A stretch of DNA of 64,000 nt from Umbilicaria muhlenbergii (Eukaryota > Ascomycota > Lecanoromycetes > Umbilicariales > Umbilicariaceae), in contig KK106986.1 in the NCBI GenBank assembly GCA_000611775.1, positions 372,001-436,000 on the forward strand, given 5' to 3'. The position numbers and the translations under genes are program-made. The notes beneath the pieces are model-generated. The model made no database searches. It saw nothing but the letters and a program-made list of their open reading frames with translations, and had not been told where the DNA came from. Positions 1-64,000 of the stretch are shown here, piece after piece (position 1 is the first letter of the stretch; every line of letters begins with the position of its first letter).

Positions 1-1378
1 GATGAGATACTGCAACTGTTTGTGAGTGGTCTGTCGAGGAGGTCCTATTTCCTCAAGCTCCGTTCTAGCCTGGGTAAATGGGTGTCGATCTCCTTGCAAA
101 TCTCTGGGAACTCATTTGCGACATGATCAGACAGCAGTTTGCCAAGGGAAGCCTTTAAAGACGCAATGCCGACACGCTTCTTGTCCAACACGTTCCAAGG
201 GGCCGTCTTGAAGAACGACTTCTCGATCTCGTGACGTTCGTCAATGGAGACACCGGATTTAATCTCCTGTGTGGTTCTGTTACGCACGCAGAACCAGCCA
301 TGGGTAAGCTTCTCAATCTGGTTTTGCGCGATTCTCAACGCCTACAACGCGGCTTAGCCAATAGTAAGAGAACCAGGGAATTGAGAACTCACGGTTGGCT
401 CATCACCTTTTTGTAGAGCATCGCACTTCGTCATGATACCGACGGTCCTGATTCCCTCCTTATCCGCAGCCTTTGCAATGCGGAAGACCTCCTGGTTCGC
501 AAGATTATTACGGCCGTCCATGACCGCCCTAAGCACGTCAGAACATGTATAAGCTTGAAGAACCAGAGGCCCTTACATGATGATTGTTCTTCGGTCTTGC
601 ACATAGCTTTCGATTAATCTGCGGATGATCTTGCTGTCCTCGGTCGTCTAGTATTTCGTTGGATCCGAAGTGATTCTGCTTAGCTGTGCTTCCTATCCTA
701 TCTGTTCAAGCTTACTGTGAAAGAGGCCTGGGCAGTCAACAAAGGAAAGGTGATGCTGGTGTGGTCCAGATATCTCGATCTTAAGCACGTCGTTCGAGAA
801 CCTCTTGTCAATATTTTCAATGTCATCTCCAGTCGCTGGCAAACCCATACAAGCAGAAGCCTGGCAAGGTAGTGTTTAGCCATACTTGCCAAATGTAATA
901 CAGAATCGTGAGAAGCTTCTTACTTGATCTAAGATGTGGGCGAGGCTCTGCTCAGAAAACTCAATCATAGCACTTGAGAAGCCTCCGAGGACTTTTTGTC
1001 CCTATCATTCGCATCTGCAACCGGGATGATTGAAACTTTGATAGTCTCGTGGCTAGTTCTAGAACGCCTAAAGACGATCTGCGTCACAAAGCGGGTGCAC
1101 AGCTGGCTGGAAACTGGGACAGGTAGGCCAGTGAGACCCTCGAGGAGAGAGCTCTTGCCAGAACTCTGATCACCAACAACCACGAGCTACAGAGCTGGTT
1201 AGCAACGGTTGATAATTGAAAGGATTTGCAACAAGATAGTGTGCTTGTATCATACTTGAGGCAAATTGATTTCTGCGCCTACACCAAGTTCTCGAAGCTG
1301 GTCAATCTTCCGGAGCTGCTCCACACGCTCTTGGGTCTCCATTGACTCTACTTCAAACTTAAGGGTCCGCTTCGTCAT
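1..1378 (-). pseudogene. Dynamin-like (Mx-type) large GTPase, decayed, 5' part only
   Basis: The start is taken at 1376-1378, giving MTKRTLKFEVESMETQERV. After an intron the P-loop GDQSSGKSS follows at about 1146-1172, then VDCPGL (G3) near 705-730 and MTKCD (G4) near 420-435. The stalk-like segment reads toward GPPR at the left edge, where the gene leaves the window. Members of this family are membrane-remodelling GTPases. The reading frame is damaged. It shifts at a run of five A (minus strand) at 993-997. An in-frame TAG lies at 648-650, where the family normally has Gln. The frame shifts again near 61-65. No consistent splice joins the exon ending near 703 to the one starting near 665. 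Plausible introns elsewhere (for example 536-586 and 346-393) show it was once a normal spliced gene. The alternative is several sequencing indels, but long neighbouring frames are intact. Confidence 0.7.
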
Positions 1379-2640
1379 CCTGCTGACTGGAGCTTGGCCA
1401 ACGGGGGAACTTCTAAGTGCGCCGTGAGATGTCGGCGACAGTTTGATATGGTGACCGCTGAAGATTCGCAGTGACCTACGAGAGCAGAGGATTACGAAGC
1501 GATGAGGGGCTTCCGAACACGAATGAGCGAATACGCTGTGAAGTCAATGATTCCATATGATAGACACTTCAAGAAAGTGGCGAGTTGGAGGTAGAGGTGT
1601 AAGTGAAAGTCGAGGGCATTGGGAGCCGCGGAAGGTGGTGAGGTGAGGTTTGATCGAGAATGTAGAAGGCAGATGGTGAGCTAGTAGTTTTTGAGCTCAT
1701 TCACTTCGAATCTCTAGAGTGTATGGTGAATGAGAACGTGAATAATTGAGCCTTCTGAAGTGCAAGTAGCAAATGAGATTTTATATGCTCTTTAAGTCTC
1801 CATTTCTGTAAACAGGTCATGACGACGTCCAGCCTTTAGATCATTATATCAGTAAAGGATCAAAGGCAATAGCACAATCAGACGAAGGCTCGGGATGCGT
1901 TTTGTAACCGAGCATGTGGTGATTGATAATCTGCAAGGGCTGATGATGAGCACAGATCAAGCTCGATAAGGGGAGACAGTCGCAGCTTCTGCTCGCCTTG
2001 CAGAACTTCTATGGAAATGCATCTCACTCCACTGCATGCTCCCATACCGACAACTGATCCTACCCCAAAGCCACATATATTTTCATCCTTGAATGTTCAA
2101 GTGGCTTCCTCCGACCAAGCATGTACATCTGACCAACGCTTTCTGGTATACTGCATCGATCTCCAATGTAGGGGCAAACAAAGATGTGCTTGCGAGTGGT
2201 TCAATCCGGCTCTATGACACTGCGCCAGCATATTTCATAGCTTAAGACATTTACAGGGACAGCAACCGCCATCACGCATGTATTTGTCTCTGCTCCACGT
2301 GCCTAGTGAACATCTTCATCCCGAAGTTGCAGGCCCTAGCCTGTATTGACAGCTGTGGCCAATCTGCGGTGATCGACATCGATGGCGAAGGCCAACCTGT
2401 GCGCCCCTCCACCACACTTGTAAAAGAACGAGAACAGATTCGTGTTCAGGGAGCGTGCGATGCGCCATGTCTCATCGAAGAAGTCATAGGTATGTGGTGC
2501 TGTTATAATCGTCACCGCATTCTTGCCTCTTCTTGCCGCAAGCGCTCCACTAGCTTCTCTCTAAGAAAAGGGCTCAGACCGAGACTGTGGGAGCATATTA
2601 GCACTCGTCCTCTGGTTTTCTGTTGTGGAATGACGTCTGG
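1379..2640. other. Intergenic, no gene recognised
   Basis: About 1.26 kb between the decayed dynamin gene and the next gene. Open frames of 68 and 121 codons at 2011-2217 and 2306-2671 (plus) resemble no known protein and have no splice support. I see no repeat or RNA gene. Confidence 0.5.
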
Positions 2641-3335
2641 TTACCAGCCCTCCCGCGTCAGTATTCTGTAGCTACCAGAATTCTGGTAATTCCCATTCCC
2701 ATCGACAAATTTACCTTCTGAGTCCACTTCTAGGCTGCCGAAAATGTCTTCCGGCCAGGCGATTCGTCCATAATCTGGTGGATTTCTCTGGTCTGAGACG
2801 TGGACCCACCCTCCCCTACCGCCGCCACCAGCACCTCCCTGACTACTCGCTCCACCAGCGCCGTCACCGCCCGCTCCTCCTCCACCGCCGTAATCCGTAC
2901 CTTTTCTAGCTTTCCGTTGTTGGCGCTGTTGAGGAAAGAAGGCGCCCCCAGAGCCAAGATTGGATCCGGAAGTAGAAGCCATTGCTTGGGCCTGGGATAT
3001 CACGTCAGGGTCCTTGTACGCATTCTCAGATAGTACAGCTTGTAGGATCGAAAGAAAGTTGTGGTTTTCAGTTAGCGAGTCTGTTGTTGGAGGAAGTTTG
3101 GTAGTTGTCCCAATGGCTAGCTCTGGCTTTGGAGGAGACGTGGGGAGGAGAGAGAGGATGTGGCCATGCTGATCTGGAAACACATACTTGGGACAAGTTA
3201 ATATCAGGGTCCAAGGATTGTAGTGGGAAGGTGCCAGCCTACAACGTGCGGATTCCCCTCGAGTGTCGATACACTCCGTCGACCTAGGGTCACGACAGGA
3301 CGTGCAAACGCCTGAAAGGCAAGTCGGGCAAGCAT
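2641..3335 (-). CDS. Conserved fungal protein with Gly-rich linker, 212 aa, function unknown
   Basis: There are two exons: 3335-3243 (31 codons, phase 0) and 3186-2641. The intron is 3187-3242 (56 bp, GT-AG). The join reads GNPHV/YVFPDQHG and closes the frame. The N-terminus (MLARLAFQAFARP, then GRRS) is basic and lacks acidic residues, which resembles a mitochondrial presequence. This is an inference. The middle holds a conserved-looking block (ILSLLPTSPPKPELAIG, then DPDVISQAQAMAS). A Gly/Ala-rich linker follows at about residues 125-150. The C-terminus is WVHVSD...PPDYGRIAWPEDIFGS...YRILTREGW. I believe similar proteins occur in other filamentous ascomycetes, but I cannot name a family or function. 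The start is the first in-frame Met upstream of the splice. Confidence 0.6.
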
Positions 3336-3683
3336 GCCGTATCGAAGCACGGGTGCGAGCAGATCGTCTTCAGATCGCACGACGACGCTGTTCTCAGCGG
3401 TGATTCAAGTGTAAGATTGCCTAAATTGCAGCTAGACCATTGGTCGGGGGCGTCCCAACAATTAATAGAAAGCTGGCGCGTCAGGCTAACTGGTTGGACT
3501 AGGCAGACTGACGAATGCTGGCAAGGTACCGTGCGCGCGTGGGGGTGTGGAGCAGGCATGACAGTCTCTCTAGCCGGCGCTAGAGAAAACAAGCATCTCG
3601 CGTAGACGTCATGGCTCACGAAAAACAATGGCTCCAACGGGAATTCGCCGAGATGCTGCTTGCCCGCGATTCACCTCCAATTC

Positions 3684-3757
3684 ATTTCTGGATTATTTCT
3701 GGATTATTTCTGGATTATTTCTGGATTATTTCTGGATTATTTCTGGATTATTTCTGG
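3684..3757. repeat. 11-bp tandem repeat (ATTTCTGGATT), 6 full copies plus a partial
   Basis: Perfect head-to-tail copies start at 3684, 3695, 3706, 3717, 3728 and 3739, followed by an 8-base partial copy at 3750. It is the only notable structure in the 730-base intergenic stretch 3336-4065. It lies about 310 bases upstream of the glucosyltransferase start, so it may fall in that gene's promoter. A period of 11 makes it non-coding in character. Perfect copies suggest recent expansion. Confidence 0.95.
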
Positions 3758-4065
3758 AAGACCCTCCCTTAGGCTCCTCTTCCTTCTACACTGTCATTAC
3801 CAAGCCTCTGAAAGTTTCGTCTTCCGTCGAGAATCGAAAGGAGTGACCTGCCCGACGGCTCCCTCAATAGCACCCAGCCCATGTCCATGTACACGCCTTC
3901 CCGACGTGACACCAAACCTAGTTTCTGATCACTGACGAAATTATCGTGTCATCTGCCTTCGACACGTGAAATCTATCCATGTCCAGTCTACCAAACATTT
4001 CCTCCCATTCCTCCACCGAAAGACTACTCGCGGCTGTTGCCGCTGGATGAAGATAACGACCCATA

Positions 4066-7000
4066 ATGGAGCGGACGGAGACCAGGATGACCGAGGAAGG
4101 CGGTACCACCATCCTTCCTATCCCACCGCCACTCGAATTCCCATACCCTCGAACCAGTGCAGAGTCTTCTGCTCGCCCTAGCGTTGCTCAAGTTGACGCG
4201 ACTTCCCCGGTCACTAATGGTACTGCGGTCCTCACGACCCATGGCCCTACCGCTCCAGGAGTCGTTACGGAGATCGATTCATCGCGTCGGCCGTCCCTGG
4301 CAAAGCAGAAGTTCGTGACAGAGCGGCCGGCGTTGGCACCAAATGATTCGCTGCTGCGGATGAGAAGAGGGCACACGGGGATGCCGCCTGCCGCATTCAA
4401 CACCCAGGCTTGGAATTCAGACTCCGACTCCTCAAGTTCTTCTTCTTCTGAGGATGATAAAGCAGCGAGGCATACGAAAAGACGATTCAGAGGCAATAGA
4501 CACCAAGAAGGCGGCGCAGAGGCAGACAAGGCAAAGAATGTAGGGGGTACGAAAGCCAGGCGGGGCCCTGATAGTAATCCAGCTTACTCAAGATTCTCTG
4601 TGGGAAACGACAAATATAAGACCAAGGGTAGGGTGTCAAAAAGGGACGGCAGACTAAACATCAGCGTGAATGAGACGGCAAACAGCGGATACCTGGCCAA
4701 GGCGTTGGGAGCAACGCTACATAGGCACTTGGGTTCTCATAAAACCGAGGATGCGATTGATAGAGCAGAACAACCGCTGTCGCCATTACATGGGGAAAAC
4801 GATCCTCAAAGGCCTGGATTTTCGCGTGCAAGTACAGCTTCAACCGCTTCCACTTCTCCGTCGGTATATGATAGGCTACCGCTGCCTAAACTCAACATTG
4901 TCATTATGGTCATCGGGAGCAGGGGAGACATACAACCGTTTTTGAAGGTGGGCAAGCTGTTGAAGGAGCAACATGGTCACCGTGTCAGAATTGCAACCCA
5001 TCCCGCTTTCAAGAAGTTCGTCGAGCAGGACTCTGGTCTCGAGTTCTTCTCGATTGGAGGAGATCCAGCAGAACTCATGGCCTTCATGGTCAAAAATCCA
5101 GGGCTCGTACCCTCGGTTTCTACAGTCAGAGCCGGCGAGATTGGCCGCAGACGTGAAGCCATGCTTGAAATGTTTCAAGGCTTCTGGCGAGCCTGTATCA
5201 ATGCTACGGACGATGAGAAAGATATTGAGAACGTGAGAATGATGGGCGACAAGCATCCATTCGTGGCGGATGCTATCATTGCCAACCCACCATCTTTTGC
5301 TCATGTGCATTGTGCTGAGCGGTTAGGAATTCCATTGCACCTGATGTTCACATTTCCTTACAGTCCTACACAGCAATTCCCTCATCCACTGGCAAATATC
5401 AAGAGCAGTAATGTGGATACTAATTATGTAAATTTCATGTCATATCCGCTGGTTGAGATGATGTAGGTGTCTTCGCTACCATCAAAAGAGTTTCCATTGG
5501 CTGACTGTTCGCAGGACATGGCAAGGGCTCGGCGATCTGGTCAATCGCTTCAGAGTCAAGACGCTTGGTCTAGAACCTGTTTCCACACTTTGGGCACCTG
5601 GTCAGCTCTTTCGAATGAAGGTGCCGTACACTTACATGTGGTCCCCCGGCCTGATCCCGAAACCAGCAGACTGGGGCCCAGAGATCGACATCGCTGGCTT
5701 TGTCTTTCTTGATCTTGCATCATCCTTCAAACCACCTGAGACCCTCACGAAATTCCTAGAGGCTGGTGATCCACCAGTGTACATTGGCTTTGGAAGTATA
5801 GTAGTGGACGATCCCGATAAGTTTACTTCGCTCATCTTCGAAGCAGTGAAAAGAGCCGGTATCAGAGCCCTAGTCAGCAAAGGCTGGGGAGGTCTAGGCG
5901 ACGAAGGCAATACACCAGACAACATCTACATGCTCGAGAATACCCCGCATGACTGGCTCTTCCCCCGAGTCAGCGCAGTCGTTCACCATGGCGGTGCTGG
6001 GACTACTGCTATCGGACTCAAGTGCGGCAAGCCCACAATGATCGTGCCATTCTTTGGCGATCAGCCATTCTGGGGCGCCATGGTCGCAAGGGCAGGCGCA
6101 GGCGCCCATGCAGCAATTCCCTACAAGGAGTTGACTGCAGACAAACTCGCAGAAGGTATCAAGGAGTGTCTTTCCCCGGAAGCAAAAGAGCACGCCCAAG
6201 AGATCGCTCGTGATATCGCGGCAGAAGGAGATGGTGCTGCGAACGCTGTCAAATCATTCCACCGCAGTTTGCCTTTGCGTGGTGAACATTCGATGCGGTG
6301 CTCTATCTTAGACGACCACGTTGCTGTTTGGCAGCTCAAGCGAACTAATGTGAGACTCTCTGCACTTGCAGCAGACATCCTAGTCGAAAAGAAGAAGATT
6401 AAGTGGCAAGACTTGAGATTGATACGACACCACGAATGGAACGACTTTGAAGGTCCCGGGGAGCCGCTCACAGGTGGAGGAGCTGCTCTGGCTAATTCTT
6501 TGGCTGGGGTTGCAAAAGGGGTTGGTAGCACGCCATTCAGATGGGCCAAGAGTATTAAAAAGAAGGAGCAACATGATCAAAGGAAGAAAGAGAGGCAGAG
6601 TGCTGAGGTAGGGAGGAGGAACACATCAGAAAGAGCACCATCGCAACCTAAGCAGAATGGCCATGGTGGAGCGACGAAAGAGAACACCGGCGAACTTTCG
6701 TGTGGAGGTCAACATAGATGGGAGAAGAACCTGCCAGCAGGAAACGATATACAAGGTCGTAAAAAATTCGTAGCTGATAAGCAGAACAACGAAGTAGACG
6801 GCGGTGCAATCGGACCTAGGTTAAGTCGCCAGGATGGGGACAGCCTTGCAGAGGTGTCGGATGGTTCAGAAGACAATATTGCTGAAGAGATCGTCGCTGA
6901 TGCTGGGGCGGGTTTGTTTGAAACCGGCGAGGCTCTTGCGAAAGGTGAGATATTCCATTGCACCCGCGCGCACTTTCTTACCGGTAACTAAACATTGATA

Positions 7001-8005
7001 ATAGCACCTATGGATCTAGCTCTAGCCATCTCGCAGGGCTTCCACAATGCTCCTCGTCTTTACGGCGACAAAACCGTCCGCAAGCCGACACGCATTTCCG
7101 GCATCCAATCCGGACTCCGTGCCGCCGGCGAAGAATTCGTGTACGGCGTCTACGACGGCTGCACTGGCCTCATACTTCACCCCTATCACGGCGCCAAAGA
7201 TGAAGGAGCCCTCGGTCTCGTCAAGGGTATGGGCAAAGGCCTGGGCGGCTTCGTGCTCAAGGATCTGGCGGCAATACTCGGCCCGTTCGGGTACACGATG
7301 AAGGGCATCCACAAAGAGATCCAGAAGGGCAGGCAGCCAACGCATTTCATCCGCAAGGCCAGAATCATCCAAGGGCAAAAGGACTTGAAAGCGCTCGTCA
7401 CGGGTAACAAAGAGGGTAGTGGTGGCGGCAAACGCGCCGGCGACGAAACCGAACAAGAAGTTGTCGAGTCTGTCGTCCACGCCTGGCAAGTCATCGAAGA
7501 GGTGCGCCACGACCTGCAGTCGCTGCAGCAGCGCAAAGGCTTCCTCAGCGGACGGGTGGCGCTGTACAAAGAGCGGCGCTACTGGCGCGAACACGGCGCG
7601 TTCGAGAACGTGACGCAGGCAGAAAAAGCACTCGAGGCGAAGCGGCAGGGGAGGAGTTTCGACGAGGTGTTTGCGACGCAGATGGAGGAGTTGAAGAGGG
7701 CGCAGGGGCCGAGGAAGAGTACGATGACTAGGGCGCAGAGGAAGGGGCTGGCGGGGAAGGAGAAGGCGGAGAGGCAGAAGGTGAAGGAGAAGGAGAAAAG
7801 GGGGGGAGGTGGGGAGGAGAGGAGGGCGAGTGGGGTGTTTGCGGATGAGGGGACGGGGACGGCGGTGGCGGATAAGGCTGCTGGGGATCGGTTGGATCGT
7901 GGTAATGGAGTAGCTGCTGAGGGTATGGTGAATGGGGGTGCAGAGCAGAATGCGGTGCCGGCTATGAACGGGCAGGCGACGGAGGGGAGGAGGTTGTCGG
8001 TTTAG
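4066..8005 (+). CDS. Sterol 3-beta-glucosyltransferase-like protein (GT28/UDPGT), 1275 aa
   Basis: Three exons, 4066-5462, 5515-6944 and 7005-8005, with introns of 52 and 60 bp, sum exactly to 1276 codons. Residues 1-270 are disordered and Ser/Lys-rich. The N-terminal Rossmann half starts near residue 276 (LNIVIMVIGSRGDIQPFL), the fungal sterol-glucosyltransferase signature. The nucleotide-sugar half ends in the PSPG-like motif VVHHGGAGTT, with FFGDQPFWG, at about residues 621-655. Such enzymes transfer glucose from UDP-glucose to membrane sterols. Unlike Atg26/Ugt51 I see no GRAM or PH domain upstream. Instead, a long C-terminal part (residue 943 onward) has a conserved globular stretch (DLALAISQGFHNAPRLYGD, then Gly-rich GLVKGMGKGLGGF) and ends in a Lys/Glu-rich, probably coiled or disordered tail. 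The Gly-rich part recalls the C-terminal region of Vps13/Atg2-type lipid-transfer proteins, but this is a weak inference. The acceptor is inferred from the family only. Confidence 0.9.
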
Positions 8006-8636
8006 GGCTTTAATTGTTGTGAGTGCTACATTTTCAGCGGTGGTGGGATGGGTTTCGGCATTGATTAGGAGATTATTTCCACACAAGCACTGTCGGCGTT
8101 GTTGTAACATAGCGCTGCGTCGGCTGGGTTGCATGAGGGCGGCGAAAGCGCTTGATTATACCCGTATATCTGGATTAGTGTCCTGAGAAAGGGTTTGAAC
8201 TAAGTCGTTTCTTACTGATTTGTCTATGAAGTTGATTTGGGGTGTGAAAGCGAACCGAGCGTCAAATCCACCAGACCCATACGATAATTCTCGTGGATGT
8301 CGAGGTCTGTGGAATACTGGCCCATACGGTCTGAATGCCATTGTCTCGGAGTCAATACATCTACGGTTGGAGCTCCAGAAACGAATCATCCACCGGGATC
8401 CAATCGTGCCCTCCCGCTTCCTTTCGAAGGTTGCCGTTTTGTACAAATACACTTGAAACTCCGAGCCCACAACCTCCAGCCAAGACAAGATCTCTTCCTC
8501 GTACCCTGACACGGCCAAGGACCCATTCGACACTACCTCAAGAGCACCATTGAAAAAAAGGACCAGCAAAGAGCACACAGCCAAATCTTCCAAATCTCTG
8601 TACAAATCTAAATCAAAGAACTGTTAACAGTCAGAC
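8006..8636. other. Intergenic, no clear gene
   Basis: The stretch follows the glucosyltransferase stop. A 149-codon minus-strand frame at 8156-8605 lacks an ATG at its start and does not join in frame to the small gene upstream. No family is recognised, so I leave it unassigned. Confidence 0.4.
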
Positions 8637-8897
8637 CTAGACCTCATCGTCGGATGCCACAACAGCTTTAACCCGATCCGTCCCCAAGTAAACCCTATTC
8701 ACAGTCCCTCCAAACATTCCGTTATCCCCGTCCCATTCCCGCAACAAGGCTGGAAGTTGTTCCACGGCCCCGTTCTGCCAAACACAAGGAACAGTCGTGA
8801 TCCGAGATCCGAGGAAAGGGGGACGCATTCTAGGCGTGAGTGGAAACCGGGGTACCAGGGAGGCGGGCGCATGTGGTCGAACCGTGGATGTGGTCAT
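8637..8897 (-). CDS. Small hypothetical protein, 86 aa
   Basis: A single frame starts at ATG 8897. The sequence has a compact, protein-like middle (RPPFLGSRITTVPCVWQNG, then EWDGDNGMFGGTVNRVYLG) with well-mixed residues unlike a random frame. I do not recognise a family. A possible 3' exon exists because the last codons are followed by a gtctag/gtctga region with an acceptor at 8605, but the phases I tried do not match. No signal peptide or membrane segment is visible. It sits between the glucosyltransferase and wetA and runs in the same direction as wetA. It could be a real small gene or a chance frame. Confidence 0.35.
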   Translation of the reverse strand: MTTSTVRPHAPASLVPRFPLTPRMRPPFLGSRITTVPCVWQNGAVEQLPALLREWDGDNGMFGGTVNRVYLGTDRVKAVVASDDEV

Positions 8898-9163
8898 GGG
8901 ATGATGCGACGAGGCATGTAGAGGAGATTAGATAGTGACATTCGCGCTACTCTAGAGTTATCGCATGTGGGGAGGAGCGCGCAGAGTATGCGATGATGTG
9001 ATCGATAGTCACGGACTTGAGAAGCAGCATGTAAATGTTGGTAAAGCTATGATATTAGGTTGGTATAAGAGCCAGCTGCCCATATGTGGATATATATGGA
9101 CAACCCGCAACGAGTCAAGTGGTATATGCCCCCAAATCCCCATTCCCAACGCCTCAATCCTAA

Positions 9164-10852
9164 CTACAAATCCCATGCGCCTTCATCCTTCAGCATCTCC
9201 AAGTCTCCTCCCGCCTTCTGCACCGCCCTCAGCGCTGCTTGGCTTATTCGCCGACTGCGATCCATCGCTTCCTTCTCCCGACGCGCTTTTGTCTTCGAGC
9301 TCCCGCTGGGCGCCACGCCGGTGAGGATCCTCTTGCTGTCGTTGGGTGTGAAGTTCACGAAGCCGATGGCGGTGGTGGGGGTCTTGGGAGTAGAGGGACT
9401 GGTGGAAGATTTGCGACGGCGGGGGTTTGCCGATTTGGAAGAGCGACGTGACTTTGACATCGGTGGTGATGGGGAGGAAGAGAGTGATGGTGTCCGCTGA
9501 TGTTGGGAAGGATTCGTGCTGGGATAGGGATCTGATGAGAACACTTCTGCGGCGGTGCTACTTTGATAAGGGTTAGAGGTTGTTGTGATGAGATAATCAT
9601 CGGACGAATCTTCTGCAATGTACGGGTTGTAGGCATCGCCACACTGGATCATCAGACCATGGGTGGCAAAGTCCATGTTCTGGAAACTTTGTGGAACGTA
9701 TTGTTCGGATACCTGAGTGGTGTCGTACCAGGGTTGGTGTTGTATCTGTTGCTGCTGCTGTTGTTGTATCCGTGGCTGTTGTTGTAACTGTGCTGGGCCG
9801 GTCCAAGTTTGTTGACTATCAAGTGGGGGCGTGTACTCAAATTCTGATGGGGGCGCTGTAGACTGCACCCAAGAGACAGATCGTTGCGGCTGAGGTGCAA
9901 CGACGGGAGAGCTGTAGACGTCCTTCGACGAAGTCATCCTGGCATGCCGCCTCATGCGCTTCTCGCGGTTCACAAGGGTGGGCGAAGATGAGCCAAAGCC
10001 CGGTCCCATATTGGTCGTTCTGTACTTGTATGAAGCTACCATAGCCTCGTCGTTTAGTTCTAGAGGATCACAAAATTCGAACAAGGAATTGCGCTGAGCT
10101 TCCCAAAGGCCTACTGGGTTTTCTTGCTGTGAAACTTTTCCTGACGGAGGAGGCGACAGCATAGAGTGGGTTGACATTGCCTGCAGATTGAATTGCTCGA
10201 AGCGCTGCGTCCACTCCTGAAAGGAGGGTGTCTCTTGCCTGTGGTAGTAAGATGGGCTCATCATCTTGCATGATGCGTTCTGGATGCGATGCGGGGTCTT
10301 CGAAATGCGGTCGCGATGACTGATGGTGGTTTTTGAGGTTGCGGTTGCGGAATGTGCGATCTTCTGTGAAGGAGTAGATGGAGGTGTGGAGGGAGGCGAT
10401 GTAAGATCGGTGAAAGCGGGCGCTTGTAGATTGGACTTGCCCTTGAGATTAAAAAGGTCGGGTCCTGGGATCGCGGCCCTGATCGACCGTGCCTGATCCA
10501 CACGAAACTTACGGCTTTGACAAGGTGAAGTCACCCTGTCTTGAGCAGACCAGAGTGAGTGAGCTTGCCAGGCTTCATGTGGTTGGTCAGAGGTGGCGGG
10601 TCTGATGCTAGTTGACGGCGGGCCCACGGTATAGCTTCCATTAGAGCCCGTGTCCGCGTCGAAGACAAAATCAACTTCTCCGCAAAGATTTGAATGGGTA
10701 GAATCGTTGAAAAAGTCACTAGAGTCAGACGAATCCAAGTTGACGTACTGATCGAAGATGTCGTCAAATGGATCGTCTAGGGTTTGCGTGAAGATATTGC
10801 ATCCTTTGTCTTCAGGCCGGATCTGGAAATCGGGTTGAACGAAGCTTGACAT
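9164..10852 (-). CDS. wetA: WetA, conidial development regulator, 562 aa
   Basis: A single uninterrupted frame starts at ATG 10852. The C-terminal 66 residues (about 497-562) carry the WetA hallmark: FVNFTPNDSKRILTG, APSGSSKTKARRE, then SQAALRAVQKAGGD. The N-terminus (DDIFDQYVNLDSSD) and the internal GLMIQ motif also match Aspergillus WetA, and the length (about 555-560) agrees. WetA acts last in the BrlA-AbaA-WetA cascade and controls conidial wall maturation, trehalose and spore dormancy, probably as a DNA-binding nuclear protein. The middle is low-complexity, with a Gln-rich run near residues 345-372 and Ser/Pro tracts; SRRSSK and PRRRKS form a basic, NLS-like patch before the conserved block. 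The 1.5 kb upstream holds eight CATTCC elements (separate entry), the known AbaA recognition core. An out-of-frame upstream reading frame overlaps the start codon (separate entry). Confidence 0.95.
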   Translation of the reverse strand: MSSFVQPDFQIRPEDKGCNIFTQTLDDPFDDIFDQYVNLDSSDSSDFFNDSTHSNLCGEVDFVFDADTGSNGSYTVGPPSTSIRPATSDQPHEAWQAHSLWSAQDRVTSPCQSRKFRVDQARSIRAAIPGPDLFNLKGKSNLQAPAFTDLTSPPSTPPSTPSQKIAHSATATSKTTISHRDRISKTPHRIQNASCKMMSPSYYHRQETPSFQEWTQRFEQFNLQAMSTHSMLSPPPSGKVSQQENPVGLWEAQRNSLFEFCDPLELNDEAMVASYKYRTTNMGPGFGSSSPTLVNREKRMRRHARMTSSKDVYSSPVVAPQPQRSVSWVQSTAPPSEFEYTPPLDSQQTWTGPAQLQQQPRIQQQQQQQIQHQPWYDTTQVSEQYVPQSFQNMDFATHGLMIQCGDAYNPYIAEDSSDDYLITTTSNPYQSSTAAEVFSSDPYPSTNPSQHQRTPSLSSSPSPPMSKSRRSSKSANPRRRKSSTSPSTPKTPTTAIGFVNFTPNDSKRILTGVAPSGSSKTKARREKEAMDRSRRISQAALRAVQKAGGDLEMLKDEGAWDL

Positions 10853-11030
10853 CTCCGCTGCATCCGTCGGATTCGGATCCGCTTATCGTAGGCTCTAAAG
10901 TTGACAGTAGTGCGTGTGGAGAAAATGGTAAGATGTGCCGATTAGGTATGGCGGTACGGTCCGAGGCAAGTAGGATGTGCCTTGCAGAAGAACGGACCCA
11001 AAATGCAGGTACAGAGGCTGAGCAATGCAC
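10812..11030 (-). promoter_or_regulatory. Possible upstream reading frame overlapping the wetA start
   Basis: An ATG at 11030 opens a 72-codon frame, out of frame with wetA, that passes the wetA ATG (10852) and stops at 10812. If the wetA transcript starts upstream of 11030, ribosomes using it would miss the wetA start. Upstream frames are known to regulate brlA in Aspergillus. For wetA this is inference, and the transcription start is unknown. Confidence 0.3.
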
Positions 11031-11111
11031 GATGATGGATCAAACAAACAAACAGACCAAGAGGAGTCATGTATTTATCAAGCTGGTACCCAGCCTCAAA
11101 ATTGGGGAGAA

Positions 11112-11699
11112 CATTCCGCGGCAGACATTTTCTAAGATTAGTGACACATTGGAATGTAGGGTATAATCCACACCGAGCCCTACTCGGTTGCTCGTGATGG
11201 GCGATATACCTTGTAGCAAACTGTTTGACAAATTCTCCATCCGGTAGATTGGACATTCCCGCGGCTCATTAACGCGGGGTGTTTTGACAAGTCAATGGCA
11301 GCCACACCGAGGAATGCTTACAGCCACCGGATTAAAACAAAGAGGCATAGCGTACATTCCAGCGCCTGTCCCGCAAAGAGTATAACGATAATGCGAATGA
11401 CATTGAGAACAAGAACCCGGCTAATATAGCTATGATAGAGAAGGTACTGAGTATATTCTCATAGAGCAAACCATGAATTTGGCACCTGTGGGCCGAAGGG
11501 AGCGGATCGTTTTTGTGGGACTGCGAGAACGAGAAGCGAGCAGTGGGGTATCGTAGAAAGGGGGGAAACAACTCCACCGCGAGGTAAAGCTTTTTGTGAG
11601 AGAGGAATGGAGCAAACTGTTGAGGAAGCAAGAGTGATCTAGATCACCAGCCTCAACTGAAAAGAGAAAGACGAGGAATGTTGTTACCAAAGACATTCC
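11112..11699. promoter_or_regulatory. Cluster of eight CATTCC (AbaA-type) elements upstream of wetA
   Basis: CATTCC on the plus strand occurs at 11112-11117, 11254-11259, 11355-11360 and 11694-11699. Its complement GGAATG occurs at 11151-11156, 11311-11316, 11604-11609 and 11675-11680. With equal base frequencies about 0.3 copies would be expected in 588 bases counting both strands. AbaA, a TEA/ATTS-domain factor, binds CATTCY and activates wetA in Aspergillus. The cluster lies 260-847 bases upstream of the wetA ATG. One BrlA-type element (AAAGGGG) is at 11557-11563, but a single short match could be chance. The rest of the 10853-12344 gap holds no gene that I recognise. Confidence 0.75.
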
Positions 11700-12344
11700 A
11701 CAGCCCCCCGAGTTCAAAGGAGGGCGCACCCAAGAGAACAATCAACGAGCACAGAAACGGATGACAAGAAGGCAGATCGAGATTGAGACTTTTTGAATAA
11801 TGAAAACATGAAAAGGGCATAAAGAGCCAAGGCATCGCGCAAACTGAAGGATGATGTTGCACTTTTGGCCAGAGGAAGCCTTCGGTGACGTTTCGCTACC
11901 ATTTCACTAATGCTTGCACGTCTCCGCGAACACAGTTATGCAGTAGTTGTGCAGTAGTTATGCACCCGAGGCACAGTACGAGGATTCCATTTACACTTGG
12001 CTTACTTTACACTACTCTACCTCGTAGGTTATAGCGATACTTGGAGTACAAAAGACGTTTACAATGATCACATGGTACTACACAACTAGCCTACTGGCAA
12101 ATTACCTAAGCAGTGCGATGCCTCTTGAGCCCTCGACGTCATGCCTTATGCCCCCCGAGGCTGGTTCTCGGTCAACTAGCGATGTAATGGGATTGCGGGG
12201 GTTGCTACCACCATACGGAAAGAAGCTCACAAGCAAAGACTACCACTACTGGTGGCAAGAGCTGATAAGCCATTGACTTTGCTGCTGAAGATAAGAAACG
12301 TTATGTCCGCATCAATCAGCCATTGACGCCATCGTAGTCGGTTG

Positions 12345-13358
12345 CTATACATCGAAATTCTGAACATCCGGCATCCTGCCCAATCCACCACCACCAGTTC
12401 CCTTGACACCCTGTGCCAGCTCCTTTCCTCCAACCTCCACCGTCGAGTGTTCATGTACACCTCCCGCACTCCGATCAATCACATGCTTCCTCAACATTGA
12501 GAGAATCTCACTGTTCTTCCACCGCTGCGGTACAGGCCGATAAGCAGGCTTGAACGTTCCCACCGTTTGTGCCCACTCCCCGCTTCTTGGCGCGCCTTTT
12601 CTCCACGCGTCGGTCTCAGACTTGTCCATGGCTTTGCCTTGAGCGGCAGGCGTGGAGATGTCAGGATTGCCGCCTTCTGCCGTCTCGTGCGAGGTGGGCG
12701 TAGGCTCTTGCGTCGCCCAGTAGTAGATATCCCAGTCATTCTCGTCAAGGAAGAGGTCGTATTGTTCGAGTTGTTTCACGCTCATGCGGGAGAGGTTGGC
12801 GTCGGCGAAGGTGGAGAGGAGGAGATCACTTTCGAGGGTTCCCCTCTTGCGGCTCTGATCTGCAGGTGGCATGGAAATGTCAGCTTGTGTAATGGTGGCA
12901 CGTAGAGTTGAACATAACGAACACAACAACCTAGCCCGCATAGTGTTGCCATCCTCTCCCGTCCGTCTCAGCGGCTCGACCTTGAATTTGGCTCCTTCCA
13001 TTTCACCGACCCCCAGCTCTGCGTTAGGGCCATCCTTTGGTTCACCGTTCTGAGTGCCACCGGTCATCTTTTCGGTGTTTTTTGGCACGGCATCTTCGGG
13101 AACGAACTGCTCGTCTACCGCGGAAAGCAATTCTGGTGGTGCCTTGTCGGCGCCCACACTTGGCATTTCATTCGTGATTGTGGAATTCGTATTGGTCATG
13201 TGAGGATTCAATGGCTTCGATTGCTGTTTCTCTCGCCATGCTGGTGCGGTGTCGTGCTCGCGCTCGTTGGCAAAGTTACGGGGTGCGGAGGTTGATAGAG
13301 GTCTGGCGATTCTCAAACAGGGTCGTATCGAACGTAGAGCTAGGCGGGTCGTCGACAT
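12345..13358 (-). CDS. sdh5: Succinate dehydrogenase assembly factor 2 (Sdh5/SDHAF2), mitochondrial, 316 aa
   Basis: There are two exons, 13358-12923 and 12859-12345, with a 63-bp intron at 12860-12922 that splits the Tyr codon in RLL/YQSRKRG. The join restores the family core: [16 protein letters not shown], then [18 protein letters not shown] (about residues 140-197). SDHAF2 proteins help insert covalent FAD into Sdh1 in the mitochondrial matrix. The N-terminus ([20 protein letters not shown]) is an Arg-rich presequence without acids. Compared with yeast Sdh5 (about 160 aa) this protein has a long N-terminal linker (residues 25-135) and a C-terminal extension past residue 200, both common in filamentous ascomycetes. 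The unspliced frame would insert 21 codons with no stop, so the intron is easy to miss. Confidence 0.92.
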
Positions 13359-13711
13359 TCTGAGGGTTGTATTTCAAGAAAGGGATAGAGGCTACGTAGA
13401 TGTTTGAAATGATAGCTTTGCTCTGAGATCGATGGTAGAGTAAGATGGATTGACATCATCGCTAACGCCATGGTTCTTAAGATTTACTTTGCAATGTTTG
13501 CATCCGCTCGAACATGCTGCAACACAACCACCTGAATTGAACGCAAAGGTCATTTCCAGCTCCCCTCGTATACTGTCGCCGCTATATAGAGAAGAGCATG
13601 CTGCAACATAATCACCCTAAAGTAAGCACCAGAAATTATGTCCAGCACTGGATAGCCGCAGAACCTTGAGCCGTTCCCTGCTTGACGATTCCATCAATTT
13701 CTTGCTTCCTC
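13359..13711. other. Intergenic between sdh5 and BTB gene
   Basis: About 350 bases that must contain the sdh5 promoter and the BTB gene's 3' end, since both genes are on the minus strand. No repeat or further gene is seen. Confidence 0.5.
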
Positions 13712-14447
13712 CTATCTAGAACACTTTGCTGTGTGGTGGTGCTTGTGAAAGATGCAATTCGCTTCGTTCCGCGGATTGACCAATTTACCATAATGGAGAG
13801 TCACATGCCAGAAAAGGAATTCAACCATGAGATCTGCTCGCCGGCCGAGAGTCTTTTTAATCTTCTTCAGCATTCTCCAGTTTTTTCCCTCTGTCAGCAC
13901 GGTGCTTCGAAGAATAAAGTCGCGTAGTGGACTGTTTCTAGGGATTTTGCGGTAGATGCTGAAGAGAGTATCAAGTGGCCACTTCCAGCCGCCTTCGCGA
14001 TCACCCTCCCTGATGAGGTCCATGGTGGTGTTCTTCAGACTTTCTATACCAAAATCGTCTGCCATGGTGTAAAGATCAATGTAGTCGAGCACCTTTTCAA
14101 TGGTCGGAGTACTGGGAGTGGCACCGTAGAGCCACTTTACAAAAGTCTCGAACAGCGCAATTCGTCTGTCAGGAAAATAAAACGTGATTTTGTTCTTTCG
14201 TTGTAGGGAGCGTCTCTTGAGTCTTCTTCTGAAATACATCGACCTGTCCATAAGGAGGTCCTGGTGCAGGTGAAACTGTTTCCGTTCGCGGCCAACCAAT
14301 ACTTCCACCATCGTGCAAGTGAGGAGCCTATAGGGCAGTCAGTTCTATCGCACCAGAGTCGTCTAACTATTCATACTTATGGACCGGCTTCCCGTCGTAG
14401 ACCGTGATATTTTCATTCAGAGCTGAGCTTGGAAATGGCGCAGGCAT
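13712..14447 (-). CDS. BTB/POZ domain protein, 228 aa
   Basis: There are two exons, 14447-14377 and 14327-13712, with a 49-bp intron at 14328-14376. Together they make 229 codons. The N-terminus reads MPAPFPSSALNENITVYDG and the join gives VHKLLTCTMVEVLVG, the first BTB strand. FHLHQDLLMDRSMYFRR is the classic BTB 'H..vL...S.yF' motif, followed by FVKWLYG and YTMADDFGI (about residues 17-110). Small fungal BTB-only proteins of this size are common. Some serve as Cul3 adaptors and most are uncharacterised. No MATH, Kelch or other second domain is present. The C-terminal half is basic and helix-rich. The start is the first ATG of the exon that supplies the first BTB strand. Confidence 0.8.
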
Positions 14448-15141
14448 GATAGAAGAGATAATGAAGGGAAGGGCGACTGCAGCTGACAGTGCTGGCGACG
14501 GGGAAGTAGGTCAAGGAGGAGCTGCTGGGCTGCCGGGGAAGTTCCAATGCTGACGCTGCCGCTGGGTGAATATTGTCGTGTTATCACCGCCACTGCTGTT
14601 GCCCCTGCTGTAGTAAGGCGAGGCGTAAGGTATGCTTCGATAACGAATGGACGACTGCAGTTGCCGCGAACGCGCTTTATAGACCGTTGAGCCATGCCGA
14701 AGAACTGCCCCTATATGTAATCTCGGGATGGTGGGACCACGTGAAGAAAACTAGCGTTTCGTAGGGGTTTGACTCGGAATTATAGCACTGTTGGAGGAAG
14801 CAGAATCAGGTTTCAAACGCCTCGCCTGATGGACCCGTGATAGACTTGAATAGTCCTGACCTCAGATTCATCGTTGGACGAGTATGTAATAATAGCTTCC
14901 ACATTAGCCTGGCGTGTCTGAGAGCGGTCGCACATGGTGATCGCAAAGCGAGGCAGTGGTTCATTCACTTGTGTTTGAGTTATCATGCTCCACCTCGGAA
15001 ACAAAAACATTCACTTCTGTGCCATTTAAGCACGTGAGAATATATGCGAGTCCGAGAAGACCCAAGAAAACCTGAAAACGAAACACTGGTCAGGGGTTTA
15101 TCCGTCCTAGGCGCAAGGGTGTCTTGGATGCCTCATGGCTA
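14448..15141. other. Intergenic between erv25 and BTB gene
   Basis: About 690 bases holding the BTB promoter region and the erv25 3' end. Open frames here are short and unrecognised. Nothing else is seen. Confidence 0.5.
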
Positions 15142-15985
15142 CTAGATAAGATGCTTTGATCTAGGTAGATATAGTCAATGTCCATACCATCTCCCAAGTG
15201 GTAAGCGTGGTATACATACCTGAAATACGCCCTCAAATACACAACCTGCCACGCCCCTAACCCAACAAGCATCCCCATAGTCCCAAATGCAAACCACTTC
15301 ACCCTCTCATTCGTGCTCTCATTCGTATCTCTAAGTTTCTGCTCTCTACCCCTGAGGTAATCCATCTCGACCACAATCTCCCCTACGAGCTCTTCAATAC
15401 GCCGAAGCTCCGTCTCTACAGGCTTCAGCTTCTCCGCCGCTTGTATAGCTGACCAGTCACGGGCATCGGCACCAATGTCGATGTCGAGTTCAATGTGACG
15501 CGTTGGGTTCATGACAGCCTCTGCGCAAGAATCAGAAGGAACCTGGGTTGACTGGATTACTCTAAAGGCTCACGGGCGGTTTTAAGTATGTTCTCGAAGC
15601 AGACATCGAACGCCGCGTCTGCGTGAGATGTAAAGGCCATCCTTGTTTCGCCCACGATGTCCTTCGGCTTTCCGTACTCGTTTCCAACAGCATCTTTAAT
15701 CTGCATTGCATGGAGCGTATCAGTGCTGCTGCTATAATACCCTGGGAAGCGCGAATTACTAACGTGCATGTTTACCATCTGTCCATCGCCTTTCTGCCCA
15801 CTAACAGTTGCCGTCACCACCACTAAGGTGTCTTTCGCAACGAAGTTCCGTATGCATCTTTCGTACTTTGAGCTGTGCCCCGTGTGCGCTTGGAGGTCAA
15901 ACTTCAAGGCCCAGGAGAAGGGAATGACGGCGAGGCAGCACAAGATAACGAAGAGACCTTGCAGCCGTGCTGGTAATAAAGCCAT
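15142..15985 (-). CDS. erv25: Erv25, p24-delta cargo receptor of ER-Golgi vesicles, 222 aa
   Basis: Four exons, 15985-15764, 15700-15574, 15520-15220 and 15160-15142, sum to 223 codons, the usual p24 length. The introns are 63, 53 and 59 bp. The signal peptide is [17 protein letters not shown]... ending near SWA. The GOLD domain follows, with the paired Cys in ERCIRNF and FDVCFEN. Then come the coiled-coil stem ([18 protein letters not shown]), the transmembrane helix ([18 protein letters not shown]) and a cytosolic tail ending YFRSKHLI. Yeast Erv25 ends in a very similar Phe-plus-dilysine-like signal that binds COPII and COPI. The tail's SKHLI comes from a 19-base last exon. The first intron has 21 sense codons and no stop, so only homology reveals it. 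p24 complexes help load cargo, including GPI proteins, at ER exit sites. The Sec24 adaptors lie 24 and 33 kb away. Confidence 0.93.
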
Positions 15986-16334
15986 GTTGCCGTGAAAGCT
16001 GCGACGATGGCCGCTTCCGCTGGTGCTATAAAGGGGGACGTGGCGGTTCGCGAATATTTGGCTTCAAGAAACTCGCCTCGGCAAAACTGCCTAATTGACC
16101 ACGCTGTGTTGACAAAAACCGTGACGAGCTTGAACTTCGACTTCGGGGACGAGCATATTACGCTTCTTGCTGTAAACACTCATACTCTGTAGGAGAGACA
16201 TGCTTCACTGCGAAGTAGCTACAAGCATGTCGACGCTACCGACACACGCAACAGATCTTTCCACCCAATAGCCCTCCTATGGGATGCAAGAACGGGTACT
16301 CCTTTAAGCCCCATTACAAGAACGACTGAGAAAG
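15986..16334. promoter_or_regulatory. Divergent intergenic region, erv25 and the small Cys/His protein
   Basis: About 350 bases lie between two outward-facing starts and must contain both promoters. No specific element stands out. Confidence 0.45.
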
Positions 16335-16976
16335 ATGGCACAACGTGATTTCAACACCCCCCCCAATGGCCTTCAACCCCCCAACATCTGGAAGCAGGTA
16401 CCAATGCCCCTAATCCGGGCCTTCCTCCCGCACGCACTCCCCTCCACCGCATCCGCCCTACTAACCCAACCACCAAAGATGTCCTACCCCGCCCCCCGCG
16501 GCCCCTGCGCCCACAAACCCTCCCTCATGACTCCCGCCTGCGCCTGCCTCCGCTTCATGATCCACCCCGTCAAAGCGGCCACCAGTTTCGACTGCGACGG
16601 CTGCGGCCACCACGCCAGTTTCCACAAGATGGAAAACCGAGCCGAGGACGAGATTGTGGCGAGATGGCGGCTGGAAGAAAAGAAGAAGGAGGAGGAGGAG
16701 AAGGAGAAAGCAGAGAGGGGTGTTTGCAGAGAGGGGCATGATCACCCGATGGATGAGTTGTTGATGGGGGGCACCGGACTTGGTAGGGTGGGGAAGAGGA
16801 GGAGACTTGAAGGTGCGGGGAGTGGGGCCGTGGATACGTTGGTTGGATTCGTGCGGAAGGCAGGGGATGAGTTGGCGGAGACGGGGGCGGGGTTGAATGC
16901 GAGAAGAGTGTCGGCGTCAAGGAAAGGGCAGGTTAGGGGGACAGGGCGGCGGGTTGTGGATCTGGATGCTGAATAG
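16335..16976 (+). CDS. Hypothetical fungal protein with a Cys/His cluster, 213 aa
   Basis: A single exon starts at ATG 16335. Residues about 85-100 hold FDCDGCGHHASFHKM, a CxxC plus His group that could bind a metal ion (inference). Upstream are Cys-rich bits (RGPCAHKPS, TPACACLRF). The middle is a charged, probably helical Glu/Lys stretch (about residues 110-127). The remainder is a basic, low-complexity tail (GKRRRLEG, RRVSASRKGQ) that could carry a nuclear localisation signal. I do not recognise a named family, although the CDGCGHH block has the look of a conserved fungal-only motif. It is transcribed divergently from erv25 and convergently with med1. Confidence 0.6.
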   Translation: MAQRDFNTPPNGLQPPNIWKQVPMPLIRAFLPHALPSTASALLTQPPKMSYPAPRGPCAHKPSLMTPACACLRFMIHPVKAATSFDCDGCGHHASFHKMENRAEDEIVARWRLEEKKKEEEEKEKAERGVCREGHDHPMDELLMGGTGLGRVGKRRRLEGAGSGAVDTLVGFVRKAGDELAETGAGLNARRVSASRKGQVRGTGRRVVDLDAE

Positions 16977-17326
16977 AATTGATGAAGGGATGCTCTAGGC
17001 TTGCAAAGAATTCGCAGAGCCTTTCCACATTATCGAATGTCACGAACGGTAGCGAAGGAGTCGGGAATGGCAAGCATTTGATTAGGACTTTCTGTGGCTC
17101 GCATGATACCCCTAAGGTCAATCATTTCCTTTACACAATCATTTGAGCAAAGGTGGAATCGATCGTTCATGACGGTCAAGCATTTCAACTTGAGGGCTGA
17201 TCCTATATTGTATTATGTGAGCTCAAAGATCCCGCATCCATAAGCAAAACCATAAAAGACCGATGCCTAACCGTGCATCCAGTAATGGGGTATCTTAGCA
17301 ATGAAAACGCCTTAGATCTGCCTTTT
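16977..17326. other. Convergent intergenic region
   Basis: About 350 bases between the stop codons of the Cys/His protein and med1. It should hold both polyadenylation regions. No gene is seen. Confidence 0.5.
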
Positions 17327-19663
17327 TCACTCCCTCATCCACTCCACCACAGCGCCCAAATCTTCTGCAATACTCAACACCCGTTCCAACTTTCCCTCCT
17401 CCCGCCTCAGGGTGTTCTTCTTCTCCTGATCTTCCTCTCCTCCCTCCTCCCGGCCACCTAGCACAAGATCTCTCGCTGAAATCACGCCGTTGGGACCGAC
17501 ATTGAAAGTCAAACTGGTAAGATTGACGTCTGACTCGAAGAGCAAACTAATGGCAGGTACCGGGCTTATGCTGAGGGAGATATCGACAGGAAGTGGAGGG
17601 GTGTCGTCCTTGTCTTCCTCGTCCTCCTCGTCCTCGGACGTGGCCATAAGTGCCTCAAGTTCCTCTTGTGCCGAAACGTCTTGGTCGCTATCGAAACCAT
17701 GGTCCTGCACTTTCTGGTGCCTATCCACTTCGCTCTTGTCGTCAATATCGTTCCTTCCGAAGGTCCGTCGGATGATATCGCCGACTAAAGCCCACTGTCG
17801 TAGGATCGGCATGATCTCGACGATCTGCTTTGGGTGCGAGAAGGGGATTTTGTCCATTGGGCGAGCCAAATCGCGTTGCTGCGAGAACAGGGTGTATTTA
17901 TGGTTGCTTTCACGTAGATCCCTACCACCCAGACCGCGGTAGGACCTGACAGATCGAGTGACACCGAAGTTTTGGCGTTGATACTCGACTTCGCCATTCA
18001 TCACGGTTGCCTGTCGTGCGTCTGGGTTCTGGGCGAACAAGAGCGTAGAATAGGAGGCTGGTTGAACCAAGTCCTCTGGAACCGGTACACCAACACGGCT
18101 GTAGATCTGGACGGCTGTCTGCAAAGGCATGATAATTGGAGGGTCGAGTTTGACTACAAAGCGAACATTTGGTTCCTTGCCCCTACCGGCCTGTAAAGGC
18201 CCCGAGTCAAGGACCATAGCGTCACCTGACACGTCGGTAGCTGAGGCAAGCGTAGGTGGAGGTTCTAGCCACTCGATAGGTCCACCTTGAAGGAAGGGAT
18301 TCTCTCCAGTTTCCCACGCATGCTGCTCAATGTTCCCGACACTGAGTTCCTTGTCTATATGGTCGGCTATCCAGGCATCTGATATGCGTATCGGAGGGTA
18401 GAGCTGAGCTGACGAGGCCTCACATTCGAAAATAGCAGAGTAGATCTTCGGTCCTTCCTCGTCATCCAGGGTGTATTCATCTTTGCCACCAACACCCATC
18501 ATTTCATCTCTTGCCGTTTTGCTTTCCAGAACTAGCATCCTATCCATCCAGTACTGCGACGTCAAACCTACGTGACCTCGGCCGTGCATGACAAGCCTCC
18601 CATATCTTTGGCTCATAACCTCTCTCAAAATCACCTCTCTGTCAACCACCTCCAGTCTCTCCTGTCGCAGTTCCCGCACTTCCTTGACATCGTATGTGTA
18701 CAACTTGTGAAGGGAACTTCTCACCCCTTCGAGAGCCTCGAAACAGTTCACCCCATCTGCACTGAGCCTGTCCAACCTAGCCAGCCTCTCCAGACTTTTA
18801 ATGAACGCCTGCAAACCCACATATCCGGCTTTACCCTCTTCTCCTCTTAGGTTCCTCTTCAACACCTCCGCGCCCTTTCGTCCACCCCAGTGCTCCCCCA
18901 CTGCTTCCACACACCCCGGAAAACTTAGAACCACGTCCATAACCTCCTCTCCCACAAATTCAACATCAACGAGTACACCATTACCAGCAATACTCAACGT
19001 CCTCGCCCCCGCTGCTGAGCCCTCTTCCCACAAACACTCCAATCCACACCTTCTGGCCGCCCTCTCCACACCTTCTTGACTAACAAGACCCCACTGTTGA
19101 CCCAGCACATCCACAATTCTCTCCATGCGTCTATTCCTCTCTGCTTCATTATCTCTCACGTTGGATGAACCCCCGATTATGCTTGTGCCCGCCATGATTG
19201 AATCCTCTGCTCCCCCGAGGGACAGATCTCCAGCAGCCCCGGCCCCAATGTTGCTGTTGAGACCTGTCCCAATGCTGGTGTTGTTGGTGCCGGTCCGCTC
19301 CATCCCAGTCCCTATCCCCAGCCCCAACCCCAACCCCGATAGACCGGGGGTGCCCACATTTCCCGCCGTAGACACGCTCGCTGGTCCTGATGCGCTACTG
19401 ACACCTGGCCGTGCTGGGGATGACGCTACGGCCGTAGCGGGCGTACTTATTAGACCAACGCCGTGCGTGTAAGGTGATTTGCCGGCTCTAGAAGCATGTT
19501 GATGAAGGTAGGCCGGTGAGGGCACGGAGCGAAGGTGGCCGCTAGAGGAGGTGGTAGGGGCATTGGCGGGAGAGGAAGTAGCGGCAGGGGTGGGTGCTGT
19601 GCTGGTTGAGGGACGAGGTGTCTGTTTCGAAGGGGCCTTTGGAGTGTTCGTTGGTGTAGCCAT
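17327..19663 (-). CDS. med1: Mediator complex subunit Med1 (fungal type), 778 aa
   Basis: The frame opens farther upstream (ATG 19795), but the Met at 19661-19663 (MATPTNTPKAPSK) fits fungal Med1 better, because the preceding 44 residues look untranslated. The first 190 residues are low complexity (Ser/Thr/Pro/Ala, then a Gly-rich repeat). The Med1 domain follows: MERIVDVLGQQWGLV, CGLECLWEE, TLSIAGNGVLVDVEF, VVLSFPG, then LDRLSADGVNCFEALEGVR. Later blocks include YRGLGGRDLRESNHKYTLF and an acidic patch (EEDEEDKDD) near the C-terminus. Med1 belongs to the Mediator middle module and links activators to RNA polymerase II in the nucleus. No intron is needed. The length is normal for filamentous ascomycetes. 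Confidence 0.88.
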   Translation of the reverse strand: MATPTNTPKAPSKQTPRPSTSTAPTPAATSSPANAPTTSSSGHLRSVPSPAYLHQHASRAGKSPYTHGVGLISTPATAVASSPARPGVSSASGPASVSTAGNVGTPGLSGLGLGLGIGTGMERTGTNNTSIGTGLNSNIGAGAAGDLSLGGAEDSIMAGTSIIGGSSNVRDNEAERNRRMERIVDVLGQQWGLVSQEGVERAARRCGLECLWEEGSAAGARTLSIAGNGVLVDVEFVGEEVMDVVLSFPGCVEAVGEHWGGRKGAEVLKRNLRGEEGKAGYVGLQAFIKSLERLARLDRLSADGVNCFEALEGVRSSLHKLYTYDVKEVRELRQERLEVVDREVILREVMSQRYGRLVMHGRGHVGLTSQYWMDRMLVLESKTARDEMMGVGGKDEYTLDDEEGPKIYSAIFECEASSAQLYPPIRISDAWIADHIDKELSVGNIEQHAWETGENPFLQGGPIEWLEPPPTLASATDVSGDAMVLDSGPLQAGRGKEPNVRFVVKLDPPIIMPLQTAVQIYSRVGVPVPEDLVQPASYSTLLFAQNPDARQATVMNGEVEYQRQNFGVTRSVRSYRGLGGRDLRESNHKYTLFSQQRDLARPMDKIPFSHPKQIVEIMPILRQWALVGDIIRRTFGRNDIDDKSEVDRHQKVQDHGFDSDQDVSAQEELEALMATSEDEEDEEDKDDTPPLPVDISLSISPVPAISLLFESDVNLTSLTFNVGPNGVISARDLVLGGREEGGEEDQEKKNTLRREEGKLERVLSIAEDLGAVVEWMRE

Positions 19664-21481
19664 GCTTCGACAGTTAGGGGATGGGAGGAGAGGATGAGGT
19701 TTATCGAAGAAGATGCAGGGAAATGAGAGGTGAAGACATGGTCGAATTGATGCTTGGGAGCACACTGGCGGAAATGCAGTTGTTTTACGTATCAATAGCT
19801 GGTGGCTGTCGCAAACATTATTCTGGTTACGGGAACACTCGAAAAGAAGAATCCATACAATACGCCTACCAACCCTACTAAGAACGGCATTCCTTGAGGA
19901 CGGAGTAGAACCTCATCCAAATAAGGAATAGTGTTGATTAAGTGGATGTCCCTATCAAGGTGATTCTACACTGCTCTTCAATATGATCGCCATTTTTGTC
20001 CGAATTCGAGCTACGTTCGTTTTACCAGGCGTAGTTCCACTATCAATCCTCCTACAAGCAAGTATAACGTTTATGAGGCCAGGCGCGACTAATAAAACAA
20101 AGCTTATCAAAGGCTGCAGTGAAGGCCTATACACAAGAAAAGTGGCAGTTTTCAATGGAGGGACCCCTCAACTACTCCGAGTAGTCTAATTTCAGGATTT
20201 CTATATAGAGTTTCGTTATTGGAATTATCAAGAGGGTCACCAATTGGAAAACGACACTTGTTTTCGTGCATACGCCTCAGTCATTCTAGTCTGGGGCAGG
20301 TCGAAGGTGGTTTGACTACAGCACAGGCAGCTCGGTTGACATTATATTATGTAAATACTAGTAAGAATATCCTGTGTGCCAATGGATGTGATTCTAACAC
20401 AATGCAGTGTAACATTTATTACTTGCCGCATACTGAGAAGACCGTGCAGTGATTAAATCTGCCATGCCTTCCTGAAAACATCAATAGATTTAGAGAAGAG
20501 TTGTGTTCATCGTATCTTCAGACACGCTACGCAAGGGCTGAGGATGCCATACCCTGAACAATGAAGACCGAGTCTGAATGTTAAAGACTAAGTCTAGATG
20601 ATGAAGCTAGAGCCTGAATGATGAAGATTCGGTCTGAACGATGATGACTGAGTCTGAATGATGAAGAGTGATTTTGAACCGTCAAAGCCTGACCCATCAC
20701 TACTCTAGCCCGATAAAGTTCGTTGATGAGAATAGAGAGAAGAATACGAAGACTTCAACATCATATCGCTCAATGTTCAAATTGAAAAGCAGTGAATTTG
20801 AAATGGAGTCATACTTATAGTTCAACACTCTCGAAGGACTTGGCCCTAGGAGTCAGCCTGATTGATCAGCTCTTCGCTTCAGATCTACACACTCGAAGGG
20901 CTTTAAGAATGGGAGGTAATGCTCCAAGAGCTCTAAAAATGTCAACGTTCCCTATAGCTGTCCTCGATTCGAGCACATCCCCCTGACGGGCGACAGGACA
21001 CTTCACACGTCGACTATTTCGAACCTCGGCTTGGAAAGTAGACGACAGAGTCTTGACTTTTACAGCACATCTAGATCTACATAGTAGAGACTATGTACGC
21101 TTGTTTGTTGAATTCGTACAGACATCCAACATTTCATCCCCCAAAGCGTAGACAAAAGAGATCCCCAGACCCCTGAAGAGTCTTAAGTATCCAAGTCCCT
21201 TGCCAAAGGTTTTCGAAGAGATAAACCGTACTTGCCACCCTGTTACCCAATCCCTACCCAGAAATCACGAAGAGTTTTTCGAATCCAATTCGCCCATACC
21301 CGCCATACCCAACCCGATCCCTAAAACGAATGTATCGACAGAAGATTGCCCATAGCTGCCAAATGAGGGATATCATCGCAATCAAACAAAAAGATCCATA
21401 AGCCACAAGTCACGAAAATAATGAGCTATATCCTACCCACCCCGTTGCTAGGTTCGCGCAGAGAGATCCTCCCGACCGAAT
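19664..21481. other. Gene-free stretch upstream of med1
   Basis: About 1.8 kb between med1 (minus, promoter here) and the 3' end of the large disordered protein. It contains the 20-bp tandem repeat at 20554-20673. Open frames are short and match nothing I know. Confidence 0.5.
20554..20673. repeat. 20-bp tandem repeat, six diverged copies
   Basis: The period is exactly 20. The consensus is about CTGAATGATGAAGACTGAGT, with copies starting at 20554, 20574, 20594, 20614, 20634 and 20654. A weak seventh copy runs to 20693. Copies differ by several bases each, so the array is older than the 11-bp repeat at 3684. It is non-coding as far as I can see. Confidence 0.9.
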
Positions 21482-24400
21482 TCAAGCCACACCCGTACTT
21501 TTCTTCCTGCGGGAAAACATCTTCGCGAAGCCCGTCTCCTCTTTCGTCACGCTTGGCGAGTACACATTCCTCATCATGGGCGGTTCCGAGCTGCGCAGGA
21601 ACTCGGCCAGATCTTGAGATCCATCGCCGGCACTCTCGAGCTCGGAACGGGCCACGAGCCCGCGAGCCGTTCCCGCGTGAGGGCGGCCAAGGCCGTTTCG
21701 TTCTCGTCCGACTTGAGCGGCGTACGTGGGATTCTGGTTGAGAGGATTGGAAGTGCTGACAGGGTTGGAGGTGTTCACTCGCAGCTGGACAGGGGATTTT
21801 CGAGGCCCGTTCTCTCCGTTCCCGGAATGGGGGATCGGCTGCGAAATGCTCCTGATCGTTGATGCCTTTGGACCAAATTTTGGGGAGCCATTGGGCGGGG
21901 TGAGCTGCACAGCAGTTGGTCCTCGAAACGATCCCTCATTTATTGGGGGTGGCACGTTCCGGAGAAAATCTACGAGGCTTTCTTCCTCTTGCGTCGAGCC
22001 GCGAGGATCGTAGTCTTCTTCGCTATCCGAATCGATGGAATAAGGGTCTTTTACCCGTCGTTGCTTACGCACTGGGTGAGGTGGTTCATCAGAGCGAGGG
22101 GGCTGCCGCACAGTTGACGACGATGCAAAACTCCTCGACCCTGATCTGCTCGAAGCTTCCAAGAGCCCCGTCCTGGAATTGAGGGATGAATGGACTGATT
22201 TCGATTGCGTAGAACTGTCTTGCGTGCTAGCTAGGGAGATAGGCGTGGCGGCGTCCTTGGCTCTTCCGTGTCCAAGATCACGGATCTCGTCAGAATCCAT
22301 TGTCGTCCGAAAAGGAGCGACTGTTCGAGGTATCCTATGTGCGCCATCGCTTCGGTCGAGTGGAGGACCCTGGCGAATGAAATCGATAAGATCCGAGCTT
22401 TGATCGCCAAAGGGTACAATGGCCTCACGTGGTTTCAAGGCTGGCTTTGCTGACGGTGTAGGCTCGGCTTTTTTTGGTGTTACAATTGAGTCGGGACCGG
22501 TTGAGGGCTTGGATAATTTCCTCGGCACTCTCGGACTTGTGGGTTGCGATGCCAATGTCGAGCGAGGAGAAGAGCTTGCGGCTGTGTTCAGTCCAGATGT
22601 CGCTATAGGCCGTGGTGACATTCTGGGGGTGGTGTTAGGGTCATGCTCGGGCCCCGTAGATCTAATAAAGTCTGCGAAATCAAGTGTATTGTCTTTCTCG
22701 ATTCGAGCATCTCGAGCAACAGGTGGGACGGAGCGAATAATTGTAACCCTGGTCGATGGGCTCACAGGTCGAGCAGCTGCTTCTGAGCTGCTCACGCTCC
22801 CAGACGTAGGAACATGTCCTTTCATCTCTGCTGCAGAATTTAATTTGGGGCTTTTCACGCCCTTATTTGCCATCTCGGATCGGCTAATTGTAGGATGAGT
22901 CGTATCAGCAGTCACGGAGGCTATAACGCGCACTGGTCCAGCCAACTCCGGGGGCTCTGATCGTTTATATGGAGTCCATCTAGGGGACTCGGGTGCCTGC
23001 TGGTATGTCAGCGAAGCCCGTCGATATAGAAATTGCCGGCATGACATACCTCCATTTCGCGCATGCTCTGCGGCGTAAGCGTATATTGAATCGTTTCGTT
23101 ACTCTCCATCAACTGCTCAAAGCTACGTTGCTTATCATCCACCTTTGCGATCGTCTGAGAGTGCTTGTCGCTGCTCGCGCTCACGCTTACGCTTCCACTC
23201 TCCTCGCTAGATGTGCGCAAGGGTGGGGATTCCTTGTCATTATCGCCGTGCTGGCGACCTATGAAGCCTTTCAACTTCTGGGAAACCTGTGACACCTGTG
23301 ACGTCCCTGAACCAGATGTGTGAGTAGGCCTTCTGTCTCTGCTACTGCTGTTGGATCTTCGCGACAGTGGCGAAACCGGTTCCCAAGCGGTCACTGGGGT
23401 AGGAGACACTCGCTGGACCGCTGCACGCTCTGTACCATTCGCTGTACCTGGGCCTGTGTACACCGCTGGAAGCTGTTTGCGTAGATCGGCGGAGTTGGTC
23501 CTGCCAGCCTCGGAGGAAGACTTGGCGTAAGAGGATGCTGGTGACCGTCGATCTGTAGGACCCACTAGGTGGTCCGCCGATGGTGCCGCCTCGGCTCTCT
23601 CGGATTTGGGCGTCTCGTAGCTCGCACCCGGTGAAGAAGCTTCGTCGGACGTGTCTGGGGCTGCTTCCATCAGCTCTCGCAATGGTGTCAGATTAGGAAC
23701 GCCATGCTCACCGCCCCGCGTCTGTGAGCCTCGAGCTGAAGTCTGAGCTCTGCCATCAGCGTGCAGGTCTTTGTCGGACGGCGTTGATGATTCAGAGATG
23801 CCTCGAGTGTGGCGGGATCTCCCGCTTCCAGAACCATTAGGCTTTCCTCCGTCGGATTCCTCGTCTAAGAAGGTATGTGGCCCTTGCGTCGGCATCGCTG
23901 AAGCAAGATCATCATCCTCATCTATAAACTGACGTTCTCGTGTCCCATGGTCATTCACGGGGCGTGCTGTCGGCACCAATTGTCTTCGAATAGTTGCTTT
24001 GCTGTCTTCTCGCTGCAGGCCTTTTAGCTCCCGACTAGGGGTCCCTTCGCTGCGCTCTTCTTCTATCGTTGCAACAGGTAGACCCTCGCCCGAGCCATAT
24101 GAATACATGCTAGAAGCAGAGCGAGGTATCGCCTGGACCACTTCGGCTGGTGTGCGGTTGACTCCCACAGACACTCTCTTGAAATTCAATATCTGTGGCT
24201 CCTCTTCACTCTGATAACTATGCTTATCCTCACTCCAGCTCGAATCTGATGTTGAAGGGCGAGTAAGAGGGAATCCAAAGTCATACCCCTGGTGATTCGC
24301 AAGCGGAGTGGCTTCTCCGCTCCCGAATCCACTCTCAGACGGATGTTGGGCAACACGTGGACCTCCTACAGGGGGAACGAGTGTCCGTTCAGTCGATGGC

Positions 24401-25770
24401 TCATCCCTTGGCAACACAAAGGGTGCCTGCTCAGGAGTCGGTAAAGAGAGGGATCGGCGCCTTCTTCGCGGAGCCCCAGCTTCAACAGTGAAGTCCCAAG
24501 GTGCCATTGGCGATCGATCTAGAGTTGGGTTTGGTGAGACCAGATGGGTTCGTGGTGAGATCATCATGCTCTGAGGGCGCCTACTGCCATCTTCGCCTCT
24601 TCCAAACTCTCCAAGATGAGCCGCCATCCATGGCAAAAAGCCCGGCACCTCTATCTCTTCAATATCATTCTCCGTCACTGGAAGGGGGATCGAAGCGGGC
24701 TCATCCTCATCCAGCACTTCGGCCACTGAAGGCCGTAAAGCTCGGCCAGCAGCATAGCTCCAACCATCCGATGTATCGACGCTGCTCTTTCTGCTGACGT
24801 GATTACCCAACGACCTTAGAGATGCCTTTCGAAATAGGGAACCATGTGATAACGACATTGAAGCGTTCGGAGATCTAACACGCTTCCTCCAGCACCTCCA
24901 CAAGCGCCCTAGAGTGCTATTGAAAGCTATCTTCTCCATGTCTGTTTGTTCTACCACCACCCGCTCCAACCCAGTCGACTGCGATGAAGTGGACCTGTTG
25001 CTGCCCGACCTTTTAGTAGATTGTATCCTGCTATAAGCGGCTTCCCCAGCGATCATCAAAGAATGCTCGCCAATGAACTCCAGAATCGACGTTAGGAAAA
25101 TTGCAACTGGCGGCGACACTATGCCGACATCCCTCGAAAGCCGACGCTGACTATTGTTGGTGTCTTGTAGGTTCTCCTGTAGGATATACATCTCTTCGTC
25201 TTCCTCTTCCATGTCTCCGAGTCTCGTGTACACCATACATCGCAGCCGAGTTCTCTTCCACACGAGTTCTAGGTCCCAGTGTCCGGTAGGCTCGTGTCCG
25301 TTGTGGAACGATGACAACTCTTCCTCATCCCCTCCACCCAAGAACTCTTCCAGTTCCTCGTCAGCGCCCGCGATAGCTTCCTTGGCTAGTCGTGGCTTGA
25401 GCACTTCGGACACTGCGGGTCTGAGCGAGGCAAGCGAGGTCGAGCGTGCGCTGGCCAGGAAGTTGTAGAGCAACTGGTCGAGGAAGGCGTTGACAAGGCT
25501 CAGCGAGGCCGGCGACACCAACGCAGTTTCAATGTTGGACTCGCTTGTACCCTCCTCGAACCAGTCATGCACCTGACTTTCATGGGCACTCGTGATAATC
25601 TGCGACGCGGCCGCAGCGGCGATGTATTCAGGATCTGGCTTGACCGAAGCGGGTGGTGATGCGAGAGAAGAGGTGCGCGACATGGACGGCCGGTCGGTGG
25701 TCATGCTTTGGCTGCGGTGAAGTCTCGGCGGGGCCAGATCTAAGCCATCAGGCCGAGCTGCTCGATGCAT
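21482..25770 (-). CDS. Large, mostly disordered fungal protein, 1411 aa, function unknown
   Basis: There are two exons, 25770-23050 (907 codons) and 22996-21482 (505 codons), with a 53-bp intron at 22997-23049. The join reads SMREME/APESPRW in phase 0. Residues about 45-260 form the one ordered, strongly conserved-looking region: EYIAAAAASQIITS, ALVSPASLSLVNAFLDQLLYNFL, AVSEVLKPRLAKEAI, WKRTRLRCMVYTRLGD, then VSPPVAIFLTSILEFIGEHSL. The two 'P.a..fLt.iLefig' helices and the first block are histone-fold-like in character (inference). The rest is Ser/Pro/Arg-rich disorder. In exon 2 a motif of type (D/E)-L-x-(D/E)-F-(I/L)-R recurs four times, near residues 1012-1019, 1109-1115, 1246-1253 and 1367-1375. 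The protein ends FSRRKKSTGVA. I do not recognise a named family. It is probably a nuclear or scaffold protein, but that is a guess. Confidence 0.8.
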
Positions 25771-26300
25771 CGCTTCGGGAGGATAATGGGCGAGCTGGGC
25801 AGACTACATGTACGAAAGTTGCAAGATTCACGACGGCTGCGAAGTGTCAAATTTGAGTGGGAGCGGAGTGCATTGTAGCAGTCGCACAGGAAGCGGTCTG
25901 CATGGGGGTTTGCTGACCTCAGCGCACGATGCTGCGGATGCGATAAGTCCGAGAGCGACAGCGTTGCATTCCCGGAGGCAGCGAGGCAGTGACGGAGGAA
26001 CGAGAGCCGGGGGGGCAAGAAAGTGGGCTGCCGCCTTCACCACGGTGCTTCTGCCTCGAGACGATGAAGGGATGGGACGGAGGCGGACAATAACAACGGA
26101 CGGTGGACCCGTAGACTTATTCTAGAGATCGAGCTCCCAAGAATCATGAGGGTCCAGCCTCCTCAGCCGGACGTCTGCCGGGATCCTTGCGGTGCAATGG
26201 TGTAACAGGTGTTAGCGAGCCTGGCAATTGGTTGGACCAAACTATTGCCCCTGTCAGCGTTCATCCACGACGAAACCAGGAACACTAAGGGACTCCGTAA

Positions 26301-26338
26301 AGGCGAAAGGCAAAAGGCAAAGGGCAAAAGGGAGAAGG
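26301..26338. repeat. 7-bp purine-rich tandem repeat (AGGCAAA-like), about 5 copies
   Basis: Units of 7 start at 26301, 26308, 26315, 26322 and 26329 with small changes (AGGCGAA, AGGCAAA, AGGCAAA, GGGCAAA, AGGGAGA), ending in AGG. Confidence 0.8.
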
Positions 26339-26692
26339 TCACTCGCGCACTGGATGACGGTGCGACCTGGAAGGTCTCATACTTTATGCACCGTCTTCCG
26401 TACAGAACACGCCCTCGTACATTTAAGCGTTCTGCGGTCGACGGCGTGAGCAAGGCGCTGACCGAAGCATGAAGTGCCCTTGGCCCTCCCAAAGAGGATT
26501 TGCCTTTGCGGTTCTTGACCGCAGAAGAGCTTGCCGCTTTGCGGTTAGGCGGCCATGCTGAACACGGTCGACAGGTGGAAACGTGCTTGCCGGAACCTTC
26601 AGGCTTCAGCCGGTACGCTTCATCCGATTGGTGACTGCCGTGGCCACAGTTGGGTGGCCGAAAGTTCAAAGACGAAAGTCAAGAATCGAATG

Positions 26693-26744
26693 TGGAACGT
26701 GGAAAGTGGAAAGTGGAAAATAGAAAATGGAAAATGGAAAATGG
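26693..26744. repeat. 7-bp purine-rich tandem repeat (TGGAAAR), about 7 copies
   Basis: Units of 7 run from 26693: TGGAACG, TGGAAAG twice, TGGAAAA, TAGAAAA, TGGAAAA twice, then TGG. This is the same period and purine bias as the array at 26301, 390 bases away. Confidence 0.9.
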
Positions 26745-27107
26745 CACAGGGAGGGAAAGCCTGCACTTTTCTACGAGGTACGCCGGGTAGTGGTTATTGT
26801 TTCAAGACCTTTTTCGACGACGCTTCGTATGTGCAACTTGAAGAAGGCCTTCCATTCGTCGGATCCCGGTGCCTCACTCTCCACCCTAGACCTCTCTACG
26901 CAACTCAGGGGCGGACTTGATTCCTGGCTTGCAGCTCTCCCACGCTGTGTTATGTACGATGTACCAGTGAGACTTCTGCAGCTTCTCTGCATGCTGCACA
27001 ACCTGGCGTTACAGGCTCACAGCTCCAAAAAAAGCGCCTCATGTCGGCAAGGACAGGGACGTGGTTCTCGGAAAGGCAGCTCTAGGGGGCAGCACCATGC
27101 CGTCAGG

Positions 27108-27147
27108 TCGACTGAACTCGACTCTGCTCGACTCTGCTCGACTCCTC
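27108..27147. repeat. 10-bp tandem repeat (TCGACTCTGC), 4 copies
   Basis: Copies start at 27108, 27118, 27128 and 27138. The middle two are identical and the outer ones diverge in the last bases. Confidence 0.85.
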
Positions 27148-28169
27148 CAGCGGCGTTACTGGCCCGCCAAAGATGCGCACTCTATATCATACAAGGTTTG
27201 TCTGCACCCGGGAGCTGGACGCCCAGTGGCGTGAAAGGCTGTCGTGGCTGTCTACGAATGCGACTTGGATGCCTTCTGCTGGAGCCTGTCACGCCTGTGA
27301 TTCCCGAGGTGCAGCCATCTCGCTAAGAGAGACGGGCGTCACGAGGTTTTCTGACGAGCGAGACGAGGGACTCGTACCTTGCTCAAACACCACATCCGTA
27401 ATTGGATCCAGCTCACGAACCTACCATGGCCCTGATCAACGATCAATCTGCAACGTTTGGCTGGCTTTGCATATGCTCGGTCATCCGGCCACACCAAGTA
27501 CCAAAGCGCACCGGAAGGGCCCAATGCCAACTGTACGATCAGAAAGGAGCCATTGATAACGACTCTGTCCCTGGTCGGCAACACAATGAAACGTACCTGA
27601 CTTTCCGAGATTTCTTTGAGATCTAACCCCCGATTTGTAGCGCTTCGTCGCACGTTATCCGGGAAGCCTTGGCACGATAACTTGATGCGTGGCCATTGTG
27701 TTTGTCGGGTTTTCTTTGTCTGCCGTCAAATTACATGCTCGGTATCCCACACAGTCTTGCCTTTCTCACCGTCTCAAGCAACTGATGCGTCTGTTGCGGC
27801 TTTTACTACATGTCTATGCCAAGGGGTGATTGGTCCTGTATGGAGCATTCCCCAATTTCTGACAAGGCTTGATTGTCTTGTCATACGGTCCTGTGTCCCA
27901 CGATTTAGCACTTGTACCACCCTGCTGCTCAGTTGCCGCTTCTTGTGGTTACTCCTGACCTTTCTTTGCACTTGCAATTATAATCTCCCTAGCCTGTTAA
28001 TCTGGGGAATCTTGTAAGGGCCAAGCATGGAATCACGGCAAAGAAGGCAGAAAGATAACACAGCTTTTGCTAGCGATAACTATGAAGCTCCATTGCCCCC
28101 CCCAACCATATATGATTCCAAAACAGGCGAAACGGCCTGCGAGAGTTAGCTCATATCGGGGAGGATCTA

Positions 28170-28472
28170 CTAATTCGGATTTGACCTTCGCCTTTGCGGG
28201 TTTCTTCCGTTCCTCCTCTCGTTGATGTACGCAATCGTGTTTAGATTGAGCCCCCCCAATGGACCCCAAACGGTGCGGTTCTTGTCTGGCACGTTCTCGC
28301 GACGACGACATACGGCGCACTTTATGGGAAGATTCGCTACTCCGCTCACTCGACTGTTCCAGCAGCCTCCGGACAATCCGCTTTGGGTGATGGCGACAGC
28401 GCAGGGTGCATAGACGTGCTTGGTTCCCCAGTGGCCGCAAGGGGTGTGATAGGTATCCTCGACGTAGCACAT
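28170..28472 (-). CDS. Small Cys-rich hypothetical protein, about 100 aa
   Basis: ATG at 28472 opens MCYVEDTYHTPCGHWG. Further Cys follow in YAPCAVA, SGGCWNS and IKCAVCRRRE. The order Cys/CGH...C...C...CxxC resembles small zinc-binding-type proteins that are frequent and mostly unannotated in filamentous ascomycetes, which often start MC-x-x-...-CGH. The pattern could bind zinc in a RING-like way (inference). The tail after CAVC is basic and polar. No signal peptide is visible, so a secreted effector is unlikely. The neighbourhood is gene-poor and gives no clue. A 3' intron near the run of seven G at about 28250 is possible, because another frame stays open afterwards. Confidence 0.5.
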   Translation of the reverse strand: MCYVEDTYHTPCGHWGTKHVYAPCAVAITQSGLSGGCWNSRVSGVANLPIKCAVCRRRENVPDKNRTVWGPLGGLNLNTIAYINERRNGRNPQRRRSNPN

Positions 28473-31400
28473 ACCGCAATCTGGCTGTTCTGGTAAGTCT
28501 CTCTATGGTTATCTCTGCTCCGAAGAGGGATCTAGTATCTCTGCAAGAATGATTGGCAAGGCTTCTGCTTTTGCGCTTCGCTTTTGTGTTTGACAGGTCT
28601 GAGGATAGGGTTGAGTGCAGAAGAATGTCCATTGTACGGCGAGCATCCGTGTAGGTATATACTAGGGTAAGGACTTCTTTGATCTTTGTATTTCGTCAAT
28701 GAATCTGGCCGTCGTCCTTTCGACTTGTAAAGAAGTGAGCACAGTCGTCAGAAGTTAGGGCTGTCTTGCCAGGTGTTGACAATGGCTTTATGTAACCTTT
28801 GTTCGTGACTACAAAGAACGTCAACGATCTATATAGTGCTTTCATTGTGTTTGCCCGCCAACAAGCACATTGCCAGCTTTGTTGGCTTTGGCTCATTATC
28901 TCGCTTTGTCCCATTGTGTGTTATAGCGTGTTTGCCTGGCATTTTAGGCTTATGAGTAGAGCTTTGGGCCTGCAGAGCGCGATCCTATGGCGGACAGATC
29001 TGCAGATACCCTTCGCTTGCGTCCCCAGATCTGAGCTTCTTTCAACGTCTTGATCGGAACGGCTGGAGATTGGATCCAAATGCACTTCATCGTTGAGGTG
29101 GTTGATTATTTCTCCCTGACTGGGGCTTTGGGATGACAGCACGATGAACAACAACACGAGAAGAGGAGACAAACTACTTATCTGGCCAGTGGAGCCGCTC
29201 CACATGGCGAGGTAAAGCCATGTATTGCAGGTCTTGTTGTGCATTGACAAACATAAAGATATGTCACGTGATGGACCACGTACACCCCTCCAAATTTGGG
29301 ATTTCGCTAACCATAGGGAAAAGTAGCCTCTAGGTGTCGCTCTGCTTGTGTCTTAAAATCATTCGGATGGGCCTACGAGAGCATCAGAACACCATGTCTA
29401 CGCTCGAGGCCTTCCGCTCGGCTAGGGTTTACCAGCATATAAGTAAGGAACAGGTAGCTTCATCACATCTAAAATAATGAGTTCGAATCCACACCAACGA
29501 AGTTGCATGCAAAACGTGACAAGTCAAATGATATGGTTCTGGTTTCCCAACCATCTTTGAATTGTGAAATTACCCTGGTAGCTACATAAATTCCTGTGCA
29601 TATATTCTCAGAAACGAATTATACGTTACGATTCAAAAACCTACAAAGATGCTAGACGGTAGAGTACGGTTCACCAATACCAGATATCGTATATCGGAAG
29701 AGGTCTCTAGGATCAGGTAAGCCAAGAGAGAGGGGATGCGGTCTAGACTACTACATGATAGGTTCCAAGGCAAGATGTTGCATGCTGCCCTCTATCGCCA
29801 TACCCTGCCTGGCTGAAGCAGAAAAGGCAAGCGAGGAAGCTTAATAGACCCGGATCTACCACCGTAAACCTAAGTGCAGCCAAGGGCAAGCTTCAGATTC
29901 ATTAGGGCTTGAGCCAGCCTTTCTTCTATTTCGGCATCAAACATAAGGTACCTTTACTACTTACGATTCGTAATTCGCTGACACATCGTTGGTGGATGCA
30001 CCAATCAGGGCGACGATACTGAGATGTCGCGATAAGACTATGCCCTTGTCAGGTACGCGAGACCGCTCCGGTCAAGGCGTTACCTTAGTCACGTTATCTA
30101 AAATGGCTCGTGTGCTTCCGCCAGAGCAAGATCAATTCCCTCGGCATAGCTTGATTCGAATCCCGAGATTCCCCATAGTCTCATTGACGGCAGTTTCGCA
30201 GTCGCAAGATCACACCATTGCACGGCTTACGGAGTATGCGCTTTATGATGTGCCAGACTTTCTACTCCGATATGGAGAGGTAGTGGCGGCGGCAGGGTGT
30301 CGTGTGGAGCATCCGGAGAAGGGGCGCTTGCAAGGATAGAATCTCGTGAATGCCCGACGTTATCAGCGATCCGTGTGGGGAAGGATCCAAAAGCACAAAA
30401 CAAAGTGGGATACCCAGTCCTCATACTAGACACGACACTACTGCACCTCCATCATTTACGAAGTGCTCCGTAGAAGCTCCGAGGCGCCATTCGCTGGTCG
30501 GCGGGAACAGCTCCGGCAGATTAGCAGTCGGCGGACCATCGATAACCAGGGACGGGAGTGGAAAGTGATACAGTGGCTGCCTCTTATCTATGGGCGCAGG
30601 AGGGGAAACCTGACAACCTGTATCGACCCGGAGGAACGCAAGGCTGACGGCTCGGCCCCAGGCCTGCAAGCTGCCCTGCTGCAGCGGCCTGATTGGCCAT
30701 GTGCACCATGCCACGCCTTTTCACACTGAGAAATGGAATGATGGAACAAGATCTGCGGGGGTGCGGAGGCCTCCCTGTGGCGTCTTAATGAATAATCAGA
30801 CGGTCCACACGGAACAACGCTGGAGCATATATCAGGTTTCCCAATAGTGATGAATCCGTGGTGACTGAATCGTGAACACAGTGTCCCGAGGTAGCTGCAG
30901 AGAATGCATGGTGAGGGAATGCTAAGGTACGGTAGATATGAGGCGTAGTCAGACATGGATTGGCCGGTGATTGATTCCGTACTAAACGAGCAATAATAGC
31001 AATTGCTTTCTGCAAACAGAGGACCATCGTGAGCGTACAGGGTCAAGTCATAATAGTGGCTGCATCAGTCATGAATTGATCATCTCTTAGAGACACATTT
31101 GGACCGCCTCCGCACTGCAGTCAGGTACTCCACTGACTCCAGCTGACCCGGCCCTGGTGATCTTTGCCTGCTTGTGTATTACCACTGTGGATGAGGCGCA
31201 AAAGAGAATACTTCGCCGCAATCTGGCTTGGGTTTGGGCTTTTGTTTTTAGCTCCGTGCGCCCCACCCAACCATTATCTTTTCGTTTCGACATCGGAACC
31301 TTCGCACCCTTCTCACCCTTCTCACCCACGCAAACCCCCATCCTTGGCGGCATTCAAATAGCTCACTTGGCTCAGCCCGTATCTTAAGCACTAGATCTTC

Positions 31401-31550
31401 CTGCTGCCCCCATCTTTACACCTGCACATCTACGTCTTACCCCCATAACAGTTTGGAAAGTCTATCAACAGTCCAATATCTCACCAACTTCATACACCTT
31501 ACTCCAACTCCTACTTAGAGTCAGAAGCCTCCACCGACAAACTCACAGCG
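28473..31550. other. Long gene-free stretch ending in the glnA promoter
   Basis: Just over 3 kb with no frame I can recognise on either strand. The last 200 bases before the glutamine synthetase ATG are pyrimidine-rich (CACCCTTCTCACCC near 31307-31325), as in many strong fungal promoters. Two GATA-type motifs (in TTATCT near 31274 and CTATCA near 31464) are present, but that number is expected by chance. Confidence 0.45.
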
Positions 31551-33189
31551 ATGGTATGTACAGCGCAAAGCCTCTCCACGCTTGCTAGCATGCTGATCCA
31601 TCATCATAGGCCGAATCAACGGTCGTCTCCAATGTGGAGAATGTGAGTCGGCCGCTCACGCGACAACCCCTCGCACAAAGTGTGTCGACACTGACTGTAC
31701 CCGTAGCTCATGAAATACATGAAGCTTGACCAGAGGGGCGCGGTCATGGCTGAGTACATCTGGATTGATGGTATGAACGGTGTTCGCTCAAAGACCAAGG
31801 TTCGTGCACCTTTACAACCATCGTTGGTCCTCACCGCTTTTCACCTCGGACGCCAGCCGTCAGTTCTGCTACAGCTCGCTTATGACGCAAAGAACGGGTG
31901 GCTCTTCCTTCTGCCGCGGTGCTTATCGGGCTTCCCACCGACAAGCTGCGCAGGAACAGGCACCCTCTTCCCTACCCCCAAGAAAGGCTGCAGCTCGTAA
32001 ACGCGGGCCCGTGGCAGTCTCAATTCATCGTGCGAGCATTTCGTGAGGTTGGCAGTGTTGCTAATTTTGGTCTTTTCAACTACAGACACTCAAAGGTCCT
32101 GTCAAGAGCGTCGAGGAACTGAGCGAATGGAATTTCGACGGCTCCTCGACTGGCCAAGCGCCAGGCGATAACTCTGACGTCTATATCCGACCCGTCGCGA
32201 AGTACCCAGACCCATTCCGTGGCGGTGACAACATCCTCGTTCTTTGCGAGACTTGGGATCCTGATGGAAGCCCGAACAAGTTCAATTACCGTCATGAGGC
32301 CAAGCGATTGATGGACGCCAACGCCAAACACCACTTCTGGTTCGGTCTCGAGCAAGAATACACTCTTCTGGGTGCGGACGGTTGGCCATACGGCTGGCCC
32401 AAGGGCGGTTTCCCAGGTCCGCAAGGTCCTTATTACTGTGGTGTTGGGACAGGCAGGGTCTATTGCAGAGATATTGTCGAGGCGCACTACAAGGCTTGCT
32501 TGTATGCCGGCGTCAATATCTCTGGTATCAACGCTGAGGTCATGCCCGGCCAATGGGAATTCCAAGTTGGTCCCTGCGAGGGTATCGAACGTATGCAATA
32601 CAAGTCTCTTCCTAAACCACGCGATTGAAATATACTGACCTCCTACCAGTTGGCGATCACCTGTGGATGGCTCGTTTCCTTCTCTGCCGCATTGCCGAAG
32701 AGTTTGGCGCCAAGATCTCCCTCCACCCCAAGCCCATCCCGGGTGACTGGAACGGTGCCGGCCTTCACACCAACGTCTCCACCGAGGAAATGCGCAATGA
32801 GGGTGGAATGAAGCACATCGAAGCCGCCATGAAGAAGCTCGAGAAGCGCCACGAAGAGCACATTGCTGTGTACGGAGAAGGCAACAAGGAGCGTTTGACT
32901 GGTCGTCACGAGACCGGTAGCATCGAGAGTTTTAGCTGGGGCGTTGCCAACCGTGGCGCCAGTATCCGAATTCCAAGACAATGCGCGAGGGAAGGAAAGG
33001 GATACTTTGAGGACAGAAGACCAGCTAGTAATGCTGACCCGTACCAGATCACTGGTATCATAGTCGAGACTGTGAGTTACCCCCTTGTTATCACCACTGC
33101 TGGTTCGAAGAAGCCTGTAAAGAATACTGCTGACCATATTCTGTATGCAGATGTTCGGCGGCCTACCGGATGAGAATGTTACTAAATAG
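31551..33189 (+). CDS. glnA: Glutamine synthetase, 364 aa
   Basis: Six coding exons, 31551-31553, 31610-31642, 31707-31799, 32086-32590, 32650-33071 and 33151-33189, sum to 365 codons. Eukaryotic GS is about 355-370 aa. The family motifs are all present: [61 protein letters not shown] and [11 protein letters not shown]. The enzyme makes glutamine from glutamate, ammonia and ATP, and works as a ring oligomer in the cytosol. The first coding exon is only the ATG (ATG|gtatgt, ...tag|GCC). The start is forced because exon 2 has no Met. Intron 3 is 286 bp, far longer than the others (49-80 bp). The last exon holds 12 codons ([12 protein letters not shown]). In other fungi the gene is under nitrogen control by GATA factors, but the promoter here gives no clear proof. 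Confidence 0.95.
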
Positions 33190-33998
33190 ACGGAGACGGA
33201 GTTCTGTGGGTGGCAGAGGGGTGACGGAGGAGTGGGATGGTGCGAATTGATACCGGTCTTTGGTTTTGCATCTTGGGGGGTTCGAAGATTGGGTTTACAG
33301 TGGGTGCGAGTCCTCATGCTGTTCTTCGAACGCGTGCGGGTTCCAGGCGTGCTACATCGTATTCGTAAGGTGATGCATATAGGTATTTCAACACCCGTTT
33401 CACGGACACAGATTCGTTGTCCGCTGTGAGGCATGGTAGCGTGACTTTAGTGCTCCTACCGTTTGACTTCCAATGCCGGACCTTGTTGCGTTGCCAGCAC
33501 CGATCATGCAAAATCAACTCCACCGATACGAATGCAGCGCATTGGCCTTTCTGCATCATGCGTGCGTGCATCCAATTCCCTGGAGATCAGTCAAAAGCCT
33601 GGTTGGACCTCTTATCGATCTACCGGGTAGTCATTACCGCGCTTGAGACGTGTTCGGTATACACAAGGAGTTGCGTTGATGTATGCGCTCGGTCACAGTC
33701 TGAGTCCGCCTTCCCGTCTTTGAGAGTATGATCACAGCGCGTAGGCTACATCATGCGGCGAGGAGGACCGGCTGGTGTGGAACGGCTTTCATACAGAGTG
33801 TTCCCATTGACCAAAGCCGACTTCCTGCATCCTACACGTGCATAATCTCATCGGAGTAGAGATCTTGCCTCCACAGACATCCAAACCCTAAACTCTACTT
33901 CATGCAAGCACCACACGGCATGCAATCACCACCACACACGGCCACACCCCCTTTCTCTTCTTCTTCCCCTCTACCCCCAATCACACTTCCCGCAACAA
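33190..33998. other. Convergent intergenic region between glnA and erv1
   Basis: About 800 bases between two stop codons. Short frames on both strands look like chance. Nothing else is seen. Confidence 0.5.
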
Positions 33999-34732
33999 TC
34001 AACCACACCTCCCATCCCCCCACCCATCCCTCCACCGCTCCCTCCATCTCGCACAATCAAATTCGCCCTTCCCCAGTTTCCGATTCACCTCGTTATGCGC
34101 CTCACACATCCACCTGCCCAACCCCTCTCTACCCTCCACTCTCGGCTCATTCCCTTTCGTCGTCATCCAGGCGCGGAAATCGTCCGCGCAGACCCAGCAG
34201 GGGTACAGCTTCGAGAATAAGTTGAGGAATTGGAGCATTTCGTTTTGCTGGGTGGGCGTTGCGCGGGAGGGGTAGGAGGCGGAGATGGTGTGCAGGAGCG
34301 TCCAGGTGCTCCGGCCGAGAGTGTCGACGTCGGGGGGGCAGTCGTCGGGGGGTGATGGAGTTGCGGCGGTGGGTTTAGGGGGGGATGTGGAGGAGGTGCC
34401 GACTTTTTGTTTGGTCAGGGCAGCCCAGTCGGCGAAGGAGGTGCAGGAGCGGCAGCTACATCATAAGGTCTCTGTCAGCTTCATCCCCAAATCAGCGAGT
34501 TTCTCGTCCGTAGAACATACGGTTTGCCATCCTTGCCCAACACGACGCCCTTGGGGAATTTCTTCGGCGCGTCCCCACTATTCACCTGCTCTCCGTCCTG
34601 CTCCGGGGCCTCTGAGCCCTTCTTCGCTGCTTCCGCAAAGATCTTTTCCATCGCCTCGTCGTCGCCATCGATCCCGTCACGTAAGTCCCGTATATAAAGA
34701 TTCCCAGAGGCTTGACTAATGCGCCGGAACAT
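33999..34732 (-). CDS. erv1: Erv1-type FAD-linked sulfhydryl oxidase (ALR), 222 aa
   Basis: There are two exons, 34732-34521 and 34455-33999, with a 65-bp intron at 34456-34520. The sum is 223 codons. The join restores KDGKPCRSCTSF, the N-terminal CxxC shuttle of Erv1. The Erv/ALR fold follows: CPPDVDTLGRSTWTLLHT, then the FAD-proximal redox pair YPCWVCADDF, then CEAHNEVNRKLGK and FDC...W. The Erv1 type is favoured over Erv2 by the shuttle CxxC, by CPPDVDTLGRSTW and by the absence of a signal anchor. It works with Mia40 in the mitochondrial intermembrane space to oxidise imported proteins. Yeast Erv1 is also linked to cytosolic Fe-S protein maturation and heme biology. The first ATG (34732) is used. 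Its gene starts 123 bases from the divergent uroporphyrinogen-III synthase start. Confidence 0.93.
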
Positions 34733-34855
34733 CCCGATTTCAGCCCTACAGCCCTATATACTCTTATCTCCGTCATCGACTATGTAGGAAACTCGGGGGA
34801 AGCTCAAGGCAAACTCAAGGGAAAGTGGCCGCCCCTCAACAACCATGCTACCACG
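34733..34855. promoter_or_regulatory. Short divergent promoter, erv1 / uroporphyrinogen-III synthase
   Basis: Only 123 bases separate the two chosen start codons. An upstream in-frame ATG at 34712 would make the plus-strand gene overlap erv1, and its extra 48 residues do not look like part of the enzyme. Both transcripts probably share this promoter. No specific element is identified. Confidence 0.5.
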
Positions 34856-35971
34856 ATGACCAGCCCAGCAGCAGCTGGCTTGCCCTCCTCGCCAGACTCC
34901 GCAAGCACCAGCATCCCCGTCCTCCTCCTCAAAACCCGCTCCACGCCCACCGACGGCTACGAAGAATACTTCTGCTCGCAACCCCCTTTCCAACCCGTCT
35001 TCATCCCCGTCCTGCAACACGTGCACAACGCCTCCGCCCTCGCTCACATCGCCACCCTCCTCCGCAATGGCTCCTTCGCCCCACCCAATTCCACTTCTCC
35101 TCCCCCTTTGTCCGCCCCTGCCTCACCAACAACAGCGAATCCGAAATACGGCGGTCTAATCTTCACCTCCCACCGCGCCGTCGAAGCCTTCGCCCGCGTC
35201 CTCGCCTCCCTCTCCCCCTCCCCTTCGCCCCCCCAATCTTCCCCCCCACCCGGCCCCCTCGCCACCCTCGCCCTCCCCCTCTACACCGTCGGCCCCGCCA
35301 CCGCCCGCGCCCTAACCTCCCTCCGCACCACCCACCTCCCCGGCTGCAGCGTCGAGGGCGCCGAGACGGGGAACGGCGAGGCCCTAGCGCACTACATCCT
35401 GCGCAACTATCCCCGGCCCTCCGGTAGCGACAGCGCCGAGGAGCGCCTCCCCCTGCTCTTCCTAGTCGGCGAACAGCGTCGCGACATCATCCCGCGCACG
35501 CTGCAATCCCCACTCCTGCCCACGGACCAGCAGATCGGCGTGGATGAAGTCGTCGTGTATGAGACGGGGGTGATGACGTCCTTTGCCGAGGATTTCCGGG
35601 TGGAGTTGGCGAGAACGATGGTGCCGGAGCGGGAGGAGGGGGAGGGGCGGAAGGGGTGTAGGTGGGTGGTGGTGTTTAGCCCGACGGGGTGCGAGGGGAT
35701 GTTAAGGGAGTTGGGGTGGATGGAGCCGGGGACGGGGAGGGTGGTGGGGAGGGAGGAGAGGGAGGGCGAGGGGGAGGGGGAAGAGGGAGATGGGGACGAG
35801 GGAGAGAAGAAGAGGAGGATGAAGACATATGTCGCGTGTATAGGGCCCACGACTCGGGATTATTTGATGAGGGAGTTTGGATTCGAAGTGGATGTTTGTG
35901 CGGAGGAGCCGAGTCCGAAGGGGGTGGGCAGGGGGATTGAGAGGTTCATGCGGGAGAAGGGGCTGTTGTGA
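34856..35971 (+). CDS. hem4: Uroporphyrinogen-III synthase (HEM4 family), 371 aa
   Basis: A single exon. The start at 34856 (MTSPAAAGLPSS) directly precedes the first domain strand (IPVLLLKTRSTPTDGYEEYF). Family features are LIFTSHRAVEAFARVL, LPLYTVGPATARAL, LPLLFLVGEQRRDIIPRTL, DEVVVYETGV, VVFSPTGCEGML and YVACIGPTTRDYL. These belong to the two-lobed HemD/HEM4 fold, which closes hydroxymethylbilane to uroporphyrinogen III in cytosolic heme synthesis. It is longer than yeast Hem4 (about 275 aa) because of two low-complexity inserts, Ser/Pro in the first half and Glu/Gly/Asp-rich near residues 320-340. Both are typical loop insertions in filamentous fungi. It is transcribed divergently from erv1 and converges with the MAP kinase gene. 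Confidence 0.9.
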   Translation: MTSPAAAGLPSSPDSASTSIPVLLLKTRSTPTDGYEEYFCSQPPFQPVFIPVLQHVHNASALAHIATLLRNGSFAPPNSTSPPPLSAPASPTTANPKYGGLIFTSHRAVEAFARVLASLSPSPSPPQSSPPPGPLATLALPLYTVGPATARALTSLRTTHLPGCSVEGAETGNGEALAHYILRNYPRPSGSDSAEERLPLLFLVGEQRRDIIPRTLQSPLLPTDQQIGVDEVVVYETGVMTSFAEDFRVELARTMVPEREEGEGRKGCRWVVVFSPTGCEGMLRELGWMEPGTGRVVGREEREGEGEGEEGDGDEGEKKRRMKTYVACIGPTTRDYLMREFGFEVDVCAEEPSPKGVGRGIERFMREKGLL

Positions 35972-36378
35972 TGGAATCATCAAAGCCTCCGAAGGTTAGA
36001 AGCTACCCTAATGTCTCATGCATATTACAAAGGTCCAGCACAAGGCAATTTATCGAATGAAGACTTTCTAATCTCCCTCTAGTCAAGCTACTCGTGCGCC
36101 AGAGCGACAGCTACATCATGATCTCATGTAAAGCACCCGTCGTACAAGGTGCCACTGCGAGAAAAGCGCATACGCACCAATGCTGATGCAAGAAAAAAAG
36201 CCCGCTTACATTTGCACACCAACACGCTTTCAGCACCGGTTCGCATGTTTGAAGAAGATAAAGAAGCAGATTTTCCAGTTCGTATCCAGCCGATTGAAAC
36301 TCGAGCAATTCTTGCCATTGGAAATGATGCCCCGTACACCTGTCAATTTTTACTCTCTTTACCTCGACAGACAGACTT
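35972..36378. other. Convergent intergenic region between hem4 and the MAP kinase
   Basis: About 400 bases between stop codons. No gene is seen. Confidence 0.5.
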
Positions 36379-37678
<1,300 letters not shown>

Positions 37679-39739
37679 GTTGTAAGATTAGATGGTCGAA
37701 ATTTGTCTAAAAGCGCTAAAGAAGAGAGATGCTTGATATTTTATTCGAATTGAGGAAGTAGTTGTTGCTGTCGTTGAGATTGGAAGTTTGGGAAGAAGAT
37801 GTGGATTGAAGAAGAAGAATTGAGGTGGAGGTGGAAATTGCAGAAGATGAAGAGTCTGTGTCTGCCTGCAAGTCTCGAAGTATTCGTATTGAAGTAGCAG
37901 ACTATTGCGGTCGCAATCAGCTATTGTTGGCTATCGACAATGGACGACAGTTTCAAGTTGGAGACGGACAATAGACAACGAAGAAAAACGAGGGGGCTGG
38001 GACTTGAGATATGTAGAATGCAAGGACAATAATGGGGGCAATCTCAATTTCGAAGCTGGACACCGGTCGCCGCTCGTGTGAATGGTCCCACCAGCTGGTA
38101 GCGCACATGCAGATATAATATCACCACCTTAAGGTAGGGCAATAGTGTGTCCTGTTCCAGTCCAGGGCACCAAGCGAATAGGGCAAGCGTTCTCATCCAC
38201 TCCACCAATCCCTTCCACACAACGTAATGAGTTCGGATGAGACATCCAATATGACGGCAAATGGACATCCATCTGTGCCAGTTCCCGCTCAAACAAAGGG
38301 TGCTGGGCGACTAACCTCGATATGTCCCCAGCGGATCCAGCTATAGAAGCGTAATGTCCACCAAGCAGCCACCGCCGACGCAGGAAAGTATACTGAGAAG
38401 CCTCCGTCCTATCCTCCACACGCGTCCAGCAGCTGGAAGGTTGATGTAGGCTGTTCAGCGCGACCGCGGGAACTTGGGTGAGACAGCCTTGATGATTGAA
38501 CAGCGACTTTCTTTGTTTCCGGATTCGGTGGTCTCAACGGAGCGACTGTCACAACCGTGGTGCCCTTGCCCCGTCTGTGGATCCGTCACTTGTGCGTCTG
38601 GCCAGAGTGTCTTGGTACGAGTATGCCGAGTTCGTCGCAGCTTGTTATCCCAAGGACGGTTTCGCCAGGTGTAAAGGTTGGCTTAAGGCACCTGCTGTAG
38701 AGTACTGACCCCTCATGTCAGTGAATTCCCTCCTGGAGGTACGAGTCTCGTTCAACGCATTCACTGTGTGAGAGGGCAGTTGCGGCCTGCACTGGGGCCT
38801 AGGGCTTGAATGTTGCTTACGTCTTCTTGCCTCTGCTGCCTAGTACATTCGGGGGGAGGTTCATCAAAAGAGTGTTGGAAACGCTAGAGGATCAATGCGG
38901 GCAACAGCGAGCATGGTCATACACGAAGCTTCAGCTCTGTCGCGGAAGTGTCACACTCTGTCTTTACTGAAGGCCACGGTGCGACGTGAGGGGCTTGGAG
39001 GTCGGCGTTTACCTTCCTATTGGCGTTTGTCGCAGGGAGCTAATAGTGGGGAAGGTCCGAGACAGACAATTAGATGCATGAGACGCTCTAGTTCTCTTTA
39101 TAACCGCCGAGCTCACGCCTTCCGTGCTCTCGACTTCTCAATCAAATCTCGAGGCGCAGTTCTAGGAGTACCCAGGCAAGTCTCACCCCTTGCAATTCCA
39201 GATGGATGTTTCAAACCAGCTTTGTTCTTCCGAGCCTGTGCTGGTTGGCTACCTCGATGGTTATGCTGCATGATTTGATCGACCCGTCGCCCGTCGCCCT
39301 GAATGATGCTCACTTGCGGCAGGCTACGGCAGCCTTGGCGGCGTACCGAAGGCTTCCCTTAGCGACCAGGCACCTGGCACTCCAGGGGAACAAAGAGCCA
39401 CAGGCCACCCTTATTTGACATACAACACTACCTATCCACGGTATCTCATTGGGCTTCAGGACAAAGGCATCCCATAACAATATGTAGACAAGTCTGGAGA
39501 CCCGTCCATTTCCTCGATACTAGCTAAATGATTCTTGATGATTCTCGAGTTCCTTAGATGCCATGGCCTTGTTACACCGCCCTAACAGCTTACCTTAGGC
39601 AGAAACTATAATTGAGTCTTCCCAGCTTCTTTCTAGAAGACGTTCTACTTTAGCCACTGGGCACACTGTCATCCGCCACAAGGGACCCCCATCTAACCAT
39701 GCCACATCGCAGGAACCGCAGCGCTAACCGTACTAATCA
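37679..39739. other. Intergenic upstream of the MAP kinase
   Basis: About 2.1 kb. The first 350 bases are purine/T-rich and probably the kinase gene's leader and promoter. Frames up to 127 codons beyond that resemble nothing known. No repeat or RNA gene is seen. Confidence 0.45.
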
Positions 39740-42729
39740 TTATTGCACCACCTATCCGGTCAGGTCAGCAATGCACGTCATCCTCTTGCTGGACTGGTCT
39801 TACCTTCTCCCTCATGGTGCCCAACCATTGCTTCAAGCTCACCCCCTGGTCTGCCCGGTCCTCTACCAGCATCGTCTGGGCCCATAACCTAATCCCCGGC
39901 TCGCCATCTTCCCGCACAACGTAAAGATGAGGTACGATGATACTGCCCACGCCTCTTGCCCGGTGATCTCGACTCTTCTCTATCACGGCTCTGACCCGCT
40001 CGTTGAAATCATTCTCAAGCGTTGGTAGAGTCTGCTTGCCAACCTTGACCTGCGTCTTGTCCGGTACGCCGAAGACGTCTTCGACCAGTTGCGGAACAGC
40101 ATCACGGCCGAGCCACAGGAATTGGGTCTGGCCATCGTCGATGAGATAGAGACCGTAGGGTACCAGACTCGCCGAAGAAAGGTTGATTGGTGGTGGCAAG
40201 ACGATTTCTCCAGTATTCTCATCGGAGAGACCGGCCTGGTCAGGCATGTCGTGCAACGAATACATCTTCGGGTAGATATACTGTATCAACAATGGAAGCG
40301 GTAGTGTGGATAGGAGGCAAAGAGCGGCGGAGCGCATATCGCTGGGTATCTGAGCTGACTTTCGGAGGCCGATCTGGTCCAATTTAGTTTTAAATTCGGC
40401 GCGTAACTTGGCACTTGCTGCAACTTACATTCTTCATTAATCCCAGAAACAAGACCGGAAGACATCTAAGGTTGGCCGGGAACTGAATACCACCTCCGCC
40501 CATGTTTCCTGCAGCGAGTTCCTTTCGATATGTTTGCAAAAGCTCGACTAGCTTAGCTTGCAAGGCATCTCGAGCGGGCTCGAGGCCGCTTCCCAAGGCA
40601 CGCTCGACAGCTTTGTGGCTAAAGAATGTCGCGATGGCTGCTTGGTCTGCCGAAGCATACACGTCTGCCAATGTTTGTGTAGTCGGTAGCGCTAAAGTCA
40701 TGACTCTTATCCTTCTCTCCCCGTTGCAGGTGGTGTGAAGTACGGCTGCTTGCATACATACAACACCCTTTGTCAATGATTCGTCTATTGCAACTTCAAC
40801 AACATAGCTTTGGTCTCGGGGAAAAGCAGGGAAAGCACAAAGATCCGAGCTACGGTTGAAAAAGTTACCGTAAAACGTGCTCATCCGGAGACCAGTGGTT
40901 GCTCTGACACGAAGGACTGCTTCGAGTCCAATCTCAGCTGAGAGATAATCTGAGAATTCCCGAGCAAATTTGATCGCGTCTTCGCTACGTGCTGCGTTCC
41001 ACCCAGGATAGAAGTATGTCTGGCCTCCAGTATATCTCGGAAGATTGCTCAGCGATGCAACGTCCTGATATTGGGACGAGAAAAGAAACATGTCTATCGA
41101 AACCTGGTTCTTCGAGCACTCAACAGCAAAGCTCTTGTAGAAGCCATTTCCGGTCTGCAGGAGACTACTCTCTTTGCTGGTTCCCAGTATTTTCTTGTCC
41201 TCTCTCATGTCGAGTTTGCCCTGTCCTATGTTCGGGAGGGTCGCTGTGAGTACGGTAATCTTACCCCCGACCGGAGCAATGAGCTTGTGACCAGCCCGTA
41301 GAGCAGCACCCATGCAAGAGCTACCATTTTGCGTGTTCTGAAACATTGATTGAAGCTTCCCAAGGAAATTCTCGATATTTTCTCGGCACTCGGACAGCGT
41401 CACTAACAAGTCTCCTGGAGTGGGTAGGAAGGGCTCATCAAGGTCACTGACGACTAGCATACTGGTCTCTCCACTCTCCGCTCCATCACGTGGGATAGAG
41501 AAGTAATGCAAAGCAGAATCCGCAGCCATGAATCCAAGCCTGGTGCGCCTATCGGCATTAGGGATACGATCCAAGCTCTCAAGAATGCACCGGGCGCTAG
41601 TAGCAAGTAGGCCGCTTGTTACTGCAGCAAGGCTGACATCAAAAAGGAACAGGTACACCAATGGTTGCGGGGGCCGGACCATATACTCCTGAGGTGCGAT
41701 GAATTCCACTACAGAATAATTCAGCTCAGGTCTTTGCCATCTGTCTACCGACTTTTGTGCTGCTGCGTCCCAATCAAATGCTTGAGGCACCTCATTTGTG
41801 AGATTGCACATGTTGCACCGCCATCGGTGGCCTTGATCCAAGAACGTAGCAAAAGGATTGATATAAGAGCGACATCGCCGGCACCTTGAGATCACCTGGT
41901 CCGGAACCACTGGCACTGGGTCTTCTACGTCGTGCAAAGAACTGTATGGTTGTATGACGAGAGCGAATGGTAGGCGTGACTTTTTGAGTAAAGAATGTGT
42001 AGTGGGCACAGCATTAAGCGTCGACCGAATATATTTTCGGGGGCAATTTGCATGAGGGGATGGTGTAACACTGGACTGCGTTATGTCAGCGTCTGTCAAT
42101 CATCTGGGGCTAAATGTACTTACATTCGCCGGTAGGAGGATCGGCGGCGGTGGCAGGTCGAGTTCTGTAACATTGAATGGCTGATTTAGAAGGTCTGTAG
42201 GATACAGCTGATTGAGGGCAGGGCGGGAAGCCATCGACTGAGGCGAGCCTCCCACTGCCATGTTGCTTATGCTGTGAGTGATCGCATTTACACCTGCTGG
42301 TGCAAGCCCGTGTGCGGGATAGCCCGCCTCAGGCGCCGAGTAGGCACCTACAGAAGCAGGCGGGTGTCCAAAGGTTGGACTCGCCACCGGAGCTGCCGCG
42401 CCATGTTCCCCCCCATAGCCATATGAAGGGTATGCTGCTTGCTGCGGCTGCTGACTATGTCCACCAAAGCCCGCGCCGGGGGGACCACCAGCCTGCTGTT
42501 GCCCTCCTAATGCTGCATTCGCCCCAGCCCCGAAATCGTACGCTTGTCCAGCATATTGACGTTTCCTGCGCGCTGCTGCCGAAGAGGCTGGAGTAGCACC
42601 TTGGACTGGAGATGCCGTTCCGTCATATCCTGGGTGTTGGCCGTTCTCGAATTGTCCTGACTGTTGTGGCCCATTTGGCTGTTGATTTAGATAGCCCTGT
42701 GGCGGATAGCCAGGCTGCGGTGCGGCCAT
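39740..42729 (-). CDS. sec24: Sec24, COPII cargo adaptor, 944 aa
   Basis: Four exons, 42729-42124, 42075-40429, 40373-39804 and 39751-39740, give 945 codons. The introns are 48, 55 and 52 bp. The Met at 42727-42729 ([12 protein letters not shown]) is chosen over one 18 codons upstream because it matches the fungal Sec24 start. The N-terminal 200 residues are Pro/Gln/Gly-rich, with [23 protein letters not shown] split over that region as in other Sec24s. The zinc finger is CRRC at about 267-270 with CNMC at 289-292. The trunk, beta-barrel, helical and gelsolin domains follow ([52 protein letters not shown]-like [14 protein letters not shown]). Sec24 selects cargo for ER-derived COPII vesicles together with Sec23. 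The 12-base last exon (Val-Val-Gln-stop) is inferred from a good donor, a CTGAC branch and an acceptor. Without it the protein ends 13 codons past the donor at 39765. Confidence 0.95.
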
Positions 42730-44107
42730 TGCGTCCGCCGATGAAGTCTGATGCAGCTGGTGCGTCAGGCAATGCTGGTCCACAAGCGCTTCTCAGATCG
42801 CGGCCAATGAGCTATCACAACGAACCGCGCAGGCTCAACGTCGTAGCTTGACAACTCCAGGCTCAAAGATAGATGGTGGTTCAACGGTGCCCTGCGGTCA
42901 ACCCTGCGACAGATGAGGGAGATAGAAGCTGCTTGAGTTGACTTTGCAGCTCCCAGTACAGGGACTAGGAGTCAAACAGGATGCGTGAGTAAATTGATGC
43001 CGCTGGCTTTCTGGAAAGGGCATAAGTGGCCTTGATCATCCCTGCAATATTGCTTAGTCATCTTAAGCTCGGACCCCTCAGCCTTGGCCCTCTAAGGTCA
43101 GAAGGAGACTTGGGGTCATGAACTTCCTCCTCCTAGAGAAATCATTGATCTGTGGGATTGGGTACGAGATCATAGTCTTCTGGCCGTCCATAGTATTCTC
43201 ATCAAGTATTCTGATACATCTTGAACAAGATCTCAGGCCGCTTGCTCCAATCTCGGAGCATCGAGAAGGCGTTTCGTCTGGCGGCAGATTTGGGCTGCGC
43301 ATGATTTCCCGACCTTCTTCCATAACCTAGATCTCAAGGTTTATATATGTTCCCGGCCTACAAGTCATTTGGGCTCGAGAGTGTGCCTCCCAGAGTCGAT
43401 TCAACCGAGTCACAGGTGGTCGGATACCCTGGTGACGATGTTCAGAGTTCTCTTCTTCTCTACCCCTTTCCCCCATACCCTCTCTGCAAGCTTCGGCATG
43501 TAGCCGAGAGCTGGAGGCGAAACTCCCCATGTGAGGTTGCATGCATGCTGTGCGGGTTCAGGCTTGGAGCACGCCGACGCGCAGCATCAGCCGCTGACGT
43601 GCGGTCGTGCGGCGGAAGCCCTGCGTGGTAATCAAGCTCGTTGCTGGCTTCGGTCCTGGTTGCTCATTGGTTATATTGCTTCGCGCGCACTGTATCGGTC
43701 TTCGCGGGAATCCTTCGCTTTGCGACCCCGATCTTGTATGCCGAGATCTATGAGCAGCTGCTGCCACAACGGTGATTTCGCACGGGTTTCTGGCATGTAC
43801 TAATGGTCTCAACGTATGAAGCTTAACTGTCTCCTGGTTCTGAACAGACCGAATGGCCGAACAGACGTCAGAATTCCCCATGTATTGGTTCCGCCGACCC
43901 TGATATGCTTCTATTACATATACTCCCGGCCTTGTCTGTATTCCATGAGGGCGAATAGACTAAGGAATATACAGTTCGTCTGACGGCTTTTCTATATTTC
44001 GTCTACATCAAATCTTCCTCCTTGTTTGTACATAGTCTGAGGACAACCCATTTACATCCTTGGCACGGTTTTTCAACAGCCTTTTTTATCCTTCGCCTAC
44101 AACGGAG
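42730..44107. promoter_or_regulatory. Divergent intergenic region, sec24 / DUF7702 protein
   Basis: About 1.4 kb containing both promoters. No gene or repeat is recognised. Frames up to 107 codons look like chance. Confidence 0.4.
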
Positions 44108-45022
44108 ATGATCGATTACCGCTCACGAGTTTCAATCGCCATAATCGTTCTCTATGTCCCCGTCTTCTTCACTGCCATCTTCCTCGCCACTCGCCACGGT
44201 TTCAGACTCAATGCTGGCTGGATATGCTTGATCGTCTTCGCCGTCATCAAAATGCTCTATTCGTGTTTCCAGTTAGCTACTATTCACCAACCCACGGATG
44301 ACGGTCTTTACATTGGAGCCGCAGTAATGTCTGGTGTTGGGCTTGGGCCTCTTGTCCTGGCAGCCGTTGGCATGTTGATTAGGGTCCGCGACAGCATCCG
44401 CAAGAACTACGAAACCGTGATCGTCGTTATGCATCTTCACCTGATCCAAGTAGTCACCATCGTTGCGGTCATCCTCGCTCTGGCTGGCGGCATCAAGGCT
44501 GGCGAGAATTTCAAACATTCAGGACATTTTACAGTGCTACCACTCACTAAAATCGCCATCAGCCTCTTCGTCGTTGCTTTCGCGGCAGTCCTCACCGTTG
44601 CTGTCTTTACTACATTTAACGTGCCACACATCGAGCGCGGAGAAAGACGCCTTTTACTGGCAATTGTGCTCTCTCTGCCTTTCCTCTTCGTCCGCCTCAT
44701 CTATTCCTGCTATACATCCTTTGCCAACGAGGCGAGGTTTAGCCTGATCAATGGAAGCGTCTCGATAATGCTCGCCATGGGGATCATCCAGGAGTTCGTC
44801 GTCGTGATGATCTACTTGATCACAGGACTCACTCTCCGCGTCATCCTCAAGGAAGAGGAGGCAGCCGAGGACAGAGCGATGAAGTCCAACATAGGAAACC
44901 AGGCCTCGGCGAAGAACCGCTTCCCCCTACTTAGGATGATAGCGGAACAGCGTATGAAAAATCACCAAGCCTGGTATGGTGAAGGCATTGATGACCTTGA
45001 GATGCACGAGCGCTTAACGTAG
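44108..45022 (+). CDS. Seven-TM fungal membrane protein (DUF7702 type), 304 aa
   Basis: A single exon. The first ATG is at 44108 (MIDYRSRVSIAIIVLYVPVFF). Seven hydrophobic segments follow in order: IAIIVLYVPVFFTAIFLA, AGWICLIVFAVIKMLYSCF, YIGAAVMSGVGLGPLVLAAVGML, VVMHLHLIQVVTIVAVILALAG, TKIAISLFVVAFAAVLTVAVF, LLLAIVLSLPFLFVRLIYSCY and SIMLAMGIIQEFVVVMIYLITGL. RHGFRLNAGWICL after TM1 and SGVGLGPL in TM3 are the hallmarks of the fungal DUF7702 family. The cytosolic tail is charged and about 45 residues long. Family members have no assigned function. They look receptor-like in topology, but there is no sequence proof of G-protein coupling. The gene is divergent from sec24. Confidence 0.8.
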   Translation: MIDYRSRVSIAIIVLYVPVFFTAIFLATRHGFRLNAGWICLIVFAVIKMLYSCFQLATIHQPTDDGLYIGAAVMSGVGLGPLVLAAVGMLIRVRDSIRKNYETVIVVMHLHLIQVVTIVAVILALAGGIKAGENFKHSGHFTVLPLTKIAISLFVVAFAAVLTVAVFTTFNVPHIERGERRLLLAIVLSLPFLFVRLIYSCYTSFANEARFSLINGSVSIMLAMGIIQEFVVVMIYLITGLTLRVILKEEEAAEDRAMKSNIGNQASAKNRFPLLRMIAEQRMKNHQAWYGEGIDDLEMHERLT

Positions 45023-46473
45023 CCTCAAGGCGGAGGCAAAGTGTTGGCATACAGCGTTGGGCAGGGGAAGATCAAAAGATGTATATCAGTGAAACATGTG
45101 TATGCCATAGCGTTGGAGCTAAGGGAGTTGATTGGTTTGACTTGGTTGATTGCACGTCAAGGCTATTAGTATATGTACTATCAGAATGATCTTCCGTTCA
45201 TCGCAGCTAGGGCTTGCCACAAGACGATCCCTTCGGTCAAGAGAGATCGAACCAAAACGTAAATTACTCAAGAGGAAGCATAAGGTACTGTAGGCAATCC
45301 GGTGCAGCCGATCAGAGACAGCTGCAGCTGAGGAAAGTGAGCTCATTCACGACATTGATTGGTAGGCGAAGATCTACGAGTATTGGGCACGGCACGATCA
45401 ATCGCCTTGATCAGGCCCTGACATGCACAAAGAAATCGGAAGCATAGATGTGATGACGAAGCAAGGTACGGTGTAGCAATGAGCCAATGGAGAGCATTGG
45501 GCATCTCAGAATACACATACCAGGACAGAGACCCCGATAGGATGTGCCATAGGGCAGATAGCTCTTACCTTACAGACGGCTGCAAAGATGCACCCTCCAC
45601 TTTCCGTCCACCGCTACCAGTGCACCTGCATGTTTCAAGGCCAGCAGTGGCGAATAGAAAGTTTGGGAGGCTTGGGACGTGTTGGCGGCTGGGAGCATGA
45701 GGTTAGCACCGTCACAACGTGGCAGTCGTGACTCGTGGCTACTGATCGGCAGTCGGGGAAAGACGTGGATGACTAACGCCATACAGTCACCCTCGCGAGA
45801 GAAGGCGCACGTCTACGAGTACTGCAAGCCCCTTGCTTCCTCGTGTTCGTGCGACCCCGTCAGCGATCTCATTAGTCTCGTTAGTATGCCGAGGACCCGA
45901 TGGACCGGTTCAAAGAAGCTTCGATACTTGACATCAAGCCTATCAGGTGGAAAGCATCCTTCGGCGGCGATGTCTACCAAGTAACGTTACTCGTACGGCC
46001 TCCTCAGCCATACCTTGAACCCGTCTTCCAAATCATCCCACTTATCGTGTGCTACAGTCAGCGTCGGAATCAGCTTCGAGCGGTTCCCAAATTACCACCC
46101 TCTACCACGCAATGGCGCTCAAATTATCTGTCATGATCAACCCCTCTCAAGCAATATCGCGGAGCATCAGTGGCTTCCCGGCTGTTGGATTTGATATCTG
46201 CTTACGACTGTGCCTCAAGCTGAACGTCGAAGCTCTCTAGCTTCAGGCCATTACGTCGTCACTCTTCATGGTTGTCGGATGGATCGTCGTTCTTCTATCT
46301 GTGTCTATGCCTTCATAAAGTCCAAATCTACTCCTCCCGCTTTCTGTACGCTGAGGTCTTCATCTGGGGAGCATTTTGCAAATACAGGTACTCCCTTGGG
46401 GCAACTGCCAATCACAAACCACACTGCTGGTAACAACTACCGAACTAGGCTCTCGCGATAGGATAAGGCAATC
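45023..46473. other. Intergenic upstream of the Zn2Cys6 gene
   Basis: About 1.45 kb with only short unrecognised frames (up to 101 codons). No repeat or RNA gene is seen. Confidence 0.45.
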
Positions 46474-48259
46474 ATGGTTTACTGTGGAAAACCCAGTAAA
46501 GGGTGCCAGACGTGCAGAAATCGACGAATTAAGGTAAGGTGAGATAAGACGCATAGGGCGTCGGCCTTTTGCCGTGGCTGAAGGCTCTAGCTTCGCTAAC
46601 GTTACCATGATCATCGGACAGTGTGACGAGACTCGCCCAACATGTACACAATGCGCAAAATCGAAACGTGTTTGCTCTGGTTATCGAGATGAGGTCGACT
46701 TGCTGTTCCGCAATGAGAACAAAGCAACCGAGATCAGAGCGCAGCGTAGCGCAGCTACTCGGAGCACCGAGAGTAGTGGGAAATCTAAGAAGAAACCACA
46801 GACGAGGCCTGTTTCCCCCTCGTACTACAACGCGGCTGCAACAAGTTTCAACAATTGGAGAGAGCGGAATGGTTCATTCTATTCTTCCCCAAGGGTCCTT
46901 CCCGAGAATGCTGAACAACACGCACTATGTCACTTCTTCACAAATTATGTTCCTACTACGAAATACTCCGAATCCACCTTCTTGGGTTATCTCCTACCTT
47001 TTTGGAGAGAAGCTGGATCCGAGTCCGCCTTATCTGCGGCAACGTCTACAGTTGCGTTGATGGGTCTTGGCTACGCACCGGAGCGGAATCAACTCATACG
47101 CAAAGCACGCCAGAACTACAGTATGGCCATATCCAAATTGAACGCCGCAATTTCAGACCCAATGGAGGCCAAGAGAGATGAGACCCTCTTATCAGTCTTA
47201 CTGTTCAGTCTGTACCAGAAGATGGTTGGCACACCGGAATCTCTCATCACGTGCACTCAACATATCGAAGGCGCTGTAGCCCTGGTCAAGCTGCGTGGAG
47301 AAGACATACTACATAGCCCCATATCCTTGAAGCTTTTCCTCGCTGTACGAGCTCAGATGATCATCAATCAAACATCTAAATGCGAACAGATCCAACCGCT
47401 TTCTGTCAGTACTAAAGACTGGACCAATTTGCCACCAAGTGAGAACGAGAGCGAGAATACTGCCAATCGCTTGATGGCTATGGCGATAGAAATACCCAAC
47501 TATCGGTCCTTAGCTTATAGCCTACTCTGCGGGCCAAGGAACGAAGGCACGAAGGCTAGCGTTGCTAAACTTATGGAGGAAGCTATGAGCTTTGACGTTC
47601 ACCTAGCCTCGTGGCCATCTACTGTTCCAGAGTCATGGCAGTACAAGCCTGTCGCTCCTCTTGAGCACGATCCAGACGGCCGTGGAATGGCTTATCATGG
47701 CCCAGTCCATGAATATTACGACATCTGGGTGTGTAGCATCTGGAACGACTACCGCGTAGCACGCATCTTCATGTTGGCTATAGTACTCAACTGTACTGAG
47801 TGGCTGGCGTCACCTCTTCCAATCAGCCAGGGTAGCGCCTATAAGTATGCAACGGCAAACCTGCGGCAGATGGTCGACGGAGTATGTGCGAGTGTGCCCT
47901 TTGCTCTCGGGCACCAACACCCCAATATCGACGGCGTTGAAGTCATCTCCATGCTCAACACCAAAGCTTCCAAAGTGACTCCAGATCATGCATTCAGCGT
48001 TCTTGGAGGTTATTCTCTCATGTGGCCAGTGTTTGTGGCTAGCAATGTTCCTTGCGCCCCAGAAAGCCAGAGACGATGGCTGCGAGGGCGACAGGCGCAT
48101 ATTGCGAAGGGCTACAACTTTAATCAGACAAATACTATGACGCTCCTAGGTGGTCATGTGGTTGCAGATAAGCCAGAGGCAAGGGAATTGGAACCAGTAC
48201 CGGCCTATGTTTTCTTCATGCCGCCTCGTGGCAAGCTACTCCTCAAGTGTAGGGCATGA
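46474..48259 (+). CDS. Zn2Cys6 transcription factor, 565 aa
   Basis: There are two exons, 46474-46533 (20 codons) and 46622-48259, with an 88-bp intron at 46534-46621 that splits the zinc cluster. Spliced, it reads KGCQTCRNRRIK/CDETRPTCTQCAKSKRVC, six Cys in the C-x2-C-x6-C-x5-C-x2-C-x6-C binuclear pattern, within the first 40 residues. The rest resembles the fungal-specific transcription factor domain of the PF11951 type: EQHALCHFFTNYVP, FLGYLLPFWREAGSESAL, ALGYAP-like MGLGYAPE, ETLLSVLLFSLYQKMVG and HIEGAVALVKLRG. The protein is a nuclear DNA-binding regulator, and its targets cannot be told from the sequence. No biosynthetic genes surround it, so a cluster-specific role is unlikely. The start is the only Met before the first Cys. 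Confidence 0.88.
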
Positions 48260-49091
48260 TCGGCTTCCTGCTGTCATCCTCTATTGATATAAAACTGCTT
48301 CTTACCTAGAATTTGCATTGTTCTATTTTACAATCTAAGGGCCTGGTGCAGAGTCAAAACATAGCACTCCGTGTAAAGAGATCCAACTGGCCCCCAGCGA
48401 CGATATAACAACAGAACGCTGGCTTCAAGTATTTCCACAGTACGAATCACAGACCCTATCGGCTCTTAGAACTTGCTCATTTCGTGCTCCGCAGTTACTT
48501 TTGAGGGGTGGGCATGCTGGCAATTTGACCCAGCGCGTAGGAAGGATAGAAAGATGCAGATTTACCAAAGGATACTCTACATACAAGCAACGAATCAAAC
48601 AACATTGTTATCCACCCCTATTTCCACCGCATTTATCGCTCCTTCGAGGCTGACGATAGAGAATGCAACGGAACTGACTTGATTATTCACAGCAGCGACG
48701 CCTGGTAGAAGAGGCCACGAATCTACGGCCTCGAGGCTCGGGAGGACGTGGCATTGAGTCCCAACAGGTGTATGTCTGTCTACGCTGTATCGGTGCTACT
48801 GCGGTCAGGGCATACAGACAGTGCTTGCCAACCTCAGCACATACTCAAAGGCAGAAGTTAAACATTTGTAAAAAGTGCAAGCCCACCGATCACTGACAGC
48901 TCCACAGCTGCCACAACAGAAGCACCACTTCGAAGGCGTCAACTTCGTTCCGGTGCCAAATGTATTCTCTGCTACTATTTACCCCTCGAAAAGAATAAAA
49001 ATAGCCAGAACAAAACGCTCTCCCTTCTCCACATCGATTCCCAATCAAGCCCTAGCCCTTCGCTCTCCCTCCCACTCACCAACCATCCCTC
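48260..49091. other. Convergent intergenic region
   Basis: About 830 bases between the Zn2Cys6 and sfb3 stop codons. Nothing is recognised. A long plus-strand frame beginning here (48875-49705) is the antisense of sfb3. Confidence 0.5.
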
Positions 49092-52000
49092 TCACAGCCA
49101 ACTCGGCCTCAACCCCGCAATCCCGCTCGCGGCACCTCCAATACTCTCTCCCACCCCCCCGGCCCCCCCATCCTCCCTCTTCCTCTGACCCGCCAACTCC
49201 AACTGAATACAGCGATGTACATGCACCAACCAATCGACATAACTCTGGGCCTCATTATTGCGATCCTCAACCAACAGTCTCGCAAACTCAAACTCGCTGC
49301 CGTCCAACCCCTGCCGCGCCAAATGCACCGTCAACGCCTTACTCCCCCTCACGCTCCCCCAATACGCAAGCAGATTCCGCACCTGCGCGTTCAGGTGCGT
49401 GTCCAGCACGGGCAAAGCGGACAGCGTGGGGTCGAGCGACTGCAGCGACGTTTTGCCCTCGCCGAAGAGATCTTCGAGCAGGTTGGGCGAGACGTGCGAG
49501 TGCAGCCAGAGGAGGCAGACTTGGCCGTCGTCGACGAGGTAGGCGCCGCCTTCTTCGATGCGGGAGAAGGAGGCGCGGATGGCGGCGGGGACGACGAGGT
49601 GGCCGCTTGAGGGGTCGGGGAAGCCGTCCGAGGCGGCAAGGTTGTGCAGCGGGAGGATGCGCGGGTAGAGGAAGAGGGAGAGTTCGAGGGCGCCCATGGA
49701 TTTGATCATGCGCATGGTGTGGGTGCGGCGGTCGGAGGGTTCGGACCCGGCTGGTGGGGGAGGTTAAAAGGGTGGTGGGAGGTGGGGAATAGGGAGCTTA
49801 CCTTTGAAGGCACGGGATTTGAGGAGGCCCAGCATGTACATGCTGAACTCCTTCAGGTTTTCGGGGAGGACAAGTTGGCCTGGTGGATGGGAGCCGGAAA
49901 AGCTTTTCCGATAGCCGGCGAGAATATCGACGGTCTTCTCGGTCAGAGCGCTTCGGATGTCTTTCAGCGTCCGTTCGGTCATCTTGGTTGCAGCTGATTG
50001 TATGATTAGTATGCGCTTGTAGGTTGTGGTGTGAGTATTCACCCTCTCTGGCAATCATGTTGACCACAGCATCTTGATCAATAAATCGCATGCCCTCTGA
50101 AGCTCCCTCGCTCACACTTGCAACGGTGTTCGTGCATCTGACACGTCTCTCTCCGCTAGCTGTTGTATACAACAACGCGCATTGGAAGTGCGCATCAAGC
50201 TTGGCATCGAGCTTCCCATCGTAGCTGAACATGACACCGACAGCCTTATCCGCATCGATGACACCAAACTCGAGATCGGCGCCGAAGGTATGTTGCAGGA
50301 AGTTGCCATGGTACGAAGAGACTTGTAGGCCGTTAGAACAGCGTACCTTCATCAATGCCTGATACCCTGTTTCTCTGGTCACAGTGTGTTTGACCTCTTG
50401 CGATAGCTTCAACCTATCTCGAGGTGCATGAAAGTTGGGATAAAAGAACGTCTCTCCACCGGTAACGGCAGACACATGTCCTGTTTCCATCATCAGTCAA
50501 TGGAGCCTCTCACAAAGCTTTGTTTCGCGATGCCTACCTATAGTAGCAATGTCCATGTAGCCACCGCCAGCAGCGCCAATGAAGAAGTCCACACCGACTC
50601 CGCTCTCCACCATCTTACCAGCAGTCTTCTTCCATCCCGGGTGGTCGGTCGTGAAAAGCTTCTTCTCGGTCTCGATGTTGTGCAGCTTTCCGTCATCGCG
50701 CATGAACAACCTTCCCGGACCCCATGTTGGCAACGCAGATAGTGAACAGACTATCTTGCCACCTGTTGACAATAATGCCGACAGTGCAGCATTCAACGTA
50801 GGTAGCAGTGCAGGCTCAGGACTCTTAATTCGTGAAAAGATTTCTGGTATTCGCGTGAGAAGGGATGAGATGATTGATCTGACATATTAGCACAGAGACT
50901 TGAGAAGTTTGGCGAAACACATACTTTGATTCGTAAGGGTCAACAAAAAGTCCGTTACTCCCGAGGGGAACGAACGGGTCATCTATATCTGACATTACAA
51001 GCATTTGGGCTTGTTCCAGATTGGCCTGCCAATGGTCTCAGTATCATTTCCGGGGAAGTGTTGAAGGAAGACCATACATTGCAGTTATAAAAGTGGACTT
51101 CTTTATCGAACGTGACGAATCCTACTTTCGAGCCTAAAGGTATCTTTCTCTTGGACTCGGTACGTTCTCGGTTCTCGTCCTGACTATCGGTCGCCCCCTC
51201 TTCCTCGCTGTACAACGCATTTAAGATTCCTTCGCAGAAAGCCTCCAACCACCCCCTATTGACAGCTTCTTGGCCCACATCGATCAAGAACAGCCACCGC
51301 AGACCCACCGGTTCTTTCGCCCAGTACTCCTTAGGCACCATGAACTCCACGGTGCCCATGGTGAGCTCCGGCCTCTGCGCTCTGTCGACTCGTGCGCCCG
51401 AGGGATCTGTAGGAGCAAAATACTCCGGCGTGACTTCATTCGGGAAGGTACACATGTTACACACAAGCTTATTGCCGCCAGAACGAAAGGTCATAAAAGG
51501 ATTGATATAGGCTCTGCACCGTCGACATCGGGGCGGGCCTGTTTCCCCAAAATCGAGGACGGGTATTGGATGTTCGCCTGCTTGGACCAGAGCCAGAGGT
51601 TGTAAGACAAGACCAAGCGGTAGCGCAGTCGCTGTAAGAGCTTCCGAAGTAGAGGGAATATTGTTGAGAGTGAGTCGAGCGAATTTTGGTGACGAGTTGC
51701 CTTGGTCATGGGCGACGAAAGGCACAGCGCCTGGAGGGGGTAGGTGCTGTTCCATAGTAGGATAGACGTGGTCCAAATAATATTTCGCCGGCCCATCTCG
51801 AGATCGGGGTATACTAGGAATTTGCTCGGGGTCCACTCGACCTTGAGCAGAGACTCCGGGACCACTCGGGGTGGGCATCGAAGGTGCGGTACCGCCAAAG
51901 TTGGGGCGACCCGAATAATCCATACTCGTTTGCTGGCCTCCTGGAGTGAAAGGTCCGTTGGCGGGCGCCGGGAATTGGGACATTGCGGGTGTAATTGGTT

Positions 52001-52499
52001 GACCAGCATATGGATGAGATGGGTCTGCGTTCAAGAACTGCGTAGGATTGACTCCTCCTTGTGGTATCCCATTGAAAGCCTGCGATGAGCCAGTAGGTTG
52101 CTCGAGATTATGATAAGCGTGCCTGTGCTTCTTCTTGTTCGTCCGGCCGACACCAGGCGCTTCTCCTCCGAAGTTCATGCTACCCATCTGTCCTGCCAGC
52201 CCACCCATTGTCCCATCCTCATGCGCCCCCGGCTGCCCCTGTGGAGGAAAATAGCCTTGTTCTTGCGATATATTCCCTTGAGGCTGGTAGCCACCTTGCA
52301 GTGTTCCCCCATATTGATTTGGCTGTAGACTCGGTGGTATCTGGCTGTACGACGATCCGCTTTGCTGATATCCCGGGGGTGCAGAAGCTCCTGGTGGACG
52401 GAACTGAGATGAGGCAGGCTGGGTTTGCGGCTGTGGGTGCCGGGGATCATTCTCAGGTCTCTGACCCCCCAGGGCATGATACATAGCATAATCAGACAT
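49092..52499 (-). CDS. sfb3: Sfb3/Lst1-type Sec24 paralogue, COPII adaptor, 1050 aa
   Basis: Six exons, 52499-51078, 51025-50925, 50878-50538, 50480-50043, 49993-49802 and 49750-49092, give exactly 1051 codons. The introns are 46-57 bp. The start is MSDYAMYHALGGQ, the Sfb3-type N-terminus, followed by a Pro/Gln-rich region and KKKHRHAYHNLEQP. The zinc finger (CRRCRAYINPFMTF...CNMC) lies at about residues 323-348. The Sec23/24 trunk contains RWLFLIDVGQEAVNRG, then FYNCN/ANLEQAQM across the first intron. VDFFIGAAGGGYMDIATIG/HVSAVTGGETFFYP spans the third. The gelsolin-like end contains GGAYLVDDGQVCLLWLH. In yeast Sfb3/Lst1 packages large or selective cargo such as the plasma-membrane ATPase. 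The C-terminal tail (Gly/Arg/Ala-rich, past residue 1010) is an extension of unknown role. Sec24 lies only 6.4 kb away on the same strand. Confidence 0.94.
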
Positions 52500-53147
52500 G
52501 TCGTAGCTATGGCGGTCTTGCGGCGCGCAAAGCTCACGAAGTCAACTGCCTTAGAAGTCTCGATCAGGAACTAAGCGCCACAATCAGGTACCATGACGAG
52601 TTCAACTGTGTATACCAATGTCCTTGCACTTGGGCCTCATCATAGTCATCAGATATAGAGAAGGAGATATTTATTGGGGAAGAGGTTAGGAACTTCAGAG
52701 GAAGGCCACCAATGTTGTATTCGTGTCTGTTTTACAGTTTACTATTTAGCTGAGGCGGTGGAAATAGCGCTTTCTGTGTCGCCAAGCAGATCTTAGAGAC
52801 ACGATACACCAACAAGCAGGTACGACTTCCTCTGCGTAGAGGAGGTTCTCTCAACAGGTGTAGGCTCCGAGTGGGTACTGAACGCCGACCACTTGATTCA
52901 AGCATCAGTACTAGCCAATTATATGCTCATCAGGCCGTCAATGATGAACAAAGAGGTTCAATTCTGTGATCCGCTATCTAGAGCACTATGGTGTGACGGC
53001 TCGCATCCAACCAACAGCCACAGCAGCGTGTCGAAAGAGCCCGCAGTTCCATATCTAATTCCCAAGCATACGCAGAATGACTAACAAATCGAAGAGACAA
53101 GTGGCACACGTACAGTCCGTTGCTGGCATGTTGAACACAACGTAGCC
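52500..53147. other. Intergenic upstream of sfb3
   Basis: About 650 bases with the sfb3 promoter. No gene or repeat is recognised. Confidence 0.5.
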
Positions 53148-55636
53148 TTACAACGGAAGAGTGTTACGCCTTAAACCTGCTGCACAAGTGTTGTTGCTCC
53201 ATCCCAGCCGCAGATTGTCCATGAACCATGTGACTGGAGTACCACCAATCGTCGCAATGAATTCAAGTCCAGTCAGGCTTCGGAAATCGTCCGCGAAAGT
53301 GACCGGAGTCAAAGTACAGTTGACCAATCCAGGGCATGGGGGTAGCGTGACCGTCTGTGTGAAGCTCGGGTCCGGGTTGTCTGTGGCTGAAGAGTAGACG
53401 TAACCGAGGATGTTGATGATACACTCTGCAGGTCCGCCATCGTTGCAGCCCAGATACGCACCATAGGCATCGACCCAAAACGCACTCTGCGCTATGTTCA
53501 ACCCGGCGCTAAATCCTCCACCGCCGGAGCTATCAATGGAATGCACGTTTGCACTAGCGTTGACAATGAAGACTGCAAGTTGTGGCGACGAGATCGGGAG
53601 GAACGGATCGCTTGGTGGAGGTGCATAGGCAAATCCCTGTGACCAGAAGAGATCATGGTATGGGCTGAACAGTGGAGGATAATCCGTGTCGTTAGGGCCT
53701 GCCGCGAAGGCAGGCAAGTCATCGAACTATATGGATCGTCAGGGTACATACTACGAGGAGAACCCGCATCTCAATGACTTACCGTGATTGTGAAATCCCC
53801 GAATTGACCGGGGCAAGAAGACGTTGCTGCCGCAGCGCTTGTTGTGGTCGACGCATTCGAAAATGACGCGGTACTTACTACTACTGATGAAACAGCCGCT
53901 GCCGAACTGACAGCTATAACACCCTCTGTTACTGTGGTAGGAGATCCGATTGATGTTACCGTCGATAGACTAAGGGAAGTTGCCGCGACAGAAGATGTAA
54001 GGCTTGGTCTGACGAATGACGAACTTCCTACAGCTCTAGTAGAGGAGGACAATGGGTGAACTGAGGGCGGACTGAGTGGAATTGCTCCACCAAAAGAACT
54101 GGAACTTGGAACTGGCACTGGGCTAGAAGGAGAAGGCGACTCGGAGCTGGATACTGGAACCACTAAACTTGGAGGTACTAAAGAGATACACATCAATTGA
54201 AGTAAGAGGAAGTCATAAAGTCTTGAGGCTTACCATATGTGGGTGGAGTGATCTCGGGTACTGTCAAACTGAAGCCGTAAGGAGTTGCAACCAGCGCTGA
54301 TGAAGAGCTAGTTGAGGTGGTACTTGTTGGATTCGAGCCACCATTATACTCGTTGGTCCAGGATACAGCGACTCCATTAATGGTAGCATACACAATCGCA
54401 CCAACCTGACGCTCCACCTTGTTCCTCGGCACGTAGCCCGAAGCAGCCGAACCCGAACGAGAATAGGAGTATCCGGACTGGAGCGTGTGTACAATCGTGT
54501 AAGGAACACCTTTCCGTCCGGACCATTGAGTTGAAACGCTGCTAGCGGTCGGACCGACTTTGACTGTCTGAAGCGTTGTAAGTGAGTTATTCCATCCACT
54601 CGACCCGAGCCCAGCGAAGCTTCGCGTTGATGTTGGCGCCGTGTATGTGGTCTCTGTGATGGTTTCCGTGAATTGCTCGGTGCTGAATATGGTCAAGAAA
54701 ACGGTGGAGAAACTTGTGGTGGCTGCTGGGGCCTCAAGCACAGCAGAAGTAGGGCTATTAGGAAGGGGAATTTCGCTTGAGGTTGCTACTCCAGCTGAGG
54801 TAGTAGGCCCGCTCGAGGTTAAGAGACCGCTCGGGATAGGCTGGACAACGACAGTGGTAGTCCCAGTAACCAAGGCATCGGTGGCTGGTGGCGTCTTGTC
54901 GTCCAGCCAGGCGGTGGTACCGTTTTCGTCGGAGAAGTAGTACGGGCCTTGATCTGCAATTGCTGAGGTCGTTGGAGCTTCGATTATGCTGAAGACTTCG
55001 GTGTAGGCGAGATAGCTGGTGACCGTGGCCGTGATGTCTGTTGAGGTGTCGGCAGCGGCAACTCCGGTCCAAATGTACGCTTGGGCCTCGATAGACGATG
55101 CGGTAGGGATGATTGCTGAGGGCGCATCAACGAGGTTGATTGTCTCGATCGTGGGAGCACCAGATACGGTGACATATACTGTTGATACAGCCCCACAGGC
55201 TGACGCATCGCTGCTGCAAGCGTAAGTCAAATGTAATCAAGACAAACGCAACTCACAGGATAGCCAAGCGAAAGAAAATACTGTCAGAGCTGAAACGAAA
55301 TAACTGGAGGAGGTTGAGATTGGCCACCACAAGGAAGCTACATTATCGGCTCAAGTGCTTGTGACATGATGACGGCACTAATTGCCGGACATGATCAAAT
55401 GGCAACCGCCATGTCTCCTAAAAGACGCTGGATATACTCTTCAGGCACCGCTGCGTGGGTATAATGTTGGGGGTAGCTTGGTATTGGGTGTTGACAAGAA
55501 AGAGTAACAACCAAGAATAGTCGCAAAATGATAGATTACAAGACTGCAACAGCATTAGAGAGACGTGGAAGACTTACGTCTCGGCGCGGATTGCGGCTGC
55601 GAAGGTCGCCACAGCAGTGAGCTTAGAGAGACGCAT
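53148..55636 (-). CDS. Secreted Ser/Thr-rich surface protein, 670 aa
   Basis: Four exons, 55636-55578, 55213-54234, 54177-53783 and 53726-53148, close the frame at 671 codons. The first exon encodes a signal peptide (MRLSKLTAVATFAAAIRAE). The first intron is long (364 bp) and could hide another small exon, so the N-terminal join is less certain. The others are 56 and 55 bp. Residues 20-470 are Ser/Thr/Val-rich with few charges, as expected for an O-glycosylated stalk. The last 200 residues form a compact domain with paired Cys: LGCNDGGPAEC, LPPCPGLVNCTL, WSNNTCAAG, and aromatic patches DLFWSQGFAYAP and FADDFRSLTGLEF. This looks like a beta-sandwich and could bind carbohydrate (inference). No GPI signal is visible at the C-terminus. 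It is likely a cell-wall or extracellular protein. Confidence 0.7.
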
Positions 55637-56444
55637 CGCCGCGTGTTGATTTCTAGTGAGGGACTGAGTTGAATGTTAACAAGACAGAATGATTGCAGAC
55701 TGGAGATCTACTCCAAAACGAGTGATAGAGCCGAATCGACAGTTAAAGAATGTCTTGCAAGGTGGAAACGAATGTTGCCGTTGAGAGAGTGTTGACGTGT
55801 TTGTGAAGCGGAAATACAGGGTCTTGGCAGCTGTCTCAGCTTAGGGTTCCGCGCCTTTGGTCACACCAAATACAGTGCCGTCTGCATTTTTGAGCAGCGA
55901 TACTATATATTCTGCAGCGGGGAGTCCTTTGAGGAGAGAGATGATCTAAACAGGATAGGCTTCTAAGGCGCTTGTCTATTCTGTAAGTCTAGCTTGATGT
56001 TCTGCAGAGTTTTACCTTCTTTTACTTCACTCGGCCCACCACCGCATCTGCGTTACACGGGCAACAATCATTCATCCGATGTTTGCTGCACCCGGGTACC
56101 TACGTCCTCTCCGATGCTTGGAGCAGCGGTGTCCCTTCACTAGGTGAGCAAGGCGAAGGGGGAATAGAGAAATATCATGAGAGGGACAACTGACTTTCTG
56201 GTACGTGAAAAGGAACCGTGATGATTCTACAACTGATGACAAGCGTGTTACTTCACCACTGGAAAGCGTGCATCGGATGTATCTTTGGTGCTTCACCGGT
56301 TTAGGCCAAGGATGACTATGCTATGGCTTTGATGCTGCACCAGCGCCTATCAAGGGCCCTACATTCGAGGACACCTGCTTACAAGCAAGTACTCTGATCA
56401 CGGCGCACAAAGGAATCATTGGTCGTCCCAAGCGCCGGTCGGTC
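55637..56444. other. Intergenic upstream of the surface-protein gene
   Basis: About 800 bases. The surface-protein promoter should lie here. No gene or repeat is recognised. Confidence 0.45.
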
Positions 56445-58277
56445 TTATAAGAACGTCATTTCCACTTGCTCGGTGCCTGAAGAGCTCCCAGAAGACCTTC
56501 TGCCCTTTCCACGAGACCCCGCATCATCCGATGCAGCGGCGGCAACACGTGGGCAGAAGACCAAGGTCCCTGAGCTGGAAGTCCGGCCCGGTCGATTGGT
56601 ACTGAACTCGAAGGTTCGAAGCGGTGTAGGAAGGTTAGCGCGACAAGGCGGAAAGAAGAACATTGGGATGTTGGACTCTTCGATACTATGCCTTTCGCTG
56701 CACGACCGTCTATGCATTGTGTTCAAAGGCGGCGAATGAAGCGGACTCTTAGGGTGACCCCTCGAGGCTGAATCTTCTGATTCTATGCACGGTTCCGCAA
56801 CGGTAAAGGTATCTGATCCCATGTCAAGGAGGCTATTCTGGCTATCGGAACTCATTGACTCCTCCTCGCCGTGGGTTAACACGGCAATGTCTGCTGTCAG
56901 CTCAGCGCCCGATCCGCTCCTCATCCCGCGTCCTGTTTTGCGAACGCCTGAAAAAGACGACGAAGAGCCGCTCATTGGTTTTGAACAGATAGTTCTCCAT
57001 CGCCGAATAACATGCTCCTTTACGGGTTGAACGAAGACTGGATGGGCTTCGGAACGCAAGATAGGCTGGAACGACCACCGTTGGCCCTTGTCCCGCCTGT
57101 CAGTGTGGTGTTCGCAATGGCATCCTGCAGCGAGCACACTTCTTCCACAATCGCCGATCGCAGAACGGCTCAGTTCTATAGGAAGAGTCCCAACAAACCG
57201 TTGAGGACGCCCAAAGACGCGGTCACGTCTGCGACCACAAGTTGGTACGTTAGGTGGATTGTTGATCGAATCCTCGCTGCTAGCAGGCCGAGGCCATTTT
57301 TGAGGATCTAGTTCGTCTGACGTGGAACGCCCACTCTCAAACCCTCCTTCTCCGTCTCCACTTATTATATCTCTAATGCTTGCCCCCGATCTTTGCTTTC
57401 TGCTTCGAGAGTATGGCTGTGCAAGGTGTTCTTCAAGAGGTGATTCCACGTACAGGTCAGACGATGGTAGCGCAACGGATACGTTTCGTCCGTGATGGCC
57501 GAGGACAGGCGAGCGTCGATGATGGGTATGTAAATTCAGACTACTGATAAGCTTAGGCCTGGACGAAGCAGCATCGGAACATCCTCTGTCATTGTACGAG
57601 TTTGACGGTGACGAGTAAGCACTGAGACCTTGCGGCAAGGTGAAACAAGCTGCCAGAAGCCGGATGACGATCATAGTGATGAGCACCTGGCGTGACTCCG
57701 GGGAGCAGGGGTTTGCTGATGGCAAATTTCGCTCCTTGCTGTTTTGGGGTAAGAAGGTTTGAAAGGGCTTTCTTCAGTTAGTCAGATGCACCACCCTGCG
57801 CTTTTAGAGTACTCAGCCGTTCGAATTGCCATAGCATACCAATCCCGATCGTCTCATAGTGCCCATAGTGTCCGATTCGTGCCAGTCCATGACCTCTTTC
57901 TGAATAACCTTCCAAACACGATCGTCGATTTCTATTTCCTTGTTATGTCGCTCCAAAGGCTCGTGTGCAATATCGTCATCGCATTTCCAGTTGCTACCGC
58001 TCGGGACCCCACTGTTGTTGAAACATGACAAATTTCCAAATGGTCTTACCATGTCGTTGAGCTCATCAGGAAATACCATAGCAAAAGCTTCACTTCCCGT
58101 CAAAGACAGTGAGCGATCATCATGTCGATAGCGAAATCCCCTTACGCCGAAACGAGTCTTAGAATGGTCACTCCGGGCAGGTTGTACGCTCGGCGCGTCT
58201 GAGCCTCTCCAGTGAGTCATGAGATCCTCAGAAGTGGCGGCTACGGAGTGTTCACTCCAACAGCCTGGAAGAGCCAT
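56445..58277 (-). CDS. Hypothetical protein, about 575 aa
   Basis: A model with exons 58277-57840 and 57734-56445 and a 105-bp intron (gtatgc...gcaag) keeps one frame of 576 codons. I recognise no family. The N-terminal exon has a compact segment (RFGVRGFRYRHDDRSLSLTGSEAFAMVFPDELNDMVRPFGNL), then a helical stretch (IDDRVWKVIQKEVMDWHESD). The second exon starts with a hydrophobic run (VLITMIVIRLLAACFTL) that could be a membrane segment. It continues as Ser/Arg/Pro-rich disorder and ends GKGRRSSGSSSG...EMTFL. The long frame and good donor support a gene, but codon patterns are not decisive. Alternatives are two genes or a partly decayed gene. Confidence 0.4.
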
Positions 58278-60270
58278 CTTTGGCCGCAGTAAGAACCTTG
58301 AGCCGTTCTTCCTGTTCCATCAACTTCATGCGGAAAGGTCTGCATATGGTGTGCGCCGGGTCCACACCTCAGGTACGTGAAAGCAGCATGGAGCATCGCC
58401 CAGCGATGCATAATATAATAATTCACGAAGGGATCCCGTCCGGCAGGCAGGGGAACTTAGCGGGGTGAGACAATCAATGTGAATTCAAGGGAAGTCCACG
58501 ACATTGAGAAGTCGATGGGACAAGGAGAAGACGAGAACTATCCCACCCAAGGTGGAAGGAACGCTTGCTAGAACGACCAGGAGCAATGCAGGCTACCCAT
58601 GCATCGAACAGAGCGTTTGCTTCATAGCGTAACAGTGCCACCGATGATATTCAGCAACTATCATCTCGTTGTTGCAATCAATGGGTACAGAGTTCCTCTG
58701 GAGACGAGATACCTGCACATCACGTGTCGTCAAGTCTGAACTGCACCAATCGTGTATGGTCAGTGCTTCTTCCAATCAAGAGGATCCTTTGTATTTGAGA
58801 CCGCTATGATGCAGATGTAGCCATTGTAAACAAGCGTCGTCGGGACCGGGTCTCGTCTCTAGCACCATGAGAGAGCCTACCATTCTTATGCGAAGCCTTG
58901 CAGGTCGTCTGAGGAGTCCGACAGATCTATCGACGAAGTGCGATAGGTCAAGAGGGTGAAGAAAGGAGATGGGATGCCATCTGTGTACCACAACAGGGGC
59001 GAGGACCTTGCGGTTGCGGAAACAATGGTCAGCTTATCACTCGTTGCCGTACACTGTATGCACTCTCATGCGTAATAGGTAACGCTCGTTGATTGCGCTG
59101 TGTATTCCCCACGTTCGTCGTCCTGCCAGCGATCGAGATGCGGGCGGCCATATTGCTCTTGCCATCTTCCTGTACTCGGTGGAAGTCCACATTGACCAGA
59201 GGGCTGGCTTTATGCGTTATTCCGTCAAGATATTTCAACAGCTTCATGAAGCAAGCGATCTCGCCTAAGAGCCCAGACGCCTCCGGCAGGGCCGGCTCAG
59301 TGGACGGACACTGCTCCGTTGTAGAATGCACCTATCTTTCGATGGTATAGAAATAGTTTGTTGCAAGCATCTCGATGACAGGCAGGGCTTGCATCTACGA
59401 ATAGTGGCGTTGATCTAAACCAACGCAGATAAGGTTGTATCAACGACGATCGGGAAACCCCCTGCAGAGATGAAGATGCGATCCGATGCGATCCAAGCAG
59501 ACGGGAGAGTGCTGGTAGCTGGAGCAAGCATTGACTTCATTCTCCACTGGAGGTAGCTACGGTGAAGGGCAGGGCCTGTCTTCATTCATCGATGTGCTGG
59601 ACACGTGGTTCGTGGGCTTGGCTATGAGGAGGCTCGTAGAGCGGACATCCGGTATCGTGCTCTGGGAATTCATCTGGGAACAGTGCTCCTGCACGAAGAC
59701 TTCTAGTCCTATCGCAGGCTCTAGCGCAGCGAAGGAACTCTTCCGCGGGATGGCATCACCAAAACCTCCGTAGGGTAGACTAGCTAACTAGGAAGAAAGC
59801 TGGTAGGCGAGCCATCAAAATAAGTCGCAGTCTCGAACTGAGAAATCTGGGGGATCCTCAGCAGCAATTTGATAATGAAAAGGTACCTTCTTATTAAGTA
59901 AACCTAGACTGCAGGTGGAAAGGCCCAGTAGCCTCTAATAGCATTTGCGTAGCTCGAAACCTGCTTCACTGTTGAGATATTGGGGGGCCTCCTCGTGCGC
60001 GAACTGCCACTTATTTTGATGGTGCGCCTGCCGGGAGGCGCGACCCTCTAGCTGTAGCTCCCACGCTCACACAGACATCAGAGCTAGATAGTGTACCAAG
60101 CCGGCGCCGAAACCTACCCCGAAATCATTGCCGCTATGACATTGCCATTTTCCTGTGGAAGGGCCCCTCTGACCAACCGCCATGGAATTTCGGAAGCAAT
60201 ACTTCATTGCAGCGCTAGTAGGGCCGCCGTAGGCAATTGCCCCATGACCCCATTGCCCCATCGTCCATCG
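58278..60270. other. Gene-free stretch
   Basis: About 2 kb with short frames (up to 100 codons) on both strands. None is recognised. A minus-strand frame at 59029-59331 has protein-like composition but no start or splice support. No repeat is seen. Confidence 0.4.
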
Positions 60271-61244
60271 CTACCAGCCTGCCTTCCTGTAAGCAGTTTG
60301 GACCACGTTAGAAGGGTGAAATTCCTGGTTAAAGACATCGTAATCGGTCATCCCACCCTTGGCATTTCCACCACCCGTACTTTCGACAGCAAAGACAACG
60401 TTATCGAAAATCCCTTGGAACTCGGGTTCCGTGAACAAGAGAGCTCTCCACATGGCCGCAATCTGATGGACGGGATTGCGGAACGCTGGGCCCACGCCAA
60501 ATGGCCCCATGCATAGATCTCTATGGCGCCAGGCTGCAGCGATTCTTAGCACTGTCCTCATCTTTTCCCTCATTAGTTCTTTTTCCTCATCGAAAGAGTA
60601 CTCCAATCCCGACTCCTCGAGTTTTGGCCGTCGCACGGGAGCCACGGAGATGACGGGTAACGATTTGAAGTCTTTCCATAGCGAGTAAGCTCGATCAGGA
60701 CCTGATCGGAACACGACTGTTCCACCGATTAGAACAACCTGGCGGTAATCAGAGGCGGTCGAAATGATTACTCACCCACGTGAGGCGAATATAGACCCCC
60801 TTTGGTAGGTATCGGATAATGACACGATGGTGCAGATGCCGTCCAAGGTGTCGTCAGAGCGTGAACGAGATTACTTCTTCGGCACAGACACTCTTCTGGT
60901 GCCATCAGACCGGATTCCCAGTCTCCCCCGGCACGTTTCTCGTTCGCCATATTAACAACCGGTATTCGCGCTGCTTCACGACCAAGGCTCCGCTGATCGT
61001 CTTGTTCGCTTGTCCGTGCATTGGAATCTGACCAGCCCAGTGCTACATCCACAGGATCACCATCAATGACTGCAACCCGTAATCTCTTCTCTTGAATTTT
61101 ACCTGAGTCCGTAGACAGGCATTTGGTCTCTGCGTGGAGGAACGATTTGGCTGGGAACTGAGGCAGCTTTTGCTCGATGTAGGGTATGTAAGTCCTCTTC
61201 GCCTCTGCCGCAATTTCGGAAGGCTTCGGCTTAATCTGTGGCAT
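60271..61244 (-). CDS. Microbial-type poly(ADP-ribose) glycohydrolase-like protein, 310 aa
   Basis: There are two exons, 61244-60780 and 60738-60271, with an unusually short 41-bp intron (60739-60779; gtgggt...cgccag). The phase is 0 and the total is 311 codons. The join reads GLYSPH/VVLIGGTVVF. Residues about 96-123 (VVNMANEKRAGGDW, then MAPEECLCRRS) match the signature 'N-x-A-...-GG-...-EE-x-L-x-R-S' of the TIGR02452/DUF2263 family, a macrodomain-like fold. Downstream are VISVAPVRRP, KMRTVLRIAA, HRDLCMGPFGVGPAFRNP and AAMWRALLF, all typical of fungal members. Such proteins remove ADP-ribose from proteins, and the substrate here is unknown. The second Gly-Gly pair is followed by Asp where many relatives have Gly. 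The start is the first ATG, just before SEIAAEAKRTYIPYIE. Confidence 0.8.
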
Positions 61245-62721
61245 GTCGATGGAGGATTTGGCACCGACGGAATGTGGAAGATCACTGAATATTCCAGTCA
61301 GAGCGAAATCCCGTGAGTATAGAGCCGGTTCGCTCGAGAATCATCAACTTCGCCGACGAGCAGAGAATAGAGCTGTAAAATAAACCGTCGTATGGAACTC
61401 GTAGGCTTGAAACGTACGGGCAATATCATAAAGCAATTACCTTTGAACGGAGGTGAATGCGGGTAAATAGTCTCTCGCACGTCTGGCTTCATAGAGCCTT
61501 CTGAGGTCGATGCAGCGGTCACCAAAAGAACCGATAAGACGGGGATTGGGCGCATGTCAATGGCTACACAGTTAGCCCAAAGTCTACATTATGCATCGGT
61601 CCTTTAGCAAGCTCACAAGCTCGACACAAGTGCTTCACTTGCCAACAGATGGCTTAAAGCGCACCGGAAATGCAGAGAGTAGCACCGAATCACCCCAATG
61701 ATTGGAGAGAGGATTGCCTAGGGTCAATCCGAGGGCCGAGCGAGACGAAGCACCTTGCTGCTGCAAGATCATGCTTGCAGCCTCGCCCATAGGGAAGTTG
61801 CTGCGAGATCTCAACACAAAAGTCCCCACCCGAACCTTCTTGACTGGGGCTCGTGATGCTGCAAGTCCACCTATTAGCCGTATTCTTTGATGAGCCGCAA
61901 GTTCGCGCATGCCGTCGAGGCGTACAGAAGCTTCGTCGCCGCAGATTCATCCCAGCGATAGTGTCTCTTTTGGTGTCCTTGGTTAATTTGCCTGAGAGGG
62001 CCCTCGGAGCGTGGAAGATCTACGCAACCTTGCCTTCACAAACCACTGTACGAAGCCGGAAGGATATCCAGGTGCCGGCGGCCATAGTGATTCGGACGTA
62101 GGCATAGGTCTCGAGTAGAGTCAGCCCCATCAAGCAGATCAGCCAATGAGCCAGCGCTTGCGCCCAGAATGAGCCATATCGGAGACTCAATGCCTCAGAC
62201 ATATTAGCACGCATTCGAACGCGCAGACGCTATTTGAATCGACGCTTGTCCTCGTCACAGTGTTCGCCAATCGGCACAGTAGCTGAAACCTGGCAAGAGG
62301 CAATACCCTAGGGAAGATCCGATGCAGGCCAGCGTCACATCAATATACTATGGATTTCAACTTGTAAAGCTTAGGACAGGAAATAAATGGAATCATGTAT
62401 CAGCAGGCCACAACAAATGTGAAAGTCTTAAGCTTGTCTGAGAATACGTAAAGAACAGGAAGCAGGTCCAAGGCAGTTGGTTGAAGATGGACTGACATGC
62501 TGAGAAGGTAATGGTGCTAATTGAGTGGCTCTGCGAAAACACGTATCTTACAACGGGTACTGGCGATCAACGTAACAGCTTGCGGTACCACTATGATATT
62601 GGGATGATCTTCTACGACCAAACGGCTTCAGAAATTTATCGAATTCGAAGCATCAAGCCGTGACTTCGAAAAGGCTGTCTTCATACTACAAGAAGTCGGT
62701 GCTCGAGTGGGTGACAAAGTC
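61245..62721. other. Intergenic, possible unresolved small gene on minus strand
   Basis: About 1.5 kb between the divergent PARG-like and AsnRS genes. Minus-strand frames at 62020-62214 (one hydrophobic helix, HWLICLMGLTLLETYAYV), 61690-61950 and 61635-61910 may be exons of one gene, but no splice set I tried joins them. None resembles a known family. Confidence 0.35.
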
Positions 62722-64000
62722 ATGATATGGCGGCTTGTTCGCCAACCACGCTTGCTTGCACAACGCTCAGCCTTGACTTCGACACTACTTGTACCACCCA
62801 GGGAGGTTAGAGCATACTCCATAACAGGTAAATTGGGTAGTCCCAGCATAGCATCCATTCTTGCACTTCCCCAGGGCCATGGCCCACTCGAGGTCACCGT
62901 CCTGGCCTCCGTTCGAACGGTGCGCAACCAGAAAAAGCGCTCATTTGTTGAGCTGGGAGACGGCTCTACAATACATTCCTTGCAAGCGGTGCTGGAGCCG
63001 TCACAGTGCCGTGGGTAGGCCATGCTACACCGTCCGTTCTTGCAAAGGTGCTTTAGCCTGACACTACCAAACTGTAGTCTCACCACAGGCGCCGCAGTGG
63101 AGATATCTGGATCATGGGAAGCCTGTCCGCCGGGGAAAGAGCAAACCCACGAATTGAAAGCCCGGGGGGTCAAGATCATTGGAGGAGCAGACCCTGAAGT
63201 TAGTCTTGATATATACATCACAACCAATGTGTCGCCATTGATTAGTATCGAGCTACGCTAACGAAGAATATTTAGACATATCCAATTCAGAAGAAGTACC
63301 ACAGCGCCGAATTCCTGCGAACCGTCCCTCACCTTAGACTTCGGACACCGTTCAATGCTCTGCTTGCACGCCTTCGGTCCCAGTGTGACTACCATCTGAC
63401 AAGCTACTTCCATAAACAGGACTTTGTCCGCTTACATCCACCTATCATTACATCTTCCGACTGTGAGGGCGCCGGAGAGGTCTTCACTATAAGCTCCAAG
63501 CAGCAGACCGTCTTAGAGAAGGACACGACCACTCGTAATAAAGCAAATGAGTTCTTCCGTACCCCAAAATACCTGACTGTGTCCAGCCAACTCCATTTGG
63601 AAGCCTTCATTCACGAACATCAGAAAGTATGGACTCTATCCCCCACGTTTCGCGCTGAGAAGAGTGACACGCCTCGCCATCTCAGCGAATTCTGGATGCT
63701 AGAAACAGAAATTCGGACTCAACATCTGGACGACGTGATGGATTTAGCGGAAGACATGATCAGGTCTGTCGTATTTAACCTGCAAGACTCCAAACTTGGC
63801 AGCGAACTTCTGAGTGCAAAGAGTACCGGCGAGAATGGAGTACACGACGGCGAAGATGCTGGAGCCGAGGTGATACAGCGGCGTTGGCAGGGCCTCACCT
63901 CCCAACCATGGGCCCGTATTACCTTCCAGGAGGCCTTGCAGCGGTTGGAGGACGCGGTCGAAAGCAAGCGGGCTCAATTCCAGTATCCACCAACTCGAAA
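62722..64000 (+). CDS. slm5: Mitochondrial asparaginyl-tRNA synthetase, partial (N-terminal 380 residues)
   Basis: Exons 62722-63014, 63078-63198 and 63276 to the window end, with introns of 63 and 77 bp. The gene continues past 64000. The start is the first ATG in frame (MIWRLVRQPRLLAQRSALTS), an Arg-rich presequence. The OB-fold anticodon-binding domain follows: TVLASVRTVRNQKKRSFVELGDGS, LTTGAAVEISGSW and GVKIIGGADPETYPIQKKYHS. The class II core then begins: FLRTVPHLRLRTPFNALL, ITSSDCEGAGEVFTI (Asn/Asp-RS family), YLTVSSQLHLEAF and motif 2 VWTLSPTFRAEKSDTPRHLSEFWMLETE. The single-domain plan and presequence fit the yeast Slm5 type rather than the cytosolic enzyme. It charges mitochondrial tRNA-Asn. 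Motif 3 would lie outside the window. Confidence 0.93.

Follow-up and report, generated by a model that had tools for sequence, protein, structure and literature searches.

Eight CATTCC sites upstream of a wetA-like gene: a probable AbaA-responsive region

The window analysed here is a 64-kb stretch (C6:372001-436000) of a genome of 34.79 Mb (34,788,950 bases in seven contigs). Within 588 bases of it, from 11112 to 11699, lie eight copies of CATTCC, 260-847 bases upstream of the start codon of a wetA-like gene. CATTCY is the AbaA-response element (ARE); the original A. nidulans binding study was reportedly that of Andrianopoulos and Timberlake, 1994. Is this an AbaA-responsive upstream region, or have the sites gathered there without regulatory meaning? 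The initial annotation had given eight sites, four per strand, with start-to-start distances of 19 to 249 bases, and our motif search returned the same positions (Table 1). Every site is CATTCC; CATTCT is absent from the gap between the wetA-like gene and its upstream neighbor.

RESULTS

The wetA-like gene and its 5' flank

We tentatively take the candidate regulated gene to be wetA from its conserved C-terminal stretch GFVNFTPNDSKRILTGVAPSGSSKTKARREKE; no Pfam model matches the protein, and a literature search with the C-terminal string found no paper. The gene is single copy, a whole-genome search giving one match, itself. The next gene beyond the cluster (12345-13358, minus strand) encodes an Sdh5-family protein by Pfam, and since it too is on the minus strand, the gap serves as 5' flank to the wetA-like gene alone. 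No ORF of at least 120 aa lies wholly inside the gap. A short tandem repeat (11934-11964, period 11, 2.8 copies) is found between the cluster and the Sdh5 gene.

Table 1. Features of the wetA-like locus (window coordinates; lower-case letters are the bases flanking each core)
Feature	Position	Strand	Found by	Remark
wetA-like open frame, 562 aa	9164..10852	-	open-frame list	candidate regulated gene
Gap between wetA-like gene and Sdh5 gene, 1,492 bases	10853..12344	.		5' flank of wetA-like gene only
ARE 1, aCATTCCg	11112..11117	+	motif search and flank reading	
CCAAT box	11148..11152	-	motif search	overlaps ARE 2, completes palindrome CATTGGAATG
ARE 2, aCATTCCa	11151..11156	-	motif search and flank reading	fits RMATTCCWD
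CCAAT box	11248..11252	-	motif search	adjoins ARE 3
ARE 3, aCATTCCc	11254..11259	+	motif search and flank reading	
ARE 4, gCATTCCt	11311..11316	-	motif search and flank reading	
ARE 5, aCATTCCa	11355..11360	+	motif search and flank reading	fits RMATTCCWD
ARE 6, cCATTCCt	11604..11609	-	motif search and flank reading	
ARE 7, aCATTCCt	11675..11680	-	motif search and flank reading	everted close pair with ARE 8
ARE 8, aCATTCCa	11694..11699	+	motif search and flank reading	everted close pair with ARE 7

The cluster against chance

CATTCC occurs 15,769 times in the genome (7,900 forward and 7,869 reverse), that is, 0.27 times per 588 bases; the initial annotation had given about 0.3 for equal base frequencies. 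By a Poisson estimate, clusters of eight in 588 bases should number about 0.0002 per genome. The Poisson model is reasonable for dispersed sites because, genome-wide, there are 32 everted and 29 inward close pairs on opposite strands, against about 43 expected of each. Close same-strand pairs are more frequent than expected (299, against about 86), and head-to-tail runs such as CATTCCCATTCC are numerous among the first 100 of them listed.

The window as a whole shows no enrichment of CATTCC (35 copies, against 38.2 expected from shuffling), and therefore the excess at wetA is local. Dinucleotide shuffles of the gap (n=3,000) gave a mean of 0.84 sites and a maximum of 5, and 3,000 runs of third-order Markov sequence, each of 1,492 bases, never placed more than four sites in 588 bases. 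The P value for eight sites in the 588-base stretch alone, 4.8e-10, is post hoc because the limits were drawn around the sites; for the whole gap P is 5.8e-7 (uncorrected), which ranks CATTCC as the most over-represented of 1,015 canonical hexamers there. The runner-up, ACATTC (P 1.1e-4), overlaps CATTCC. We conclude that the cluster is genuine and far exceeds what chance would give.

Our cluster scan covered 264 kb (0.8% of the genome): the window and twenty 10-kb stretches (L018-L037). Six of these stretches were chosen around abaA and velvet genes (see below), one adjoins the window, and the remaining 13 are dispersed, with ten of them in C1:100001-1910000. The background sample used for hexamer, flank and element counts includes the abaA and velvet stretches. 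A possible objection is that local composition, or a repeat, left the sites as a by-product with no regulatory meaning, and such counts do occur: eight non-overlapping copies within 588 bases are reached somewhere in the 264 kb by 89 different hexamers, and a tandem array elsewhere with units of about 155 bases holds nine CATTCC. However, of the 101 hexamer-place pairs that underlie those 89 hexamers, 67 fall in the AT-rich stretches L027, L030 and L034 and another 15 come from a single part of L032, whereas a tandem-repeat check places the wetA sites in no tandem array and their flanks are mostly unlike one another. The shuffles and Markov runs fall short of eight, and the flank bias and the abaA cluster described below are independent of the core count. 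We consider this origin of the cluster very unlikely.

The stretches L027, L030 and L034, each 10 kb, have a GC content of 0.34-0.39, against about 0.5 or more elsewhere. Two repeats in the gap, an inverted one of 15 bases (87%) around the sites at 11151 and 11355 and a direct one of 14 bases at 11212 and 11608, were judged likely to be chance.

The TEA factor and a second cluster

A whole-genome search with PF01285 (TEA), made in six frames and exon by exon, gave one match, C1:4155956-4156123 (E 1.6e-18). We tentatively take the gene to be abaA from its sequence and from its being the sole match. Its first exon and the following piece encode the stretch RKQVSSHIQVL; Pfam finds nothing in the first exon and TEA in the next exon piece. 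Its start codon is at position 5544 of L018, and upstream of it, at 5579-6191, lie six CATTCY, three of them CATTCC and three CATTCT. All are in gene orientation, and none of the six carries a leading A (ACATTCC).

In the 264 kb scanned, at least six CATTCY within 650 bases are found only at the wetA (8) and abaA (6) promoters, and at least four CATTCC within 650 bases only at wetA. Six CATTCY in 1 kb occur in 2 of 983 background windows, both in the abaA stretch.

Flanks of the sites

The flanks, which the initial annotation had left unused, provide evidence independent of the core count. Six of the eight wetA sites read ACATTCC, compared with 3,250 of 15,769 genome-wide (20.6%; P about 0.0015) and 19 of 118 in the smaller background sample. 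RMATTCCW is matched by five of the eight (22 of 118 in the background sample). The longer form RMATTCCWD, given as the single TEAD motif in extracts of PMC12008814, is matched in full by two of the eight. The flanks fit a TEA factor. In the same extracts animal TEAD has the same core and also prefers a purine before it.

A composite element, CATTCC(N)GCGG, is suggested by the sites at 11112 and 11254 and was rejected. It occurs at 89 places genome-wide; among the others listed, two have two copies close together, one in a long coding frame (L058) and one in the tandem array of about 155 bases (L059).

Other CATTCC-rich places

Comparable density at many unrelated genes, which the initial annotation had named as evidence against its reading, was found nowhere in the parts examined, although these are a small share of the genome. 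Besides the pair at wetA, the genome has 31 everted close pairs; we examined 20 of them together with some 600 bases of each flank, and the most CATTCC seen there in 588 bases was four (L046, L049); L049 has five CATTCC in 650 bases and L040 five CATTCY in 588. Among the first 100 forward CATTCC listed (C1 to 412 kb) at most three fall in 588 bases, a tandem run, against four at wetA; among the first 100 forward ACATTCC listed (C1 to 1.94 Mb) the maximum is one, again against four. The tandem array L059 (C1:4651000-4652300) has nine CATTCC in 1.3 kb but at most four in 588 bases and five in 650. Its units measure about 155-157 bases, most with one CATTCC, and it is not a promoter-type cluster. 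Density of CATTCC by itself is not specific, as this array illustrates.

The same 26 bases, which include an everted CATTCC pair, are present at C1:2544333-2544358 and, in the opposite orientation, at C7:121487-121512; the two are probably copies of a dispersed repeat.

The genome also has velvet-domain genes, which we tentatively label veA, vosA and velB from N-terminal sequence. The kilobase upstream holds three CATTCC for veA, two for vosA and about one for velB, whose start is uncertain. Background windows with at least three CATTCC per kilobase number 13 of 983, and two of the 13 belong to the veA stretch itself, so that veA is slightly out of the ordinary and vosA and velB are not.

Spacing and neighboring elements

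The initial annotation had called control by the cluster probably cooperative, and this part is not supported. The spacings are irregular: ARE 7 and ARE 8 form an everted pair 19 bases apart (11675, 11694), and the others range from 39 to 249. The TEAD double motif, a direct repeat with an offset of 9 according to extracts of PMC12008814, is absent, the best partner at plus or minus 9 from any wetA site matching 5 of 7 letters; in this the wetA-like promoter differs from the animal TEAD motifs. That AbaA reads the sites mainly as a fixed-geometry cooperative array is suggested by the everted pair, one of 32 genome-wide, but such pairs do not exceed expectation, and with the missing double motif and the remaining spacings we find this reading highly improbable. 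The multiplicity is more likely explained by higher occupancy of many sites that act independently and tolerate varied orientation and spacing than by a fixed-spacing cooperative dimer.

The initial annotation had also described an imperfect inverted pair of sites, CATTGGAATG. The site at 11151 is present, but the other half starts at 11147 rather than 11146 and reads CATTGG, not CATTCY. What the string (11147-11156) contains is one CATTCC site and, next to it, a CCAAT box read on the gene strand. The gap has a third CCAAT box, at 11101, and three against 2.77 expected is no enrichment. Of the BrlA element (MRAGGGR) the gap has one copy (1.41 expected) and of the StuA element (WCGCGWNM) none (0.95 expected). 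The WetA response element, CCGYTTGCGGC in extracts of PMC6106085, matches at no more than 8 of its 11 letters within 10853-12352, while one strand of the window has 20 places that score at least 9, and the sequence upstream of the wetA-like gene gives no sign of wetA autoregulation through this element.

DISCUSSION

We propose that the cluster is very probably an AbaA-responsive upstream region of wetA. AbaA, the sole TEA/ATTS-domain factor found, would bind the eight AREs during conidiophore development; binding would raise wetA transcription, and conidium maturation would start. AbaA probably also acts on its own gene via the six-site cluster. Of the direct, cooperative control first suggested, the direct part gains backing from the single TEA match, the TEA-type flanks and the second CATTCY cluster at abaA.

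The cluster fits a known arrangement, because extracts of the Fusarium graminearum paper (PMC3769392) report multiple CATTCY in the abaA and wetA promoters, as in A. nidulans and A. fumigatus. The likeness extends to the motif, the same two promoters, multiple sites in each and the presence of a TEA factor. Here there are eight sites, all CATTCC, within 588 bases, and we do not claim that this is denser than in F. graminearum or the Aspergilli. According to the same extracts, 30% of F. graminearum genes (4,156 of 13,820) have one CATTCY or more in the 500 bases upstream, and the element being this common, single sites say little. The wetA cluster is a clear, site-rich member of an arrangement already described in other molds.

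Alternatively, AbaA might repress wetA here, or another factor might use GGAATG. The sequence gives no sign of the direction of regulation, and the abaA promoter sites lack the leading A; against this stand the one TEA match in the genome and the lower wetA transcript of an F. graminearum abaA deletion reported in extracts of PMC3769392. We give this alternative hardly any credence.

Velvet genes are AbaA targets in some other fungi, according to extracts of PMC3457981 and PMC8557821. In Metarhizium robertsii AbaA is reported, in the title of PMC8557821, to interact with the wetA and veA promoters, and the methods of that paper describe a one-hybrid assay with a wetA fragment of about 645 bases; the three CATTCC upstream of veA may be set beside this. 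For A. nidulans velB and vosA, extracts of PMC3457981 describe CATTCY sites bound by GST-AbaA in gel shifts, whereas the corresponding genes here have few sites.

With AbaA activation of wetA as the preferred reading, a more speculative idea, and one that we think more probably wrong than right, is that the wetA region is the genome's densest dispersed AbaA-site cluster and acts as a count-based threshold element. wetA would then come last and demand more AbaA than any other step, its timing set by how many sites there are and not by how they are spaced, beside an abaA gene that sustains itself through its six-site cluster. That abaA and wetA stand out as CATTCY clusters from sequence alone is in line with conserved spore-maturation wiring. 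The wetA cluster opens no new kind of system, but its site-rich promoter is a good place for asking whether site number sets wetA timing.

Elsewhere in the window, at 4066-6991, two plus-strand open frames match a family 28 or UDP-glycosyltransferase, one its N-terminal and the other its C-terminal part; they are probably a single gene interrupted by an intron or a frame break.
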